Positions 1 through 64,000 of a DNA stretch of 64,000 nt are shown here, piece by piece. The stretch is from contig JAJNBJ010000015.1 in the NCBI GenBank assembly GCA_021155965.1, positions 1 through 64,000 of the forward strand. The letters run 5' to 3'. The DNA comes from Flavipsychrobacter sp. (GTDB lineage: Bacteria > Bacteroidota > Bacteroidia > Chitinophagales > Chitinophagaceae). Each line of letters begins with the position of its first letter. Within the stretch, counting starts at the first letter, position 1. A program made the translations under genes and the position numbers. A model generated the notes under the pieces. It made no database searches. It saw only the letters and a list, made by a program, of their open reading frames with translations, and was not told the DNA's origin.

Positions 1-107
1 TCAAAGGTGTAAGCACCTTTCAGGACTAACAACAACACCTGTAAAGTAAAAACAGGATTATCTCACAAAGTGTAAAGCAATTTCAGGACGAGGCATTATT
101 TTCCGGA

Positions 108-237
108 GGGTATAATTATACCCTTTTATACCCCTTTATACCTTAAAATAAAACACATAAAATAAGCCCAAAACGCATTTCCGCCAAATATAAAAAACAA
201 AATATGGAAAAACAGGCACTTCCCAGAAATTATACCC
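108..237 (+). repeat. TATACCC-bounded dispersed repeat, copy 1 (subfamily A)
   Basis: The copy opens with the palindrome GGGTATAATTATACCC and two further TATACC units. It then runs through ACATAAAATAAGCCC, a CGCATTT block and AATATGGAAAAACAGGCA, and closes with AAATTATACCC. It matches the reverse complement of 23296-23423 almost base for base, and more loosely the copies at 17935-18047 and 54263-54395. The 107 bases before it hold only a small AAAGGTG/CACCTTT hairpin (3-20). From 238 to 371 I see the kinase promoter region, with a TATATTTG box near 348, and nothing else. Confidence 0.8.
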
Positions 238-371
238 GGCTGCTCGCTTCAATCTCACCCCTGGGGCACTTGTTTGAGGTGAGGTTTAAATGATTGTGCT
301 GCAAAGGGTTGAAGGCCCCCTGAAATACCATTCAGAAAATTGTATAGTATATTTGTTTCACTTTGAAGTTT

Positions 372-2147
372 ATGGATAAGCCGCTCTCACTTTTCAACTG
401 GTCATTAAGAAAAGCACAGGAAACTGAACCTGAAAGTTTTGCACGTGCCCGCATCCGTATCGTATATGCCATATTGTTGTTTTCTTTACTAAAAGCAGCC
501 ATTGTAATAGGCTTTAGTGCCGCTGGCGAGCAGTGGAGGCAGGTTTTTAGGGCTGCAATTGCTTTTGCAACTTACATTATGTTGCTGAAAGTGCTGCTAT
601 ACAAGCCCGCGCGTATAAAAATCCTTTCGCATATAATGTTGATCGTGGGAGTGATGGTGGTTTGGACCAGCATTTTTATGTTCACCCACAAGATCAATTT
701 ACCTACCATTCAGTTTGTATTCATGATCACGCTCAGCAGCGTGTATATTCTGGGCAACCGTTATGGTATCATATATTCAGTTATTAGTATTTTGCCGGTA
801 GTATTCTTTCTTTTTTTTGGTGGGGATCCTGAAATTTATTGGACTGATACCACGCAGGAATTTGCATCACCGGGTTACGAAATTATAATTGTACTCAATT
901 TTATTTCAATGGTGGTAGCGCATTATCTTTTCTTTGAAGCCATCAATATCAATGTAAAAGAAAAGGAAGGGCTTAATCAGCAGTTGCAGTTATCCATAGC
1001 TGAAGCAACCAAGCTCGCAGTTTCCCGGTCAAATTTCCTTTCTACAATGTCTCACGAATTACGTACACCTCTGAATTCGGTTGTGGGGATAACAGAATTA
1101 ATGCTGGAAGACAAGCTGGACGAGCGCCAAAAGGAGAACTTAAATATCCTGCAATATTCGGCTCATGACCTGCTGGCATTAATTAATAACATACTTGATT
1201 TTAATAAAGCTGATACTGACAAACTGGTATTGGAGGCAGTTCCATTCCGGCTTGCAGAATTTATGCGGAATATTTGCTCTGTTCTGAGGGTAAAAGCAAA
1301 TAATAAAAATTTGGAGCTGACACTTGACTTAGATCCCAAACTGGAGAAAGTAAATATTATCAGTGATCCCACCCGGTTGTCGCAAGTAATGTACAATCTT
1401 ATTGGTAATGCTGTCAAATTCACTGAGAAAGGGAAAGTAACTGTTAAACTGGTCCTCGTCGGCACTTCTGATGACAAAGTTGAAATATTGTTTTCAGTTT
1501 TGGATACAGGGATCGGCATTCACGCGGATAAGCATGAAGCTATTTTCGAGTTGTTTACGCAAGCGGAGTCGCACCTTACCCGTAAGCACGATGGTTCCGG
1601 GCTTGGATTGGCGATTGTAAAAAAAGTACTTGAATTATTCAATAGTTCAATTCAGTTAGAAAGCAGCCCCGGCAAAGGTTCTAAGTTCTTCTTTACTATC
1701 CCGTTCATTATTGCAAAGGCTGTTGAAGCAAAAGCATCAGAAGTTGACAATGAGGTGGATATCAGTCATTTAAGGGTATTGATAGCTGAGGACAATGATG
1801 TGAACAGGATGATATTAATGAAACAAATGGGCAAGCTGAACATCAAACCGGTGATGGTGGAGAATGGTGAGGATGCGTATAGCGCGTTGTTATCCGGTAG
1901 TTTTGATGTTATTCTTATGGACCTGCATATGCCGATAATGGGTGGGTATGATACCACCCGGCAAATACGTTCAATGACTGATCCTGGGAAAGCAAACACT
2001 TATATAATAGCATTTACCGCATCCATAACCGAACAGCAAAAAATATTCGAATCAGGGTTTGATGATTTCCTGTACAAACCTGTGAATATGAATGATCTCC
2101 GGGACAAACTGGAGAAAGTGGCCTTGAGGGAAAGAATTGCGGTGTAA
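372..2147 (+). CDS. Hybrid sensor histidine kinase / response regulator
   Basis: A membrane sensor kinase fused to its own receiver. The N-terminus has about six hydrophobic segments (residues 25-190) with no recognisable extracellular sensor domain. The HisKA H-box MSHELRTPLN follows, with the phosphorylated His at 228. The HATPase domain has the N-box NLIGNAVKFT, G1 DTGIGI and G2 GSGLGLAI. The C-terminal receiver begins VLIAEDNDVN, with phosphoacceptor Asp517 (MDLHMP) and the conserved Lys569 (YKP). There is no output domain, so the signal probably passes to a separate phosphotransfer protein or regulator. ATG 372 is preferred over the in-frame TTG at 363. No cognate regulator lies beside it and the ligand is unknown. 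Confidence 0.9.
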   Translation: MDKPLSLFNWSLRKAQETEPESFARARIRIVYAILLFSLLKAAIVIGFSAAGEQWRQVFRAAIAFATYIMLLKVLLYKPARIKILSHIMLIVGVMVVWTSIFMFTHKINLPTIQFVFMITLSSVYILGNRYGIIYSVISILPVVFFLFFGGDPEIYWTDTTQEFASPGYEIIIVLNFISMVVAHYLFFEAININVKEKEGLNQQLQLSIAEATKLAVSRSNFLSTMSHELRTPLNSVVGITELMLEDKLDERQKENLNILQYSAHDLLALINNILDFNKADTDKLVLEAVPFRLAEFMRNICSVLRVKANNKNLELTLDLDPKLEKVNIISDPTRLSQVMYNLIGNAVKFTEKGKVTVKLVLVGTSDDKVEILFSVLDTGIGIHADKHEAIFELFTQAESHLTRKHDGSGLGLAIVKKVLELFNSSIQLESSPGKGSKFFFTIPFIIAKAVEAKASEVDNEVDISHLRVLIAEDNDVNRMILMKQMGKLNIKPVMVENGEDAYSALLSGSFDVILMDLHMPIMGGYDTTRQIRSMTDPGKANTYIIAFTASITEQQKIFESGFDDFLYKPVNMNDLRDKLEKVALRERIAV

Positions 2148-2332
2148 TAAATCGCCGGGTGATATACCTGAAAGTAACTGTGTATCCCGGGCTTTCATGA
2201 TGCTCATATTTAAGGGTTGAATATATGAAATTATATTTTAAATAATAAATAATGGAGGTTTAATAATTGCAAATGTTCAAGCGCTAATAAGCGGGAATAG
2301 AAAAACGGCTACAAGAAGGCTGAAAAAACAAA

Positions 2333-2359
2333 AAAGCCTTGCATTTCTGCAAGGCTTTT
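2333..2359 (-). terminator. Rho-independent terminator after tRNA-Ser
   Basis: The stem GCCTTGCA/TGCAAGGC with a four-base loop is followed on the minus strand by a T-rich run. It lies directly downstream of the tRNA-Ser(GGA) gene. Confidence 0.75.
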
Positions 2360-2360
2360 G

Positions 2361-2449
2361 CGGAGAGACAGGGATTCGAACCCTGGATACTCTTTGACAA
2401 GTATACACACTTTCCAGGCGTGCCTCTTCAACCACTCGAGCATCTCTCC
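2361..2449 (-). tRNA. tRNA-Ser (anticodon GGA)
   Basis: On the minus strand the gene folds with acceptor stem GGAGAGA/TCTCTCC and discriminator G. The anticodon loop reads CTGGAAA, it has the long variable arm typical of class II serine tRNAs, and the T-arm is GGTTCGAATCC. The CCA end is not encoded. It reads UCC and UCU serine codons. Length is 89 nt. Confidence 0.95.
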
Positions 2450-2461
2450 TTTGAAGGGCTG

Positions 2462-2469
2462 CAAAGGTA
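2462..2469 (-). promoter_or_regulatory. TAnnTTTG -7 box upstream of tRNA-Ser(GGA)
   Basis: The minus strand reads TACCTTTG, a match to the Bacteroidota primary-sigma -7 consensus, 12 bases before the tRNA 5' end. No clear -33 TTTG is present. Confidence 0.55.
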
Positions 2470-2519
2470 ATGAATATGCAATAAAGATGAAAATTTATTC
2501 AATTGTATTATGAGAATGG

Positions 2520-3284
2520 CTATGCAGGGAATATGCACGCAGCATTTGCAGTTGTTGTGGCCGCTACCTCTTCTATTGTACAATCCTTTAGTTCTGCAAT
2601 TTTCTGAGCTATAACGGGGATAAAACTACTTTCATTTTTGCGCTTACCACGGTGCGGCACCGGTGCCAGGTAGGGTGCATCGGTCTCCAGCACAATATGT
2701 TCCAGCGCTATTTCTTTTACAATTTGCGGCAGGTCTCCTTTAGGGTAAGTAACCACGCCGCCTATCCCAAGAAATAGCCCGAGTTCTGTTACTTCCTGTG
2801 CTTCCTGCATTGTGCCGCTGAAACAATGAAAAATGCCCCGCAGCTTCCCATTTTGTTTGCGGCGCACCACTTCAATACAATCCCTGGTAGATTCCCTGCT
2901 GTGTATAACAATGGGTAAGTTATAATTAAGCGCCCAGTCTATCTGTGTTTCGAAAACTTCTATTTGCTGCTGCTTATAGGTCAGGTCCCAATAATAGTCA
3001 ATGCCTATTTCGCCCACAGCATAAAATTTTCTTTTCTCCAACCATTCTTTAACTGCTGCCAGTTCATCTTTGTAGTTCTCTTTCACATAAGTAGGGTGCA
3101 GGCCCATCATCGGCAGGCAGTTTGCCGGCCACTGGTTGGCTAACTGCAGCATATCATCCACAGTGCTACTGTCGCAGTTGGGCATGTACATTTTGGTAAC
3201 ACCTGCACTTACAGCCCGCTGTATCTGGTCTTTATCGGCCATCAGCTTTTCGTCATATAAATGCGTATGTGTATCTACAAACAT
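2520..3284 (-). CDS. TatD-family metal-dependent DNase/hydrolase
   Basis: A TIM-barrel metallohydrolase of the TatD family (3'-5' exonuclease or deoxyribonuclease acting in DNA repair and turnover; cytoplasmic). The metal-binding N-terminal DTHTHL (residues 4-9), the family blocks GEIGIDYYW, IVIHSRES and IFHCFSG, and the C-terminal ETDAPYLAP are all present in order. The length of 254 aa is normal for the family. ATG 3284 puts the first metal ligands at residues 6 and 8, as expected. The polysaccharide deacetylase gene begins its stop 29 bases downstream of this start on the same strand, so the two may be co-transcribed. Confidence 0.93.
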   Translation of the reverse strand: MFVDTHTHLYDEKLMADKDQIQRAVSAGVTKMYMPNCDSSTVDDMLQLANQWPANCLPMMGLHPTYVKENYKDELAAVKEWLEKRKFYAVGEIGIDYYWDLTYKQQQIEVFETQIDWALNYNLPIVIHSRESTRDCIEVVRRKQNGKLRGIFHCFSGTMQEAQEVTELGLFLGIGGVVTYPKGDLPQIVKEIALEHIVLETDAPYLAPVPHRGKRKNESSFIPVIAQKIAELKDCTIEEVAATTTANAACIFPA

Positions 3285-3312
3285 CAGTAATTTGGAATTT
3301 GAAATTTTGAAT

Positions 3313-3966
3313 TTACCCCGTAATAGCTTTCATTTCCCATCCTTGTTTTTGGCAATGTGCCAATACTTTTGGCAATGCGTAGCTCATCCTGTCCCATGCT
3401 TTGTCGCTATCATGAAACAAAACAATGGAGCCCGGCTTGATATGCCTGAGTACATTATTGAGGCATTTTTCAGGAGATATCTCCCTGTCAAAGTCACCGC
3501 TCAGCACAGTCCACATCACTATCTTCCAACTGGGATATTTTGACCTTAACTGTCTTACCTGGCTTCTTTTTATTAAACCGTATGGGGGGCGGAACAGGTT
3601 GCTGTTAATATGCTTGCCGGCCTCATCTATATTCTGCAGATAAATATTGTCCTCAGTTTTCCAGCCATTCATGTGGTTAAATGTATGATTGGCAGTTGCA
3701 TGGCCTTGCTGCAGTATTTGTTCATAAACTGCGGGATATTTGGTTACATTATGCCCCACGCAGAAAAAGGTGGCCTTCGCATCATATTTTTCAAGTTCCT
3801 GCAATACAAATGGGGTAGCCGTAGGGTGGGGGCCATCATCAAGTGTAATGTATACTGTAGGTTCCCCGGTTGAAGGCATATCCCATACCAGCCCCACGGG
3901 GTACATTTTTTTTAACCAGAATGGCGTGTTGGCATAATAGGTTACCATAAGTTGCAAAAATAGCAA
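3313..3966 (-). CDS. Polysaccharide deacetylase (NodB-homology) family protein
   Basis: A carbohydrate esterase 4 type deacetylase, acting on N-acetylated sugars in peptidoglycan or exopolysaccharide. The NodB motifs are present: motif 1 as ITLDDGPHP (catalytic base and metal Asp), motif 2 as HTFNH (metal His pair), motif 3 as RPPYG, and a late WTVLSGDFD followed by IVLFHDSD. A hydrophobic N-terminal stretch (MLFLQLMVTYYA) may be a weak membrane anchor or signal. The length of 217 aa is a compact single domain. The true substrate cannot be read from sequence. Confidence 0.9.
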   Translation of the reverse strand: MLFLQLMVTYYANTPFWLKKMYPVGLVWDMPSTGEPTVYITLDDGPHPTATPFVLQELEKYDAKATFFCVGHNVTKYPAVYEQILQQGHATANHTFNHMNGWKTEDNIYLQNIDEAGKHINSNLFRPPYGLIKRSQVRQLRSKYPSWKIVMWTVLSGDFDREISPEKCLNNVLRHIKPGSIVLFHDSDKAWDRMSYALPKVLAHCQKQGWEMKAITG

Positions 3967-3976
3967 AATAGGCCGG

Positions 3977-4666
3977 TTACTTTCCGTGGCTCGTTATTTC
4001 GCCATCTGCCATTACTATAGTACGATCCGATCGGCGGGCAAAATCCTCATCATGGGTTACGGTTATCAGTGTCTGGCCATACTCTTTGGATAATTGCTGG
4101 AAAAGATCGAACACCAGCCCTGTATTTTTAGAATCCAGGTTGCCTGTAGGCTCATCACCCATAATGATCGCAGGATCATTGATAAGCGCACGGGCTATGG
4201 CCACGCGCTGCTGTTGCCCGCCCGAAAGTTTATTGGCTCTTTTCAGTGCCTGCTCTTCTACGCCAAACAATTTTAGCTTCTCATAAGCCTTTTCCTCTAT
4301 TTCTGCAGGCGATAACCTCCCCAGGCGTAAGGCTGGTATCATTACGTTCTTTAAACAGGTAAAATCCGGTAAAAGGTAGTGAAACTGAAATACAAAACCT
4401 ATTGATTCATTGCGTATGCGCGCCAGGTCATTTAATGATCTGCCGGTTACCCTCTCTTGTTGTATTTCCAGTTCCCCTTCGTAATCGGTGTCCATGGTAG
4501 AGAGTACGTATAGGAGCGTTGACTTGCCACACCCCGACTTGCCTACTATTGAAACAAATTCGCCGCTTGTTACTTCAAACGAAATGTTTTTCAGCACCTG
4601 CAGCGTTACAGGGTCGTGAAAATACTTGGTTATGTTCCTTGCTCTTAATGCAATGTCTGCCATCAT
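3977..4666 (-). CDS. ABC transporter ATP-binding protein (MacB/LolD type)
   Basis: The cytoplasmic ATPase of a tripartite exporter. Walker A is GKSGCGKST (about residues 42-50), the Q-loop is VFQFHYLLPDFT, the ABC signature is LSGGQQQRVAIARAL, Walker B is IIMGDEPTGNLD, and the switch His lies in TVTHDEDFA. The GNLDSKN block and short length (229 aa) place it in the MacB/LolD/FtsE clade. Its start overlaps the stop of the permease gene by four bases, so the two are translationally coupled. It is the last gene of the operon that starts with the TetR regulator. Confidence 0.93.
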   Translation of the reverse strand: MMADIALRARNITKYFHDPVTLQVLKNISFEVTSGEFVSIVGKSGCGKSTLLYVLSTMDTDYEGELEIQQERVTGRSLNDLARIRNESIGFVFQFHYLLPDFTCLKNVMIPALRLGRLSPAEIEEKAYEKLKLFGVEEQALKRANKLSGGQQQRVAIARALINDPAIIMGDEPTGNLDSKNTGLVFDLFQQLSKEYGQTLITVTHDEDFARRSDRTIVMADGEITSHGK

Positions 4667-5919
4667 CCTCTTATTATAGTTACCGGGTCAACTTTTGCGG
4701 CTTTACGTGCCGGGAAAAATCCTGCAGCGAAAGTGGTCAGCACTCCAAAACAGATGGCCTCAAGGTAGTGGGGGAAATAGAACGACATCGGGAAGTATTT
4801 TAACGAACCCATAGATGTAGAACTCCCGATGTAAACCCTTGAGAGGCCGAAAGACAAAAGGAACCCTAAAAGTAAACCGATCGTCCCGCCCATCAGCCCG
4901 ATATAAATGGCCTGCTGTAAAAATATGCTGGTTACAGCCCTGCCAGAGAAGCCCTGCGCTTTCAGGATAGCTATCTCTTTCATTTTCTCATAAATGGTCA
5001 TGTTCAGGATATTGTATATGCCAAAGCCTGCCACCAGCAGTATGACGCCTATAACCGAGTTCAGTATTATAGCCCTGATCTTGAACGCCGTTTTTAATTG
5101 CTCATTTGCCTGTACCCAGTCTTCTGCTTTGTAGCCGGTTATCACTTCCATTCGTCGTGCTACTGTATACGCCTGGTTGTAGTCCTTCAGGTTTATTTTT
5201 ATGTCTGTTACATAGCTCCGGTCCTTACCCATTATGTTTTGCGCCTGTACAATATTTGCATACGATCGTGTGTCATCCACAGTTTTCATCCCCGTTGCAT
5301 AGATGCCTACTATCCGCATGGTCATATCATTTCCTTCCCCCGACCGAACGGTAATATTATCACCTGTATGCAGGCTTAATTTGTCCGCTATGCCTTTGCC
5401 TATAAGAATGCCGTTGTTTACTTTATCCAGGTCATGAAAATCTCCCGATATCATGTTCTGCTGCACATCAAACATCTTGTCTTCTTCCACAATGCTCACC
5501 CCCGCAATATTACCTGTTACCTGTACGTTCCCGCTTGTGTAAATAACGTTTGCTGTTACTTGTGGTGTAATAAATGCTACTTCAGGGAATTTACGTAGCA
5601 AATTTATTATGCCATAAGGATTGGTCATTCCCAGGTTCTGTTTCAGTTGTTTCGGGTTGGCGAGTATTTTCACCGATGCATCTTTTATCGCATTATCCAT
5701 CAGGTGCGTGTTTGCTACTTTGTTTTCGTTATACAGCCTTATATGTGGTGTTGAACTGAATGATGATTTCTCGAAATAATCGTTGGTGCCCTTCATCAGC
5801 GATTGCATGAAAATGAACATGGAGATGCCGAACATTACACCCAGCGACGCAACGAGCGTTTGTTTCTTTCGCGTGGAAAGATAGGTAATGGCTATCTGTG
5901 TATTTACGTTCAGTTTCAT
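4663..5919 (-). CDS. ABC transporter permease (FtsX / MacB-PCD family)
   Basis: The inner-membrane subunit of the efflux system. The architecture is one N-terminal membrane helix (about residues 20-40), a large periplasmic MacB-PCD domain (to about residue 280), then three C-terminal helices with the FtsX block (NMTIYEKMKEIAILKAQGFSG is its cytoplasmic loop). The C-terminal PARKAAKVDPVTIIRG is typical of lipoprotein-release and macrolide exporters. The length of 418 aa is normal. It is flanked by its membrane-fusion partner upstream and its ATPase downstream. The cargo is unknown: a drug, lipid or lipoprotein are all possible. Confidence 0.9.
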   Translation of the reverse strand: MKLNVNTQIAITYLSTRKKQTLVASLGVMFGISMFIFMQSLMKGTNDYFEKSSFSSTPHIRLYNENKVANTHLMDNAIKDASVKILANPKQLKQNLGMTNPYGIINLLRKFPEVAFITPQVTANVIYTSGNVQVTGNIAGVSIVEEDKMFDVQQNMISGDFHDLDKVNNGILIGKGIADKLSLHTGDNITVRSGEGNDMTMRIVGIYATGMKTVDDTRSYANIVQAQNIMGKDRSYVTDIKINLKDYNQAYTVARRMEVITGYKAEDWVQANEQLKTAFKIRAIILNSVIGVILLVAGFGIYNILNMTIYEKMKEIAILKAQGFSGRAVTSIFLQQAIYIGLMGGTIGLLLGFLLSFGLSRVYIGSSTSMGSLKYFPMSFYFPHYLEAICFGVLTTFAAGFFPARKAAKVDPVTIIRG

Positions 5920-5944
5920 AAAAGGTGTTTGCTCCTGCGCTGTA

Positions 5945-7039
5945 TTATTTCTGTTTTACTATTTTATCAGTGGCGGCCAGGCCTGTCAATACTTCTATCC
6001 ACTCATCAGACACAATACCTGTTGTTATTGCCGTGGTGTCAATTTTTTCTCCTTTTTTTACCAATACCTTATTGCCACTCATAACAAATGAATGCGGAAT
6101 AAGCATGGCATCATCCTTCGTGGTGGTAATTATGTTGGCCTGCAATTGTGTGCCTGAAATTAATCCCGGTATTTCCCGCAAAAAGCGTGCTTCTACTTTA
6201 TAAGATTGCGATCTTTCGTTGAAGTGCGGATATATCTTTGATATTGTTGCTTCATAGGTTTTGTTTTTTTCGGTGTTCAGTTCTATCAATACACGCTGCC
6301 CTGATTGCACCTTGCTGATACTGCCTTCGTCCACATCCAGGTTGATCACGATTGAATCGGGGTTCCCTATTTGCGCCACCTGGTCGCCCTTCCGTATCAG
6401 GTCGCCCTGCTTTTTGAATATCTGGTAAACTTTGCCGGCTCCTATAGCAGAGAGATTGTAATACTGGTTGCCTGCTTCTGCATTTTGCAGCTGCGATTGG
6501 GTGTTGGCAAGTTCCTGCCGCATTTTATTTTCTGTGGCCTTGTAATTTTCCTGCAGCGCATTGTAGTTATTCTGCGAAGATTCATAGTTAAGGCGCGCGT
6601 TGTCTACATCCTGGCGCGAAACGGAATGCGTTAGATAGAGGTTCTCATAGCGGGCAAGTGTTGTATGGTCTGTTTGCATTTTTGCTTTGGCGGCATTTAT
6701 TTGCGCTTTCAGTTGCTGCAGTGCAGGGGAGTTGTCTGAGGCATTTATCTTTGCATAGGTCAAATTTGTCTTTGCAATATTCACCTGTGTACGTTGCTGC
6801 CGGTTATCGAGCTGGAACAATAGCTGCCCGTCTTTTACAATATCATTTTCAGATACATGGCTTTTCTGTATAAACCCATCAAACAGGGCTGTAAGCATGT
6901 AGGCATCCTTAGGCTCTATACTGCCCGATGCAAAAACAGCTTCCGTTACCGGTCCTGTTTTTGGAGTGGCCTCATCAAATTTTGGCTTGCATGACGAGAT
7001 GTGCAGCAGTAACAGGCCTAAAACTATTATCCGTCTCAT
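5945..7039 (-). CDS. Efflux RND/ABC-type membrane fusion lipoprotein (HlyD/MacA family)
   Basis: A periplasmic adaptor linking the inner-membrane ABC permease to the TolC-type outer-membrane channel. A short signal ends in ISSC with Cys17 as the likely lipidated residue. The barrel-sandwich half-motif follows (GFIQKSHVSENDIVKDGQLL), then a long alpha-helical hairpin rich in Q, N and A (about residues 75-190), the second lipoyl half (IFKKQGDLIRKGDQVAQIG) and beta-barrel/MP domains. The length of 364 aa is usual. It sits two bases after the tolC-like gene, so the operon order is outer membrane, adaptor, permease, ATPase. Confidence 0.92.
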   Translation of the reverse strand: MRRIIVLGLLLLHISSCKPKFDEATPKTGPVTEAVFASGSIEPKDAYMLTALFDGFIQKSHVSENDIVKDGQLLFQLDNRQQRTQVNIAKTNLTYAKINASDNSPALQQLKAQINAAKAKMQTDHTTLARYENLYLTHSVSRQDVDNARLNYESSQNNYNALQENYKATENKMRQELANTQSQLQNAEAGNQYYNLSAIGAGKVYQIFKKQGDLIRKGDQVAQIGNPDSIVINLDVDEGSISKVQSGQRVLIELNTEKNKTYEATISKIYPHFNERSQSYKVEARFLREIPGLISGTQLQANIITTTKDDAMLIPHSFVMSGNKVLVKKGEKIDTTAITTGIVSDEWIEVLTGLAATDKIVKQK

Positions 7040-7040
7040 A

Positions 7041-8369
7041 CTAAAAAGATTGTTGGCGTATTTTTACCGTATAAAGTTGTACCAGCATATCTGATAAACT
7101 GTTCAGGTATTGGTTTTGATAATCGATATAATCTTTGAAGGCTGTTAGCCGTTCTTCAATCGAAACAATGCCTGACTGCTGCCGGTTGGTCACATGCCTG
7201 TAATTGTCCAGCGACAGGTTCATTACTTCTTTTGTTTTATTCAAAACGGCTAAAGATCGCTGGTAACTAAGCCTGATGTTCTCATCGTTCAATACCGATT
7301 GGTTCCTGGCCTGCTCGTATTGTTCCTTACTTTGCTCCCAGGCTATTTTGTTCTTTTTAGACTGGAAATACCGGGAGCCTCCGGTAAATAACGGCCACGA
7401 TGCCTGCAACATCCAATACTGTGCCGGGAACCATGCTTTAGCGCCTTTTGCCTCCACAAAAGGCTCGAATTTGTCATCAAAGCGCTGTATATTGTAGTTA
7501 TAGGCAAGGTTGATCGTTGGCGCAAATGCAATGTTGGAAGCCCTGTACTGGCTCAGGCTTATTTTGGTCTGGTACATTGCCAGTCTTATTGCCGGGTCTT
7601 CCTTAAAAGTTCCCTCCTGTTCTTTCAGCAAATGTTCATCCAGGTTTCCCCGGATATGCAATGAATCGCCTGCCGGTATGCCCAGTAAAATTTTCATATT
7701 ATTGCGTGCGATCTGCACCTGGTACTGGGCTGCAATATAGTTTTGCTGTGCCCTGTTCAGGTTTAGTTTTGCAATGTCCACGTTAGCTGCGTTTGCGGTT
7801 CCTTCTTTGTACTTATTATTCACAGATTGGTATATCGAATCTGCTATCAGTGACATCTGTCCCGATAGCTTTAACGCTTCGCCCATCAGCAGTATAGAGT
7901 AATATTGGGTGGCCACTTGCTGGTATATATTCTTCCTGGTATTGGCAAGCGAGGCGTTGTTCAATTCTTCTGTTTCTTTAGCTATCCGCGTATTGTATAT
8001 GTTCTGCAGGTTCAGCACGCTCATTTGGGCAGTTACCCCGCCCACATATACAAATTGCCTGCCGAACTGGAATGTGCGTATAGAGTCGGATGGTATTGCA
8101 GGGTTAAATGTATTTGCGGGTACTACTGTGGTCTGTAACTGAATGTTGTTGGTATAAGTTCCGTTTGCCGAAACCTGCGGCAGCAGGGCACTATACGACT
8201 GTCTCTTGGAATAGAGCGATTTTTCCACTTCATATTTTGCCGAGCGTATAGTTATATTGTGTGCATCAGCATATTGCCATACCTCCTCCAAAGACTTGAA
8301 TTCTACCTGCCCATTGGAGGTATATCCACCAGTGAATAAAAGTAATATTGAAAGAACCTTTTTCAGCAT
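7041..8369 (-). CDS. TolC family outer membrane efflux protein
   Basis: The outer-membrane exit duct of the tripartite pump. A signal peptide (LSILLLFTGGYTSNG) is followed by two repeats of the outer-membrane efflux domain with long heptad-like helices (for example around NVDIAKLNLNRAQQNYIAAQYQ). Family marks include the N-terminal LEEVWQYADAHN and the internal ASWPLFTGGSRY. The length of 442 aa is standard. It lies between the TetR regulator (three bases upstream) and the adaptor gene (two bases downstream), so it is part of one transcript. Confidence 0.92.
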   Translation of the reverse strand: MLKKVLSILLLFTGGYTSNGQVEFKSLEEVWQYADAHNITIRSAKYEVEKSLYSKRQSYSALLPQVSANGTYTNNIQLQTTVVPANTFNPAIPSDSIRTFQFGRQFVYVGGVTAQMSVLNLQNIYNTRIAKETEELNNASLANTRKNIYQQVATQYYSILLMGEALKLSGQMSLIADSIYQSVNNKYKEGTANAANVDIAKLNLNRAQQNYIAAQYQVQIARNNMKILLGIPAGDSLHIRGNLDEHLLKEQEGTFKEDPAIRLAMYQTKISLSQYRASNIAFAPTINLAYNYNIQRFDDKFEPFVEAKGAKAWFPAQYWMLQASWPLFTGGSRYFQSKKNKIAWEQSKEQYEQARNQSVLNDENIRLSYQRSLAVLNKTKEVMNLSLDNYRHVTNRQQSGIVSIEERLTAFKDYIDYQNQYLNSLSDMLVQLYTVKIRQQSF

Positions 8370-8371
8370 AA

Positions 8372-9025
8372 TTATAAGGGTTGGGGATTATGCATTATTG
8401 ACTTTATCCAGGCCGGTATCAATTTCTTTCTTTCTTCCATTAATGCGTTGAATTCATCTAGGGTCAGTCCCATTCTGTTACGTATCAATGGGCTGGCAAT
8501 GAATGGGAAGATGGTCATTGATACTGCGTTCATTAAAAAATGGATTGGATTTATCGGGGGTACCTTGCCTGCTGCAACCATCATTCTCCATTGCTCTGCC
8601 ATGTAGATGTTTTCGGGCTTTATCTTATCAAACCCAACTTTAGCTATCAGTTTTGCAGGGTCAGCATTTATCTCGTTCAGTATAAAAACAGGTAGGTCGG
8701 GGTTTTTGATAAGCATATCTATATAATGCCCGATAAGTATCTCCAGTTTTTGCGGTAACGAGGTCGTTCGGTCATTAAGGTGTTCCAGCACGCTGTTCAC
8801 AAATAGCTGTATATGCTCCAGCATGATAATGTCAAATAGCTTTTCCTTGCTCCTGAAGTAATAGTTGATCAGCGCTACATTATAACCTGACTCTTCAGCT
8901 ATATCACGTGTGCGGGTAGCTGCATATCCTTTTCGTGTAAATACACGTCGTGCAGCCTCCTTTATCTTTTCCTCTGTTGAGGCATTTTTTTCTATTGACT
9001 GCTCTTTTTTCACTTTTTCCGGCAC
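8372..9025 (-). CDS. TetR/AcrR family transcriptional regulator
   Basis: The first gene of the efflux operon and probably its autorepressor. The N-terminal helix-turn-helix is clear: KIKEAARRVFTRKGY, then TRTRDIAEESGYN and LINYYFRSKEKLF (about residues 20-62). The C-terminal ligand domain is not specific to a known inducer. The most upstream start is GTG at 9025, which coincides with the end of a TACCTTTG promoter box. The message is therefore leaderless, or the true start is the next GTG at 9013. A perfect 19-bp inverted repeat lies just upstream. Confidence 0.9.
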   Translation of the reverse strand: MPEKVKKEQSIEKNASTEEKIKEAARRVFTRKGYAATRTRDIAEESGYNVALINYYFRSKEKLFDIIMLEHIQLFVNSVLEHLNDRTTSLPQKLEILIGHYIDMLIKNPDLPVFILNEINADPAKLIAKVGFDKIKPENIYMAEQWRMMVAAGKVPPINPIHFLMNAVSMTIFPFIASPLIRNRMGLTLDEFNALMEERKKLIPAWIKSIMHNPQPL

Positions 9026-9032
9026 AAAGGTA
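9025..9032 (-). promoter_or_regulatory. -7 box TACCTTTG of the efflux operon
   Basis: The minus strand reads TACCTTTG, matching the Bacteroidota TAnnTTTG consensus, with the palindromic operator covering the region expected for the -33 element. It touches the GTG start codon of the regulator gene. Confidence 0.5.
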
Positions 9033-9048
9033 AAATTAAATTTTTGAT

Positions 9049-9090
9049 TTAAACAACTATTTTAATCAAACGATTAAAATAGTTGTTTAA
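9049..9090 (-). promoter_or_regulatory. Perfect 19-bp inverted repeat, probable TetR operator
   Basis: The arms TTAAACAACTATTTTAATC and GATTAAAATAGTTGTTTAA are exact reverse complements around the four-base spacer AAAC. The palindrome lies about 17 bases upstream of the TACCTTTG box, where a bound repressor would block the -33 region. Its position next to a TetR gene implies autoregulation of the whole pump operon. It lacks a T-run and is unlikely to be a terminator. Confidence 0.75.
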
Positions 9091-9100
9091 GCAATAAAAA

Positions 9101-9120
9101 AACCTCCTGTATAGGAGGTT
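9101..9120 (-). terminator. Terminator hairpin after the EGF-like lipoprotein gene
   Basis: AACCTCCT/AGGAGGTT with a GTAT loop, flanked by A- and T-runs on both sides, so it could stop transcription in either direction. It separates the lipoprotein gene from the efflux operon. Confidence 0.75.
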
Positions 9121-9147
9121 TTTTATTAAAAGGTCTTGTTTAAAATA

Positions 9148-9702
9148 TTACTTATTCCATGAAGATGGCTCACTCAGATCAGGCAGGTAATAACCAAAGT
9201 CGTTTGGAACATTGGTTGCAGTGTCGATCACTTCGTATCTCATTGATATTGACCCATATTGTCCATAGGTTGTGTTAGAATAAATAACACCCTGGCCAAA
9301 TACTACATGCCCTTCCAGTTGCTGGTTCGGAATGTAGATCGTATCCCTTACTATGTATGCCTTTATCGGGGCTTTAAAGTAGTTGTAAAAATTAATAAGG
9401 GCGACATCTGTTATATTGTTTGTTTTTATTATTGATGCAGGGTATTGAGCTGCATTCGTTATAGAGCCTTTCTCAAATACTGCCCATGCGCCAATGAACT
9501 TATCGCGTGAAATAGTTTCGCAGTTGGAACCTTCATAGCCCGATGGGCAAATACATCTGCCGCCATCACAAACGCCGCCATGGGCGCAAACTATAGATTT
9601 GCACTTATCCCTGTTACAGGAAAAATAAGTAGCCGATCCGATAGTGATAATTGTAACAAGAACAGAATAAAGTATTTTTTTCAGCGGGGTCTTCATTAGC
9701 AT
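9148..9702 (-). CDS. Lipoprotein with an EGF-like domain
   Basis: A predicted lipoprotein with lipobox YFSC (Cys29). It is followed at once by one EGF-like module with six cysteines (about residues 33-62; pattern CKSIVCAHGGVC, then CICPSGYEGSNC). The rest, about 120 residues, is a soluble beta-rich region without a family I recognise. EGF-like modules of this kind occur on Bacteroidota surface lipoproteins and usually serve as spacers or binding modules. ATG 9702 or the second Met at 9696 could be the start. It is monocistronic, with its own terminator. Confidence 0.8.
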   Translation of the reverse strand: MLMKTPLKKILYSVLVTIITIGSATYFSCNRDKCKSIVCAHGGVCDGGRCICPSGYEGSNCETISRDKFIGAWAVFEKGSITNAAQYPASIIKTNNITDVALINFYNYFKAPIKAYIVRDTIYIPNQQLEGHVVFGQGVIYSNTTYGQYGSISMRYEVIDTATNVPNDFGYYLPDLSEPSSWNK

Positions 9703-9757
9703 TATTGTGTTTTAACGAGTATAAAGATAAAAAAAACTACAATTAAAAAAGCATCCG

Positions 9758-9779
9758 GTTTTCTGTTTGCACAGAAAAC
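9758..9779 (-). terminator. Possible terminator after the amidase gene
   Basis: The hairpin GTTTTCTGT/ACAGAAAAC with a TTGC loop lies 72 bases past the amidase stop. On the minus strand a run of six T follows after a short gap. The rest of the 9703-9850 gap is A/T-rich with no gene. Confidence 0.45.
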
Positions 9780-9850
9780 GGGCAATTACAGGGTTAAATA
9801 TATTTCATTGGTTGCACTTTACAGAAAAAACCTAAAAATATTTTTTTATA

Positions 9851-10690
9851 CTATTTCTCAGAATCGGCTTTGTACGCCCTGATACCTCTGTATATAGCCC
9901 TTGCAACCTCAAACTGGCCTTCCTCTGAGTTCAGGTAGGTCTCTTCGTCAATATTGGTAATAAAGCCTATTTCTACCAGCACGCCGGGCATTGCACTTCC
10001 AGCCAAAACTTCGAGTGGTAGCTGCTTTACGCCAAGGTTGTTACGTCCCTGGTTCTCAAACTGTTCCTGTATCCTGCTGCCGAGAGATACGCTTTTATTG
10101 AGGAACACCTGTGCATACTGGGCTATGATTATAGCCGTTTGGGGGTCGTTTTCGTCCAAAAGGCCTGTTTCCTCGGTTACATTATCGCTGTATTCGCCTA
10201 TGGCCTCTTGTTTCTGGTAGTTGCGGCGCAGGTTCAGTACATATGTTTCCACACCACTGCGCTTGGTAGTATGGTGTGTGGTAGTCTGGTAAATAGGTTG
10301 TTTCACTTTTTTATGGTGCCTGGTCACTGTTTTGTAACCCACTATTCTCTTTGTCTTGGTGAACGGCGTAGAGTTAACATGTATGGAAACAAAAAGGTCG
10401 GCATCGGCCTTGTTGGCTATTTCATGCCGTTCTACCAGGCTTGGGTACATGTCGGTGGTGCGGGTATAGAGTATTTGCATATCTCTCATACTGTCCGCAA
10501 ATATTTTACCCAGTTTCAGCGTTACTGCAAGTGTAATATCCTTTTCCATGGAAATAGCCCCACGTGCCCCGATATCTTTTCCGCCATGCCCAGCATCTAA
10601 AACTATCTTACTGATGGTTCTGCCCTTTGCAAAAAGCGCCAGCGGCGCTAAAGCAAGCAGTAAAACCATTATTACGACTTTATTGCGCAT
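9851..10690 (-). CDS. N-acetylmuramoyl-L-alanine amidase (Amidase_3)
   Basis: A periplasmic zinc hydrolase that cuts the bond between muramic acid and the stem peptide, used in cell separation. A signal peptide (VVIMVLLLALAPLALFAKG) precedes the catalytic domain. The zinc-binding His is in IVLDAGHGGKD, the Glu in the RHEIANK region, the second His in LFVSIHVNS, and the catalytic Glu in VLVEIGFITN. A basic insert rich in H, K and T (about residues 118-140) interrupts the domain, as often seen in Bacteroidota. It is divergent from lptD, an arrangement that links wall and outer-membrane biogenesis genes. Confidence 0.93.
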   Translation of the reverse strand: MRNKVVIMVLLLALAPLALFAKGRTISKIVLDAGHGGKDIGARGAISMEKDITLAVTLKLGKIFADSMRDMQILYTRTTDMYPSLVERHEIANKADADLFVSIHVNSTPFTKTKRIVGYKTVTRHHKKVKQPIYQTTTHHTTKRSGVETYVLNLRRNYQKQEAIGEYSDNVTEETGLLDENDPQTAIIIAQYAQVFLNKSVSLGSRIQEQFENQGRNNLGVKQLPLEVLAGSAMPGVLVEIGFITNIDEETYLNSEEGQFEVARAIYRGIRAYKADSEK

Positions 10691-10745
10691 AATTATGTTT
10701 CACAAAAGATTAAATATACAAACTCATAAACCGCTCAATTAATTT

Positions 10746-10753
10746 TAAATTTG
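10746..10753 (+). promoter_or_regulatory. -7 box TAAATTTG upstream of lptD
   Basis: A match to TAnnTTTG only nine bases before the ATG at 10762, which implies a very short leader for the lptD message. Confidence 0.45.
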
Positions 10754-10761
10754 CGCCGTTA

Positions 10762-13452
10762 ATGAACCTGCGCGGTAAATTTATTCCAAAATTTCCATCC
10801 TTGTGTTGCTTTACTATGTGTATGGCAATCATTTTTATATTCTCTATAACAAATAAGGGATATTGCCAATCTGAAAAACCACTTAATATAGACACCACAA
10901 AACAGGCAAATGACAGTTTTAAAGTTGTAACTGATACTATTAATATTTCACCAGATAGTTTGAAGAAAGATGGGGTTTCTGACAGTGTGAAGAAAGGCCA
11001 GTTGGAAGAAAGACTTGGCGTAAAAATATCTAAAGATGCATTGCCTGCGGTAATAACTGCCACCGCAGTTGATTCAGCGGTGCTGGATATGGAGCACAAC
11101 CTGTTTTATTTATATAAGAATGCCCGGGTGAATTATGAAGACATCCAGTTAGATGCAGGGCAGGTAACATACTCACAGGCATCAAGTGTGATAACTGCAG
11201 CGCCTTATACAGCAGCAAAAGATTCTGCCGGGTATAAACAAACATTTACGCAAGGCAGGGAGAAATTCACTTACGACTCCATGCAATATAATTTTAAAAG
11301 CAAGCGTGCCATCGTTAGGAATGTGCATTCGCAGTATGGGGAAGGATTTGTATTCAGTGAGCAGGTGAAAAGAAACCCGGATCAAACTATTTATGGCTCA
11401 CGCAGCATATATACTACATGTGCACTGGACACGCCGCACTTTGGAATTTATGCAAAAAAGATAAAAGTGATACCCAACAGGGTGATCGTTTCCGGGCCCT
11501 GTAATATTGCATTTGAGGGTGTGCCCACGCCCTTATATCTGCCGTTTGGTATTTTCCCGTCATCAACAAAGCAAAAGTCTGGCTTTGTGTTGCCTACATA
11601 TACGGTAGAGCAGCAACGCGGATTAGGATTGCTGAACGGCGGGTATTATCTATACCTCAACGATCATGTAGATGTGATCACACAGGTTAATGTGTATACA
11701 AAGGGGAGCTATGCGTTAACGGGGCTCTCAAATTATAATACGCTTTACCGTTACCAGGGTGCGTTACGGTTCTCTTACGCCTACAATAAGACGGGTGAGG
11801 ATTTTGAGCCTGGCGCTGCCACCTCAAAAGATTTCATGATCAACTGGAGCCACCGGTCGGACGGGAGGGCAATACCCGGCCAGAGTTTTAATGCTTCCGT
11901 AGAAGCCGGCACTTCTTCATACTATTCCCTTAATAGTTATGATGCCAACCAGATATTAAGAAACCAGTACCAGTCGAATATCAGTTATGCTAAAAACTGG
12001 CAGGGTAAACCGTTTGCCCTGACAGCAAGCGCATTGCATAACCAGAATACAACCACAAAAGAAATAAACGTAACGTTACCGGCATTGAATTTTAACGTGG
12101 CACAGATAAACCCCTTCCAAAGCAAAAAGAGGGTAACGCAAAGGTGGTATGATAAGATCACTTCCAGCTACAATTTCGATTTCCTGAACAGGACCACCTT
12201 TTACGATAGCACATTCAACCTTTCAAAGCTATCGTTCGATAAATTCAAAACAGGTTTCCGTCATTCCATTCCTGTTAGCGCTGCATATACGGTGCTCAGG
12301 TATGTCAACCTTTCGTTCAATGCAAATTATAACGAATACTGGGTGACGGAGCGGATCTACCAGCAATGGAACCCTACCGAGGGGAAGCTGGACAGCACCA
12401 TAAACAACGGGTTTTATACATCCCGGGATTTTAATGCGGGGATGAGCCTCTCTACGCGTATATACGGCATGAAACTTTTCAGGAAGGGAAAGCTGAGGGG
12501 TATCAGGCATGTATTAACTCCTTCTACAGGATTTAACTACCGTCCTGATTTTGCAAAAGCGCCGTTCAATTATTATTATCCCACTCACCTTGATTCATCT
12601 ACCGATGTGAGAACACTTACCTATATTTCGCCATACCCTACATCTATTGTTGGTGGGCCGCCATCGGGTGAGGCGGGGAGTGTTTCTTTAGGTATTAATA
12701 ACAACCTCCAGATAAAAGTGCGTTCTGCGAAGGATACAGTTTCGGGATATAAAAATATAACGCTGATAGATGGGTTTGGTGTAAGCGCTGCCTATAATGT
12801 TGCGGCAGACTCATTCCATTGGAGCCTGATAAGGATGGATTTTCGTACCAATATAGCTGATAAAATAAATGTAAGTTCTGCTGCTACCTTCGATCCATAT
12901 GCATTTGATTACGATGCCGGCAGGACAATCCCAAGGACCATGTATGAAATGGGTTATGGCATTGCCCGGTTTACCAGCGCTAACCTGGCTTTGGGCACGA
13001 ATTTTCATTCTAAACCCAAAGGGAGCGGACAGAACCCCTCGAACAGCCAGGAATACGGGCGGCTGTTACGGCCTTCAGGTTATTATGATTATGCAGACTT
13101 CAATATCCCATGGAGCTTTAATGTCAGTTACCAACTAACTGTTACCCAGAGTTACAACACAAGGTCGAAACATGATACTTTTGTGCTGAGCCATAGCTTC
13201 ACCTTGGGAGGGGAACTGCAAATTACCGACAGGTGGAAAGCAAGGGTAAATACAGGTTATAATTTTGACACTAAAGAAATATCGCTTACATCTATCGACC
13301 TCCACCGCGACCTGCATTGCTGGGAGATGCATTTCCAGACCTTCCCATTCGGGCCAAGGAAAAGTTTCAATTTTACCCTTAATGTAAAATCGTCTATTTT
13401 GCAGGACCTGAAAGTGATGCGCAGGCGGGATTTCAGGGATGCGCCTAATTAG
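10762..13452 (+). CDS. lptD: LPS-assembly outer membrane protein LptD-like
   Basis: A large outer-membrane protein expected to insert lipopolysaccharide into the outer leaflet. The N-terminus has a signal (about residues 12-35) and a low-complexity linker rich in D, T and K. An OstA/LptA-like jellyroll follows (AVLDMEHNLFYLYKNARVNYEDIQLDAG is its beginning), then the conserved plug/barrel entry PLYLPFGIFPSS and a long beta-barrel of alternating aromatic strands to the C-terminus. The length of 896 aa fits Bacteroidota LptD, which is longer and diverged from the proteobacterial form. A partner LptE is not seen here. Confidence 0.85.
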   Translation: MNLRGKFIPKFPSLCCFTMCMAIIFIFSITNKGYCQSEKPLNIDTTKQANDSFKVVTDTINISPDSLKKDGVSDSVKKGQLEERLGVKISKDALPAVITATAVDSAVLDMEHNLFYLYKNARVNYEDIQLDAGQVTYSQASSVITAAPYTAAKDSAGYKQTFTQGREKFTYDSMQYNFKSKRAIVRNVHSQYGEGFVFSEQVKRNPDQTIYGSRSIYTTCALDTPHFGIYAKKIKVIPNRVIVSGPCNIAFEGVPTPLYLPFGIFPSSTKQKSGFVLPTYTVEQQRGLGLLNGGYYLYLNDHVDVITQVNVYTKGSYALTGLSNYNTLYRYQGALRFSYAYNKTGEDFEPGAATSKDFMINWSHRSDGRAIPGQSFNASVEAGTSSYYSLNSYDANQILRNQYQSNISYAKNWQGKPFALTASALHNQNTTTKEINVTLPALNFNVAQINPFQSKKRVTQRWYDKITSSYNFDFLNRTTFYDSTFNLSKLSFDKFKTGFRHSIPVSAAYTVLRYVNLSFNANYNEYWVTERIYQQWNPTEGKLDSTINNGFYTSRDFNAGMSLSTRIYGMKLFRKGKLRGIRHVLTPSTGFNYRPDFAKAPFNYYYPTHLDSSTDVRTLTYISPYPTSIVGGPPSGEAGSVSLGINNNLQIKVRSAKDTVSGYKNITLIDGFGVSAAYNVAADSFHWSLIRMDFRTNIADKINVSSAATFDPYAFDYDAGRTIPRTMYEMGYGIARFTSANLALGTNFHSKPKGSGQNPSNSQEYGRLLRPSGYYDYADFNIPWSFNVSYQLTVTQSYNTRSKHDTFVLSHSFTLGGELQITDRWKARVNTGYNFDTKEISLTSIDLHRDLHCWEMHFQTFPFGPRKSFNFTLNVKSSILQDLKVMRRRDFRDAPN

Positions 13453-13529
13453 GCTATTTACTTTTCTCTTTTGCCCATCATTTGATTATTTTTGCAAACG
13501 CTTTTACTTAAAAATAATAATTTATATAT

Positions 13530-14852
13530 ATGGCTATCGTTGATCTTGTAATGCCGAAAATGGGGGAGAGTATTATGGAGGCTACTGTGCTTAAATGGCA
13601 CAAGAAGCCGGGAGATACTATAAAAATGGATGAGACATTGCTGGATATTGCCACAGATAAAGTGGACAGCGAGGTACCATCTACAGCAGCAGGAGTTGTA
13701 TCTGAAATACTGTATAAAGAGAATGATGTTGTGCCTGTAGGTGCCGTTATAGCTAAAATAGATGCAGGTGGCGTATCCGCCGCCGCTGCACCGGCAGCAC
13801 CTGTTGCCCAGGCCCCTGCTCCTGCGCCAGTTGCACCGGTTACTGTAGTGCCGCAAGCTCAGCAAGCTCCCGCTGCGGAAAGCAATGGCAGCAGGTTCTA
13901 TTCGCCACTTGTGCTGAACATTGCAGGTAAAGAGGGAATAGGCATGGCCGAACTGGAAGCTTTACCCGGCACCGGAAGCGAGGGCAGGGTAACCAAAAAA
14001 GACATACTCAATTATGTTGCTAACCGTGGCGCTGCTCCGCAGCCTGTTCAATATCCGCAGCCTGCTCCTCCTAAACCTGCACCTGTTGTTGCCCCGGTAA
14101 GTACGCCGGTTGCACAACCCGTTGCTGCTGCATCTGCCGGTGGTAATGTGGAGATAATAGAAATGGACCGTATGCGTAAGCTGATAGCAGACCATATGGT
14201 GCGCAGCAAGGCTACCTCTCCGCACGTTACCAGCTTTACAGAGGCAGATGTGACCAATATCGTAAAATGGCGCGACAGGGTAAAAGGGCCATTTGAAAGC
14301 AAGTATGGTGAGAAGATAACGTTTACACCGATATTTTTTGAAGCTATTGTGAGCTGTATCCGTAAGTTTCCGCTCATTAACTGCAGCCTTGACGGGGATA
14401 AGATCATTATCAAGAAGGACATCAACATTGGTATGGCCACAGCGTTGCCTTCAGGCAACCTGATCGTGCCTGTAATAAAGAATGCAGATACCAAGAACCT
14501 CTTCGGGTTGTCGAAAGAAGTGAATGCGCTGGCAAATGCCGCACGGGGAAACAGGCTTAAAGCAGATGATACTCAGGGAGGTACGTTCACTGTCACCAAT
14601 GTAGGTACATTCGGCAGCCTCATGGGCACACCCATCATTAACCAGCCGCAGGTTGCGATACTTGCACTGGGTGTTATTAAAAAACGCCCTGTTGTACTGG
14701 AGACTGAAGAAGGTGATGTGATAGCTATAAGGCATATGATGTATTTATCGCTCAGCTATGACCACAGGATAGTTGATGGTTCTATTGGCGCAAGCTTCCT
14801 TACTGCAGTAGCAAAAGAACTGGAGGCATTTGATTCAAACAAACCATTCTGA
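13530..14852 (+). CDS. Dihydrolipoamide acyltransferase (E2 of a 2-oxoacid dehydrogenase complex)
   Basis: The acyl-transfer core of a pyruvate, 2-oxoglutarate or branched-chain oxoacid dehydrogenase complex; cytoplasmic. One lipoyl domain carries the lipoyl-lysine K44 in ATDKVDS. An A/P-rich flexible linker follows, then the peripheral-subunit-binding domain (YSPLVLNIAGKEGIGMAEL), a second A/P linker and the catalytic domain ending in YDHRIVDG (active-site His about 411). The length of 440 aa is normal. E1 and E3 are not adjacent. Which oxoacid it serves cannot be decided, although the MGESIMEATV opening is common in branched-chain and oxoglutarate types. Confidence 0.92.
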   Translation: MAIVDLVMPKMGESIMEATVLKWHKKPGDTIKMDETLLDIATDKVDSEVPSTAAGVVSEILYKENDVVPVGAVIAKIDAGGVSAAAAPAAPVAQAPAPAPVAPVTVVPQAQQAPAAESNGSRFYSPLVLNIAGKEGIGMAELEALPGTGSEGRVTKKDILNYVANRGAAPQPVQYPQPAPPKPAPVVAPVSTPVAQPVAAASAGGNVEIIEMDRMRKLIADHMVRSKATSPHVTSFTEADVTNIVKWRDRVKGPFESKYGEKITFTPIFFEAIVSCIRKFPLINCSLDGDKIIIKKDINIGMATALPSGNLIVPVIKNADTKNLFGLSKEVNALANAARGNRLKADDTQGGTFTVTNVGTFGSLMGTPIINQPQVAILALGVIKKRPVVLETEEGDVIAIRHMMYLSLSYDHRIVDGSIGASFLTAVAKELEAFDSNKPF

Positions 14853-14875
14853 GAAGACTTTAATTTTAGTATCTC

Positions 14876-14895
14876 AGCCCGGTTAATACCGGGCT
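14876..14895 (+). terminator. Rho-independent terminator after the E2 gene
   Basis: The stem AGCCCGGT/ACCGGGCT with loop TAAT is followed by TGTTTTTAT, 24 bases past the stop codon. Confidence 0.85.
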
Positions 14896-15550
14896 GTTTT
14901 TATGTTGTGCATTAACGGATGCGCAGAAGAAATATTTTATTGCAAACAGATGTTGAATGATACAAAAATGCTTTCTTAATTTATGTGAAACAGTAAGCAG
15001 AAAAAAACGTTAAAAATATTTATGAGAAAAAATAATTTTCACAATAGATTTTTTCAAAAAAAATAGTTTGTGCTTTTCTTGTTTTTTCTGAAAATTAATT
15101 CTATATAGGGATACAGGTTGAAGTTGCTATGTGCCTGAAGCTCGCTGCTGTAAAGCATTTCGCTGTGTTTTATCTTTAATTTTTTATAGGGAATTCATTA
15201 GAAACCAATTGCAATGACAAAGTTCATTTTAACACCTGTTGTTATGTTTGCCTGTAGCAAAAAGAGTTCCAAACTTTTTAAGTGCCAATCTGTAAGTTTT
15301 TTTAAACAAACAAGAGGAAAATGATTTTTTTTTTCAACAAAATGTTATCAATTTCGTCCTCCTGCCATAAACAAGCAGGAAACATCCCGGCAAGTGAAAA
15401 TGAGTTGAGGCCCCCAATAAAAAAACAACTAACTTAGTAAGTGAAGTAACCAAAAACCTGGAAGGAAAAATTTTCGGGAAAATATTTTTGTCTGCGGCAC
15501 TTATTTGGTTACAAAAAAAATGATTAATTTAGTGAACGCTGTTTCATAAT
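14896..15550. other. AT-rich 655-bp gap upstream of dnaA
   Basis: No convincing gene. The stretch is rich in A- and T-tracts (15000-15080, 15300-15345) and holds a small GC hairpin (TCCTGC/GCAGGA near 15360-15380). I find no TTATCCACA-type DnaA boxes, so I do not call an origin, although the position before dnaA and the base composition would allow one. A 36-codon frame from 15214 has a marginal signal-like start and is not called. Confidence 0.5.
15504..15532 (+). promoter_or_regulatory. Possible dnaA promoter
   Basis: TTTG at 15504 and TAATTTAG at 15525 approximate the Bacteroidota -33/-7 pair with a 17-base spacer and one mismatch in the -7 box, 19 bases before the dnaA ATG. Confidence 0.4.
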
Positions 15551-17032
15551 ATGGATAACAAACACCTTTACAATACCAACAATAATGTTTTAACCGAAGC
15601 AGAACAACTATGGGAGAAATGTTTAAACATCATTAAAGACAACGTAAACTGGCGCACCTACCAAACATGGTTCGAGCCGGTGAAAGCAGTAGGCCTTAAT
15701 GATAATGTCCTGACCCTGCAAGTGCCCAGTCAGTTTTTTTACGAATGGCTTGAAGAACATTATGTGGAGCTTTTAGGCAAAACCATAAAGCGGGTACTGG
15801 GCAGGGTAGGCCGCCTGGAATACCGCATTATGATGGAGAACAGCGCCTCGCAGCGCAATCCTGCATCTATTAACATGCCCGGCAGCACGCATGCTAAAAC
15901 ACCTAAAGAAAATAACTATGTGGACATGCCGCTGAAATGGGATGACCCGCATAACATTAAAACACCATATGCTATACCGGGTCTTAAGCGTATGCAGATA
16001 GACCCGCAACTTAACGCTAACTATACTTTTGATAATTATGTAGAAGGTGACTGTAACCGCGTAGCCCGCTCAGCCGGTTTGCATGTTGCGCAGAAACCCG
16101 GAGCAACCTCATTCAATCCGCTGGTAGTATTTGGAGGTGTAGGCTGGGGCAAGACCCACCTTGTGCAGTCCATAGGCAACGAAGTGCGCAAACTGCACCC
16201 GAATAAATCGGTACTGTATGTAAGTGCTGAGAAATTCATCAACCAGTTTATTGATCACTCTAAGAATAACGAGATAAATGATTTCATCCATTTCTATCAA
16301 CTGATAGATGTGCTGATAATGGATGATATACATCTATTCGTATCTGCATTGAAGACGCAGGATGTATTCTTTGCCATCTTCAATCACTTGCACCAGAGTG
16401 GTAAGCAGATAATACTGACCAGCGACACCGCTCCACGCGACCTTGAAGGTATGCAGGAAAGATTGCTGAGCCGTTTCCGCTGGGGGTTGAATGCCGATAT
16501 ACAGGCGCCCGACTTTGAAACACGCCAGGCAATACTGCAGGTGAAGATGAAGCAGGAAGGGTTGGAGATACCTGATGACGTGGTGAAGTATATAGCTTAT
16601 AATATACAAAGCAATGTGCGAGAACTGGAAGGAGCGCTGATAGCTTTGTTTGCGCAGGCTACACTTAATAAGAAGGAAATAGACATGGACCTTGCTAAGC
16701 GCGTGATGAAGAATTTTGTGAAGACTGCAGCGCGCGAGATGACGATAGACAACATACAGAAACTGGTATGCGATTATTACCATGTAGCATATGACCGCCT
16801 GTTAACCAAAACACGCAAGCGTGAAGTGGTTTTGGCACGACAGATAACCATGTACTTTGCAAAGAAGTTCACCAAGCAATCGCTGAAAACAATAGGCGAC
16901 CACTTTGGCGGATTTGACCATACCACAGTGATACATTCCTGCCAGACGGTTGAGAACCTGATGGAGACTGATACTGAATACAAAGAGAACCTGCTGGAGA
17001 TACAGCAGAAGGTACAACTTGCAAGTATCTAG
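15551..17032 (+). CDS. dnaA: Chromosomal replication initiator protein DnaA
   Basis: The AAA+ initiator that opens the replication origin. Domain I (WEKCLNIIKDNVNWRTYQTWF), a short linker, then AAA+ domain III with Walker A GGVGWGKTH (about residues 195-203), Walker B LIMDDIH (about 256) and the sensor LTSDTAP and SRFRWGL blocks. Domain IV carries the DnaA-box signature FDHTTVIHSC (about residues 455-464). Two departures from the usual consensus are Trp in place of Leu in Walker A and His in place of Gln after the Walker B acidic pair. The length of 493 aa is normal. No dnaN follows, as two tRNA genes come next. Confidence 0.97.
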   Translation: MDNKHLYNTNNNVLTEAEQLWEKCLNIIKDNVNWRTYQTWFEPVKAVGLNDNVLTLQVPSQFFYEWLEEHYVELLGKTIKRVLGRVGRLEYRIMMENSASQRNPASINMPGSTHAKTPKENNYVDMPLKWDDPHNIKTPYAIPGLKRMQIDPQLNANYTFDNYVEGDCNRVARSAGLHVAQKPGATSFNPLVVFGGVGWGKTHLVQSIGNEVRKLHPNKSVLYVSAEKFINQFIDHSKNNEINDFIHFYQLIDVLIMDDIHLFVSALKTQDVFFAIFNHLHQSGKQIILTSDTAPRDLEGMQERLLSRFRWGLNADIQAPDFETRQAILQVKMKQEGLEIPDDVVKYIAYNIQSNVRELEGALIALFAQATLNKKEIDMDLAKRVMKNFVKTAAREMTIDNIQKLVCDYYHVAYDRLLTKTRKREVVLARQITMYFAKKFTKQSLKTIGDHFGGFDHTTVIHSCQTVENLMETDTEYKENLLEIQQKVQLASI

Positions 17033-17075
17033 TACATTATCTAAAGATATATGTAAAAATCAAAGTGTATTTGAG

Positions 17076-17106
17076 TTTGTTCATTAATGCAGATTCATTA
17101 CCTTTG
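17076..17106 (+). promoter_or_regulatory. Consensus promoter of the tRNA-Ser/tRNA-Pro unit
   Basis: TTTG at 17076-17079, a 19-base spacer, and TACCTTTG at 17099-17106. This is an exact fit to the Bacteroidota -33/-7 consensus, 21 bases before the tRNA-Ser 5' end. Confidence 0.8.
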
Positions 17107-17127
17107 CAGTCCTTAAAAAGGCAAAAC

Positions 17128-17220
17128 GGTGAGGTGGGAGAGAGGCCGAATCCACTAGTTTGCTAAACTGGCATACGTAGTTAATACGTATCGAGGGTTC
17201 GAATCCCTCCCTCACCGCCA
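17128..17220 (+). tRNA. tRNA-Ser (anticodon GCT)
   Basis: Acceptor GGTGAGG/CCTCACC, discriminator G and an encoded CCA. The anticodon loop is TTGCTAA, with a long variable arm and T-arm GGTTCGAATCC. It reads AGC and AGU serine codons and is probably co-transcribed with the tRNA-Pro 36 bases downstream. Confidence 0.95.
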
Positions 17221-17256
17221 GTAAAATCTTTAACCGGAGAACAAGAAAAAATTGTT

Positions 17257-17331
<75 letters not shown>

Positions 17332-17337
17332 GTAGAA

Positions 17338-17362
17338 AGCTCGGCATTTGCCGGGCTTTTTT
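17338..17362 (+). terminator. Terminator after tRNA-Pro
   Basis: The stem AGCTCGGC/GCCGGGCT (one G-T pair) with loop ATTT is followed by TTTTTG, eight bases past the tRNA. Confidence 0.8.
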
Positions 17363-17405
17363 GTTTTAATAATAGATCATTAACATTGTATCCCGGCGTA
17401 AGTAC

Positions 17406-17537
17406 ATGAAAGCAATTATATTGATCCTGTTAACCCTGCTATTTGTGCAAAATGCCTTTACTCAGTATGACAACCGGTTACCTGCACAAAAGATAAAAGG
17501 GAGAATAAAGTCTGTAAAAGAGTATGTTGTAATCTTC
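17406..17537 (+). pseudogene. 5' remnant of a secreted protein gene cut off by a repeat
   Basis: ATG 17406 opens a good signal peptide (ILILLTLLFVQNAFTQ) followed by about 25 residues of the type QKIKGRIKSVKEYVV. This resembles the mature N-terminus of secreted Bacteroidota proteins with 'KGKVKSVTE' openings. After about codon 44 the composition changes and the frame runs into the GGTAC hairpin repeat, closing at 17810 with no recognisable domain. I read the first 44 codons as a genuine gene start and the remainder of the frame as repeat-derived sequence. The exact breakpoint is approximate. Confidence 0.5.
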
Positions 17538-17683
17538 AATAGGTATGCAATGCTACCCTTTTCTGCAATGGGATTCAATGTAACAAACCCAGTGTTCCGT
17601 GTTATCAGTGTGATCTTTAAATCCGTGATTCTTGCAATAACCCCAAAACCGCTAAAATCCGCGCCAATACTGCAAACAAAAAA

Positions 17684-17736
17684 CCATGACGGTACTGAAA
17701 CTGTACCGTCACGGTACCGAAATGGTACCGTCATGG
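17684..17736 (+). repeat. 53-nt GGTAC inverted repeat, copy 1
   Basis: The outer arms CCATGACGGTAC and GTACCGTCATGG are perfect inverted repeats. The interior holds a second palindrome GTACCGT-C-ACGGTAC. The same-length element recurs at 53414-53466 with a matched change in both arms. Confidence 0.85.
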
Positions 17737-17934
17737 TTTTTAAATTTGGCACGAACAACAGCATTAATGAACTTTACTCAACTCCAAAAAAATTGGGGCA
17801 AGTTCTTTGAATGACTGGCAACTTACATTTATGACTTATGACTTATTTATCTGCCTTAGCACAACATGACTTACAACTTAAAAATATACCCAAAAGGGCG
17901 TTTTTTAGTCATTTTACCCCGTCTCTTAGTCGCT

Positions 17935-18047
17935 TTTATACCCTTTTAGACATGAACACAAAACACATAACACCCGCCCATAGCGCATTTCACCTGCATC
18001 CGCAAAAAATTATTAACCGCAAACGGGCTATTTTCAAAATTATACCC
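17935..18047 (+). repeat. TATACCC-bounded dispersed repeat, copy 2 (subfamily B)
   Basis: Starts TTATACCC, continues through AACACAAAACACATAA, AGCGCATTTCA and ATTAACCGCAAA, and ends AAATTATACCC. It is preceded at 17831-17879 by degenerate ATGACTTA heptamers. It shares the internal ATTAACCGCAAA block with copy 4 (54263-54395) but not with copies 1 and 3. Confidence 0.75.
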
Positions 18048-18104
18048 TTCACCCGGCGAGGATATCGGTTTGGTATCTTTGGGAAGGTCAAAATTTATAG
18101 TGAC

Positions 18105-18443
18105 ATGGTAACGATAGAAGAATTCAGGTCATGGGCGTTGGCATTTCCTGATGCCGAGGAACTGCCGCATTTTAATATTCCTTCATTCAGGTACAAAAAG
18201 AAAGTGTTTGCTACCTATTGGGAGAAGGATAACAGGGCCATGCTGAAGCTTCCGCTTACAGACCAGGATGTATTCTGCTCTTATAAAGAAGGTATATTCT
18301 TTCCTGTAGACGGATTTTGGGGTAAGCAAGGGGCTACTTTCGTGGAGCTGAAGAAAGTGAGAAAGGATATGTTTAAAGATGCACTAGCGCTGGCGTATAA
18401 TGGAGTAGCACTGAACGGTAAAAAACAGAAGAAACAAAAGTGA
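18105..18443 (+). CDS. MmcQ/YjbR family protein
   Basis: A small cytoplasmic protein of the MmcQ/YjbR fold (a double-wing-like DNA-binding fold of uncertain function). The motif FRSWALAFPDAEELPHFNIPSFR near the N-terminus and a central LKLPLTDQD are characteristic. ATG 18105 is chosen because everything upstream in frame is repeat sequence. That gives 112 aa, the normal size. A short Lys/Gln-rich tail ends the protein. It stops one base before the convergent outer-membrane gene. Confidence 0.8.
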   Translation: MVTIEEFRSWALAFPDAEELPHFNIPSFRYKKKVFATYWEKDNRAMLKLPLTDQDVFCSYKEGIFFPVDGFWGKQGATFVELKKVRKDMFKDALALAYNGVALNGKKQKKQK

Positions 18444-21050
18444 TCAATTTAACAGTTTATTAAAACGGATGTTCACATAGTTGCCGTCGGCGGAAGTGCC
18501 GTATGTGATTGTAAAAGTGAGCTTGTTAAATGGCGCTAACAATATGCCGCCTCCATATGCATAGTGCCACATATCAGACTGCTCGCCGTTGAGCCAAACA
18601 CGGCCATCGTCTATATATGCCACCAGGCCGCCTTTCCCATTCATCAGGTACGAACGTATGTCTGTGATATACCGTAACTCATTGGAGTTGTAAAGGGCAG
18701 TATTGCCCCAGAACCTGTCACGTTTATACCCCCTGAAATTCTGGTTGCCGCCTATGGAGGCATATTGATAGAACTCAGGCTTGCCCAAAACGGAATTGAC
18801 GCCTGCACGCGTAGACAGGCTGAATTTGCCAAAGAGCGGCAGATAGACCTGCGCAATAGCATTGATGCCAGTAAAATCCCTTGGCAGTTCAATATTGCGG
18901 TTGTAGCTTATGCCGCCATACAGCATAACGCCCTTGGTAGGTATAGCGAGGTCGTCCATATTTTGGTACGTGTAACCCGCACTAATACCCACGAATTTCT
19001 GTACGCCCAGGAGTTCCGGATGGCCTGTCAGGTAGTTGTCGCTGATGAAGGTAGGCGATGCATTGATGAGTTGTATAGCGCGCGCATATGCTTGCAGGGA
19101 AATGTAGTGGTGTGCAATGTTCCGGTTCATGCTTAGCTTACCCATAAACTCTTTTGTCTGCAGCTTGTTGTAGTTGTTGTTGGTAGCAGGGAAGAGGGTC
19201 TCATTGCCAAGGCCGTAAAAGTTTGTAGAGCGGAAGGCATCGTAACTCGCAGATATACCTAGGTCCCATTTGCCGATGAATTTATATAAGGTGGCATCGT
19301 ATAGCAGGCTCCATGAGTTTTCGGTAATGGAATAGCGCAGGTATATTGCCTGCTGCGAGCCGTAGGGGTCTTTTCTCCATGCATGGTGCGCAAAGCCATA
19401 GCCTATGCTGGCGAAAAGTTTATCGGGGTTGTTGTAGGAAAGTAACGGGCGTATGCCTTTACGGGGGTACTCGAATTCTTTGTAGTTATAGGAGTTGTTA
19501 GCGCTGTCGGCTGCAAGATGCAGCCGGGCTTCGGAAGCGGTTGAAAAATTATTGGCGTTATCGTCGTAGATGTTTGTGCGCTTCTTCCATCCGGCTACAT
19601 GGGATTTGTCGATTATAGTGTCAGGATCAACACCGCCAATAATGCGCACATTTATGCCTTTATACACGTTGCCTGTAACACGGAATTTATCGTTACCGGC
19701 TATTCCGTAAAGGCGTATGTCTTTTGTTTCGTTGGTTTTAAACACACGGTCGTATATAGGAGTTTCGTTTGTTTTACCGCGCTCGTCTATTTTGTATATA
19801 CTCACCCGGGTCTCTTTGCTGCTAATGCGCTCTACATCGAAATACTCCCTGCCTTCTGTGCCGGGTATATCTACGTGCCGGGCAATGAATGTGTAGTAGC
19901 GGGAGGCAAAGTCGCGCAGATGGTCTCTGCGTGAGCGAAGCCGGGCCACCAGGTCGTCTCCTGAGATGGCATACACTTCCGGAGGTAACTGGCCGACAGC
20001 CCTTTGTATTACTTCATTTGTCAGGCTTGCCTCCATTTGGGCGGCTATACTCAGCCAATCCTGTAAGGTCAGCTTGTTGGTGCACTGGCGGTCAAGATGG
20101 CGTGCCGTGTAGCCATAGATCTTGATACCTTTTATATCGTGGTCGAATGAACGCAGGTAATCGAGATTAGCGGCATGAATAAATAATATAGGGAACACCC
20201 CGCCGAAATGGGAATAGGCATGGTCGCGGTCACGCGGAATTGGCTTGTATATCTTTTTACCATTTTCCTCGAATACCCCCCAGCGCCATTGGTCTTCGTG
20301 CCGCCCCCAATCGCCTATGAGCATATCGAACAGGCGTGAGCGTGCGTATAAATGCTGGTCAACGAGGTTGTCATTGCTTTTTAGCAACTTTTCCAGCAAT
20401 TTATCTGTGCCTATAATATTCCTGGCGTTCCCAAAGTTTCCGGCAGTTTCCCAATTTTCATCCGGGCGCTGCTCGAGCATGTAGAGATAATTGCCAAAGC
20501 GTGCATTGAAGGTGTCTAATGCATCCTGTTGCGGAACGTATACCATTTTGGGCGTGGTATGCAGTATGCCTGCTGCATCAGCCATCGCCGCTATTGTAAG
20601 TGCTGCATATGGATGGTCGAAAGTTACCTGGTCATTAATTGCACTTTCTATAAAAGTATTCCGGGCAATCTCGGGTAGCGCTCTGCCGAACGATTTATCC
20701 ACGCTACGCAGCACGTATTCCCGCTTTGCAGTGTCGCGAAGGCGCAACGATTTGCTCTGCCTGCCGCCGCCGCTTTGGTAAGGTGTCAGGCCACCATAAA
20801 TGGTATCCAGGCTTATAATTGGCGCCCATAAGGGCGTTGCCCATTCCTTCCGGTAGTTTTTGCCGAAGAGCGTATTGTGTAATGCTGAACGCTGGTAATC
20901 ACCCGCTATTATCAAAACTTTGCCAGGTACGCTGCTGTCTTTAACTATCGTTTTAGGTTGGGCAAATATAGTGCCTGGCAAAAGCATTGAGCAAATACCG
21001 GCTATTATACTGAAGCAGTATTGTAAACAGTTTTGTGGTCTTTTGCTCAT
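18444..21050 (-). CDS. Outer-membrane beta-barrel protein with CotH/FAM20-like kinase region
   Basis: A signal peptide starting at Met 21050 (SIIAGICSMLLPGTIFAQ) precedes two main regions. The N-terminal half (about residues 80-300) has the layout of secretory CotH/FAM20-like kinases: YVLRSVDKSFG, then FDMLIGDWGRHEDQWRW, then YKPIPRDRDHAYS. The C-terminal half is a BamA/TamA-type surface-antigen barrel, ending GILLAPFNKLTFTITYGTS. In related Bacteroidota proteins a metallophosphoesterase often precedes this middle region; it is absent here. Kinase activity is inference from motif order. An in-frame ATG at 21092 would add 14 non-signal-like residues. Confidence 0.7.
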   Translation of the reverse strand: MSKRPQNCLQYCFSIIAGICSMLLPGTIFAQPKTIVKDSSVPGKVLIIAGDYQRSALHNTLFGKNYRKEWATPLWAPIISLDTIYGGLTPYQSGGGRQSKSLRLRDTAKREYVLRSVDKSFGRALPEIARNTFIESAINDQVTFDHPYAALTIAAMADAAGILHTTPKMVYVPQQDALDTFNARFGNYLYMLEQRPDENWETAGNFGNARNIIGTDKLLEKLLKSNDNLVDQHLYARSRLFDMLIGDWGRHEDQWRWGVFEENGKKIYKPIPRDRDHAYSHFGGVFPILFIHAANLDYLRSFDHDIKGIKIYGYTARHLDRQCTNKLTLQDWLSIAAQMEASLTNEVIQRAVGQLPPEVYAISGDDLVARLRSRRDHLRDFASRYYTFIARHVDIPGTEGREYFDVERISSKETRVSIYKIDERGKTNETPIYDRVFKTNETKDIRLYGIAGNDKFRVTGNVYKGINVRIIGGVDPDTIIDKSHVAGWKKRTNIYDDNANNFSTASEARLHLAADSANNSYNYKEFEYPRKGIRPLLSYNNPDKLFASIGYGFAHHAWRKDPYGSQQAIYLRYSITENSWSLLYDATLYKFIGKWDLGISASYDAFRSTNFYGLGNETLFPATNNNYNKLQTKEFMGKLSMNRNIAHHYISLQAYARAIQLINASPTFISDNYLTGHPELLGVQKFVGISAGYTYQNMDDLAIPTKGVMLYGGISYNRNIELPRDFTGINAIAQVYLPLFGKFSLSTRAGVNSVLGKPEFYQYASIGGNQNFRGYKRDRFWGNTALYNSNELRYITDIRSYLMNGKGGLVAYIDDGRVWLNGEQSDMWHYAYGGGILLAPFNKLTFTITYGTSADGNYVNIRFNKLLN

Positions 21051-21143
21051 ACCTCTGGCTTCTGTGCGATGCGTGTTTCGCATGCAAATCATGTTATACC
21101 CGGAAATTCCCGTGAATTTGAAGAGGTTTATTGATAGGCCACT

Positions 21144-21230
21144 TTAATACCAGGCGTCTCCCTTGTCTCTTGTACCTATGTCAAAGTGCCCATTCATCCA
21201 CGCCATTAACTGTGCAAATAGCTTTTTCAT
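21144..21230 (-). CDS. Possible 28-aa small protein
   Basis: A short frame, MKKLFAQLMAWMNGHFDI followed by GTRDKGDAWY, in the gap upstream of the barrel protein. Codons look typical and the N-terminus is amphipathic. No family is recognised and there is no clear promoter. It may be chance. The rest of the 21093-21373 gap shows nothing else. Confidence 0.3.
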   Translation of the reverse strand: MKKLFAQLMAWMNGHFDIGTRDKGDAWY

Positions 21231-21373
21231 ATGATTGGTTTTTTAACCTATCATAAGTACTACAAAACCCATTCCATGAAATGTTAAAGTGGCCATATTT
21301 TGCATCCCGTTTAATAACGGTATGTTTTGTTTTATCAGGTATAATGAGTAATCTTATATTCTAAATATTCATT

Positions 21374-21721
21374 ATGAGGTATAAATCGTTCACCATTCAT
21401 GTATTCTGCCTGTTGGTCTTATATAGCGTATCGGGCAGTAGTTGCTCGTCATACCGTGTGGCTACCAAGGCACAAAGCGCAACGGATTATACGCCTGCTA
21501 ACAGTAAAAAGGCGTATAGTTTGTTATGGGGGCTGCTCAATAACCCGCAGGTTATCAGCACTCCTGTTTGCGACTCGCTTGGGGTTAATGGTGTGGCTGA
21601 AGTCATTGTAAAAAAGAATGTGGGCGATGCACTTTTTACTGTTTTTACATTGGGCATTTACAGCCCGGTACATGTAACATGGCGATGCTCGAAACCATGT
21701 GAACAATCACAAGACCTGTAA
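21374..21721 (+). CDS. Bor-like secreted or lipid-anchored small protein
   Basis: 115 aa with an N-terminal hydrophobic signal ending near SGSSC (possible lipidated Cys24, although the lipobox is weak). The C-terminal half matches the layout of the Bor family (lambda serum-resistance lipoprotein): paired cysteines around a Gly-rich centre and the block FTLGIYSPVHVTWRC, close to the FITLGIYTP block of Bor. In phage lambda Bor is an outer-membrane lipoprotein; the role in Bacteroidota is unknown. It stands 24 bases before the FAD oxidoreductase and may share its transcript. Confidence 0.6.
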   Translation: MRYKSFTIHVFCLLVLYSVSGSSCSSYRVATKAQSATDYTPANSKKAYSLLWGLLNNPQVISTPVCDSLGVNGVAEVIVKKNVGDALFTVFTLGIYSPVHVTWRCSKPCEQSQDL

Positions 21722-21745
21722 TTTTTATCACCATAACCAACCGAT

Positions 21746-23293
21746 ATGAAGATAGTTAAAGAAGCTGCATTCAAATGGAAGAACCTGCATGAAACCTACC
21801 AGCAGCAGGTGGCAGGATTGTGGCATTTGGCAAATGAAACAAATGGCAAGCCACTGGATAATTATAACGACACCACAAAAGGCATACAGCAGTTAATAGC
21901 CGATGCAATAAAGAACAACACACCACTGCGGCCCCTTGGCGGTAACTGGTCGCTGTCTTCTATAACGGCTACGAGTGGCATAATACTGAATACCAAGCTC
22001 TTGAATTCTATTTTCCCTATTAGTAGTACGAACATTCATCCTGACTATAAAGGGGATGTAAATAATCTCTTTTTATCGCAGTGCGGCCGCAGTGTATGGG
22101 AGCTGAGCGATTTCCTGCATAAGAAAGGGCGCTCATTACCTGCATCTGGCGCCAGCAACGGGCAAACCATTGCAGGGGCAATAGCCACAGGCACCCATGG
22201 GGCGGGCATCAGCTTTGGTGCGCACCAGGAGGCGGTGGTAGGGTTGCACATTATTACGGGGCCAAACAACAGTATATGGCTGGAGCGGAAATCGGCGCCC
22301 ATAATGTCTGATGCGTTTGCGGCTGTATTGAAAGCAACTCCCGTGCGTGATGATGATGCCTTTAACGCTGCTGTGGTAAGTTTTGGCGCCTTTGGCTTTA
22401 TACATGGTGTGATGATACAGGCAGAGCCTGAATACCTGCTGGAGAGCTATATGCGGCGTGTGCCGTATGATGCTGCATTCAAACAACAGGTTATTAAGCT
22501 CGATTTTAACTACAACCAGTTACCATATCCCGGGGAAGTGCCATTCCATTTTGGTACACTGATCAATCCATACGATATCGATAAGGGTGTCTACATGTCT
22601 GTAATGTATAAGCGCCCTGTTAAGCCGCATACACCACCTAAGCCGAACGGCGAGGGAATAGGGCCGGGAGATGATGCGCCTTGTTTTATTGGTAAACTAA
22701 CAGACGTAATTCCTGCGAGTGTGCCATTGCTGGCAAATGCCGTGATAGGCAAAAGCCTTACCCCATTCGAAAAGAAGGAGGGTACGCTTGCAGAAATATT
22801 CAGTAATACCACTTTGCGGGGGAAAGTTGCCAGCGCGGCAATAGGTTTTGCTTCGGCTCATACGGCGGCAGTAATGGAAATGCTGATGAAGATCAATAAA
22901 ACCAGCGGGCCATTTGTGGGTGTATTTGCGTTCAGGTTCGTAAAGTCGTCGAATGCTACTATGGCATTTACGCGATTTGCACCGGTAACAACCGTGCTGG
23001 AGCTGGATGGGGTGCAGTCGAAAGGGACGCTGAAGTTTTATGATGCTGTATGGGCAGAAATGGATAAGCTGAAGATACCTTATACATTTCACTGGGGGAA
23101 AATGAATACGCTGACAGCGGCAAAGATAAAGAGCATGTATGGTGCATCGCTGGACAGCTTTTTGGCGCAAAGGGCGAAGTATGTTGATGCAGCTACTTTG
23201 CGTATTTTTAACAATGATACGCTGAACCAGTGGGGGATAGTGACACCAATGGCGCCGCTACCAACCATGCCGCCTGTGTCTCTTATTGTTTAG
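21746..23293 (+). CDS. FAD-linked oxidase (aldonolactone/alditol oxidase-like)
   Basis: An FAD-binding oxidoreductase of the VAO/PCMH superfamily. The FAD-binding N-terminal domain shows LRPLGGNWSLSS, then LPASGASNGQTIAGAIATGTHGAG, the usual flavin-contact segment. The C-terminal domain ends with FHWGKMNTLTAAKIKSMYG, similar to the HWGK block of D-arabinono-1,4-lactone oxidases. The length of 515 aa fits. No His that would covalently hold FAD is evident in the usual position, so linkage is uncertain. No pathway partners are adjacent. Confidence 0.8.
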   Translation: MKIVKEAAFKWKNLHETYQQQVAGLWHLANETNGKPLDNYNDTTKGIQQLIADAIKNNTPLRPLGGNWSLSSITATSGIILNTKLLNSIFPISSTNIHPDYKGDVNNLFLSQCGRSVWELSDFLHKKGRSLPASGASNGQTIAGAIATGTHGAGISFGAHQEAVVGLHIITGPNNSIWLERKSAPIMSDAFAAVLKATPVRDDDAFNAAVVSFGAFGFIHGVMIQAEPEYLLESYMRRVPYDAAFKQQVIKLDFNYNQLPYPGEVPFHFGTLINPYDIDKGVYMSVMYKRPVKPHTPPKPNGEGIGPGDDAPCFIGKLTDVIPASVPLLANAVIGKSLTPFEKKEGTLAEIFSNTTLRGKVASAAIGFASAHTAAVMEMLMKINKTSGPFVGVFAFRFVKSSNATMAFTRFAPVTTVLELDGVQSKGTLKFYDAVWAEMDKLKIPYTFHWGKMNTLTAAKIKSMYGASLDSFLAQRAKYVDAATLRIFNNDTLNQWGIVTPMAPLPTMPPVSLIV

Positions 23294-23295
23294 GA

Positions 23296-23466
23296 GGGTA
23301 TAATTTCGGGGATATGCCTGTTTTTCCACATTTAGTTTTTTATATGTGGCTGGAGTGCGCTGTGGGCTTATTTTATGTGTTTTATTATAAGGTATAAATG
23401 GGTATAAAAGGGTATATTTATACCCCCAAAAGGTATAATTATACCCTAAAAAGGTATAATTATACC
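23296..23466 (-). repeat. TATACCC-bounded repeat, copy 3 (subfamily A) with extra palindromes
   Basis: Read on the minus strand, 23423 to 23296 is a close match to copy 1 (108-237), including ACATAAAATAAGCCCA and GGAAAAACAGGCAT. On the outer side it carries two further GGTATAATTATACC palindromes (23432-23466). It lies three bases past the oxidase stop and fills most of the gap before the racemase gene. Confidence 0.8.
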
Positions 23467-23592
23467 GCTGCAAAATCTGTGCCAAATAATACTTTTCGAC
23501 TTAAAAATATGTGTTTGTTATTTGGTTCATCACCGGCATTGCAAGGATGTATGGGAGGCACGCGGAGGGTGGAAAAAAGCTAAGTTTGTAGG

Positions 23593-24312
23593 ATGAAAAC
23601 ATTAGGGTTAATAGGTGGCGTTAGTTGGGTATCCACTATCAATTACTATTATTATATCAACGAACATATCAATAAAGAACTTGGCGGACTTAACTATGCG
23701 CAATGCCTGATCTATTCATTCAACTATAACGAGATAAAGAAACGGAATGACGCAGCCGACTTCAAGGGGACGACCGAACTGATAGTTGATGCGTGCAACA
23801 AACTGAAAAGTATAGGTGCAGAAGCAATAGTGCTCTGCGCCAATACCATGCATATGTGTGCGGAGGAGATAGAAGAAAGGGTAGGATTGCCGCTGGTGCA
23901 TATAGCAAAAGCTACAGCCGCTGCTGTAAAGGAAAAGCAGTTGACCAAAGTAGGCCTGCTTGGTACGAAGTTTACCATGGAGCAGGATTTTTTTAAGGAA
24001 AAACTTACCGCGCAGGGAATAAGCACAATTATACCCGGTGATGCCGACAGGCTGTTTGTGCATGAAGTGATATTTGCAGAACTGGGCAAGGGCTACGCAT
24101 CGCCCGAGTCAAAAGATCGTTTCCTTGAGATTGTGCTTAAGTTAATAGAAGATGGTGCAGAAGGTATAATATTGGGCTGCACTGAATTGCCCTTGGTGGT
24201 GATGGAAGATGATGTGCCCGTCCCTATCTTTGATACCACGAAGATACACGCTATGGCTGCGGTGGAGTTTGCGTTGGGTAAAGATGTTGTTATTTGGGCT
24301 GATGATGATTGA
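23593..24312 (+). CDS. Aspartate/glutamate racemase family protein
   Basis: A PLP-independent amino acid racemase of the Asp/Glu/hydantoin superfamily. The opening LGLIGGVSW, the first catalytic cysteine in VLCANTMH (about residue 80) and the second in ILGCTELPLV (about residue 195) are all present, which supports activity. The length of 239 aa and the THMH-like context suggest the aspartate-racemase (YgeA-like) branch rather than MurI. ATG 23593 follows the repeat cluster directly. It is monocistronic. Confidence 0.88.
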   Translation: MKTLGLIGGVSWVSTINYYYYINEHINKELGGLNYAQCLIYSFNYNEIKKRNDAADFKGTTELIVDACNKLKSIGAEAIVLCANTMHMCAEEIEERVGLPLVHIAKATAAAVKEKQLTKVGLLGTKFTMEQDFFKEKLTAQGISTIIPGDADRLFVHEVIFAELGKGYASPESKDRFLEIVLKLIEDGAEGIILGCTELPLVVMEDDVPVPIFDTTKIHAMAAVEFALGKDVVIWADDD

Positions 24313-24342
24313 ATAATCTGAACAATCTGCAAGTGCTCGGCA

Positions 24343-24366
24343 ATGGTTCGACAGGCTCACCATGAC
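24343..24366 (+). repeat. Short ATGGTTCGACAGGCTCACCAT-type intergenic repeat fragment
   Basis: ATGGT and ACCAT enclose TCGACAGGCTC. Strings of the form 'TTCGACAGGCTCA' recur between genes in many Bacteroidota genomes. Only one fragment is present in this window. Confidence 0.35.
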
Positions 24367-24379
24367 AGAATGAGTAAAG

Positions 24380-24823
24380 TTAATACAACACTATCTGCCT
24401 TAAATGATGCTCCTGGTGCACTACATAGTCTTCAATTAACCATTGCAGGGTAACAGGCTCCGGCTCATTTGTTTTGCACAGGCGCGACAAGCTTTCTTCC
24501 GGAATGCGTTTTATCACTTCCAGCAAATGCCTGTGGTATGCTTCCCAAAAAGTAATGACGTGCGATGATGCCATATCCTGGTACCTGCTGCATGCGACCC
24601 AATTATTTTGATCGTAAACAATGAATGGTGTTCCCTCAAATTGCCCGCGCACAAAACGCTGGTGGTTATTGGTAGCGCTATCTATAAGGTGACCGAGAAT
24701 TTCTTTTTTGCTCCATTTGTCGGGTGCAGGTTTGAGAGAGAATTGCTCTTCGGGAATTTGTTTTATAAGCGATGGAATGTTATCGCAGAGGTATTGGAGT
24801 CGGGTGATGGCAGATGTGAGCAT
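24380..24823 (-). CDS. DinB family protein (DinB_2 type)
   Basis: A four-helix-bundle protein of the DinB/YfiT superfamily, probably a metal-dependent thiol transferase or stress protein; the substrate is unknown. The metal-ligand histidines fit EILGHLIDSATNNH (His about 45), HRHLLEVI (about 105) and VVHQEHHLRQI near the C-terminus. The WSKKEILGHL start and 147-aa length are typical. It is transcribed towards the racemase gene. A second, different DinB protein occurs at 34793-35290. Confidence 0.85.
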   Translation of the reverse strand: MLTSAITRLQYLCDNIPSLIKQIPEEQFSLKPAPDKWSKKEILGHLIDSATNNHQRFVRGQFEGTPFIVYDQNNWVACSRYQDMASSHVITFWEAYHRHLLEVIKRIPEESLSRLCKTNEPEPVTLQWLIEDYVVHQEHHLRQIVLY

Positions 24824-24835
24824 AAACGTTGATGT

Positions 24836-25117
24836 TTAGTTGTAAAAACCATATTGAGGAAATAGTTTGTCAAAGAAAATGAGAACGAAAAAAAATACAA
24901 TGGTTACTATGACAAATGATGTTATCATGCATAATATAAACCAAATAGGGTCCTTATAATAAGGAGTTTTTTTCTCTATAAATTTTCGTTTGCCTTTTTT
25001 TCGCCAGATATATTCCATAAATAGCCGCGTCAATATTGGTACACCAACTAAAATAAGTAGACCAAAAATTAAAACAACCACATACCCGAAACCCATTGCG
25101 GCTTGTAAGAAAAACAT
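24836..25117 (-). CDS. Small three-helix membrane protein
   Basis: 93 aa with three hydrophobic segments (residues 4-30, about 62-85) around a basic cytoplasmic stretch (YIWRKKGKRKFIEKK). No family is recognised. A longer frame from 25162 exists, but its first 15 codons are the fusA terminator hairpin and its T-run, so the Met at 25117 (MFFLQAAMGFGYV) is preferred. Confidence 0.5.
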   Translation of the reverse strand: MFFLQAAMGFGYVVVLIFGLLILVGVPILTRLFMEYIWRKKGKRKFIEKKTPYYKDPIWFILCMITSFVIVTIVFFFVLIFFDKLFPQYGFYN

Positions 25118-25130
25118 AAGGTAAATATAT

Positions 25131-25158
25131 AAAAAAACCGCCCCGAAGATCGGGGCGG
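25131..25158 (-). terminator. Rho-independent terminator of fusA
   Basis: The strong stem CCGCCCCG/CGGGGCGG with a short loop is followed on the minus strand by seven T. Two direct ATACTATCTACTAA copies sit between it and the fusA stop. Confidence 0.9.
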
Positions 25159-25190
25159 CCATATACTATCTACTAAATACTATCTACTAA

Positions 25191-27332
25191 TTAAGCAGTC
25201 ACTTTACCTTTTGTTTTTGCTACAACTTCCTCCTCAATGTTGCGTGGGGCAGGAGCGTAGTGGCTGAACTCCATGGTAGAAGTTGCACGGCCAGAAGACA
25301 ATGAACGGAGCTGTGTTACGTAGCCGAACATTTCAGCCAGCGGAACTTTTGCTTTGATCACCTGCAGGTTGTTACGGCTGTCCATACCTTCAAGCATTGC
25401 ACGGCGGCGGTTAAGGTCGCCTGTCACATCACCCATGTATTGGTCGGGGGTGATCACTTCCACTCTCATGATCGGCTCCAGGATAACAGTTTTTGCCTTT
25501 TTACCAGCCTCACGGAAACCTGATTTTGCACAAAGCTCGAACGACATAGAGTCAGAGTCAACCTGGTGGAAAGAACCGTCGAATATACGGATACGCATAT
25601 TTTCAACAGGGAAGCCAGCCAGCGGGCCTGTGGTCATAGAAGCCTCAAAGCCTTTCTGGATAGCAGGGATAAATTCGCGTGGAATAGAACCACCAAAGAT
25701 ATCATTGATGAACTGGTAGGATCCTTTACCTTCTTTCAGAAACTCTTCATCTGCCGGGCCTATCTCGAACTGAACATCGGCAAACTTACCACGGCCACCG
25801 GTTTGTTTCTTATATATTTCGCGGTGTGTTACCGTGAGGGTAAATGCTTCTTTATAAGCAACCTGCGGAGCGCCCTGGTTGATCTCCACCTTGAACTCGC
25901 GCTTCATACGGTCAACGATGATCTCAAGGTGTAACTCCCCCATACCGCTAAGGATGGTCTGGCCTGTCTGCTCGTCTGTTTTAACGCGCAGGGTAGGATC
26001 TTCTTCCACCAGCTTGGCTATCGCCATACCCATCTTATCAACGTCGGCCTGTGTTTTAGGCTCAACAGCTATAGAGATAACCGGCTCGGGTATGAACATG
26101 TTCTCCAGTACTATAGGGTGCTTTTCATCGCACAGGGTATCACCGGTCTTGATCTCTTTGAAACCTACTGCAGCACCAATATCACCAGCTTCGATGAAGT
26201 CGATAGGGTTTTGTTTGTTGGCATGCATCTGCATGATACGGCTGATACGCTCGTTCTTACCGCTACGCATATTCAATACATAAGAACCTGCATCCAGGTG
26301 GCCTGAATAGCACCGGAAGAACGCCAGGCGGCCAACGAATGGGTCGGTCATGATCTTGAACGCAAGTGCAGCAAATGGTTCTTTTGCATCAGGCTTACGC
26401 TCTACCTCTTCTCCTGTATCAGGATTAGTACCTTTAATTGCTTCGATATCCAGCGGGCCTGGCAGGTAACGGATAACGCAATCGAGCGCTACCTGTACAC
26501 CTTTATTCTTGTATGCAGAGCCACACAGCATTGGGATAATACTCAGGTCGATAGTCGCTTTACGCACAGCTTCATGTATTTCAGCTTCGCTGATGCTGTT
26601 CGGGTCTTCAAAGAATTTTTCCAGCAGCTTGTCGTCGTATTCAGCTACAGCTTCAACTAGGTACTGGCGCCACTGGTCTGCTTCTTCCTTCATATCATCA
26701 GGTATCGGCACTTCGGTGTAAGTCATGCCCTGGGTGGCATCATCCCAAATGATACCTTTCATCTGCACCAGGTCAACGATACCTTTAAAGTGATCTTCTG
26801 CACCTATAGGCAACTGCAGCGGCACCGACTTAGCGCCCAGCATATCTTTTATCTGCTGAACCACCATAAGGAAGTCTGCACCGACACGGTCCATTTTGTT
26901 CACGAATCCGATACGTGGTACACGGTAACGGTTTGCCTGGCGCCATACGGTTTCAGATTGCGGCTCAACGCCGTCAACCGCAGAGAACAGGGCAACAAGG
27001 CCATCCAGGACACGCAAAGAACGCTCTACCTCAATGGTAAAGTCAACGTGGCCGGGAGTATCAATGATGTTGAATTTATATTTTTTAGACTCCGGTAATG
27101 GTTTACCCTGTGTAGTAGGAAAGTTCCAGAAGCACGTAGTAGCTGCTGATGTGATGGTGATACCACGCTCTTGTTCCTGCGCCATCCAGTCCATAGTTGC
27201 AGCACCTTCATGCACCTCGCCTATTTTGTGGTTCACACCGGTATAATAAAGAATACGTTCTGTCATCGTCGTCTTGCCCGCATCAATGTGGGCGGCTATT
27301 CCAAAGTTGCGTTGTACGCGGAGATCTGCCAT
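25191..27332 (-). CDS. fusA: Elongation factor G
   Basis: The ribosomal translocase GTPase. G1 AHIDAGKTT (residues 14-22), G2 [12 protein letters not shown]3 DTPGHVDF, G4 NKMDR and G5 GSAYKN are complete, followed by domains II-V. The C-terminus carries the EF-G_C block with [11 protein letters not shown]. The length of 713 aa is standard. It stands alone rather than in a str operon with rpsL, rpsG and tufA, so it may be one of two EF-G genes, a common situation in Bacteroidota. A TACCTTTG box lies 41 bases upstream and a strong terminator follows. Confidence 0.96.
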
Positions 27333-27372
27333 TTTATATGAATTAAAGTGTTTATTTTTTGTTTTGGAGGTG

Positions 27373-27380
27373 CAAAGGTA
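27373..27380 (-). promoter_or_regulatory. -7 box TACCTTTG of fusA
   Basis: An exact TAnnTTTG match on the minus strand, 41 bases before the fusA ATG. The -33 element is not clear. Confidence 0.6.
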
Positions 27381-27505
27381 AGGAAATTTATATGAAAATC
27401 AGATTGAAAGTTTGCTATTTTGAGTAAAAGAAATACTAATTTTAATAAATATGCGTTTTTTAACTATTAGTGTATTTCCAGGATTACTTTTTAAAAGAAA
27501 ATCAT

Positions 27506-28144
27506 ATGATAAGAATTGTTTTTGTTGCGACATTTTTGACACTTTTCGGCTGTGAATCCGGTACTAAAACGGATACTCAAAAAGATCCTGTTCAGAACGA
27601 TACTGAAAAGGATGAGGAAAATGATGTTGCAAAGGCAAATAAAAAGTCTGTTGTTTTCCCGTTGCCCGATGGTTTTGTAGGCCGTGGAAATCCTGACGAG
27701 TATGTAGTTTACTCGGATTCGGTTGAGAGGCGTGATGGCCGTAACGTCTCGACGATTAGATCTATAAAGCCTGTAAATTTTGCCACAATTATAAGTAGTA
27801 TAAAACCTAAGAAATGTATTGGCAAAAGAATTAGCTATACGGCCTGGGTAAAAGCTAGGGACGTGACAGGATGGGCAGGATTATGGCTGAGAATAGACCC
27901 TAAAGATCCCTATAGCGAGGAATGTCTGGGGTTCGACAATATGAGCGGCAGGCCCATACACGGAACCAGCGACTGGGCGATTTACGAAATAGTGCTGGAT
28001 GTGCCTGAGGGAGCTGATCAGCTTGTTTATGGTGCATTGCTGGATGGTGATGGCCAGGTATGGGTAGATAGCATGGAAATAAAAATAGTTGATAAAAAAA
28101 CGCCCCTGACCGACCGGCAACGCAGGCTCCCCAAAATTTTGTGA
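27506..28144 (+). CDS. Lipoprotein with a carbohydrate-binding-like domain
   Basis: ATG 27506 gives a lipoprotein signal with lipobox TLFGC (Cys16); an in-frame GTG at 27470 adds only non-signal residues. After a charged linker, residues 95-200 form a jellyroll-like domain with the sequence marks GWAGLWLRID, FDNMSGRPI, GTSDWAIYEIVLDVP and GALLDGDGQVWVD. The same domain is usually found as the C-terminal part of bacterial transcription regulators, where it is thought to bind ligand. Here it stands alone on a lipid anchor. The MarR gene lies 43 bases downstream. Confidence 0.75.
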   Translation: MIRIVFVATFLTLFGCESGTKTDTQKDPVQNDTEKDEENDVAKANKKSVVFPLPDGFVGRGNPDEYVVYSDSVERRDGRNVSTIRSIKPVNFATIISSIKPKKCIGKRISYTAWVKARDVTGWAGLWLRIDPKDPYSEECLGFDNMSGRPIHGTSDWAIYEIVLDVPEGADQLVYGALLDGDGQVWVDSMEIKIVDKKTPLTDRQRRLPKIL

Positions 28145-28187
28145 CCTATTGCCTGAAATAAAATTGTATAGTCTGTATATTTACGGG

Positions 28188-28664
28188 ATGAAGTTGGAAG
28201 AGGCCATAAAGTCGAATAAATTTCAAGACCAGAAGCATAAGGCAACGCTTAACGTCCTGTATACTGCGTACTGGTTAAGGAATAACTTCAGTAACGCTAT
28301 TAAACCAGAAGACCTTACGGTGGAACAATATAATGTATTGCGCATATTGAAAGGTAAACATCCTGACCAAATGTGCGTGAGGGATATTGGCAGCCGTATA
28401 ATAGAAAAAAGTTCCAATGTGCCCCGCATTATTGACAGGCTGGTACTTAAAAAGCTTGTAAAAAGAACACCTTCCAAAGTAGATAAAAGGGAAACACTTA
28501 TATCACTAACTGATAAAGGGGCCGAGGTATTATTAAAAGCCAATGAGTTGATAGAAGGGTTAAATGACACGATAAAAATGGATGAAAATGAAGCCCTTAT
28601 GCTGAATGAACTGCTGGAAAAATTGCGGGCAAGCGAAGAAGCCGGCGATGGTTCCGTGATATAA
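28188..28664 (+). CDS. MarR family transcriptional regulator
   Basis: A winged-helix regulator of 158 aa. The recognition region is VEQYNVLRILKGKHPD, then CVRDIGSRIIEKSSNVPRI (helix-turn-helix) and the wing SKVDKRETLISLTDKG. The ATG at 28188 is chosen because the upstream in-frame extension reads through the promoter region. The target is unknown; no exporter or enzyme gene is adjacent apart from the upstream lipoprotein. Confidence 0.88.
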   Translation: MKLEEAIKSNKFQDQKHKATLNVLYTAYWLRNNFSNAIKPEDLTVEQYNVLRILKGKHPDQMCVRDIGSRIIEKSSNVPRIIDRLVLKKLVKRTPSKVDKRETLISLTDKGAEVLLKANELIEGLNDTIKMDENEALMLNELLEKLRASEEAGDGSVI

Positions 28665-28748
28665 ATAATTGTCTGCCCGAGGTTACGCAGTTATCCACAT
28701 CTTTAGTACACTCCAAAAAAACTTTACTGTTTTTTAGTTTTTACTTTA

Positions 28749-28756
28749 TACTTTTG
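28749..28756 (+). promoter_or_regulatory. -7 box TACTTTTG of the B12 operon
   Basis: A TAnnTTTG match placed so that transcription would start within a few bases of the riboswitch. A lone TTATCCACA lies at 28691 and is not taken as an origin signal. Confidence 0.55.
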
Positions 28757-28761
28757 TCCTG

Positions 28762-28940
28762 CAAAGGTTCCCGACCTCGGTTGGGATGAAAAGGGAACCA
28801 GGTGAGAATCCTGGACATTACCCGATGCTGTTAGCTCCATAAAAAAGCTTTTTGCTACCTCTGCCACTGTTTCGATACAAGAGACGGGAAGGCCGCAAAA
28901 AGTGGAGTAAGTCAGAAGACCTGCCTCTGCTAGTTACTTA
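28762..28940 (+). promoter_or_regulatory. Cobalamin (B12) riboswitch
   Basis: The aptamer core is readable in order. GGTTCCC/GGGAACC forms a stem, then comes CAGGTGAGAATCCTGGACA, then GCCACTGT with GACGGGAAGG, and the B12-box-like AGTAAGTCAGAAGACCTGCC. Downstream, GCAG/CTGC followed by ATTTTT (about 28979-28998) could be the expression-platform terminator. It controls the four following surface and transport genes, which should be switched off when B12 is plentiful. Confidence 0.93.
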
Positions 28941-29060
28941 TCGCTGCTTTCGGGACCAAAAGCACAGGTGAGATAAACGCAGGGTTATCTGCATTTTTCT
29001 GTATCTGTTTAATTACCCAATTGCTGCATAATACAAGTTGTTTTTAAAACCAATTTATAT

Positions 29061-30029
29061 ATGCGCACATTTACATTGTTATTTTCCGCTCTTGTACTGG
29101 GTACAACAGCCATGGCACAGCCGGTAGCTACTTTCGAAAGCCTGAGCCTCTCGACGTCCGATACATTTTATGTCAACTATTCAGCCCCGGGAACCGACGT
29201 GGGATTTAATAACGGGCTCGCACATTTTCCCTGTGTATATGATACCTCATCGTGGGGTGACTTCTGGAGCTATGGCTTTGCCTACTCCAATATGACCGAC
29301 AGCGTTACCAGCGGTTTTACGAACCAGTATTCTGCAAAAACAGCTATTGGTTATGGTGGATCTTCGCAGTATGCCGTGTCATGGGGGCAGTTTAATAAAG
29401 TAATATTGCTGGGTGGCGCGGTTGGACAGCCTGTACAGGGCTTTTATGTAACCAATAGCACGTATACATACAACAGTATGAGGGACGGCGATATGTTTGC
29501 CCGTAAATTCCATAATGGCGACTGGTTTAAACTGACAGTGCAAGGATATTCTGGTGGCGTTTTGCAACCGACTATGGTAACTACCTACCTCGCAAACTTC
29601 CTTTTCCCGGATACAACAATGAACTACATATTGAAGGACTGGCAGTGGGTGAACTTGGCATCGCTGGGCCCTGTTGATAGCCTGGAGTTCTCTCTGAGTT
29701 CTACCGACAACGGTATGTGGGGTATGAATACGCCTGCTTACTTCTGTATTGATAATTTTACAACAAATGATATAACACTTGGCGTAGCTAACACACCAAT
29801 GTCAGCCGCTAAAGTTTATCCCAACCCTGCAACAAACATGCTGTATGTTGATGTTGCAGATAATGCGATCCAGCAGGTGCAGGTAACGGATATGGCCGGA
29901 AGGGTAATGAGCACTTACAGTGCATCTGCGCATATTGAGATAAATACCTCAACTTTGCCTGCCGGGATGTATATGCTGCAAATGAGTGGTAATGGGAAAG
30001 CCGCTGCTGCTAAATTTGTAAAGGAATAA
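29061..30029 (+). CDS. DUF4465-type surface protein with T9SS sorting tail
   Basis: The first gene of the riboswitch operon. A signal peptide (LLFSALVLGTTAMAQP) precedes a beta-rich domain of DUF4465 type (about residues 25-245; the YGGSSQYAVSW and WKWVNL-like WQWVNLASLG blocks). A T9SS type A tail follows (VYPNPATNMLYVDV to the C-terminal AAAKFVKE). Proteins of this family sit in B12-regulated loci across Bacteroidota, and a surface B12-binding role like that proposed for BtuH is plausible. Here a T9SS tail replaces the lipid anchor of gut Bacteroides. B12 binding is inference. Confidence 0.82.
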   Translation: MRTFTLLFSALVLGTTAMAQPVATFESLSLSTSDTFYVNYSAPGTDVGFNNGLAHFPCVYDTSSWGDFWSYGFAYSNMTDSVTSGFTNQYSAKTAIGYGGSSQYAVSWGQFNKVILLGGAVGQPVQGFYVTNSTYTYNSMRDGDMFARKFHNGDWFKLTVQGYSGGVLQPTMVTTYLANFLFPDTTMNYILKDWQWVNLASLGPVDSLEFSLSSTDNGMWGMNTPAYFCIDNFTTNDITLGVANTPMSAAKVYPNPATNMLYVDVADNAIQQVQVTDMAGRVMSTYSASAHIEINTSTLPAGMYMLQMSGNGKAAAAKFVKE

Positions 30030-30033
30030 TAGT

Positions 30034-31032
30034 ATGAAGAGGTTTTGTTTGTTAATAGCTGGTTTGTGTTGTGCCTTCGTAACATGGGCACAATATGCAC
30101 CGCAGGCCGGGCTTGCGGGCAGCACTGCTATCCCTGCATCAAGCAGCCAGTTTGTGGCATGGGCTACGCATTGCACTGTTCAGCGTGGATATATGGATAT
30201 TGCCAACCACTCATTGGGTTTTGCCAGTGCGGGTAATGATACAAATGCACTGGGGCCGGCAAATAGCTGGATAGTGAGCCTGGGAGATAGCGGGGTAGCA
30301 ATAGTGACCTTTCAAAAGCCTTTGTATAATGGTCCCGGTTTTGATTTCGCCATATTTGAAAATGGGTTTCTGAACACGGGTAATGATTCAGAAGCATTTC
30401 TTGAACTGGCATTCGTTGAGGTAAGTTCTGATGGGGTGAATTATTTTCGTTTCCCGGCTGTTTCTTTAACGGACCATACGGTGCAATTAGGGAACAGCAA
30501 TTACCTCAATGCCCGTAAACTGAACAATTTTGCAGGTAAATACATCGGGATGTATGGTACGCCCTTCGATCTTGATGAACTTGCGGGTATTGCCGGGCTT
30601 AATGTGAACAGTATAACCCATGTGAGGTTGATAGATGTCGTGGGTTCTGTTTCGGGGCATTCCTCGCTCGATCATGAAGATCATATCATCAATGAACCAT
30701 ACCCAACACCATTCCCATCCTGCGGCTTCGACCTTGATGCGGTGGGGGTGATACACCAGGTAGAGACAGGTATTAATACGCTGGGCAAAGATGTATGGGT
30801 GAGTGTATATCCTAATCCTGCAATGGAAAATATTGTACTGTCATTTAACGGGTTTGTGCCGGATAAACTAACCGCTACGCTTACCAATATAACAGGTGCA
30901 GTTATTGAGCAAGTGGCGCTTACACAACCAACGCAGGTAATGCCTGTGCAGCAATATCCCGCAGGAATGTACTATCTCGTTATACAAGATGCTAATGGCA
31001 ACAAATGGGTGGAAAAAGTTACAAAATACTGA
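30034..31032 (+). CDS. Surface protein with T9SS sorting tail, B12 locus
   Basis: 332 aa with a signal peptide (LIAGLCCAFVTWAQ), a central beta-rich domain (about residues 30-240) with the marks GFDFAIFENGF and FDLDAVGVIHQ, and a T9SS tail (VYPNPAMENIVLSF to VEKVTKY). The FAIFENGF type domain occurs beside B12 TonB receptors in many Bacteroidota, but I know of no proven function. It starts four bases after the DUF4465 gene and overlaps the next gene by 28 bases, so it is firmly in the operon. An accessory role in capturing corrinoids at the surface is the simplest reading. Confidence 0.72.
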   Translation: MKRFCLLIAGLCCAFVTWAQYAPQAGLAGSTAIPASSSQFVAWATHCTVQRGYMDIANHSLGFASAGNDTNALGPANSWIVSLGDSGVAIVTFQKPLYNGPGFDFAIFENGFLNTGNDSEAFLELAFVEVSSDGVNYFRFPAVSLTDHTVQLGNSNYLNARKLNNFAGKYIGMYGTPFDLDELAGIAGLNVNSITHVRLIDVVGSVSGHSSLDHEDHIINEPYPTPFPSCGFDLDAVGVIHQVETGINTLGKDVWVSVYPNPAMENIVLSFNGFVPDKLTATLTNITGAVIEQVALTQPTQVMPVQQYPAGMYYLVIQDANGNKWVEKVTKY

Positions 31033-32078
31033 TAGCTATATTGTGTTGCGCTCTTGTTTCCTGTGTGAAGGATAAGCCTGCTGCTGTGGGTAGTATTGAT
31101 TTTGATCCCGTAGGCAATGTGTTTATAATATGCGAAGGAAATTTTGGGAGTGGCACCAGCTCTATGTATGCTTATAATAAGCACAAGGATATTGTATCGG
31201 GCGACCTTTATAGCAATGCCACAAAGCAACCGCTTGGGGATGTGTTCCAGAGTATGGTGAAGATGAATAACCAGTATTTTCTCTGCGTCAATAATTCGGA
31301 TAAGGTGGTTATCCTGAATGCCGGCAACCTTTCTGTTGCCGGGCAGATCAATATCCCTAAACCACGGTATATATTGCCCATCAGCGAAACAAAAGCTTAT
31401 ATTTCTTCTGAATACAGTTATAACGTTTATGCGATAAACCCCCAGACCCACCAGGTAACGGATACCATTGTGCTGCCGCATAAGAACACCGAAGGTATGT
31501 GCCTGTTTGGCAATATAGCAGTGATATGCACCTGGGACACCCTGTGCAATGTTATTTATAAGGTTGATGTAGGTAGCAACAATATTGTGCATATATTGGG
31601 TGTTGATGGGTTTGCGCCGCAGGAACCATTGCTTGATAAAGATGGCATGCTGTGGGTTTTATCCGGCAACCAGCCGCAGAAAAGGGCGGGCGCATTAACA
31701 CGGTTAAACCCTTCATCGGGCGATACGCTTGCCTCATATCATTTCCCTGGTAAGGCTGATGCAATAAAGCCTGTTTTCAACCCCACGAGGGACACTATAT
31801 ATTTTATAGAGGCAGACTATTATGGCGGCACTGCCAACAACGGTATATACAGGATGGGTATTTATGAAAGCGCTTTGCCGGTAACGCCATTCGTGGCAGC
31901 AAGTGCATTCCAGTATTTCTGGGCGTTGGGTGTAGACCCAACTACAGGGCATATTTATGTGGGCGACCCGAAAGGGTTTATCCAGAAAGGAACCGTGTAT
32001 GTATATAAGCCGGATGGTACACAGCTAAAGAGTTTTGATGTAGGCATTGGCCCGGGACATTTCTATTTTGATCATTAG
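31005..32078 (+). CDS. BtuG-like surface B12-binding beta-propeller lipoprotein
   Basis: A lipoprotein (lipobox ALVSC, Cys20) of 357 aa formed of repeated YncE/DUF5074-type propeller blades: VFIICEGNFGSG, VNNSDKVVILNAG, INPQTHQVTDTIVLP and FKGDP-like VGDPKGFIQKGTVYVY. Bacteroides BtuG is a surface propeller that binds B12 with very high affinity and caps the BtuB receptor. Size, anchor, riboswitch control and the BtuB-like gene directly downstream all match. The 28-base overlap with the upstream gene supports translational coupling. Confidence 0.85.
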   Translation: MGGKSYKILIAILCCALVSCVKDKPAAVGSIDFDPVGNVFIICEGNFGSGTSSMYAYNKHKDIVSGDLYSNATKQPLGDVFQSMVKMNNQYFLCVNNSDKVVILNAGNLSVAGQINIPKPRYILPISETKAYISSEYSYNVYAINPQTHQVTDTIVLPHKNTEGMCLFGNIAVICTWDTLCNVIYKVDVGSNNIVHILGVDGFAPQEPLLDKDGMLWVLSGNQPQKRAGALTRLNPSSGDTLASYHFPGKADAIKPVFNPTRDTIYFIEADYYGGTANNGIYRMGIYESALPVTPFVAASAFQYFWALGVDPTTGHIYVGDPKGFIQKGTVYVYKPDGTQLKSFDVGIGPGHFYFDH

Positions 32079-32079
32079 A

Positions 32080-34011
32080 GTGCGAGCTATTAGAAATAAA
32101 ATTGTGCATGGAGTATCATTTCTGATAATGATGCTTGTGCTGCCTTTTGTTATATATGCTCAGAAAAAAGACACCACACTCAGCGATTTTACTATCCAGG
32201 GCAAAAAGAACCAGTCTAATGAGGTAAAAGTTAATGAATTCTCCCCTGGACAAAAGATAAAAACAATAGACAGCGCTACGTTGCAACAATATGAGATGCA
32301 GGGTATGCCTGCATTGCTTGCGCAGCAATCATCAGTATTTATAAAATCTTACGGCGTTAATGGGTTAGCAACCATGAATTTCAGGGGATCTTCAGCAGCA
32401 CAATCCATTGTGCTGTGGAACGGCGTGCCGATACAAAATGCAGCACTGGGCATTGCTGATATTTCCACTATATCCGTATCGCTGATGAACAAAGTGAATG
32501 TGGTATATGGTGGTTCATCTGCACTATGGGGCAGTGGCAATGTCGGTGGCGCGCTTCTGCTGGAGAATGAAACGCCTGTATTTGAACCGGGAAAAAAGTC
32601 ACTTACCGTAAATGGTGGGGCAGGTAGCTTCGGCCAGTTCATGGGCTCGTTGAAAGGAAGTGTTTCGGGCAGGAAATTTTATTGCTCAGCAAATGCATTC
32701 GGGCAAGGGGCAGAAAATAATTTCTCTTATAAAAACCTATACGGTTTAAATACAAAAATGCAGAATGGGGCATTGCAGAGCGGTTCCGTATTGCTGCATG
32801 CTGCCGTGAACGATTCACCACTCGTCATTAATGCTTATTTGTGGCTGCAAAAGTACGTAAGGGAAATTCCACCCGCATTATTTGAAGCCACTTCTGTAAA
32901 GAAGCAAACAGATGGATCAACAAGGTTCCTGGTAGACTGGCAGCGAGAAGTAGGTAAAAGTGCGCTGAATGGCAAACTGGCGTATATATCGGATAAGGTT
33001 AGTTATCATGACGACGCCATATCCATCAGGTCGGAAAATACTGTGCGGCAGGTATACCTGGAATTAGGGTGGAGAAAGCAATTTGGCAGGTATGGCCAGT
33101 TGCTGATATTTGCCCCATGCCAGCTTTCATGGGCAGGTATTGGCCCCAAAGATGGGGATACCGTGCAGCAGGAACGCGCCGGTATCGCGGGGGCATATCA
33201 GGTAAAACTGTTCGGACAGAGATTGAATATTGCGTTGAATGTACGTGAGGAATTAATAGATGGTAAAGATATTTTCCTGCCCGGCGGCAGTGCATCTTTC
33301 CGGTTAACAGATTGGTTGTCGTTGCGTGCAAATGTGCAGCGCACTTATCGTACGCCAACACTTAATGAATTATACTATTTTCCCGGAGGTAACAAAAATC
33401 TTAAAGCGGAACACGGTCTGACTGAAGATGCTGGATATATAGTGAAGGCAAGAATACAAAAGGTAGCCGTAACGCACGACCTTGCCGTGTTTAACCGCGA
33501 AATGAAGGACTGGATATACTGGGTAGGGGGGGCAATATTGACGCCGCATAATATTGCTGAAGTGCATAGCAGGGGAGTGGAGACTGAAACTAAACTAGGC
33601 TATGCGATCGGTAAATGGCGACTGCACCTAGGGGTAAATACATCATACGTACTGGCCACGACTGAGAAAAGTTATATTCAGAATGATGGCAGTATAGGAA
33701 AGCAAATACCGTATACGCCAAGGTATAATCATCAGCTGAACGCAGGGTTTGCATTTAAGGCCTTATCATTGAATTATAATCACACCTATACCGGTTATAG
33801 ATTTACCACCACAGATGAGTCGCCGATGTACGCACTCTTACCTTATGAGACCGGTAATTTGCAACTCATGTATAACCGCTTATTCGGTAAGCATTCCCTG
33901 CAACTCATCGCAGCCTGCAATAACATCTGGAACCAAAACTACCAGGTTGTTGACCAACGCCCTATGCCGGGCATAAACTGGCAGGTTGGCCTAAAAGCAG
34001 GAATATTTTAA
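32080..34011 (+). CDS. btuB: TonB-dependent receptor, BtuB-like B12 transporter
   Basis: An outer-membrane transporter that imports captured cobalamin using TonB. The signal (VHGVSFLIMMLVLPFVIYAQ) precedes a TonB-box region, the plug domain (FIKSYGVNGLATMNFRGSS, then IVLWNGVPIQNAALG and VYGGSSALWGSGNVGG) and a 22-strand-type barrel ending in WQVGLKAGIF. The GTG at 32080, one base past the upstream stop, is the best start; a TTG at 32047 would overlap and give a poor signal, and ATG 32128 would truncate it. No BtuCDF inner-membrane genes are in the window. The substrate assignment rests on the riboswitch and the BtuG partner. Confidence 0.88.
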   Translation: MRAIRNKIVHGVSFLIMMLVLPFVIYAQKKDTTLSDFTIQGKKNQSNEVKVNEFSPGQKIKTIDSATLQQYEMQGMPALLAQQSSVFIKSYGVNGLATMNFRGSSAAQSIVLWNGVPIQNAALGIADISTISVSLMNKVNVVYGGSSALWGSGNVGGALLLENETPVFEPGKKSLTVNGGAGSFGQFMGSLKGSVSGRKFYCSANAFGQGAENNFSYKNLYGLNTKMQNGALQSGSVLLHAAVNDSPLVINAYLWLQKYVREIPPALFEATSVKKQTDGSTRFLVDWQREVGKSALNGKLAYISDKVSYHDDAISIRSENTVRQVYLELGWRKQFGRYGQLLIFAPCQLSWAGIGPKDGDTVQQERAGIAGAYQVKLFGQRLNIALNVREELIDGKDIFLPGGSASFRLTDWLSLRANVQRTYRTPTLNELYYFPGGNKNLKAEHGLTEDAGYIVKARIQKVAVTHDLAVFNREMKDWIYWVGGAILTPHNIAEVHSRGVETETKLGYAIGKWRLHLGVNTSYVLATTEKSYIQNDGSIGKQIPYTPRYNHQLNAGFAFKALSLNYNHTYTGYRFTTTDESPMYALLPYETGNLQLMYNRLFGKHSLQLIAACNNIWNQNYQVVDQRPMPGINWQVGLKAGIF

Positions 34012-34133
34012 TAAAAGCGCGACTGGCCATTATTGCCATGATGGTACCTGCCGGGGAACTGGCGATGTGCGCAACTGCTTAATTCAAATACAAAGATCAA
34101 GAGCGTTATTAGTGCAAGTAGCTTGATTTTCAT
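34008..34133 (-). CDS. Tiny lipoprotein (41 aa)
   Basis: A frame MKIKLLALITLLIFVFELSS followed by Cys21, a textbook lipobox (LSSC). The mature tail is only 21 residues, rich in His, Arg and Gly and ending QSRFY. It resembles the tiny lipoprotein at 58530-58652 in length, lipobox position and basic, aromatic-ended tail. It overlaps the last four bases of the convergent TonB receptor gene. Function unknown. Confidence 0.6.
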   Translation of the reverse strand: MKIKLLALITLLIFVFELSSCAHRQFPGRYHHGNNGQSRFY

Positions 34134-34206
34134 CGGGTAAATGATTTGTTGTAAAAATAAATAAAAAATCAATAGTTTAGTAGCTCATTCATCTAAAATA
34201 TTCACT

Positions 34207-34707
34207 ATGCGCCCGATTGACTGGAGTAAATTCGCTCATAAAATATATATCAATGTCCCCATGCAAAAGGTCTACGACGCTTGGGCAACCAGGACAAATA
34301 TAGAAAGCTGGTTCCTGCGCAAAGGAGAATTTTTTATGCCGGATGGTACAGTCAGGCCTAATGACAGTTATGTGCAGGCAGGGGATACTTATGAATGGTT
34401 CTGGCATGGGCACCCTGATACAACGGTGGAACGCGGGAAAATTACCGAAGCGAATGGTAAGGACAGGTTTCAATTTGTATTTGGCGGGGCAGGCCTTGTT
34501 ACCATAGACATGAGGCAGGTAGACAATGTCACCGAAATGATATTGACACAAAGCGAGATCCCTGCAGACGAAGCCGGCAGGTATAACTACCATGTCGGTT
34601 GCTCTACCGGCTGGACTTTTTACATGGCTAATATTAAGTCAATATTGGAAGGCGGGCTTGACCTCAGAAATAAAAACCCGAATTACAGCAACGTTATCAA
34701 TTCGTAA
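34207..34707 (+). CDS. SRPBCC (AHSA1/START-like) domain protein
   Basis: 166 aa with the helix-grip fold of the AHSA1 family: INVPMQKVYDAWATRTNIESWF near the N-terminus, an EWFWHGHPD strand region and a C-terminal long helix (STGWTFYMANIKSILEGG). Such proteins bind hydrophobic ligands or act as Hsp90 co-chaperone-like factors; the ligand is unknown. It is followed by a strong bidirectional terminator. Confidence 0.85.
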   Translation: MRPIDWSKFAHKIYINVPMQKVYDAWATRTNIESWFLRKGEFFMPDGTVRPNDSYVQAGDTYEWFWHGHPDTTVERGKITEANGKDRFQFVFGGAGLVTIDMRQVDNVTEMILTQSEIPADEAGRYNYHVGCSTGWTFYMANIKSILEGGLDLRNKNPNYSNVINS

Positions 34708-34720
34708 TTTCATATCGTAA

Positions 34721-34758
34721 TAGCAAAAGAGCTCGTATATATGCGAGCTCTTTTGCTA
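34721..34758. terminator. Strong bidirectional terminator
   Basis: A 15-bp perfect stem (TAGCAAAAGAGCTCG with its reverse complement) around an eight-base loop lies between convergent genes. A second, GC-rich hairpin (AGCCCC/GGGGCT) follows at 34772-34795. Confidence 0.85.
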
Positions 34759-34792
34759 TTATTTGAGGAGAAGCCCCTCTAGGGGTTTGGGG

Positions 34793-35290
34793 CTAGTTCA
34801 TTTCATCGGCAGTAGGTCCATACATACCCGGTACCGGAATATTCAGCAAGCGCAGGTAAACACCTAATTGTGCACGATGATGGAAATTGTGGCTGTATGC
34901 AAACGTGCGCAACACTACTTTTTTAGGCAATGTAAAATAGACCTGTTCACCATTGCGCATGGTCCACATTTTTTCAAAATCTTCGTCGTTTATTTTTTCT
35001 AATACGCCAACAGCCTCATTCAGGTTCTTATCCAATATGTCCAGTAATTCCTGGTTGCTGGTTGCTACGTGAGATTTAAACGGCGTTTTGGCAAAATCCA
35101 GTTCATCTGCAAGAAAAGTAGTGCTTACCCAGCTTGGTATTTCAGCAACATGCGTGGCCAGCCTGCCCAGCGTCATAGATTTCTGGTGAGGCTTCCAGTC
35201 GCTCCTGTCTATTGGTACTTTTTCCAGTATTTTACGTGTATTGGCGGCTTCCATCTTCAATTCAGCTATAAGTGCCTGTTTTTGTGACAT
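34793..35290 (-). CDS. DinB family protein
   Basis: A four-helix-bundle DinB/YfiT superfamily protein of 165 aa. Metal-ligand histidines fall in LGRLATHVAEI (about residue 47) and the C-terminal FAYSHNFHHRAQLGVYLRLL (about residues 135-141). The WKPHQKSMTLGRLA opening is a standard DinB_2 start. It is distinct from the 24380-24823 paralogue. Function is probably stress- or thiol-related, substrate unknown. Confidence 0.87.
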   Translation of the reverse strand: MSQKQALIAELKMEAANTRKILEKVPIDRSDWKPHQKSMTLGRLATHVAEIPSWVSTTFLADELDFAKTPFKSHVATSNQELLDILDKNLNEAVGVLEKINDEDFEKMWTMRNGEQVYFTLPKKVVLRTFAYSHNFHHRAQLGVYLRLLNIPVPGMYGPTADEMN

Positions 35291-35380
35291 AAAAATTTAT
35301 TTTTGTGAAAGTAGAGAAAAATATTGAAGCCATAATATCGGTATTCTTTATCTTTCCATTAGATTATAAATTGATGTGCG

Positions 35381-35800
35381 ATGAATGTAAATGAAGTGCC
35401 GCAGGATGAGCGTGACCTGAAGCATGACGGCAGGATAAACAAGCTGATGTATGCTGTGGACAAAGATGGCAAGTACACCGGTATCAATTCCGCCGGTTGG
35501 GAGGCAGAAAATTTTGCCCTGGAGCAAGCATGGGAAGATATAGACGAGGCATTGGTAAAAGTAGAGGCACAAGTGAAAGCAGGTGCACTTAGTCCGATTG
35601 TATATTTTATGCAGAAGAACCTGATGGATATTGCATTGCTGGCTAACTATTCCGGTAAATGGCAATGGCAGGTGAAGCGGCATTTTAAGCCATCGGTATT
35701 CAAGTCATTATCGCCGGAGATGCTGGGCAAATACGCGCGTATATTTAATGTCACTGTTGATGAGCTGGTGAATTTCGGAAAAGATAAAGGAAAGAGTTAA
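35381..35800 (+). CDS. Hypothetical protein with HTH-like C-terminus, paired with a BtrH-like gene
   Basis: 139 aa, no signal. The N-terminal half is acidic and helical (ALEQAWEDIDEALVKVEAQV). Residues 84-133 read like a diverged helix-turn-helix of the XRE type: DIALLANYSGKWQWQVKRHF, then LSPEMLGKYARIFNVTVDEL. Its stop codon overlaps the start of the BtrH-like gene (TAATG), so the two are translationally coupled and should act together. DNA binding is inference from the motif only. Confidence 0.6.
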   Translation: MNVNEVPQDERDLKHDGRINKLMYAVDKDGKYTGINSAGWEAENFALEQAWEDIDEALVKVEAQVKAGALSPIVYFMQKNLMDIALLANYSGKWQWQVKRHFKPSVFKSLSPEMLGKYARIFNVTVDELVNFGKDKGKS

Positions 35801-36807
35801 TGATCATAGAAAATTTCAAACACTACCAGCATGCGCATTGCGAGAGTGGTGTATCTGCCAATCTATTGCGCCATGAAGGTATCGGCATTAGTGAGCCAAT
35901 GGCATTTGGGATTGGTGCAGGCATATTCTTCGGGCATCTGCCCTTTTTGAAAGTGAACGGTACGCCGGGCACCACCTACCGCATATGGCCGGGGGCAATA
36001 TTTAAAAGGGTTGCGCAACGGCTTGGCGTAAAGGTGCATACAGAAAAGTTCAGCGACCCGCAAAAAGCTATGAAGGCGTTGGATGATGTGCTGGCTACCG
36101 GCAAACCTGTAGGCATGCTGGGCAGTGTGTTTTACCTGCCATACCTGCCCGAAGCGTTCAGGTTCCATTTTAATGCACACAATTTTGTAGCATATGGTAA
36201 GGAGAACGGGGAATATCTCATCAGCGATCCCATATTGCAAACGGTGGCGCGTATATCACCCGAAGACCTCATGAAAGCACGTTTTGCAAAAGGCACACCC
36301 GAGCCTAAGGGGTTCATGTATTATATCGAGGGAGTATCCAGCGACATCAATATGGCGAAGGCTATAGAGAAAGGTATAAAACAGGTGTGCTTCTTTATGC
36401 TTACTCCGCCAATACCATGGTTTGGCAATAAAGGTATAAACCTCCTTGCCAACCGGATAAAAGATTATCCTAAAAAGCTGGAGCCGAGGAAAGCAGCATT
36501 ATACCTGGGAAACGTGATACGCATGCAGGAAGAAATTGGCACAGGTGGGGCAGGTTTTCGTTACCTGTATGCAGCCTTTTTGCAGGAAGCAGGGCAGCTA
36601 TTAAAAAATGACGAATTGCTGAAATGCTCTGAAGAACTGACAAGGATAGGGGATAACTGGCGGAACTTTGCCTATCGTGCAGCACGCATAATGAAGGAGC
36701 GTAAGTCTGGCCTGGTGTCTTATGATGAATTGAGCGACTTGCTGAAAAAATGCGGTGCTGATGAGAAAGTATTATTTAAAAGGCTGGAAAAAATGAAGCT
36801 GCAGTAA
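35800..36807 (+). CDS. BtrH N-terminal / DUF4872 domain protein
   Basis: 335 aa of the butirosin BtrH-like family. The papain-like opening HCESGVSANLLRHEGIGISE supplies a likely catalytic Cys (residue 14), and FNAHNFVAYGKENGEYLISDP gives the matching His and Asp/Asn region (about residues 126-147). The C-terminal half is DUF4872-like and helical. BtrH transfers a gamma-glutamyl acyl group from carrier protein to substrate, and relatives occur in Bacteroidota natural-product clusters. No such cluster is visible here, only the coupled 139-aa gene. Confidence 0.75.
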   Translation: MIIENFKHYQHAHCESGVSANLLRHEGIGISEPMAFGIGAGIFFGHLPFLKVNGTPGTTYRIWPGAIFKRVAQRLGVKVHTEKFSDPQKAMKALDDVLATGKPVGMLGSVFYLPYLPEAFRFHFNAHNFVAYGKENGEYLISDPILQTVARISPEDLMKARFAKGTPEPKGFMYYIEGVSSDINMAKAIEKGIKQVCFFMLTPPIPWFGNKGINLLANRIKDYPKKLEPRKAALYLGNVIRMQEEIGTGGAGFRYLYAAFLQEAGQLLKNDELLKCSEELTRIGDNWRNFAYRAARIMKERKSGLVSYDELSDLLKKCGADEKVLFKRLEKMKLQ

Positions 36808-36808
36808 A

Positions 36809-36904
36809 GTCCGAAGGACTGACATGAGTGAGCTCCGAAGCCAATAAGCCGCCAGTGAAACTGGCGGAAAACAGATGTTACGACCGACCCCGAAGTGGGT
36901 CGAA
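36809..36904 (+). repeat. Three consecutive small hairpins with GAA-containing loops
   Basis: GTCC-GAA-GGAC (36809-36819), CCGCCAGT-GAA-ACTGGCGG (36849-36867) and CGACCC-CGAAGT-GGGTCG (36887-36904) follow the BtrH-like stop. None has a T-run. They fill most of the 153-bp gap before the GtrA gene. Confidence 0.6.
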
Positions 36905-36960
36905 TGTGCCTAAACCCATAATTGGAGATATTTCCTTAAATTTGAAGCTAATTTCTCAGA

Positions 36961-37491
36961 TTGTTAAGGCAGACACGACATATAATAGTTGGGATAATCG
37001 ACTTTTTTCATAAACCTTTTGCCCGGATCATTCCCCTCCAAACCTTTCGTTATCTGGCGTGTGGCGGCTCTAATACCGTTTTGAACATCTTTATAGACTT
37101 TATAGCTTTCCATTATATTGCACATGAGCAGGATGTACATATTTATGGTAATGTAAATATTGCGCCCGAAGTTGTGGCATGGATCATTGCTTTTGCTATC
37201 AGCTTTCCGGCAGGTTTCATGATGTCACGGCATATTGTATTCCCTGAATCCAACCTGCATGGAAAGATACAGTTGTTCCGCTATGCGCTTACTACTGTAA
37301 CTTTTATATTACTCACCTACATACTCATTAAAGTATTTACATTTTGCGTGCCGTGGATGCACCAGTCTCTCAGGTACACAATTATCTGTATTATTACTGC
37401 TGTGCTTAGCTATATATCGCAGCGCAAGTTCACCTTCAAGACCATCGAAGAGGAAGAAGATGAGGTGGAAGAAGAAGTGGTGCCGGATTAA
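36961..37491 (+). CDS. GtrA family membrane protein
   Basis: A four-helix membrane protein of the GtrA family, thought to move lipid-linked sugars across the inner membrane during polysaccharide or O-antigen decoration. The first helix FRYLACGGSNTVLNIFIDF (about residues 30-48), WIIAFAISFPAGFMMSRHIVF and the last helix with YISQRKFTFK are typical. A highly acidic tail (EEEEDEVEEEV) ends the protein. No ATG lies in the right place; TTG 36961 is the most upstream usable start, so the N-terminus is uncertain. Confidence 0.8.
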   Translation: MLRQTRHIIVGIIDFFHKPFARIIPLQTFRYLACGGSNTVLNIFIDFIAFHYIAHEQDVHIYGNVNIAPEVVAWIIAFAISFPAGFMMSRHIVFPESNLHGKIQLFRYALTTVTFILLTYILIKVFTFCVPWMHQSLRYTIICIITAVLSYISQRKFTFKTIEEEEDEVEEEVVPD

Positions 37492-37549
37492 TAGTATGTC
37501 GGTTTCCTATTAAATTATTTTCTTTAAGTTTACTGTTCAATAGTGATCT

Positions 37550-38554
37550 ATGGGCAGGAAGATATTTAATCTCTTTTTGGCGTTCGTATACTCATCTACG
37601 GCTTTTGGATGGGGTGTATGGGGGCACAATCACATCAACAGGGGCGCAGTGCTGGCATTGCCCAGAGAAATGGGTATGTTCTTTTATAATCATATCGATT
37701 ACCTCACGATGGAGTCAACAATACCCGATGTACGTAAGTATACGATGAATGATAAAGCTGAGTTTCCACGGCATTACATTCACCTCGAGAGTTACAATTA
37801 TGAATCCCGGGATATGATGCCTAAAACGCTGGATCAGGTAATAGCTAAGTATGGTAAGGACTCCGTGGATAAGTATGGCATACTGCCGTGGCATATACAG
37901 GATATAATGTCGAAACTGACGAAAGCAATAAAAAATAAGCACAAGGCAGAGATACTATTCCTTGCCGCCGATCTGGGACATTATATAGGCGATGGGCATA
38001 TGCCTTTGCATACAACAGAAAATTCTGACGGGCAATTTACAGGGCAGAAAGGAATACATGCTTTCTGGGAAATACAGTTGCCGGAACTATTTGGTAAGCG
38101 CTACAACTTTTATGTGCCGGACGCCCACTATATCAAGAATATAGAGAAAGCAGCCTGGGACCTGGTTGATAGTACTTATGCATTAGCATATCCAATGCTG
38201 TCTATAGAGAAAAAGTTGAAAAATGACAACCCTGATGATAAGCAATATGAGATGGTAAACGATAAACCACTTAAAACCGATTTTGGATCCGTTGTGCACA
38301 CATACGCATACTCCCATGTTTACCATGAATTACTGAATGGCATGGTTGAGAAGCAAATGAGAGGAGCTATAGAGTTAACGGCCAGCCTCTGGTACACCGC
38401 ATGGGTAAATGCAGGAAAACCTGACTTGAGTGACCTGGACCCTGAATTTATAACTGAAAGGAATAAAATTCCCTATAAAGAAGATATTACTGCATGGAAG
38501 AAGGGCAAAGTGAAGGGTGCGGGTGGTGCGAAAGATTTTCCGGCGGTGAAGTAG
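37550..38554 (+). CDS. Zinc-dependent phospholipase C / S1-P1 nuclease family hydrolase
   Basis: A secreted tri-zinc hydrolase. The signal is cleaved before WGVWGHNHINR, so the mature N-terminal Trp can serve as a zinc ligand, a hallmark of this family. Further ligands fit LAADLGHYIGDGHMPLH (about residues 143-159) and GIHAFWE (about 175-180). The length of 334 aa is a little longer than S1/P1 nucleases. Whether the substrate is nucleic acid or phospholipid cannot be told. The tail is basic (WKKGKVKGAGGAK). Confidence 0.82.
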   Translation: MGRKIFNLFLAFVYSSTAFGWGVWGHNHINRGAVLALPREMGMFFYNHIDYLTMESTIPDVRKYTMNDKAEFPRHYIHLESYNYESRDMMPKTLDQVIAKYGKDSVDKYGILPWHIQDIMSKLTKAIKNKHKAEILFLAADLGHYIGDGHMPLHTTENSDGQFTGQKGIHAFWEIQLPELFGKRYNFYVPDAHYIKNIEKAAWDLVDSTYALAYPMLSIEKKLKNDNPDDKQYEMVNDKPLKTDFGSVVHTYAYSHVYHELLNGMVEKQMRGAIELTASLWYTAWVNAGKPDLSDLDPEFITERNKIPYKEDITAWKKGKVKGAGGAKDFPAVK

Positions 38555-38557
38555 TCC

Positions 38558-39826
38558 TTAATAACCATACTTCTCCTTCCAGCAATTTCTAAGGTATTCC
38601 CTTAATCTTGCTTCCGTAGCATTATTAGCAGGGTCATATAGCTTAGTGCCAACTATTTTATCCGGCAAAAATTCCTGGTCAACAAAATTGCCCGGAAAAT
38701 CATGTGCGTATTGGTAGCCCTTACCATAATCCAGTTTTTTCATTAACCCTGTTGGTGCATTTCGAATGTGCAGGGGCACAGGCAGGTCGCCGGTTTTAGT
38801 TACCAGCGATTGGGCATTATTTATTGCCATATAAGCGGCATTACTTTTTGCAGACGAAGCTAGATAAGTAACCGTTTGCGACAATATTATGCGGCATTCG
38901 GGGTAGCCTATCATCTCCACAGCCTGGAAGCAACTGGTGGCTAGTAGCAAGGCATTAGGGTTAGCATTGCCTATATCCTCGCTTGCCAGTATCACCATGC
39001 GGCGGGCAATGAACTTAGGATCTTCGCCGCCTTCTATCATACGTGCAAGCCAATAAACCGCTGCATTAGGGTCGCTGCCACGCAACGATTTTATAAAAGC
39101 AGAAATGATGTCATAATGCTGTTCCCCGGTTTTGTCATACAGCGCCATTTTCTTCTGCACAATATCCTGCACACGGTCGTTCGTCGCAGTTTTATCATCT
39201 TCCGGCAGGGAAGAGGCAACGAGTTCCACAAGGTTCAACAGCCTGCGGGCATCACCGCCGCTCAGTTGCAGCAATGCCTCCCATTCTTGTATCACCAAAT
39301 GTTGGCTGGCCAGCCAGCTATCTTTCTTCATTGCCTGCTCCACCAGTGCCATTAAATGATCTTCGGTTAGTGGCTTCAATACATAAACCTGGCACCTGCT
39401 CAATAACGCACTTATTACCTCAAATGATGGGTTCTCGGTTGTAGCGCCTATCAGTGTGATAATACCTTTTTCTACAGCTCCAAGTAGGCTGTCCTGCTGG
39501 GCCTTATTAAAACGATGAATTTCATCAATGAACAACAAAGCATGCCCTGCCTTTCTTGCCTGCTCTATTACAGCCCGTACTTCTTTTACGCCACTGTCTA
39601 TAGCGCTTAATGTAAAAAATGGGATCTCCAGTGAATGGGCTATTATCTGCGCAAGCGTAGTTTTGCCAACCCCCGGCGGCCCCCAGAATATGATAGAATG
39701 CCCCTTGCCGCTCCTTATTACCCCTTCCAATACTTTTCCAGGGCCCACAAGATGCTCCTGCCCTATAAATTCCCCTAACGATCTCGGCCTCACCCGTTCA
39801 GCAAGCGGAGTACTGTTTACAGACAT
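38558..39826 (-). CDS. rarA: Replication-associated recombination protein A (RarA/MgsA)
   Basis: An AAA+ clamp-loader-like ATPase acting at stalled replication forks. Walker A is [10 protein letters not shown] (about residues 48-56), Walker B is [10 protein letters not shown], sensor 1 is [11 protein letters not shown], and the C-terminal MgsA oligomerisation region contains [22 protein letters not shown]. The length of 422 aa is standard. It is divergent from the thioredoxin-like gene by 44 bases and convergent with the hydrolase gene. Confidence 0.95.
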
Positions 39827-39870
39827 AGAAATTGTGTTTTTGTTATCGGGATATTGCCTAAATTAGCCTT

Positions 39871-40503
39871 ATGATACGCAGTTTGATAGGCTTATTGATG
39901 GTTACTATCACCACCAATGGCTTCGCACAAAATACCGGCAACAACCCTCCCAAAGCTACTGAAAAGCAGGACGAATCTCAAATTGATTATAAGCAGATAG
40001 GGGCGCCTATGCCGCCCATCCGCTTTATTGTATATGAAGACACTGCAACTGCGAAAAAGGACTCTGTTAAGAAGGAGCCTGTTGTTCAAAAGAAGAAAAA
40101 AAAGAAGCAGGTTGCAGCTGTAAATGAAGGGCAAAAGAAAGTGATCACTAATGCAGATGTGAACAACGGAGCCAATTTATTGATCATGCTGTTCAATCCC
40201 ACTTGTTCTCATTGCGAAGAAGAAACCATACTGCTGCAAAGGAACAGCACTCTTTTTAAAAAGTCGAAATTCCTGATGATGGTGAACCCGGTTATGGCAC
40301 CCTATTTGCATGATTTTACAACCAGGTTGCACATTAACGATTATCCTTTTTTCAAGGTCGGGGTTGATAGTGGCGGCTATGTAAACAATGTATTTCTATA
40401 CCAGGCATTACCCCAGATCAACATATACAATGCTGAACGTAAGTTGATAAGAGTTTATTCAGGTGAGGTGCCGATAGACAGCCTGAAGCAATATATAGAG
40501 TAG
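39871..40503 (+). CDS. Secreted thioredoxin-fold protein
   Basis: 210 aa with a signal peptide (LIGLLMVTITTNGFAQ), a low-complexity Lys-rich linker (KKKKKK, about residues 73-80) and a C-terminal thioredoxin-like domain: LLIMLFNPTCSHCEEET carries a CSHC redox motif (about residues 110-117), and NDYPFFKVG / ALPQINIYNAERK match later strands. It could reduce or isomerise periplasmic disulfides. The CxxC spacing is intact. No redox partner is adjacent. Confidence 0.75.
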   Translation: MIRSLIGLLMVTITTNGFAQNTGNNPPKATEKQDESQIDYKQIGAPMPPIRFIVYEDTATAKKDSVKKEPVVQKKKKKKQVAAVNEGQKKVITNADVNNGANLLIMLFNPTCSHCEEETILLQRNSTLFKKSKFLMMVNPVMAPYLHDFTTRLHINDYPFFKVGVDSGGYVNNVFLYQALPQINIYNAERKLIRVYSGEVPIDSLKQYIE

Positions 40504-40616
40504 GGAAGGAAGGTGTTGATAGAAGAGCTATCGTACTGATTTTTTGAGTGAAAAACCTTTTAAGCAGTCTCTTTTGGAGGCTTTTCCCCGGCTGAGCCGA
40601 TTTGGTTATAAGTAAT

Positions 40617-40633
40617 AAAGACCTTTGGTCTTT
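40617..40633 (-). terminator. Weak terminator-like hairpin
   Basis: AAAGACC/GGTCTTT with a three-base loop overlaps the stop of the minus-strand gene. The following minus-strand T content is poor. The rest of 40504-40616 shows no gene. Confidence 0.4.
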
Positions 40634-41136
40634 TAGGCCCGTGCAACAGGCATCCCTGCCTCTGCTAACGACGGGTTCGCTTTCTCTTTTACAAAAGCAT
40701 GTACTTTGCGCACATAGTCAAAATACCCAGTTTCCAGGCGTATCCAGAAAATGGTAAAAATGCCGGCGCTGATGCCAAGTAGCGTATAGCAAACCAAGGG
40801 TTCGCCAATGAAATACATGACCATAGATGCTACGAGCATAAAGGCGCAAAAGATAACGATCAGAATAGGGCCACCGGAATCCAGTGCACGCATTCTTGAA
40901 GTTACTTTAACTTTTGTCTTGCCTCCAGCCTCGTTCATTTCTACGCTGGTTATTGGCAGCGTTTTGATGTCGCTGATCTGTTCAGCATGAGGAATGATGG
41001 TCAATTTTTCATCTCTGTCCATGATCTCGAAATCGAGGTCGTGGATCTTTACATGCCTGCCGATCAAACGATTCTTCAAGTCATCTTTTGGTACTGGAAA
41101 GTGATACGTGTGAGTTCTTGTAAAAAACATAGGCAA
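40633..41136 (-). CDS. Hypothetical membrane protein with two helices
   Basis: 167 aa: a soluble N-terminal half (HTYHFPVPKDDLKNRLIGRHV, rich in beta strands), then two hydrophobic helices (ILIVIFCAFMLVASMVMYFI and VCYTLLGISAGIFTIFWI) and a short cytoplasmic tail. No family recognised. It stands alone between an unremarkable 195-bp A/T-rich gap and the thioredoxin-fold gene. Confidence 0.6.
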   Translation of the reverse strand: MPMFFTRTHTYHFPVPKDDLKNRLIGRHVKIHDLDFEIMDRDEKLTIIPHAEQISDIKTLPITSVEMNEAGGKTKVKVTSRMRALDSGGPILIVIFCAFMLVASMVMYFIGEPLVCYTLLGISAGIFTIFWIRLETGYFDYVRKVHAFVKEKANPSLAEAGMPVARA

Positions 41137-41332
41137 ACGTTTTTAAGTGTGAGAACTGAATAATAATGAAAAGTTAAGCACTATTTTTTAGTATTACAAA
41201 TACTCAACTTTAAATTTATTTATATCCAAAATCGTGCCAAATGTCAGTCGGTAGGAATAATTATTCTAATTTAACTTAATTTTTATGCATTTGATAATGA
41301 ATGAAAGCACTTTAACTAATGGTTAAAGAACA

Positions 41333-44300
41333 TCATTTATTCCCAATTATATGAAAATAATTCTCTACCATTTGTTTGTAATATGGTTTTAACTGCGGGG
41401 GGACTGTTTTATACAGTTCAAGCAACTGCTTTTGATCCGTGATATATTTCTGAAGTGCAGGTGGCACAGGCCTGCTGATTTCTTCTGCAGATTTAGAACT
41501 CCGTTTGTCATCCTGTTCCTGCTCGCGGAGCGCTTTCTCAACTTCCAGCATGCGCGTTTCTATCTCCTTCTGCCGCATCAGCAATTCAGATGTGAGCCTG
41601 CGGTTCACAAGGTCAGTTTCGTTCTTGTCCATTTTCTGCTCTATCTCGCGCAGCTCTTTGCTGTTGCCAAGGCCTTTGCTGTTGAGCAGGCTGGTAAGCT
41701 CCTGGATTTTTTTGCGCAGCATTGCCTGTTGGTTAGCCATTCTTGCTATTTGCTCTGCATTGCCATCTTCTCCGTTAGGGTCTCCTTCATCGCCTTGCTG
41801 GCCGCCGTTCTGGCCCTGCCCGCCCTGTTGTCCTTGTCCGGGTTTTTGTCCTTGTTTGCCGCCGGGTTTCTTACCACCTTGTTGTTGCATTTTCTGCATG
41901 GACTCACCTAACTGTTTTTGCTCTGTGATAATATCTGACAATTGAGACCCGGGGCCATCTTTTGGTTTCTTACCCCCCGGTCCCGGCGACTGTCCCGGCT
42001 TCGAACAACTGCCGCCCTTGCCTGCTTTTGCCTCGCCCTGCATCTGCATCAGGTTGGCAAGTATCTCGTTGAGCATAAGGGCCAGGTTGTTGGTATGGGT
42101 CATAACATATTGCTGGAAGGTAACAGCGCCGCTTTGATTGCGATTTTCAAGCGCTTCCACAGCTTTCTTCATGTTATATTCCAGTTCCGTTGTTTCCCTG
42201 TTCACGACCGCCGGCAACTTAGGCACGCGCTTGCTTAATGCAAATAAGCTGTCGCGTATCATGTAAGAATTATTGTGCAGCCTGTTCTGTTTTTCCTGGT
42301 TCACAATATATGCCTGGCTCGACATAGAAGTTTTGCCCACACTCTCCAATAGGTCTTCCTGCTCAAAGGAAAGGCGCATCAGGTTGGTGAGCAGTTGGCG
42401 GGTGGCTTTAATGTCTATCTCTATCTGGTCTGCATCCATGCCGCCTGCTTTGCTGCGCATAGATTTGGCCATGTCTTCCAGGTTTTGTGCCGCCTGGTCT
42501 TGTTCTTTCTTTGCTTTACTTTTATTATTCTGGTTTAGCTGCTCTTCACTTTCCTGCATATCCTGGCCGGCATCCTTCCCCTGTTGTTCTTCATTTTCAA
42601 GTTTCGTGTTTTCTTTGGTTTCTTTTTCCAGCTTTTGCAGTTCCTTCATGTCCTCCTTCATCACCTTATCCAGTTCCTTCTTAATATCCTGCTGCTCCTT
42701 GCTTAGCTGCTTGTTGTCCTTAGGCTCTTTATTCCCATCCTTGCCATTCTTTTTGTCTGCATTCTTATCACCTTCCTTTTTATCACCGCTCTTTTTATCA
42801 CCACTCTTATTGTCACCGGTTTTGTTTTCTTTATTATCCCCGCTTTTTTCGCCATTTTTATCATCGCCTTTTGTATCATCTTTCTTCTCGCCCGATTGGT
42901 CTTTACCCGTTTCCTGGTCTTTCTTCTCGGCTTTTTCTGTTTCTTTCTGCAGGTTACGTTCTTTCTTGGCAAGGTCATCCAGCTTGTTGGCCATATCTTC
43001 CATGCGCATCTGCATTTCCATCTTCTTCATCAGGTCCTGCATGCGCTCCATGTCCATTTTGAAGAGTTTATTCTCCTGCTCCAGGCGCTGCATGGTTTCC
43101 ATAGCATCTTCCTTATTCAGCTTTTCCATCAGCTCCTGCAGTTTCTTCATTTGCTCCTGCAGCTCTTTGTTCATCAGGTTGTCCAGCTGCTTTTGCATTT
43201 CCTTCTGTTTTTCCTTCAGGTCATCGCTATAGCTTTTTTGCTCGGTTTGCTGCATTTGTTCTTCAAACCGCTGTTTTATGTTCTCCAGGTTATTCTTCAG
43301 GTCCATCTGGCGCTTCATCATCTGCTCCAGCGATTCCTTCTGCTCCCAGTCCATTTGGTTGCTTTGCAGCATTTTGCTCTGCATGCTTTTGTAATCGTTC
43401 TGTAACTGCTGGGTGCGCTGAGAACTGTTGCTTATACCGGAGTTGATCTGCTTCGAATTTTCATTAATGGCCGAGTCTAATTGGTTTTCGTTGTACATGA
43501 AAAATGCCATCACCTCGCTGCGCGATGCCTTGCTGCCATGCACACCATCATTATCCCAAGCTTCTATATAGTAAGACACTTTCTGTCCCGGTTTCAGGTT
43601 GAGGCCATGGATATCAAAATATTGTTGGAATGGCGCCAACGTACCGCCTGCTATTTTTACAGGGACACTCTTTTTTAATACCGTCTTATTCTTATCTGTC
43701 ACCTCATAATTGAAGGAAACACGGGTAATACCGTAATCGTCGCCCGCTGTGCCGGTTATCAGCGTTTGCTTACCCGATACCGTGTCCCGGAACTGCTGCA
43801 CCTGTAATACAGGGTACTGATCGGGTATTACCTGGATATTGTATTTGTAGCTGTCAGATATACCTGATTTGTTTTCTAAAGTTATTGTATAGCCCGTATC
43901 GTTCAGAAAGCGGAACTGGTAACCGTAATTGCCTGAATTTTGGTTCAACGCCATTGGGCTGCCACTGCCAAAGTGGATGGTCGCAGCGTCGGTATGGTCG
44001 GTAACCAATGTCCAGTTAACCGATGTGCCCGCAGGCACGGTCATATCACCAAGGCTATTGCGTACCTCATTTTTTCTGCCTGTGTAGGAAGGGTAGGTCA
44101 CCTGTACTTTGAACTCTTTAAGCACGGGGCGTTGCACAACTTTTAATTTATGCTCGGTAGAGTAAAACCCTGCTGCATAAAAACGAAAGTTTATAGCATC
44201 CGTCACATTTTTGAATGTGTATTGAAAACGGTGATTATCCAGGGGCTGCATGGGCAGGCGCTCAGAGCCTGTCTCTACCGATACTTCAGCTGGTAGTGCA

Positions 44301-44968
44301 TTGCCCTGGGTTTCGAGTGTAAGTACAAAATCTGAGTTGCGAACAGCCAGCAGGGACGGATTCTTGATAATGAATTGGAAAGGTGCAGGTTTTTCAAATG
44401 CCTTGGTAGGCTGCAGCAACCGGTTAGCACTGTCTTTAAAAACGCTGGGGGCAGCAACAAGTATGAATACACCTGCAAGCACCAGTGGTAACAAAAATGG
44501 CAGGTATTTCCTGTTCTTTGAAAAATCAACAGCATTAGAGATAGGGACTACCGATATCTGTTTTATCTTTTGATTAATGCTGGCTTCTGCAAGCTCGCGG
44601 CTGGCAATGTTATCATTTTGCCTTTTTAACTGCAGGATATTCAGCAGCCTGTCGCTCACCTCGGGAAAGTGCTTACCGATAATATCCGCAGCCTGCTCGT
44701 GGCTTATCACAGAACCTAATCTACCCATTTTTGTCAAGGGTATAATAACCCACGCTACCAGTGCAGTCGAACCAAGTATTGCAAATGCTGATACAATAGC
44801 AATACGCGACCATACCGGCAGATACAGATAATATTCGCCAATGCTTACTGTAAGGATATAAAACAACAGGCAGCTAAGAAATACAAGGGTGCCGCGAATT
44901 ACCTTATTCGCATAATATTTCCGTATAAAAGCATCTAACCGGCCTATCAGCCACTCGTAATTGTTCAT
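41333..44968 (-). CDS. DUF4175 family large membrane protein
   Basis: 1211 aa. Two helices near the N-terminus (about residues 23-75) and a third (about 153-172) anchor it. A periplasmic beta-domain region follows (to about residue 490), then a very long coiled coil rich in Q, M, K and E (about 495-670), a stretch of nearly pure K/D/G/N/E (about 675-755), further coiled coil, and a G/Q/P-rich segment near residues 1000-1070. This layout matches the DUF4175 family of Bacteroidota and Alphaproteobacteria. The role is unknown; an envelope scaffold is plausible. Confidence 0.78.
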   Translation of the reverse strand: MNNYEWLIGRLDAFIRKYYANKVIRGTLVFLSCLLFYILTVSIGEYYLYLPVWSRIAIVSAFAILGSTALVAWVIIPLTKMGRLGSVISHEQAADIIGKHFPEVSDRLLNILQLKRQNDNIASRELAEASINQKIKQISVVPISNAVDFSKNRKYLPFLLPLVLAGVFILVAAPSVFKDSANRLLQPTKAFEKPAPFQFIIKNPSLLAVRNSDFVLTLETQGNALPAEVSVETGSERLPMQPLDNHRFQYTFKNVTDAINFRFYAAGFYSTEHKLKVVQRPVLKEFKVQVTYPSYTGRKNEVRNSLGDMTVPAGTSVNWTLVTDHTDAATIHFGSGSPMALNQNSGNYGYQFRFLNDTGYTITLENKSGISDSYKYNIQVIPDQYPVLQVQQFRDTVSGKQTLITGTAGDDYGITRVSFNYEVTDKNKTVLKKSVPVKIAGGTLAPFQQYFDIHGLNLKPGQKVSYYIEAWDNDGVHGSKASRSEVMAFFMYNENQLDSAINENSKQINSGISNSSQRTQQLQNDYKSMQSKMLQSNQMDWEQKESLEQMMKRQMDLKNNLENIKQRFEEQMQQTEQKSYSDDLKEKQKEMQKQLDNLMNKELQEQMKKLQELMEKLNKEDAMETMQRLEQENKLFKMDMERMQDLMKKMEMQMRMEDMANKLDDLAKKERNLQKETEKAEKKDQETGKDQSGEKKDDTKGDDKNGEKSGDNKENKTGDNKSGDKKSGDKKEGDKNADKKNGKDGNKEPKDNKQLSKEQQDIKKELDKVMKEDMKELQKLEKETKENTKLENEEQQGKDAGQDMQESEEQLNQNNKSKAKKEQDQAAQNLEDMAKSMRSKAGGMDADQIEIDIKATRQLLTNLMRLSFEQEDLLESVGKTSMSSQAYIVNQEKQNRLHNNSYMIRDSLFALSKRVPKLPAVVNRETTELEYNMKKAVEALENRNQSGAVTFQQYVMTHTNNLALMLNEILANLMQMQGEAKAGKGGSCSKPGQSPGPGGKKPKDGPGSQLSDIITEQKQLGESMQKMQQQGGKKPGGKQGQKPGQGQQGGQGQNGGQQGDEGDPNGEDGNAEQIARMANQQAMLRKKIQELTSLLNSKGLGNSKELREIEQKMDKNETDLVNRRLTSELLMRQKEIETRMLEVEKALREQEQDDKRSSKSAEEISRPVPPALQKYITDQKQLLELYKTVPPQLKPYYKQMVENYFHIIGNK

Positions 44969-45096
44969 AGTGTTTATGAGGTATGCAATTTAATTGATTT
45001 TTTCGTGTATAAAAGGTTAAAATGGGGTGAAATATGTTGCTTCAAAATATACATGACACATATCTCAATAAGCGTATTTCATGGCTGCTCAATCTT

Positions 45097-45104
45097 TAAT
45101 TTTG
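45097..45104 (+). promoter_or_regulatory. -7 box TAATTTTG of the mutS2-like gene
   Basis: A TAnnTTTG match 11 bases before the first ATG, again implying a very short leader. Confidence 0.45.
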
Positions 45105-45114
45105 CTCCTTCAAA

Positions 45115-47220
45115 ATGATGCAATTATACCCGGCGCATGCAGCCGAAGCTTTGGAGTTTAATAAGGTGTGCAGCCTGCTGCTGCAAAAGTGTCGTACAGA
45201 TGCTGCCCGTGAGCGTGTTGAAAATATCCGTTTCCATACCCGTATGGACCATATGGAGCGGGAATTGCACCAAACCAATGAGTTCAAAAGCATACTGGCC
45301 ACCGGCAGCGACCAGTTCCCCAATGATTTTACCCGCAATCTGCAGAAAGAACTAAGACTCTTATCTGTTTCGGGTGGTGTACTGAGTGGTGAACAAATAC
45401 TGGCGTTCCTGCAATTGACATTGAATATCCGCGATATACTGTTGTGGTTCAAAAAGCACAATGAGCTGTTCCCGCATCTTCGTTCTATTGTTGAGCGGAT
45501 AGTGTACGAAAAGAAAATTGTTGAACTGATCACTGCCGTTATTGATGAAAGTGGATTGGTGCGCGATACAGCCTCGCATGAGTTGATGCAGATAAGGAGT
45601 GAACTAGGTAAGGTAAGGAGCGAATCACGCAGAACATTTGAAGGAGTGCTGCGCCGGCTGAACAAACAAGGCTACCTGGCTGATATTGGCGAGAGTTTCC
45701 TGAACGGCAGGCGCACAGCAGCTGTGCTGGCAGAATATAAACGGATAGTTAAAGGCATACTACACGGCGAAAGCGATACGCAGAAAACCGTGTTCATCGA
45801 GCCGGAAGAAACCATAGAGCTGAACAACGAGATATTCTCGCTGGAGCGTGCTGAGACTCGCGAGATACACCGCATCCTTGTACAGCTTACAAAAGACCTG
45901 TCTCAGTTTGCGCAGCAACTGGAAGCATATTATCACGTCTGCGGTATCTACGACTATATAAGGGCAAAAGGCCAGCTCGCGCTGGATATGAATGCCAATA
46001 TGCCACGCCTCAGTGTACATCCGTCTCTGCAACTTGTAAAGGCATATCACCCGCTGCTGTTACTACACAATAAGCCACTTGGTAAAGAAACAATCCCGCT
46101 AAACATTACCCTCGATCGCCAAAATCGCATCCTCATCATCAGTGGTCCCAATGCAGGTGGGAAAACAGTTTCCATGAAGACAGTCGGGTTACTCCAGCTT
46201 ATGGCGCAGGCTGGCTTACTGATACCTGCTGATGAGAATTCCGAGATCGGCATCTTCAAACAACTGATGGTGCAGATAGGGGATACTCAGTCAATAGAGC
46301 ATGAGCTGAGTACCTACAGTGCCCACCTGAAGGACATGAAGCACTTCATGGATTTCGCAAGTGGCAAAACGCTTTTCTTTATAGATGAGTTGGGAAGTGG
46401 TTCTGATCCTAATCTTGGTGGTGCATTTGCCGAGGCTATTGTGGAAGACTTGGCCCAAAAACATGCGCTGGGGATCATTACTACGCACTATCTGAACCTG
46501 AAAGTAATGGCAGGTAAGGTGCGTGGCATATTTAACGGCGCTATGGCATTTGATGAGGAGCATCTTGAGCCGTTGTACCAGTTGAACATAGGCAAACCAG
46601 GTAGTTCATACACCTTTGCCATTGCGCAACGTAGCGGTTTGCCGCAAGCAGTTATAGAACGTGCCCGCCAGCTTACACAGCGCGAGCATTTTAAGCTGGA
46701 CAAAATGCTACACCAGACTGAGCAGCAGTCGGTGAAACTATCAGATAAAGAAAAAGAACTGGATAAACTGCTCACAGAAAATGAGAAACTGAAAAAGCGA
46801 TACGAAGAGCTTACCAACAAAGAGAAACTAAGGCAGCAGCACGAAACCCTGCGCCTGCAAAACAAGATAAAGAAGGAAGAACTGGATTACCTGCGCGATA
46901 CCGAGCGTAAGTTCAAACAGATAATACACGACTGGAAGAAAGCAGATAACAAACAAGAGGTCATCAACGCGGCTGAGAATGTACTGTTCCGTAAAAAACA
47001 GGTGCAGACAAATGCTGCTGCAGCCCGTAAGGCCGATAAAAACTACGAAGTAGCCGGCGGCAAACCCAAGCCGGGTGACTATGTACGCAACAAGCAAAAC
47101 CACCAGGTAGGTGTGCTTGAAGAGCTGAAAGACAAACGCGCTGTAGTGAAAATAGGCAAACTGCCATTTACAGTGAACATAGATGAGTGGATTGTGGTCA
47201 GAAAGAAGTTGAAAAGTTGA
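45115..47220 (+). CDS. MutS2-type DNA repair/ribosome-splitting ATPase lacking Smr
   Basis: A MutS-family ABC-type ATPase. The MutS2 core and clamp helices occupy residues 15-310, then Walker A SGPNAGGKTVSMKTVG (about residue 342), FFIDELGSGSDPNLG (Walker B) and TTHYLNLK. A long coiled coil (about 525-625) and a small KOW-like end domain (KPGDYVRNKQNHQVGVLEEL) follow. The protein stops at 701 aa, with no Smr nuclease domain that closes classical MutS2 (about 780 aa). MutS2 acts in recombination control or in rescue of collided ribosomes. Confidence 0.88.
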   Translation: MMQLYPAHAAEALEFNKVCSLLLQKCRTDAARERVENIRFHTRMDHMERELHQTNEFKSILATGSDQFPNDFTRNLQKELRLLSVSGGVLSGEQILAFLQLTLNIRDILLWFKKHNELFPHLRSIVERIVYEKKIVELITAVIDESGLVRDTASHELMQIRSELGKVRSESRRTFEGVLRRLNKQGYLADIGESFLNGRRTAAVLAEYKRIVKGILHGESDTQKTVFIEPEETIELNNEIFSLERAETREIHRILVQLTKDLSQFAQQLEAYYHVCGIYDYIRAKGQLALDMNANMPRLSVHPSLQLVKAYHPLLLLHNKPLGKETIPLNITLDRQNRILIISGPNAGGKTVSMKTVGLLQLMAQAGLLIPADENSEIGIFKQLMVQIGDTQSIEHELSTYSAHLKDMKHFMDFASGKTLFFIDELGSGSDPNLGGAFAEAIVEDLAQKHALGIITTHYLNLKVMAGKVRGIFNGAMAFDEEHLEPLYQLNIGKPGSSYTFAIAQRSGLPQAVIERARQLTQREHFKLDKMLHQTEQQSVKLSDKEKELDKLLTENEKLKKRYEELTNKEKLRQQHETLRLQNKIKKEELDYLRDTERKFKQIIHDWKKADNKQEVINAAENVLFRKKQVQTNAAAARKADKNYEVAGGKPKPGDYVRNKQNHQVGVLEELKDKRAVVKIGKLPFTVNIDEWIVVRKKLKS

Positions 47221-47292
47221 TAGGTTGAAAAGCTAATAAGTTAATAACCGGATTCTCGACATATCAACGGGTCAACTTTTCAACCTGTCAAC
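47216..47292. repeat. Imperfect inverted repeat between convergent genes
   Basis: GTTGATAGGTTGAAAAGCT (47216-47234) pairs with AACTTTTCAACCTGTCAAC (47274-47292), 17 of 19 positions. It spans the entire gap between the two convergent stop codons and may act as a bidirectional transcription stop. Confidence 0.55.
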
Positions 47293-47295
47293 AAA

Positions 47296-48498
47296 CTAAT
47301 AAGCATAATCCGCAAGATATTCGTAATGCTTTGTCAGTTTGCCATTCTCGCAGATTGTTGCGCGTTCCAGTATTTCGCTTTTTTCTTTCAGCAGCTCAGG
47401 TAATATATATTTCTCCAGGTGCAGGCCAAAGTACTGTGCTGCATCGCGCGGCAGTTCATTCGGCAAATTATCAACTGCCATCACATCAATTGTATTCTTT
47501 GTGTTTTGGAATGGGGCTACTTTTTGCAGCGTATTGCGGTCTATGCCATACACAGGGTCTGCAATTGTGCTTGCGCCAACATTTATAGGCACAGAGCCGT
47601 TCACATCGCAGGTTATATCGCCTATCACACTTATGCGCCAGTCTTTTCGTTTTATATCCTCTTTATTGAAGAGCCTGCAGATTCTTTCTTCCCAGTAAAT
47701 GCCGTTCATCAAAATATCCGCCTGGTGCACATAATTAGAGAACAGGCATTTATACGCTTCCGGATGTGCATGGAAATCATCTCTATGAAAAAGGTCATTA
47801 TCCTTTCTCGCATAAAGGCTTGCACCTTTGAGGTGAGTGAAGACTGGATATTCATACTCATGTGTTACAAAGTCTGCCGGCTCCACTGGTTCAATATCCA
47901 GTTGCGTAAGAATTTCAAGCACTCCCGAAGCCACCTTGCCTGATCCTGTCATAGCTATCTTCACGTTCGGCATCTTGAAATGCTCATAAGCCACCAGCAG
48001 CTCCTGGTAGTTCTTTACATCATGCGCTGCTGGCAGGTCGTACTTCCCCGTTTTCTTCCCATAAGTCAGGAATCCATTATGTGCGCCTACAATGCCGGCA
48101 TACAGTCCAAAGCCAAGTATTCGCTGTTCGTCGCTATAGGTGAGACACTCATAATCCACCAGGCGTATTTTTTTCTGTATTATCGCCTGCATCATTCCAC
48201 GGTTATAGGCCTGTTTCTTTTTGGTGTGCGAGAAAAAGAAATAAGTTTTATTTGGGATAAGGTATTCGGCAGGTACTTCTTTTACCCCCATCAGGATATC
48301 GCAATTGCTAAGGTCATCGGCCAGTTCTATTCCGGCCGCACGGTATTCGTCATCTGTGTAGCAGCGGGTAGGAGAGGGTTGTACGGTTATATTTACAGAT
48401 GGGTAATGTTTATGTATGTATGCACATTGTTTAGGAGTGAAGGGCACACGTTCATCTGGTAGCTTTTTTCTTTCACGTATCAGGCCTATACGAAGCAT
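47296..48498 (-). CDS. Saccharopine dehydrogenase (LYS1-type)/alanine dehydrogenase-like oxidoreductase
   Basis: A NAD(P)-dependent dehydrogenase of the alanine dehydrogenase / saccharopine dehydrogenase (L-lysine-forming) family. The N-terminal substrate domain opens IGLIRERKKLPDERVPFTP, with the family's ERVPFTP block. GVKEVPAEYLIPNKTYFFFSHT is a conserved segment, and the nucleotide domain has VKIAMTGSGKVASGVLEIL. The C-terminal VIGDITCDVNGSVP and STIADPVYG match LYS1-type enzymes. 400 aa is usual. It should act on lysine metabolism, direction unknown. It is divergent from hscB by 24 bases. Confidence 0.8.
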   Translation of the reverse strand: MLRIGLIRERKKLPDERVPFTPKQCAYIHKHYPSVNITVQPSPTRCYTDDEYRAAGIELADDLSNCDILMGVKEVPAEYLIPNKTYFFFSHTKKKQAYNRGMMQAIIQKKIRLVDYECLTYSDEQRILGFGLYAGIVGAHNGFLTYGKKTGKYDLPAAHDVKNYQELLVAYEHFKMPNVKIAMTGSGKVASGVLEILTQLDIEPVEPADFVTHEYEYPVFTHLKGASLYARKDNDLFHRDDFHAHPEAYKCLFSNYVHQADILMNGIYWEERICRLFNKEDIKRKDWRISVIGDITCDVNGSVPINVGASTIADPVYGIDRNTLQKVAPFQNTKNTIDVMAVDNLPNELPRDAAQYFGLHLEKYILPELLKEKSEILERATICENGKLTKHYEYLADYAY

Positions 48499-48522
48499 CT
48501 TTAGTAATTTAGCCCCAAAGAT

Positions 48523-49050
48523 ATGACCAATTACTTTGAGCTATACCAGATTCCGGAGACGTTTCGTCCTGACCAGGTTGAGGTGAAGAGCAAATTTTAC
48601 GAGCTTAGTCGCCTCTATCACCCCGACCGTTTTGCACAAACGGGTGGGGCAGAACTGGCAAAGGCCCTGCAGCTATCGGCCATGAATAATGAGGCATACA
48701 AAACCTTTAAGAACCCCGATGCCACAATGGCATATATATTAAAGTTGCATAACCTGCTTGAGGATGAGGAGAAATATTCCCTCCCCAATACTTTCCTGAT
48801 GGAAATGATGGATATAAACGAGGCCGTGAGCGATTATGAACTGGAAGGCAACGAAGATGCCCGCCAAATGGCTGTTAACAACCTGGATGAGCAGCTGGAA
48901 TTGTGGGAGGCCGCTACCAAAATACTGGTTGACAAATTCGAAAAAAGCGATAAAAGCAATGATCTTTTATTACAAATAAAGGACCAGTATTTCCGTAAAA
49001 AATACCTGTTGCGGGTTAAAGAAAGAATTGATAGATTTGCAGCCCCTTAA
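48523..49050 (+). CDS. hscB: Fe-S cluster assembly co-chaperone HscB
   Basis: A type III J-domain protein that delivers the scaffold-bound cluster to the HscA/DnaK-type chaperone. The N-terminal J-domain has NYFELYQIPETF and the HPD motif in LYHPDRF (about residues 32-37). The C-terminal three-helix HscB oligomerisation domain occupies about residues 85-170. The length of 175 aa is standard. HscA, IscU and ferredoxin genes are not adjacent, which is common outside Proteobacteria. Confidence 0.88.
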   Translation: MTNYFELYQIPETFRPDQVEVKSKFYELSRLYHPDRFAQTGGAELAKALQLSAMNNEAYKTFKNPDATMAYILKLHNLLEDEEKYSLPNTFLMEMMDINEAVSDYELEGNEDARQMAVNNLDEQLELWEAATKILVDKFEKSDKSNDLLLQIKDQYFRKKYLLRVKERIDRFAAP

Positions 49051-49087
49051 GACAATGGGCGGCTAATTTACCGCGAGGTAAACACCA

Positions 49088-49171
49088 GCCCAGATGGCGG
49101 AATTGGTAGACGCGCTAGACTCAAAATCTGGTTATCGCAAGGTAGTGCAGGTTCGATTCCTGTTCTGGGCA
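49088..49171 (+). tRNA. tRNA-Leu (anticodon CAA)
   Basis: Acceptor GCCCAGA/TCTGGGC, discriminator A and anticodon loop CTCAAAA. A class II variable arm and T-arm GGTTCGATTCC complete it. CCA is not encoded. It lies 37 bases after hscB. Confidence 0.95.
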
Positions 49172-49175
49172 CAAA

Positions 49176-49222
49176 AATGGGAAAGGGAGCGGTGAGCGAG
49201 AGCGAACCCTCCCTTTCCCATT
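49176..49222 (+). terminator. Long hairpin after tRNA-Leu
   Basis: A 14-bp perfect stem AATGGGAAAGGGAG/CTCCCTTTCCCATT with a 19-base loop is followed by TT. The flanking 49190-49310 is a low-complexity GAGCG/CGCTC stretch that can fold further. No gene lies between here and 49345. Confidence 0.6.
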
Positions 49223-49345
49223 TTCCCTCGCTCCCGCTCCTTCTATCAAGAATGCTATTTACTATGATTAAAAATCTGGAAGAATAATAGAAACCCGCTC
49301 CCGCTCTTCTTTTACAATACTTCATCGTTAATGGAAGCCTAACCA

Positions 49346-51163
49346 TCACTCTACGATCAGCTTCTGTGAGTGTTTTTCTGTTTCATGTACCCAGTACAGG
49401 AAATACATTCCGCCTGGCAGGCCGGAAATTCCCAGTGATGTGGTGAGGCCGGAAACATTTGTCCTGGAGAGCAGCCTGCCCGACAGATCGGTGAGCAAAA
49501 TTTCTCCCTCAGCAGATAGGATGGTAACATGAATAACAGAAGACGCAGGATTAGGGTAAAAGGTCATTGGCGTTGTGTTTCCTGAAATCGCCTCTATGCC
49601 AATAGGAAATGCAGAAGAGCCATATTCGTATGCGCCTATATCTATGCTGGAGCCAGATACCCTGTAATTGTTTATATAGTCATAAGGGCCGTTGTAGCTG
49701 CTTAGTGCGCCCTTATTAATGCAGGCAGAGCCTGTGGCAAGGCTGAAGTTAGCCGCCAGGGCGCTTTCTGTAACGTTTGCCGTTAGTGTTGGTGAGGCCA
49801 TACCTGCACTGCCGGCGCCTGTCACATTAGTGGTCACGCTTGTTTCTTGTATCATACTGTCAATAACAGAGGTCGAAAAAATATTTGCGGCAAAATTTCG
49901 TTGTGTCCAGTTATGGTCATATTGCAGGTACACTTTCTTATTATTCCATAAATAAATGTCCGACATTATGCCCGGTGTGCCATTTACATTACCTGAAATA
50001 ATATTGTTCCTGATGATCAGCCTGTTCACGTTTGTGCCATAATAAGCGCTTATCGCCCCATCGTTTCCAGAGTTGTAGTTGTTAACAATGTTGTTATTCA
50101 CTATAGCTGCATTGCACTGGTATACATAGATGGCGCTGCCGCGCGACGAGGTCTGGTTGTTGGCAATAATATTGTTTCTTATAATTTTTGTAATAGTGTC
50201 CATTGATGTGAGCGATGCATACTCGCCGCATACATGTATGCCGCCGCCACCTGCAAGTATACCGCAACTGGCGCTGTCATCAGTATTGTTGCAGACATAG
50301 TTGTTTTCTATGATCGTTTTTCCCCCGAAAACGTTGATCGCAGCATTTCCCCAATTTTTATTGTTGTATATTTTGTTACCGTTTATCAGCACATTCTTCG
50401 TGTAAGTATAAATGGAACTGATGGTACCGTCTGCGCATTCATTATCGTACACAATATTGTTAGTGAAAGTGGTGGCGCACGTATTAGCCTGGTACAGGCA
50501 TCCGGCAGAGTGTACAACACCTGCCTTATTGTTGCGGAAAGTGCAGTCGTGAATATTGGTGAGGCTACTGGCATTAATGATGTGCAGCGTTGCCTTATTG
50601 TCATAGATAGTACAATGGTCCATTTCCAGGTCGCAGTTCTCAAACGACATAATGGTGCCATCATATACCATGGTAGTGATATGATTGGCGCTATTGTGAT
50701 ATATATTGCAATGCTTCATTTTTATCATGGCATTGTTCGCGGTAAATAACAGGCCGCTGTCAAGCGTATATTTTATGTCACAGATATTGGTGTAATTAAA
50801 TGTGCCATTTATAAGGGTAGGCGAAAGGGCGGCGATCTTTATGCCCGACCACCCACCGTTCAGGGTGCCCTGGTCGCTCCAGCCGGTTGTATCTTTAGCA
50901 TGTATATTCACTGGTGAGGCAGCAGTGCCATCCGATGCAATATTGCCATTTACAATAATGCCGTAAAAACCTTCGAATATAACTTCCACTCCTGCATCTA
51001 TGGTCAGCGTGGTTCCTGCAACTACCTTCACAGTATTGTGAATATGATAGGGAGAGCCGGATGCCACCCAATGGCCCGATACTGTGGGAGAGGTAATGTG
51101 TGTGGCTGCATGCAGGTTTGCAGATAATGCCATCAGCAACAGGAGGGTATGTAATTTTTGCAT
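49346..51163 (-). CDS. Right-handed beta-helix surface protein with T9SS sorting tail
   Basis: 605 aa with a signal peptide (HTLLLLMALSANLHA) and a parallel beta-helix of about 20 rungs (residues 30-490) with repeated N-V-I-x-N patterns such as IIRNNIIANNQTSSRGSAI and VNNNIVNNYNSGNDG. A T9SS type A tail follows (FYPNPASSVIHVTIL, ending HSQKLIVE). Similar helices bind or cleave polysaccharide, but no catalytic residues stand out, so no enzyme activity is called. It is exported to the cell surface by T9SS. Confidence 0.85.
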   Translation of the reverse strand: MQKLHTLLLLMALSANLHAATHITSPTVSGHWVASGSPYHIHNTVKVVAGTTLTIDAGVEVIFEGFYGIIVNGNIASDGTAASPVNIHAKDTTGWSDQGTLNGGWSGIKIAALSPTLINGTFNYTNICDIKYTLDSGLLFTANNAMIKMKHCNIYHNSANHITTMVYDGTIMSFENCDLEMDHCTIYDNKATLHIINASSLTNIHDCTFRNNKAGVVHSAGCLYQANTCATTFTNNIVYDNECADGTISSIYTYTKNVLINGNKIYNNKNWGNAAINVFGGKTIIENNYVCNNTDDSASCGILAGGGGIHVCGEYASLTSMDTITKIIRNNIIANNQTSSRGSAIYVYQCNAAIVNNNIVNNYNSGNDGAISAYYGTNVNRLIIRNNIISGNVNGTPGIMSDIYLWNNKKVYLQYDHNWTQRNFAANIFSTSVIDSMIQETSVTTNVTGAGSAGMASPTLTANVTESALAANFSLATGSACINKGALSSYNGPYDYINNYRVSGSSIDIGAYEYGSSAFPIGIEAISGNTTPMTFYPNPASSVIHVTILSAEGEILLTDLSGRLLSRTNVSGLTTSLGISGLPGGMYFLYWVHETEKHSQKLIVE

Positions 51164-51255
51164 ATAGTTTATTAGTTAAAGGTTAAAAGTAATCTATAAT
51201 ATTAAGACATTTGTTAACAACAAAATGGTTGGGTTAAATTTTTTGCCCCTGGTAA

Positions 51256-51328
51256 GGTTTCCGGCGTGAACAGCCGAGGACCGCCACACACAAGGCTATT
51301 CTGTGGAAACTCGGCCTTTGGGACAGAA
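51256..51328 (+). ncRNA. Structured RNA-like element, copy A
   Basis: A 73-nt element shared with 51920-51991, including a 25-base identical block that starts GCCACACACAAGG. Readable pairings are CGGC/GCCG, CCACA/TGTGG and GTTTCC/GGAAAC. The competing pair TTCTGT/ACAGAA overlaps the second of these. It lies 68 bases before the small secreted gene and is followed at 51331-51350 by a palindrome. The RNA nature is inference from the conserved pairings; the rest of the 51164-51396 gap has no gene. Confidence 0.45.
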
Positions 51329-51330
51329 GA

Positions 51331-51350
51331 AATACCATTTAAGTGGTATT
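51331..51350 (+). promoter_or_regulatory. Palindrome AATACCA-N6-TGGTATT
   Basis: A 7-bp perfect inverted repeat with a six-base spacer, 46 bases before the ATG of the small secreted gene. The same arms and spacing occur at 61901-61920. Confidence 0.45.
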
Positions 51351-51396
51351 GCGCGCCCTGCTGTTAGGAGTATTTTTACCCATATAAAAACAACAT

Positions 51397-51888
51397 ATGA
51401 TCAAGGTCAGTTCTTTAGTTATTCTGCTGTTTGTCGGTATTTTCTCAGCTACGGCACAGACATCCGGGGCATCTGCCGGAAAAGTGAATACGATAGGCCC
51501 ATATCAACTGGGCTCAGATTTTACGGAGTTGAAAGATCTGCCCGGGTTTAAATACGATTCAGGCAGAAGCAAACCTGGTATAGGAGTTAAAGTGGGAAAG
51601 ATCATCGACAAGAATGTGTATGATCAGCCTACTATTCAACGTCTTACATTTCACAAAAATAAGTTGGTGCGGATATCTGTCATTATCGGGGACCCGGCTT
51701 TTACTGAGGAGCAAACAAAAGCCCTTGTGGCTAAACAATGGGGTGATCCCGGCAAAAAGCAAGTGTATGGTGGTAATATGTTGTATGTATGGGCCGGCAC
51801 AACAGGCACAATAATGATATTACCCGCAGATGGCGGACGGCAAATGATTACGCTGACCGACAATGATAAGAGCCACTATGTGGAATAA
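51397..51888 (+). CDS. Small secreted protein flanked by RNA-like elements
   Basis: 163 aa with a clean signal peptide (VILLFVGIFSATAQ). The mature part is beta-rich, with GPYQLGSDFTELKDLPGFKY and KLVRISVIIGDPAFTEEQTK, and has no cysteines. It resembles no family I can name, though the layout suggests a small lipocalin- or ligand-binding-like fold of the kind common in Bacteroidota. The gene sits between the two copies of a conserved 72-nt element and has a palindrome in its upstream region. Confidence 0.8.
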   Translation: MIKVSSLVILLFVGIFSATAQTSGASAGKVNTIGPYQLGSDFTELKDLPGFKYDSGRSKPGIGVKVGKIIDKNVYDQPTIQRLTFHKNKLVRISVIIGDPAFTEEQTKALVAKQWGDPGKKQVYGGNMLYVWAGTTGTIMILPADGGRQMITLTDNDKSHYVE

Positions 51889-51919
51889 TGGCACAAGCTC
51901 AACATATATAGAGCCGCAG

Positions 51920-51991
51920 GGTTTCCCCGGCGCGAACAGCCGGATCCCGCCACACACAAGGCTATTCTGTGGAGACTTGGCTGGGACAGAA
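51920..51991 (+). ncRNA. Structured RNA-like element, copy B
   Basis: A 72-nt relative of 51256-51328. Differences preserve pairing: GTTTCC now faces GGAGAC (a G-T pair replaces A-T) and CCGGC/GCCGG extends the first hairpin. The orientation is the same as copy A. It lies 31 bases past the secreted gene stop and three bases before the stop of the convergent methyltransferase gene, so it does not lead into any + strand gene. Confidence 0.45.
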
Positions 51992-51994
51992 ACG

Positions 51995-52606
51995 CTATTC
52001 GCGGCGTTTAAAGCTGCAAAACAGGAAGTTCTGCACAGTATTAAAGGGCGTTACATGGTCTTCAGTGATGCAACGTATCTTTTGGAAGCCATTAGCTAAC
52101 TCGGTTTGTAACTGGCTCTCTGTGTATTGTTTTATCTCCAAACCGCTGCACTTCTTTGGGCCGTTATCGGAGAATGTGCCTATCGTAAGGTAGCCATGCA
52201 CAGCCTGCTTTGCTATGTCCAAATAGCGTGCTATCTGCTCATGTGTAGTAAGAAAATGGAATGTAGCCCTATCGTGCCATACATCATAGTAGTCGTCAGG
52301 TTGGAACTCTGTTATATCGGATGCAATCCATTTCACCTTAACTGCTTTCTCTCCAAGTCGGGCTTTTGCCCTGTCTAATGCCTTTTCTGATATGTCAAGT
52401 ACGGTCACGTTCTCGTATCCCTCATCCAGTAGATAGTCCACCAGCTTGCTATCTCCCCCGCCAACATCAATGATCTGGGCTGTTTTAGGCAGATCAAAGC
52501 TGTGTATAAAGTTCAGTGAGGTAGCAGGGCACTCCTGTGTCCAGCTTACCTCATGTGGCTGTTTGTTACTGTAAACCGTTTCCCAGTGTTCTTTTCTTTT
52601 TTCCAT
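51995..52606 (-). CDS. Class I SAM-dependent methyltransferase
   Basis: 203 aa with a Rossmann methyltransferase core. Motif I is AQIIDVGGGDSKLVDYLLDEG, motif II VTVLDISEKALDRAK, motif III VKWIASDITEF and motif IV YYDVWHDRATFHFLT. The opening EHWETVYSNKQPHEVSWTQ is typical of a family often labelled thiol or small-molecule methyltransferases. The acceptor is unknown. The DUF6624 gene ends six bases upstream, suggesting co-transcription. Confidence 0.87.
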   Translation of the reverse strand: MEKRKEHWETVYSNKQPHEVSWTQECPATSLNFIHSFDLPKTAQIIDVGGGDSKLVDYLLDEGYENVTVLDISEKALDRAKARLGEKAVKVKWIASDITEFQPDDYYDVWHDRATFHFLTTHEQIARYLDIAKQAVHGYLTIGTFSDNGPKKCSGLEIKQYTESQLQTELANGFQKIRCITEDHVTPFNTVQNFLFCSFKRRE

Positions 52607-52612
52607 TGTTGC

Positions 52613-53212
52613 TTACTCTTTTGGTAGTTGATAATTGATGCCAAAGAATTTGGCATATTCCTCTAACGGTTCCAGCCCTACACCGGCTCGCCTAACGTTC
52701 ACATTCTTTTCGTCCTCTATAGGGTGGAGTACCTGCGCACCAGTCTTATCAAAAACTACTTGTGAGCCGTAAAGCTGTTTTTTACCCTTCCTCATCAATA
52801 CACGGTCTTGTAGGTAGGCGAGGTCAACCGGACGTGATTCACTGTCATCAACCGATTTCTTCAACAAGGGCAGGTATTTTTCTTGTACTTCAAGTTCGGC
52901 ATGCTGTATAACAAGATATAGAGTAAAGTTAGCTCGGGTTCCTATTGCGCTTCTCCCTAACCAGCCGTACTTCTTAACAATATATTCTACACGAACGAGG
53001 TTGGTGCTATCAATGAATGCCACGTAAGAGGCAGAATCAGTGCCTTTTCTTGTCTTCTGGTCGCGTTCATATATCAGCGCAAGCTCATTCTTTATGGCTG
53101 ATATTGTGGCAGTATCTTGCCCTTTCGCAAAATGGGCAAGCATAGAAAACGCGATTATGATACAAAGGATATTGATATATCTATTGGCCATTATCATTGG
53201 ATAAAGGTACAA
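52613..53212 (-). CDS. DUF6624-type secreted protein
   Basis: 199 aa with an N-terminal hydrophobic signal (INILCIIIAFSMLAHFAKGQ). The mature domain has the DUF6624 pattern: ALIYERDQKTRKG, DSTNLVRVEYIVKKYGW, AIGTRANFTLYLVIQHA and LPLLKKSVDD. Related proteins are small secreted or lipid-anchored Bacteroidota proteins of unknown function. The start could be Met 53212, 53194 or 53188; the later ones give a shorter N-region before the signal. It shares a transcript with the methyltransferase. Confidence 0.75.
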   Translation of the reverse strand: MYLYPMIMANRYINILCIIIAFSMLAHFAKGQDTATISAIKNELALIYERDQKTRKGTDSASYVAFIDSTNLVRVEYIVKKYGWLGRSAIGTRANFTLYLVIQHAELEVQEKYLPLLKKSVDDSESRPVDLAYLQDRVLMRKGKKQLYGSQVVFDKTGAQVLHPIEDEKNVNVRRAGVGLEPLEEYAKFFGINYQLPKE

Positions 53213-53413
53213 AAAAGAGCATATACCTTTCCGCCGTTGCAGGTCTTATTTTCTGACCTGCAACCTCACGCCGGGCACAATCTTCACTGATATACGCTCC
53301 TCAAAAATAAATACATAGACACGTATTCCCCCTTCAAAAAACACCCCCGGTTTTTGCGCCCTCAGATCCTGCAAATCCGCACTCACGCTGCAATGCGCCA
53401 CGTAAAATATTTT

Positions 53414-53466
53414 CCTTGACGGTACTGAAACAGTACCTTGACGGTACAGAAATAGTACCGTCAAGG
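53414..53466 (+). repeat. 53-nt GGTAC inverted repeat, copy 2
   Basis: The outer arms CCTTGACGGTAC and GTACCGTCAAGG are perfect inverted repeats. The same length and interior plan as 17684-17736 hold, with an A/T swap that changes both arms together. It lies 112 bases upstream of the helix-turn-helix gene and is followed by TTTTTAATTTTTT. Confidence 0.85.
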
Positions 53467-53577
53467 ATTTTTAATTTTTTCAACATAAAGACACGTAGGA
53501 ACTTTGTGCTGTTTAAACCCCCTTCGCCCGCCATAGCTATTTCAGCGACGGTGGGGACAAACTAAAAAAATACAACC

Positions 53578-54078
53578 ATGGAAAACGAAAAACGAACACA
53601 GGCCCGCAACCTCTACCTCCAGTCCGATCTCACGCAAGCACAGATTGCCCAACTCACTGGCGTATCCCAGAAAACCATATCCCAATACATCAGCGACAAC
53701 AAATGGGATCTCATTAAAGAAAGGGCAAAACAAATACCCGCATTGTTTTTAGAGCAGATGAACAGCGAGATCGAAGAGATCAATCAGGAAATTGCATCAA
53801 GGCCAATAGGTAAACGGTATCCCACATCGCGCGAAGCTGAGGTCCGCCGCAAGATAATCTGCTCAATGGATGCCATTAAAGAAAGGCAATCCGTCGGCAC
53901 GCACATTCAGGCCATTATCAATTTCATCGCGCACGTAGCCGAAGAAAGCCCTGAGCATGCTCACCTCATCACAGACTATGCCGACAAATACTTCACCGGG
54001 GAATTACACAAGCACGGTTCCCCCTTCCGCAACAAATACAACCTCCCCGGCGCCCCGGAAGAAACAATAAAAACATAA
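53578..54078 (+). CDS. Orphan helix-turn-helix protein (phage terminase small-subunit-like)
   Basis: 166 aa. The N-terminus is a clear helix-turn-helix: QARNLYLQSDLTQAQIAQL, then TGVSQKTISQYISDNKWD (residues 7-43), of the kind found at the start of gpP/PBSX-type terminase small subunits. The remainder is helical and charged (EIEEINQEIASRP; RKIICSMDAIKERQS). No large terminase, portal, capsid or integrase gene is near, so a packaging role is unlikely. It is surrounded by the GGTAC inverted repeat (upstream) and the heptamer and TATACCC repeats (downstream), which it may bind. That role is inference. Confidence 0.7.
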   Translation: MENEKRTQARNLYLQSDLTQAQIAQLTGVSQKTISQYISDNKWDLIKERAKQIPALFLEQMNSEIEEINQEIASRPIGKRYPTSREAEVRRKIICSMDAIKERQSVGTHIQAIINFIAHVAEESPEHAHLITDYADKYFTGELHKHGSPFRNKYNLPGAPEETIKT

Positions 54079-54232
54079 CTCAAAATTGACAACTTATGAC
54101 CTATGACTTATCCAATTTGACATCAAAATTTGGCATAACGAAACACTTTGGCGAACTTAAAACACTATATGGAAACTGCGTCTTTGCAGCCTGGTCCCGC
54201 CTTGGCGGTGGCCTCTGCGTGAAAGTGTCTGA

Positions 54233-54395
54233 CTTATGACTTACGACTTATGACTTACGACTTTTTATACCCTTTTATACCCGTTTATACCCCTTTATAC
54301 ATGATAACAAAAAACATAAATATGACGCACAGCGCATTTCAGGTAGCACAGCAAAAAAATATTAACCGCAAATCATTTATTCAAATTTATACCCC
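54233..54395 (+). repeat. GACTTAY heptamer array plus TATACCC-bounded repeat, copy 4 (subfamily B)
   Basis: Tandem seven-base units GACTTAT/GACTTAC (about 54230-54264) run into four TATACCC units. The element continues through ACAAAAAACATAAA, CAGCGCATTTCAGG and ATTAACCGCAAA, ending AATTTATACCCC. The gap 54079-54232 also holds two scattered GACTTAT units and otherwise looks like decayed, gene-free sequence. From 54396 to 54587 I see no gene. Confidence 0.75.
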
Positions 54396-54587
54396 CTTTC
54401 CTCGTTGTTGGTCCTGCACCAATAACCTTGTGCCACGGCAAAGCATGGGGTATTCTGCTCTTTTCACAATTATTTATGATAGTGATACTGTCATCTGTTG
54501 CGCCATCTCTATATTTTTAGGGCACTCTTAAATGATATCGTGATCAAAAAAGTAATTGCTCATCCTAAATAAATAATACAGTAAAAT

Positions 54588-55232
54588 ATGAAGACACTTA
54601 CCAAAGAAATGCAAGCTGCCATTACTCCCGCAATGGCTTTGGACCTGCTTAGAGAAGGTAATAAACGTTTTGTCAATAACTTAAAGATCAATCGCAACCT
54701 GCTGCAGCAAGCCAACGAAACATCTGATGGGCAACATCCATTTGCAATAGTGCTGAGCTGCATTGACAGCCGCACATCGGCTGAGCTGATCTTTGACCAG
54801 GGATTGGGTGATATTTTCAGCGTGCGCATAGCAGGCAATATTATTAATGAAGACATTCTGGGCAGCATGGAGTTTGGCTGCAAACTGGCGGGTGCCAAAA
54901 TGATCGTAGTGCTGGGCCATAGTAAATGTGGTGCAGTGAAGGGTGCCTGCGATCAGGCGCAACTGGGCAACCTTACCGGCCTGCTGGAAAAAATAATGCC
55001 GGCCGTAGATGCGGAGGCCTCTGAAACTACTGATCGTACCTCTAAAAATGGAGCTTTCGTAGAAAAAGTAGCGAGCATTAATGTAAGGAAAGCAGTTCAG
55101 GGAATTATGGACCGCAGCCATACACTCAGGGAAATGATCCACAATGGTGAGATAGGTATAGTAGGGGGAATGCACAACATTGCAACGGGTGAGGTTACTT
55201 TTTATGAGGATGCGCTGGTTGTGAAAAAGTAA
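54588..55232 (+). CDS. Beta-class carbonic anhydrase
   Basis: A zinc enzyme interconverting CO2 and bicarbonate. Ligands are Cys58 (in VLSCIDSR), Asp60 next to it, His111 and Cys114 (in VVLGHSKCGAV), the full beta-class set. A 214-aa chain with IFDQGLGDIFSVRIAGNI confirms it. There is no signal peptide, so it is cytoplasmic. It likely supplies bicarbonate for carboxylation. It is convergent with the APC permease gene. Confidence 0.94.
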   Translation: MKTLTKEMQAAITPAMALDLLREGNKRFVNNLKINRNLLQQANETSDGQHPFAIVLSCIDSRTSAELIFDQGLGDIFSVRIAGNIINEDILGSMEFGCKLAGAKMIVVLGHSKCGAVKGACDQAQLGNLTGLLEKIMPAVDAEASETTDRTSKNGAFVEKVASINVRKAVQGIMDRSHTLREMIHNGEIGIVGGMHNIATGEVTFYEDALVVKK

Positions 55233-55270
55233 GGTGCTGTTGCTCCTTCTCTCAATCCAACGATACTGAT

Positions 55271-56623
55271 CTATAGCTGCCTTGTTTCTGCAACCACCGG
55301 CTGTGCCTGGATATCCACTGCCTTGTGCATGTCTGCTATCTTGCTGTGGTGCGGGCGCATAATAAGATAAAGTACCGAAGCACAAACAAAAAGGAACACA
55401 ACAATGATCACTTCTGTGAGTGTGACATTGACCAGCATACCTGCACATACCAATGCACCGGCTATGGGAATGGCCGATGGGATCTCGAACTTGCCTTTGC
55501 CTTCGGGATCGGAACGTTTCAGTTTCACAAGCGCTATATTCATCAGCGTATAGCTGATGAGCAGGAGCGCGCTGGTTGACTTTGCGAGGTGTGCTATATT
55601 GCCTGCCATCACCAGGGCTGTGAACAGAACAACCTGCGTAAATATAGCCATATACGGGCTGCCGCTGCTGGTAACTTTTGACAGGAATGCAGGCAATAAT
55701 TCCTGCTTCGACATGCCGTAGATAAGCCGGGAACCTGTAATGAAATTAAGCAGCGCGGTATTGAATAGTGCGAACAGGGAAATAATGCTGAATATCCTGG
55801 TGGGAAAACCCGGCGCTGCTGTTTTCACCACTTCAACCAGGGGCTGCGTGCTCTTGCTGAGCACCGATGCCGGGATAACGGATACGGCCACAAGGCTGAG
55901 TATAAGATAGATGGCAGAAGATATGAAGACCGATAGGAGCAATGCTTTTGGTATGGTGACAGCCGGTTTCTTTACTTCTTCGCTTACATTCAGCATATCT
56001 TCGAAGCCAATGAACGAATAGAAAGTGAGCACAGCGCCGGATAACGCGCGTTCCCAATGAATGCCGCTGGTGGTATTGGTGGCTGTCTGCATATTGAGAT
56101 AGTCGACACTGCCAATGAACTTAAAACCAACAAAGATGACGATGAGCAGGCCGGTAACTTCAATAACGGTGCAGACAATATTCAGCCCCATGCTGGTCCT
56201 GATACCTGCCAGCACAATAATGGATATGAGCGATATAAAAATGGCAATGGCCATGCCGTTGGTAAGGGAAGGGGCCAGCGGCACCAGGTAGCCCGCAAAA
56301 GCTTTACTGGAAGTAGCCATGGAGGTAATACCGGCAAAAAACACGGCAAGGCCTATCACATAAGACAACATAGGGCTTTTAAATGCCCTGTGCAGGATAT
56401 AGGCACAACCACCCGCGCGCGGATAACGGGAGCCGAGAGATGCATAAGATATGCCCGTGAGCGTAGCGGCAATAGCGCCGATGACAAAGCCCATCCAGAT
56501 GCCATTGCCCATCTCGCCGGCAGCCTTGCCGATAAGGCCGTAAACCCCTGCCCCGAGGATATCTCCTACGCCATAAAAAGTAAGTGCCAATAAACCAATG
56601 CGCCGCTGTAGTGTGTTGTCCAT
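55271..56623 (-). CDS. APC superfamily amino acid permease
   Basis: 450 aa with about 12 membrane helices. The N-terminal helix carries LTFYGVGDILGAGVYGLIGK, the unwound-helix motif of APC transporters, then YPRAGGCAYILHRAF and VLTFYSFIGFEDMLNVSEEVK, the block common to cationic amino acid transporters. Cargo is not identifiable from sequence. Alone, convergent with carbonic anhydrase. Confidence 0.9.
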   Translation of the reverse strand: MDNTLQRRIGLLALTFYGVGDILGAGVYGLIGKAAGEMGNGIWMGFVIGAIAATLTGISYASLGSRYPRAGGCAYILHRAFKSPMLSYVIGLAVFFAGITSMATSSKAFAGYLVPLAPSLTNGMAIAIFISLISIIVLAGIRTSMGLNIVCTVIEVTGLLIVIFVGFKFIGSVDYLNMQTATNTTSGIHWERALSGAVLTFYSFIGFEDMLNVSEEVKKPAVTIPKALLLSVFISSAIYLILSLVAVSVIPASVLSKSTQPLVEVVKTAAPGFPTRIFSIISLFALFNTALLNFITGSRLIYGMSKQELLPAFLSKVTSSGSPYMAIFTQVVLFTALVMAGNIAHLAKSTSALLLISYTLMNIALVKLKRSDPEGKGKFEIPSAIPIAGALVCAGMLVNVTLTEVIIVVFLFVCASVLYLIMRPHHSKIADMHKAVDIQAQPVVAETRQL

Positions 56624-56735
56624 AATATCGAAACGACCAATATAGAGTTTATTTGGCTTATTGGGGTGATTTTTGATGTTCTGAAACAGCAGAATGTTCA
56701 GTCTCCCATTCAGTGGGAACTAAGATATGTGGCTA

Positions 56736-57341
56736 TTAGTTTAAAAATGGAGGATGTTTTATGGTTTCCATAAAAATGCTGAATGACTCGGGTTTGCACA
56801 ACAATGTAAATGCAATGCCATACAGCGCGCCCCACAGGTGTACGTTGTGGCCTATATTGTCTGTTCTTCTTTTCGACATATAGTAAGAATAAGCAAGATA
56901 CCCCACTGCAAACAGGATAAAGTAAATGGGGATAATAAACTTGAGGTAGATAATGCCCCATGGCTGAAACAGCACCAGCGAGAATAATACTGCCGATACT
57001 GCACCGCTTGCGCCACAGGCTTTGTATTCAGGGTTATTGCGCTGCTCCATATATTCCGGCGCACCCGACAATATGATCGCAGAGACGTAAAACAATATAT
57101 ACTGTGTTTCGGAGAAGACATGCCCTTCAATGGCCGTACCGAAGAAATACAAGGTTAGCATATTGAAAGCCAGGTGCCATATATCAGCGTGAATAAATGC
57201 TACCGAAATAAACCGGAAGATCTCCTGCCTGTTGCCGTTCATCACGTAGGGGTGCAGGCAGAGTTTTTCGAATATTGAATGATTACTGAACGCAGCCAAA
57301 GACACAATAACTGTAATAATGATAATACTAATGGTCAGCAT
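56736..57341 (-). CDS. Rhomboid family intramembrane serine protease
   Basis: A six-helix membrane protease of 201 aa. The catalytic Ser is in ACGASGAVSAVLF (GASG motif, about residue 132) and the catalytic His in HNVHLWGALYGIAFT (about 187). FIHADIWHLAFNMLTLYFFG is the loop-and-helix block with the conserved H..NM pattern. The family cleaves substrate transmembrane helices; substrates here are unknown. The gene overlaps the end of the DUF2167 gene by 14 bases. Confidence 0.92.
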   Translation of the reverse strand: MLTISIIIITVIVSLAAFSNHSIFEKLCLHPYVMNGNRQEIFRFISVAFIHADIWHLAFNMLTLYFFGTAIEGHVFSETQYILFYVSAIILSGAPEYMEQRNNPEYKACGASGAVSAVLFSLVLFQPWGIIYLKFIIPIYFILFAVGYLAYSYYMSKRRTDNIGHNVHLWGALYGIAFTLLCKPESFSIFMETIKHPPFLN

Positions 57342-58347
57342 CTGTTTGTTCCTTTTGGGGATTCTGTGGTTCTTGCGGCCCTTCTATTGCAGTTACCTGC
57401 TGTGGTTCTTCCGTTACAGGCATTTCCTGTACAGGTGCTGCATAGGGTTCATCCTTGCCCTTACGCGAAAAAAGCCTTGCAATTCTTTTCCTGAACGCTG
57501 CAAAGCCACCAAATACAGCAAGCAGGATAAGTTTGATATTCTTCAAAAGCAAAACGAGAAGGCCCGTTTTGGCTATCAGCTTTCCTGCTATCAAACCGCC
57601 TATTGTGTAGGCTGCTACTTTGTCTACAGATGGGTTGAAGTCCTTGTATTGGTTGCCTTCAGTAAAGCTGGCCATTTTCAGCACATTAGGTATGTGGTGG
57701 TTTATGTCGTCAAGATCGTCCATGGAACCTACTGCATTCAGCACCAGTACGCCCTTTCGTCCCAAAACCCGCACATTATAGTTCAGGGAAATTGTTGGAG
57801 AATCTGTTCCGAACTGTAGCTTTTTAGCCCAATGCAGTACTTTTTTCTCTTTATCATAGTATGGCTTTGCAGCCCAGTCCATCAGGTGAATAGGTGGGTA
57901 GCCATCCTTTACCCGCTCTTTGTTATCTTCGTCTTCACCTTTTTGCATTTCTTTCAGCAGGTCATCATAATCTATTTTATCGGCATCCTCATCTTTTACG
58001 TAGCCGTCTTCTGAATAAGTAATGATGAATGCCCAATCTGTGCTGGATACATTGAAGTCTGATTTTACTATCATGCCCAGTATATCGCTGCCACGAGGAT
58101 TTCCCCATATGTCGCAAACGATCATTTCAGCGCTGATGGCAGGTACGAATTTATAATCATTGGGTACATCCAGTGTGGCAACACTTCGTAACTCTACTTT
58201 GCCCTGCTGATACTTTATGGACCGGTCAACAGAATCGATATATTGTTGCACCTGTCGCTCTGTTTCGCTGCTGTCCGTATGCTGAGCGTAGCTATTGCCT
58301 GTAATAACCAGGCATGCCAATAGTGTAAAGGCTAAATGTTTATTCAT
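57328..58347 (-). CDS. DUF2167 family membrane protein
   Basis: A signal peptide begins at Met 58347 (HLAFTLLACLVITGNSYAQ); an ATG at 58410 only adds a poor extension. The DUF2167 domain (about residues 25-260) contains TDWAFIITYSEDGYVKDEDA, YDDLLKEMQKGEDEDN and WAAKPYYDKEKKVLHWAKKL. A membrane helix pair near GLLVLLLKNIKLILLAVFG and a proline/glutamate-rich tail end the protein (339 aa). The family is broadly found in Gram-negatives with unknown role. The downstream rhomboid gene overlaps it. Confidence 0.82.
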   Translation of the reverse strand: MNKHLAFTLLACLVITGNSYAQHTDSSETERQVQQYIDSVDRSIKYQQGKVELRSVATLDVPNDYKFVPAISAEMIVCDIWGNPRGSDILGMIVKSDFNVSSTDWAFIITYSEDGYVKDEDADKIDYDDLLKEMQKGEDEDNKERVKDGYPPIHLMDWAAKPYYDKEKKVLHWAKKLQFGTDSPTISLNYNVRVLGRKGVLVLNAVGSMDDLDDINHHIPNVLKMASFTEGNQYKDFNPSVDKVAAYTIGGLIAGKLIAKTGLLVLLLKNIKLILLAVFGGFAAFRKRIARLFSRKGKDEPYAAPVQEMPVTEEPQQVTAIEGPQEPQNPQKEQTDADH

Positions 58348-58529
58348 ATGATTTATAAGCTTTAATGTTGGGTAATGATCCAAATATAGTATATATATGC
58401 AAATCTGCAAATTTCACATTACTATCTTTTTATGAGGAAGACAGAAATTGAATCCCTTGTACTATTTCGGGTCTTTTAATTTAACAATCAGCGGTTCTCA
58501 CAGGCATAATTTCTGTTCTTTTATACTGT

Positions 58530-58652
58530 ATGAAAGCAAAAAGAATAATGATCTTGATGATTATAATAACAATAGCGATTTCGGCCTGTTCAGTTCAGCG
58601 CCAAGGCTGTCACGACAGGCGGAATTATGGTAGCGATACACGGTATTTTTAA
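58530..58652 (+). CDS. Tiny lipoprotein (40 aa)
   Basis: MKAKRIMILMIIITIAISAC is a full lipoprotein signal (lipobox ISAC, Cys20). A 20-residue basic tail with one more Cys follows and ends DTRYF. The layout is close to the 34008-34133 protein (similar lipobox position, charged tail, aromatic end). It overlaps the stop of the convergent secreted protein gene by four bases. Function unknown. Confidence 0.55.
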   Translation: MKAKRIMILMIIITIAISACSVQRQGCHDRRNYGSDTRYF

Positions 58653-59032
58653 CGAACATGCCCGAAAGGCCCAAGCACTATATAGCGTGGTTCCAGGTAG
58701 GGGTTGCCTATGCCATAGATAGTATAAATATTCTCAGGGTACGACTGTGATTCCGGTGCTGTTCCATCCCTTTGCGATACACGGTGGCCTTCTTTCAGCC
58801 ATTTCATGCGGTCTTTGTCCGGGTTCAGCCCGCCTTCATCTATGTCTTCCCTTATAACCACTCCCGGGTTGGTAGAGTTACCGGGGCCAGGTACTTCATC
58901 ACATATGTAGTAGCCTTTGTCGCTCTTGCATACATGAAAGTTCTGGGGTATTTCTTTCTTGCCGCGTTTTTGCGCATTTGCAGAAAAACCACACATTGTG
59001 AGCATCATCAGCGCAACCAATATTTTTTTCAT
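58649..59032 (-). CDS. Small secreted protein
   Basis: 127 aa with a signal peptide (LVALMMLTMCGFSANAQ) and a mature part with two cysteines (HVCKSDKGYYICDEV), likely forming one disulfide. The C-terminal half is rich in Pro, Gly and Tyr. No family recognised. Convergent with the tiny lipoprotein gene. Confidence 0.65.
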   Translation of the reverse strand: MKKILVALMMLTMCGFSANAQKRGKKEIPQNFHVCKSDKGYYICDEVPGPGNSTNPGVVIREDIDEGGLNPDKDRMKWLKEGHRVSQRDGTAPESQSYPENIYTIYGIGNPYLEPRYIVLGPFGHVR

Positions 59033-59127
59033 AAAATCTATTTTATGCAGGTAATTAATCCCGTGTTATCTATACTGTGTACTACAAATATATAAATAAG
59101 GTTGTTTTTATCAAAGAGGAAAAATTA

Positions 59128-59463
59128 TCAGATCAGTTTGCTGCCATCAGGCACAGGCTTATCTATTGCAGAGATAATTATATCGCCATGCTCATCAGCA
59201 AGCCCGGTCAATAAAAACTCCGACATAAAATGGCCTATCTGTTTTTGGGGAAAATTAATAACACCCAGTATTTGCTTGCCTAGCAGCATTTCTTTTGTAT
59301 AATGCTTAGTTATTTGCGCACTCGACCATTTTATGCCCAACGGCCCAAAGTCAACCTTTACTTTATAGGCAGGTTTGCGCGTCTCGGGGAAGTCCAGCAC
59401 TTCCAGTATAGTGCCTGCCCGTAACTCCACCTTTTCAAAGTCATTCCAGGTAATTGTTTCCAT
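59128..59463 (-). CDS. csaA: tRNA-binding domain protein (CsaA-like)
   Basis: A 111-aa OB-fold protein of the CsaA family (tRNA-binding / export-related chaperone). The characteristic start [27 protein letters not shown] is seen in two parts: [14 protein letters not shown] and [20 protein letters not shown] and [10 protein letters not shown] follow, and the ending is typical of dimeric CsaA. The fold binds tRNA acceptor regions. The exact role in Bacteroidota is unproven. Confidence 0.87.
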
Positions 59464-59525
59464 GGGTATAAAGATAAACAGAGCGGTAAGTATTTATACA
59501 TTCCAGGAAGGCCAGATGAACAAAG

Positions 59526-60284
59526 CTAGTCGATATTCATTTGAACCCTTCTCAGTTCAGTTGCGCCTTCTTCATCACTCAGGTACAGCTCAGAAACAGC
59601 AACTAACCCTTTGGCGGTTATCATTCCCTCTGCAAATTGCTGCAGGTCGGCAATTCGTGCCAGCAGGGTCAGGCAAAATGGGGCTATCTGTCCTGCAGGT
59701 GCGCCCTCGCGGGTGTCCTTACAACCATAATAAACACTTAGCGCTGCATATTTTATGTCACCTTCCTTAAGTTCATCAAGCGCTTTCAGCGAAGGCAATA
59801 AACATTGCTCAAATGAGGTCCTGAATATCTTTCTTTCGGTTGTTTTAGCAAGATTATAGGTGTTGCCATCTCTCACGGCATAGAAATATAATACGGTGGC
59901 AGTGTCGTTGTAGTTGCAGAACTGGTAGGGTGTGCCTGAATATAAAAAGCTGGTGGCAACGGTCGTTTTGTTGGTAGTCGTCAAAAAGAAATGCCTTATA
60001 GGGTTGAACAGTTTCATAAGCAATTGGTCGGCATAGCTCTTATTCCTTGGCATTGAGTCTATATACTTTTCAATATCCAGTATTATAGAATTTACGTCAT
60101 GTTCCTGTGAGTGCAGGTTAGTTGTGTTTTGCGTATAAATAGCAACATTGCCCTGTACTGTACGGATAGCTTTCTTTATATCAGGTAATTGCGTTCTGTC
60201 AGGAGCTCTTGTAAATGCAGGTTTATCTTGCGCATTCAATTGCAAGACAAAAAATACGACCGGTATGAAAAGCAATTGTTTCAT
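59526..60284 (-). CDS. Secreted hypothetical protein
   Basis: 252 aa with a signal peptide from Met 60284 (LLFIPVVFFVLQLNAQ). A longer frame from 60320 adds residues unlike a signal. The mature protein is mixed alpha/beta with three cysteines and no family I recognise. It stands downstream of a broken gene and shares no clear operon. Confidence 0.6.
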   Translation of the reverse strand: MKQLLFIPVVFFVLQLNAQDKPAFTRAPDRTQLPDIKKAIRTVQGNVAIYTQNTTNLHSQEHDVNSIILDIEKYIDSMPRNKSYADQLLMKLFNPIRHFFLTTTNKTTVATSFLYSGTPYQFCNYNDTATVLYFYAVRDGNTYNLAKTTERKIFRTSFEQCLLPSLKALDELKEGDIKYAALSVYYGCKDTREGAPAGQIAPFCLTLLARIADLQQFAEGMITAKGLVAVSELYLSDEEGATELRRVQMNID

Positions 60285-60331
60285 TAAAGTGATTTGCGCA
60301 AAATTATAAATAATGAGCATAATATATAAAA

Positions 60332-60347
60332 CCTCCTTGTAAGGAGG
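60332..60347 (-). terminator. Terminator-like hairpin after the broken gene
   Basis: CCTCCTT/AAGGAGG with a two-base loop is followed on the minus strand by TTTTAT. It sits 27 bases past the second stop of the interrupted gene. Confidence 0.55.
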
Positions 60348-60373
60348 CCCTATGTGTATTTTGGAGATAGTTA

Positions 60374-60886
60374 TCAGGGCAGTACCAACCCGTCAAGAAA
60401 AACATTCACCTTCGTATCCGGCAGTTCAGTTTTGGCATATGCATACATTACAGCTATGTATTTTCCATCTGTCCAGCCTTTTATCTTATAACTTACGCCA
60501 TCTTTATCTTCCCAGTAGTCTATAACACCGCGGGTAGCTTCTTTATTTTTCAATCTATGACCCTTACCATAGCCAACAGCTTTATTTACGCCAAACTGGC
60601 CTTTTAGAAATTACAGGTACGAGACCAGCATTTCCTCACCCGCGCCCAAGTCGTTAATTTTGTCTTTGAGCCTCACACAGATAATGCCGTAGGAGACGGC
60701 ATCTTTGCTGCATTTGCCGGTATATACATCCGATGAATCAGGGCTTTTCTCATGCGTAATAGATCCTGGGTCGCAAAAGAAATAAGCAGAGCAGCCGCTA
60801 TTGCTGATAGGGTATTTTTTTAAAGATTGCCCATACAGGCTGCCTGCAAAAAGCAGGCTTAACCCGAGAAAAAGATATCGTTGCAT
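60374..60886 (-). pseudogene. Secreted protein gene interrupted by one in-frame stop
   Basis: ATG 60886 opens a signal peptide (LFLGLSLLFAGSLYGQS) and a 91-codon frame ending at TAA 60611-60613. Directly after that stop, in the same frame, 79 further codons continue to TGA at 60374 with ordinary protein-like sequence: FLKGQFGVNKAVGYGKGH, YWEDKDGVSYKIKGWTDGKY and a C-terminal VNVFLDGLVLP. Together they make a coherent 170-codon gene. A single base change in one codon explains the break; readthrough or a sequencing error are alternatives. No family recognised. Confidence 0.65.
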
Positions 60887-60921
60887 GTTGTAAATGTATG
60901 AAAATCAGCTCAGTGATCTAT

Positions 60922-61030
60922 TTATGGCCATACCACATGCGTTCTGTTTTCTAATAACCAATAGATACCATGAGCTAACTGAAGTTCGTGCACGGTAGCG
61001 CAGGTGCTACATTTGGAAGCCTCAATTTTT
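60922..61030 (-). pseudogene. Decayed duplicate of the 3' end of the adjacent gene
   Basis: On the minus strand, codons reading LQLAHGIYWLLENRTHVVW align with the end of the neighbouring gene (MNFSYANGIYWLFDKTERTW), with a stop at the matching point. Nucleotide similarity covers roughly 90 bases, and the upstream part is unrecognisable. This looks like the tail of an old tandem duplication or a fragment of a lost paralogue. Confidence 0.55.
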
Positions 61031-61033
61031 GCG

Positions 61034-61855
61034 TTATTTGGCAGTTGATGAGGATGCGTTATATCCGTACCAGGTCCGTTCTGTTTTGTCAAACAGCCAA
61101 TATATGCCATTGGCATAACTGAAATTCATGGAGGATTGTGTCGGTGCTTCATCCGGCAGCTTTAACTTTTGTGTCATCAGTCCGGTGGCCAGGTCGTATA
61201 ATTCTATTTGTTTCTTGCTAACATTCAACAATCCTATCTCTGCCTTAGGAATACCCGTGAAGACGATCGCATTCTCATTGTAGTCATATTTCACGTCTTC
61301 ATTGGAGCCATCATTTTTTGATTGGGCGCCAAGATGAAGGGTTATTACATCTCCTGTTGTGCCATCCGTCATACTGTGTGGCTCAATAAATACGCCGCTC
61401 ATGTCATAAAAGTAGAGAACATTCTTTTTCGGGTCATATGCACCCACACTTTGTGCGTCGGGCTTAGACATGTTGATCTCCAGTTTTTTGTTTGAAACAG
61501 GTATGCCATCTGTGCCGATCCTGTATTCCGATAAACCAAAATCGTCATAACCATTAGCTTGCAAGGTTTTGGTGTTTGGGTTATACCAAAATCCCCTCAC
61601 ATCAAACTTTGTTTCAAGGTCCTCCGGACTCAATTTTTTTCCCTTTGCGTCAAATACCAGCATAGGGAATGCTACGTTGCCTGCCTGTGCCGCATAATAT
61701 TTTTTCTGCACAGGGTGCCAGACTATATTAGCGCCATTGGCACCGCCTGTCCTGTCTATCTTCAGGATCATCACCTGTTTAAGTGTTTTTTCAATTGCCT
61801 GTGAATGGATGCTAACCATCAGCATTGTAACGAATAAGAAAGCCAGCTTTTTCAT
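61034..61855 (-). CDS. Secreted beta-propeller-like protein
   Basis: 273 aa from Met 61855 (LAFLFVTMLMVSIHSQA signal); the longer frame from 62170 antisense-overlaps the radical SAM gene and is not used. The mature chain repeats short beta motifs such as HPVQKKYYAAQAGN, GAYDPKKNVLYFYD and LYDLATGLMTQKL, suggesting a small propeller. No enzyme motif is seen. The 3' end is duplicated downstream in degraded form. It is divergent from the radical SAM gene, with a palindrome between them. Confidence 0.6.
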   Translation of the reverse strand: MKKLAFLFVTMLMVSIHSQAIEKTLKQVMILKIDRTGGANGANIVWHPVQKKYYAAQAGNVAFPMLVFDAKGKKLSPEDLETKFDVRGFWYNPNTKTLQANGYDDFGLSEYRIGTDGIPVSNKKLEINMSKPDAQSVGAYDPKKNVLYFYDMSGVFIEPHSMTDGTTGDVITLHLGAQSKNDGSNEDVKYDYNENAIVFTGIPKAEIGLLNVSKKQIELYDLATGLMTQKLKLPDEAPTQSSMNFSYANGIYWLFDKTERTWYGYNASSSTAK

Positions 61856-61900
61856 ATTTGGATGTTTTTCACAAAATAACTTTTTATTCCGGGTTAAGGG

Positions 61901-61920
61901 AATACCACAATAGTGGTATT
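61901..61920. promoter_or_regulatory. Palindrome AATACCA-N6-TGGTATT
   Basis: The same 7-bp arms and six-base spacing as at 51331-51350, here in the divergent promoter region between the propeller gene and the radical SAM gene. Confidence 0.45.
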
Positions 61921-61982
61921 TTGAAAGGGCAGGGTAGGCTGAAATCGGGCGATTTGGGATATTTTTGCAGGAAATAGCCATT

Positions 61983-64000
61983 TTGAGTACTGTTTTCCTG
62001 ATAACGCCGCCGTTCACACAACTCAATACGCCGTACCCGGCTACAGCGTACTTAAAAGGGTTTTTCAATACAAAAAAAATAAGCTCGTTCCAGGCCGATC
62101 TCGGGATAGAAGTGACTCTGGCCCTATTTTCAAAGCAGGGATTGACCAGGTTATTTGCACAAATAAGCACCAGCGAAAACTGTTCTGAGAATGTCAGGCG
62201 TATAATAGCGCTGCAGGAAGACTACATTGCAACAATAGATGCAGTTGTGTCGTTTTTGCAGGGTAATGACCCCTCACTGGCGCATCTTATCGGCAAAAGG
62301 AGTTTTTTGCCTGAGGCATCGCGTTTTAAGCAACTGGATGACCTTGTATGGGCATTCGGGTCTATGGGCATACAGGACAGGGCCAAGCACCTGGCAACCA
62401 TGTACCTTGAGGACCTGTCGGACCTTGTGAAGGAATGCGTAGATGAGCATTTTGGTTTTAGCAGGTATGCTGAACGGTTAGGCAGGTCTGCAAATAGTTT
62501 TGATGAACTGTATGGCGCCTTGCAGCAAGAATATACGTTTATTGATACTATACTCATAGAGTTATTGAAAGAAAGAATGGAGCAGGTGCAGCCTGAGCTT
62601 GTGGCAATTTCTGTTCCTTTTCCTGGAAATCTTTATGCTGCATTTCGTTGCGGGCAGTGGATAAAGAAGCACTATCCTGGTATTAAAGTGGTTATGGGCG
62701 GTGGTTTCTGCAATACAGAACTGCGCTCCCTTTCGGATGCGCGTGTTTTTGAGTTCTTTGATCTCATCACGCTTGATGATGGCGAAGCGCCATTAGAAAA
62801 CATAGTAAAATACATAAGAAAGGAAATAGGAACAGATGAACTGAAGCGCACATTTACTTTGATCAATGGTTCCGTTGCCTATATCAATAATGAGGCTTGT
62901 GGCGACTACAAACAGGGGCAGGTAGGTACTCCGGATTACAGTGACCTGTTACTGGACAAATATATCTCAGCTATTGAGATCGTGAACCCAATGCATAGCT
63001 TGTGGAGCGATGGCCGATGGAATAAGCTGACCATGGCACATGGCTGTTACTGGGGCAAATGTACATTCTGCGACATTTCACTCGATTACATTAAACGTTA
63101 CGAGCCACTTACTGCACAGCTTCTTTGCGACCGTATTGAAGAGATCATTAAGCAGACAGGGCAAACAGGTTTTCATTTTGTTGATGAGGCAGCGCCGCCT
63201 GCATTGATGAGGGCATTGGCTTTGGAAATAATCAAAAGAAAACTTACCATATCGTGGTGGACGAACATACGCTTTGAGAAGAGTTTTACACGCGATCTGT
63301 GCCTGTTGTTAAAAGCATCAGGCTGTATAGCTGTGTCAGGTGGGCTGGAGGTGGCATCGGACAGACTGCTGGCACTGATACAGAAGGGAATAACAGTTGC
63401 GCAGGTAGCCCGTGTAAATAAGCACTTCACAGAGGCAGGTATCATGGTGCATGCCTACCTGATGTATGGTTTTCCCACGCAAACAGCACAGGAGACCATT
63501 GATTCGCTGGAGATGGTGAGACAGATGTTCCAGGCGGGTGTGTTGCAGTCTGCTTTCTGGCACCAGTTTGCCATGACGGCCCATAGCCCTGTGGGTATGT
63601 ACCCGGAGCAGTTCAGTGTGCAAAAAGAAAATGAAACTATTGGTTCATTTGCTAATAACGATATCGTGCATATTGACCCCAAAGGTGCAGACCATGAATT
63701 GTTTACTGATGGCTTGAAAAAGTCATTGCTCAACTACATGCATGGCGCCTGTTTCGATCATCCGCTGCAGAAATGGTTTGATGAAAAGGTGCCCAAGACC
63801 AGTGTGGCGCCTGATTTTATTGCTAAAATACTTGAGGAAGGGGAATACGCCCCGGAAACCCCGCTTACTAAAGTTGCCTGGTTAGGACATGTGCCCACAT
63901 TGGAAATTGTGACAAAGTCGAAAAAAGGAGAGCAATGGGAAATGGCATCGCTCACCTTCCAGTCCCGGCAGGAAACCATAAATATTAAAGTTGACAAACA
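61983..64000 (+). CDS. B12-binding radical SAM protein (3' end outside window)
   Basis: A TTG at 61983 opens a frame that runs to the window edge. The N-terminal B12-binding domain starts with FLITPPFTQLNTPYPATAYL and includes VAISVPFPGNLYAAF and VVMGGGFCNTELRS. The radical SAM cluster motif is CYWGKCTFC (Cys355, Cys360, Cys363), followed by FVDEAAPPALMRALAL. This family uses cobalamin with SAM to do radical methylations or rearrangements; the substrate is unknown. At least 672 codons are present. It is divergent from the propeller gene. Confidence 0.88.
   Translation, partial: MSTVFLITPPFTQLNTPYPATAYLKGFFNTKKISSFQADLGIEVTLALFSKQGLTRLFAQISTSENCSENVRRIIALQEDYIATIDAVVSFLQGNDPSLAHLIGKRSFLPEASRFKQLDDLVWAFGSMGIQDRAKHLATMYLEDLSDLVKECVDEHFGFSRYAERLGRSANSFDELYGALQQEYTFIDTILIELLKERMEQVQPELVAISVPFPGNLYAAFRCGQWIKKHYPGIKVVMGGGFCNTELRSLSDARVFEFFDLITLDDGEAPLENIVKYIRKEIGTDELKRTFTLINGSVAYINNEACGDYKQGQVGTPDYSDLLLDKYISAIEIVNPMHSLWSDGRWNKLTMAHGCYWGKCTFCDISLDYIKRYEPLTAQLLCDRIEEIIKQTGQTGFHFVDEAAPPALMRALALEIIKRKLTISWWTNIRFEKSFTRDLCLLLKASGCIAVSGGLEVASDRLLALIQKGITVAQVARVNKHFTEAGIMVHAYLMYGFPTQTAQETIDSLEMVRQMFQAGVLQSAFWHQFAMTAHSPVGMYPEQFSVQKENETIGSFANNDIVHIDPKGADHELFTDGLKKSLLNYMHGACFDHPLQKWFDEKVPKTSVAPDFIAKILEEGEYAPETPLTKVAWLGHVPTLEIVTKSKKGEQWEMASLTFQSRQETINIKVDK

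Follow-up and report, generated by a model that had tools for sequence, protein, structure and literature searches.

What kind of unit does a solitary helix-turn-helix (HTH) gene belong to when it is enclosed by repeats, and how does it relate to a second set of the same repeats that lacks the gene? The question arises in the window, the 64-kb stretch of Flavipsychrobacter sp. DNA analysed here, where two arrays with the same order of parts lie, as originally described, at 53.4-54.4 kb (gene-bearing) and 17.7-18.05 kb (gene-less). The original prediction interpreted them as an autonomous unit and its internally deleted derivative, with the HTH protein as the possible recognition factor. The genome to which the window belongs is labelled G000 in the following, and other G numbers denote the relatives compared with it.

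Structure of the two arrays

The inverted repeat that opens each array (Table 1) consists, in the gene-bearing copy, of two 17-bp GGTAC...GTACC palindromes with a spacing of 22 bp, inside matching TTGAC/GTCAA flanks. The neighbours of the HTH gene are a methyltransferase-side gene pair and a carbonic anhydrase-like gene (names assigned by eye), with no terminase among them. On the upstream side of the gene-less unit, a small ORF (17406-17810), the putative truncated secreted-protein gene, reads into the repeat. The GACTTAY heptamers, predicted to be parts of the unit, are present in both arrays; they are, however, generic repeats (54231-54263 in the gene-bearing array) with matches in many other genomes of the genus. 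Two further repeats of the window match many genus genomes, namely an inverted repeat with TTGCAGGTC...GACCTGCAA (53228-53281) and a CCCGCC...GGTGG repeat (53521-53555), and a cobalamin riboswitch is found on the plus strand at 28748-28942.

Table 1. Coordinates of the parts of the gene-bearing and gene-less units in the 64-kb window.
Feature	Position	Strand	Remark
Left arm, gene-bearing unit	53374..53413	+	divergent version of AATCCGCCCAAACCCGCGCCCACAGC...TATTTT; recurs upstream of many hairpin copies (by eye)
53-nt double GGTAC palindrome (hairpin)	53414..53466	+	CCTTGAC...GTCAAGG
-7-like promoter box GAACTTTG	53499..53506	+	39 nt past palindrome
HTH gene, 166-aa protein, phrog_4151 / small-terminase-like	53578..54078	+	sequence match; model predicted all-helical
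GACTTAY heptamers	54231..54258	+	one more at 54105
TATACCC element, gene-bearing unit	about 54264..54394	+	3' end of composite unit; terminates in TTTATACCC
Left arm, gene-less unit	17650..17683	+	by eye
Double GGTAC palindrome, gene-less unit	17684..17736	+	
GAACTTT box, gene-less unit	17769..17775	+	39 nt past palindrome
GACTTA heptamers, gene-less unit	17831..17879	+	
TATACCC element, gene-less unit	17935..18047	+	

Palindromes, promoter-like boxes and TATACCC elements across the genome

The hairpin, first recognised as a two-copy feature, is real yet far commoner, being present in at least 75 separate places in G000. Matches to GGTAC-N7-GTACC number 110 per strand, compared with 7 when the pattern is reversed as a control, and a stricter form of the palindrome pattern yields 102 sites against 0 in the control. 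High-copy extragenic doublets are present, part of the copies are single palindromes rather than doublets, A and T runs flank many hairpins, and several palindromes sit a few hundred bases or less from contig ends. The HTH gene is present at six of the at least 75 places.

Of 91 stretches defined by their palindromes or TATACCC elements, 60 made up the detailed sample. They contained 57 palindromes, among which L073:6443 appears to be a chance occurrence. A -7-like box, which we take to be a promoter element from the Bacteroidota consensus, follows 56 of the 57. Its spacing from the palindrome is exactly 39 nt in 42 of these 56; in five cases it lies at 61-62 nt, which fits one extra 22-bp repeat, and in nine at other distances (26-51 and 90 nt). 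A palindrome held at constant spacing just upstream of a promoter-like box occupies an activator-like position, as in phage late promoters.

Hairpin and TATACCC element form a single unit, as had been proposed: the element is found within 150-850 bp downstream of 23 of the 57 palindromes and in the same relative orientation in all 23. Three of these composites enclose the gene (740-850 bp from palindrome to TATACCC), and the other 20 hold no intact gene (150-388 bp). Of the 33 TATACCC elements in the fetched stretches, eight come from stretches selected by the element itself, and one more beyond the 23 sits on what appears to be the upstream side of the L091 unit, whose orientation is ambiguous.

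The nearest downstream gene is co-oriented in 34 of the 46 oriented units (p = 0.0016) and, leaving out HTH-bearing units, in 29 of 41 (p = 0.012), a count that omits nine of the 57 palindromes as not clearly oriented or lying within an ORF. Such a bias, together with the constant spacing upstream of a promoter-like box, would suit a host regulon in which HTH transcription factors act on a common operator-promoter placed before many genes, the dispersed copies being genuine regulated promoters. Conservation nevertheless extends beyond the operator, the separate 3' element keeps a fixed orientation in 23 units in the manner of a repeat, and the motif is absent from two same-genus genomes searched. 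The gene at 18.1 kb, moreover, has a promoter-like box of its own beyond the gene-less unit (by eye). A host regulon is on balance an unlikely explanation.

The HTH protein: family, selection and recognition

Six homologues of the HTH protein are encoded in G000, identified alike by tblastn and by profile search, with identities of 22-100%. Scanning genome_contigs with a single protein brought up no relative. The GGTAC palindrome lies upstream of all six, and the TATACCC element accompanies three of them and is missing from the other three. Homologues elsewhere lie without the GGTAC repeat.

All seven proteins scanned, the most distant paralogue included, have matches to phrog_4151, a phage family of DNA-binding proteins (154 aa), that span almost the whole family length. 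The phrog_4151 match has E 2e-20, and a match to PF06056 scored 23.8 bits against a cut-off of 20.3. These two matches, with the annotations of phage relatives given below, place the protein in the family of phage small terminases or DNA-binding proteins at the sequence level. The predicted model of the 166-aa protein is all-helical (mean pLDDT 89). A Foldseek search of the PDB with this model returned no significant match, the small terminase 4xvn appearing at rank 44 (E = 6), and a sequence search of solved structures gave nothing informative beyond an HTH. No catalytic motif was seen in the protein.

Six chosen within-genome sets of three to seven copies each have dN/dS values of 0.02-0.06 in the first 150 residues (dS 0.4-1.0) and 0.15-0.52 in the looser tails, so that the DNA-binding half is under strong purifying selection in these sets. 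The 15-base windows over the palindrome region of G207 were 85-100% identical. Low dN/dS and conserved palindrome windows point to old copies kept as proteins, with the site largely kept as well, and argue against decaying junk.

The proposal that the HTH protein is the sole recognition factor is not supported. By eye, the recognition helices of the six G000 homologues differ, with one palindrome in common, and the homologues in G171 (51-52% identity) have no GGTAC palindrome; the palindrome thus follows the genome and not the neighbouring protein. The idea of a regulator bound solely to its own palindrome was set aside, since one palindrome serves several recognition helices.

Gene-less forms, boundaries and possible movement

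Among the 20 gene-less composites, the one at L073 (minus strand) is a direct internal deletion of the HTH-gene-bearing form: its promoter, its ATG and roughly 18 codons of a homologue are retained and are followed by the TATACCC part. The predicted pairing of an intact unit with an internally deleted derivative is in this sense partly right, and both gene-bearing (3) and gene-less (20) forms exist; the 17.7-kb copy for which it was put forward, however, is at most a candidate deletion product. Apart from L073, a comparison of the fetched stretches, that copy included, with three HTH proteins found no matches beyond the six genes.

The right ends of the units are mostly sharp, at TTATACC with C or T as the next base. 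The 23 units gave no sign of a target-site duplication: the longest shared string averaged 5.70, compared with 5.44 for shuffled pairs (maximum of the shuffles 5.87), in a test weakened by the fuzzy left boundary and by one mis-picked right end (L094). In agreement with the original prediction, no transposase was found within the unit, nor was any integrase-sized ORF in its 0.3-1 kb. Gene matches in the nearest genomes have about 64-78% identity, and no empty site in a close strain emerged; in G223, a relative of the downstream gene has a different upstream sequence (by eye), which is no demonstration of an empty site.

Movement in trans by a Y1 (HUH) transposase, with the HTH gene as a passenger, would make the hairpin a REPIN/RAYT-like or IS200-mobilised miniature element. 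The palindromes are indeed high-copy, extragenic, inverted and hairpin-forming, they are nearly confined to G000 among the genomes searched, and no target-site duplication was seen. Three Y1_Tnp matches are present in G000, one of them (L344; G000:C34:83-337) about 370 bp from a palindrome copy. That frame, however, has an internal stop and lies at a contig end, and another match is a short fragment. The remaining frame, of 172 aa (L346; G000:C28:70401), lies more than 1.5 kb from any GGTAC hairpin. Behind it stand two copies of another palindrome, TTCCAGATATATATCTGGAA, with which it may form a REP-like pair of its own. No linked Y1 RAYT gene for the GGTAC units was found among the three matches. 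The linkage of all six HTH genes to the palindrome also speaks against a passenger, and the fixed box spacing and the purifying selection on the HTH protein would be left unexplained. This explanation is considered improbable.

Distribution and upstream motifs in relatives

The HTH family was found by profile search (E <= 0.001) in 34 of 35 genus genomes, in up to 15 copies; the single window sequence as query detected it in 21 of 195 family (Chitinophagaceae) genomes. A separate search for GGTAC sites gave none in the two same-genus genomes that it covered and 1-4, scattered and at about control level, in 52 of 194 other family genomes, so that the repeat is not widespread in other genomes, in line with the original prediction. 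For many homologues elsewhere, a different palindrome occupies this position; a further group instead shows a TATCCACA-type box, presumably similar to the DnaA box consensus, and some have neither.

An upstream survey with set patterns covered 62 HTH loci from ten genomes, of which one was dropped for too little sequence. Among the remaining 61, either a TATGAYA/TRTCATA core or a GGTAC palindrome was present at 31, a TATCCACA-type box (counted on either strand, two of them weak) at 20, neither motif at 10 and both at none. The box is seen at loci L233, L237, L240-L242, L245-L247, L252-L253, L259, L224, L161-L162, L169-L170 and L175-L176. A CATATGC-type repeat was recognised by eye at four of the 10 motif-less loci (L163-L166, G097) and at the weak-box locus L167; the inverted-repeat scores of the five G097 copies (5-7) are no higher than those of shuffled sequences (mean 6.7, 95th percentile 9).

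Five copies in G097 and seven in G207 have the unit in common and differ in their flanks, a further left-side repeat being shared by three of the five G097 copies and most of those in G207. The TATGATAT form of the palindrome occurs at 13 sites in G207, 16 in G216, four in G226, two in G203 and one in each of four others, and at none in G000 and the remaining 26 genomes (control: one in G207 and one in G215). Eleven of the 13 palindromes of G207 lie 65-66 bp from an HTH gene among the 13 of 15 matches listed, three of the four in G226 lie about 96-97 bp from one, and both in G203 adjoin one. None of the 16 in G216 is on the seven contigs of the HTH matches listed there (of 10 matches). The same palindrome sequence is found in G203 and G226; overall, the palindrome differs between most species compared and is not strictly private to a species. 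Closely similar proteins of G203 (mean dN 0.035) lie behind either the palindrome or the TATCCACA box.

Connection with Mu-like phages

The paralogue on contig C41 of G000 (L006) lies directly upstream of genes for a large terminase, a Mu gp36-like adaptor and a Mu-type portal, with capsid and tail-sheath genes on its other side; the window gene, in contrast, is not beside a large terminase. A hankyphage-like head and tail cluster was located at G000:C41:78000-97900 (L189), in which the small terminase gene has the GGTAC palindrome and a topoisomerase IB gene and a repressor-like gene are nearby.

The window protein matches 36 of 50,697 phage records, all below 60% identity. Among the 20 of these 36 that were listed, the annotated ones are terminase small subunit (SSU) or DNA binding protein, and a large terminase subunit adjoins the match in nearly all, including Bacteroides phage p00 and likewise a Porphyromonas phage. 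Phage p00, known as the hankyphage (PMC12135933), has MuA- and MuB-like genes. Hankyphage packaging is reported to start at the left end of the phage and not beside terS (PMC12135933), which counts against the palindrome as a packaging start and weakens that candidate role.

Searches for the large terminase confirmed 173 of 358 pattern matches in many Bacteroidota and 352 of 508 in viral contigs, 80 being kept in each case. Of the phage-cluster regions inspected in viral contigs and in other bacteria, a minority have comparable palindromes by eye (e.g. L271, L363, L369 and L264); most of the regions examined have no clear palindrome of the GGTAC-unit kind, and an exact-match search of IMG/VR for the double GGTAC motif returned 0. 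A palindrome in G211 precedes a gene resembling (by eye) the one divergent from terS in the phage cluster. Near a similar phage cluster, L191 (G116) encodes a reverse transcriptase (phrog_1423) at 17644-18606, which recalls the diversity-generating element of the hankyphage.

Discussion

The reading that we favour, with a probability of roughly 0.4, is that the units are phage-derived cassettes of a late promoter and a terS-like gene, which encode no recombinase for their spread and from which the gene is often lost. With members of about 0.3-1 kb, they are best filed as a phage-derived promoter/terS-like family with putative mobility. This reading draws on the position of all six G000 homologues behind the palindrome and the 39-nt spacing in 42 of 56 units, and on the phrog_4151 matches of seven out of seven proteins, the place of L006 beside a large terminase and the phage TerS annotations. 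It is further supported by the palindromes in a minority of phage clusters and before a phage-cluster-like gene in G211, by the differing flanks of the G097 and G207 copies and the proximity of 11 of 13 G207 palindromes to HTH genes, and by the low dN/dS (0.02-0.06), the 85-100% identical G207 windows and the deletion derivative L073. Against it stand the lack of a significant Foldseek match, the null result in IMG/VR, the left-end packaging reported for the hankyphage, the absence of a clear palindrome from most phage clusters examined, the G097 repeats at shuffle level and the 16 G216 palindromes away from the HTH contigs, as do the presence of the gene at only six of at least 75 places in G000 and the occurrence of one palindrome in both G203 and G226. 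Strict pairing of protein and site is contradicted by the differing helices of G000 and by the G203 proteins, similar to each other behind either a palindrome or a TATCCACA box.

In its full form, a phage-derived cassette would consist of a short left arm, a palindromic site, a promoter, the small-terminase-like HTH gene and a 3' repeat, its likely source being the terminase/head region of hankyphage-type Mu-like prophages. In each genome, a resident trans-acting factor would bind the palindrome; this may be a phage activator of late genes or else the TerS-like proteins. Since one G000 palindrome goes with different helices, and similar G203 proteins lie behind two kinds of upstream sequence, the binder is probably a factor common to the genome; a resident phage late regulator is the leading candidate and the TerS-like proteins come second. 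The cassettes may be switched on together with prophage late genes, and their TerS-like products may join or interfere with packaging, by analogy with the terS of phage satellites. Gene-less units would arise through internal deletion or partial copying. Movement without a cassette recombinase could proceed by capsid transport and recombination between repeat copies, or through a host enzyme.

A mobile-element class without transposase or integrase, in which a terS-like gene and a palindromic site are packaged by resident Mu-like prophages and recombine into repeat copies as landing pads, is a doubtful proposition, made less probable, like the favoured reading, by the left-end packaging of the hankyphage and the palindrome common to G203 and G226. 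Very unlikely are ordinary intergenic mosaic repeats, bidirectional terminator-like hairpins flanking solitary prophage-derived genes by chance: the generic heptamer and other repeats do abound in the genus, and A and T runs stand beside many hairpins, but hairpins before six of six HTH genes in G000, HTH genes next to 11 of 13 G207 palindromes and a single orientation in 23 of 23 composites are far from chance.

Nearly every genus genome searched has the HTH family, with up to 15 copies of a protein of the phage packaging type. If palindrome and protein act with resident prophages, phage-derived cassettes would amount to minimal phage piracy or phage interference; if the units act as dispersed promoters, host genes would have come under a phage circuit that was spread before them. 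In both cases, the spread of a palindrome with a non-enzyme-looking protein becomes directly testable. Among the papers listed by literature searches, none concerns palindrome/terS-like cassettes of this kind.

Comparison with known systems

The closest protein comparison is with the small terminase of p00 and related Mu-like phages, to which the window protein belongs by family over most of its length at 26-31% identity; the C41 paralogue has a similar gene neighbourhood, whereas the HTH gene of the window stands by itself after a dispersed repeat and has neither head genes nor a large terminase gene around it. REPINs, which go with RAYT transposases, are dispersed extragenic double palindromes that are genome-specific and tied to a dedicated gene family (PMC3116915), and the GGTAC units resemble them in being dispersed, extragenic, double-palindromic, genome-specific and gene-family-linked. 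They differ in that the linked protein is an HTH protein in which no catalytic motif was seen, and not a tyrosine transposase, and in two further parts, the promoter-like box at its fixed distance and the distinct element at the 3' end.

The likeness to phage satellites lies in a TerS-like gene found outside the helper phage and beside a candidate recognition site. Satellites of the SaPI/PICI type carry their own terS. In contrast to these, the present units are about 1 kb long and multi-copy, and have no integrase, replication or capsid-size genes. In the MITEs of insertion sequences, gene-less derivatives share both ends with gene-bearing copies, and the gene-less units likewise share both ends with the gene-bearing ones; here, however, the gene-bearing copy has no transposase, and the weak test gave no target-site duplication signal. 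The similar arrangements with other motifs in related species suggest a little-studied family of virus-derived cassettes.
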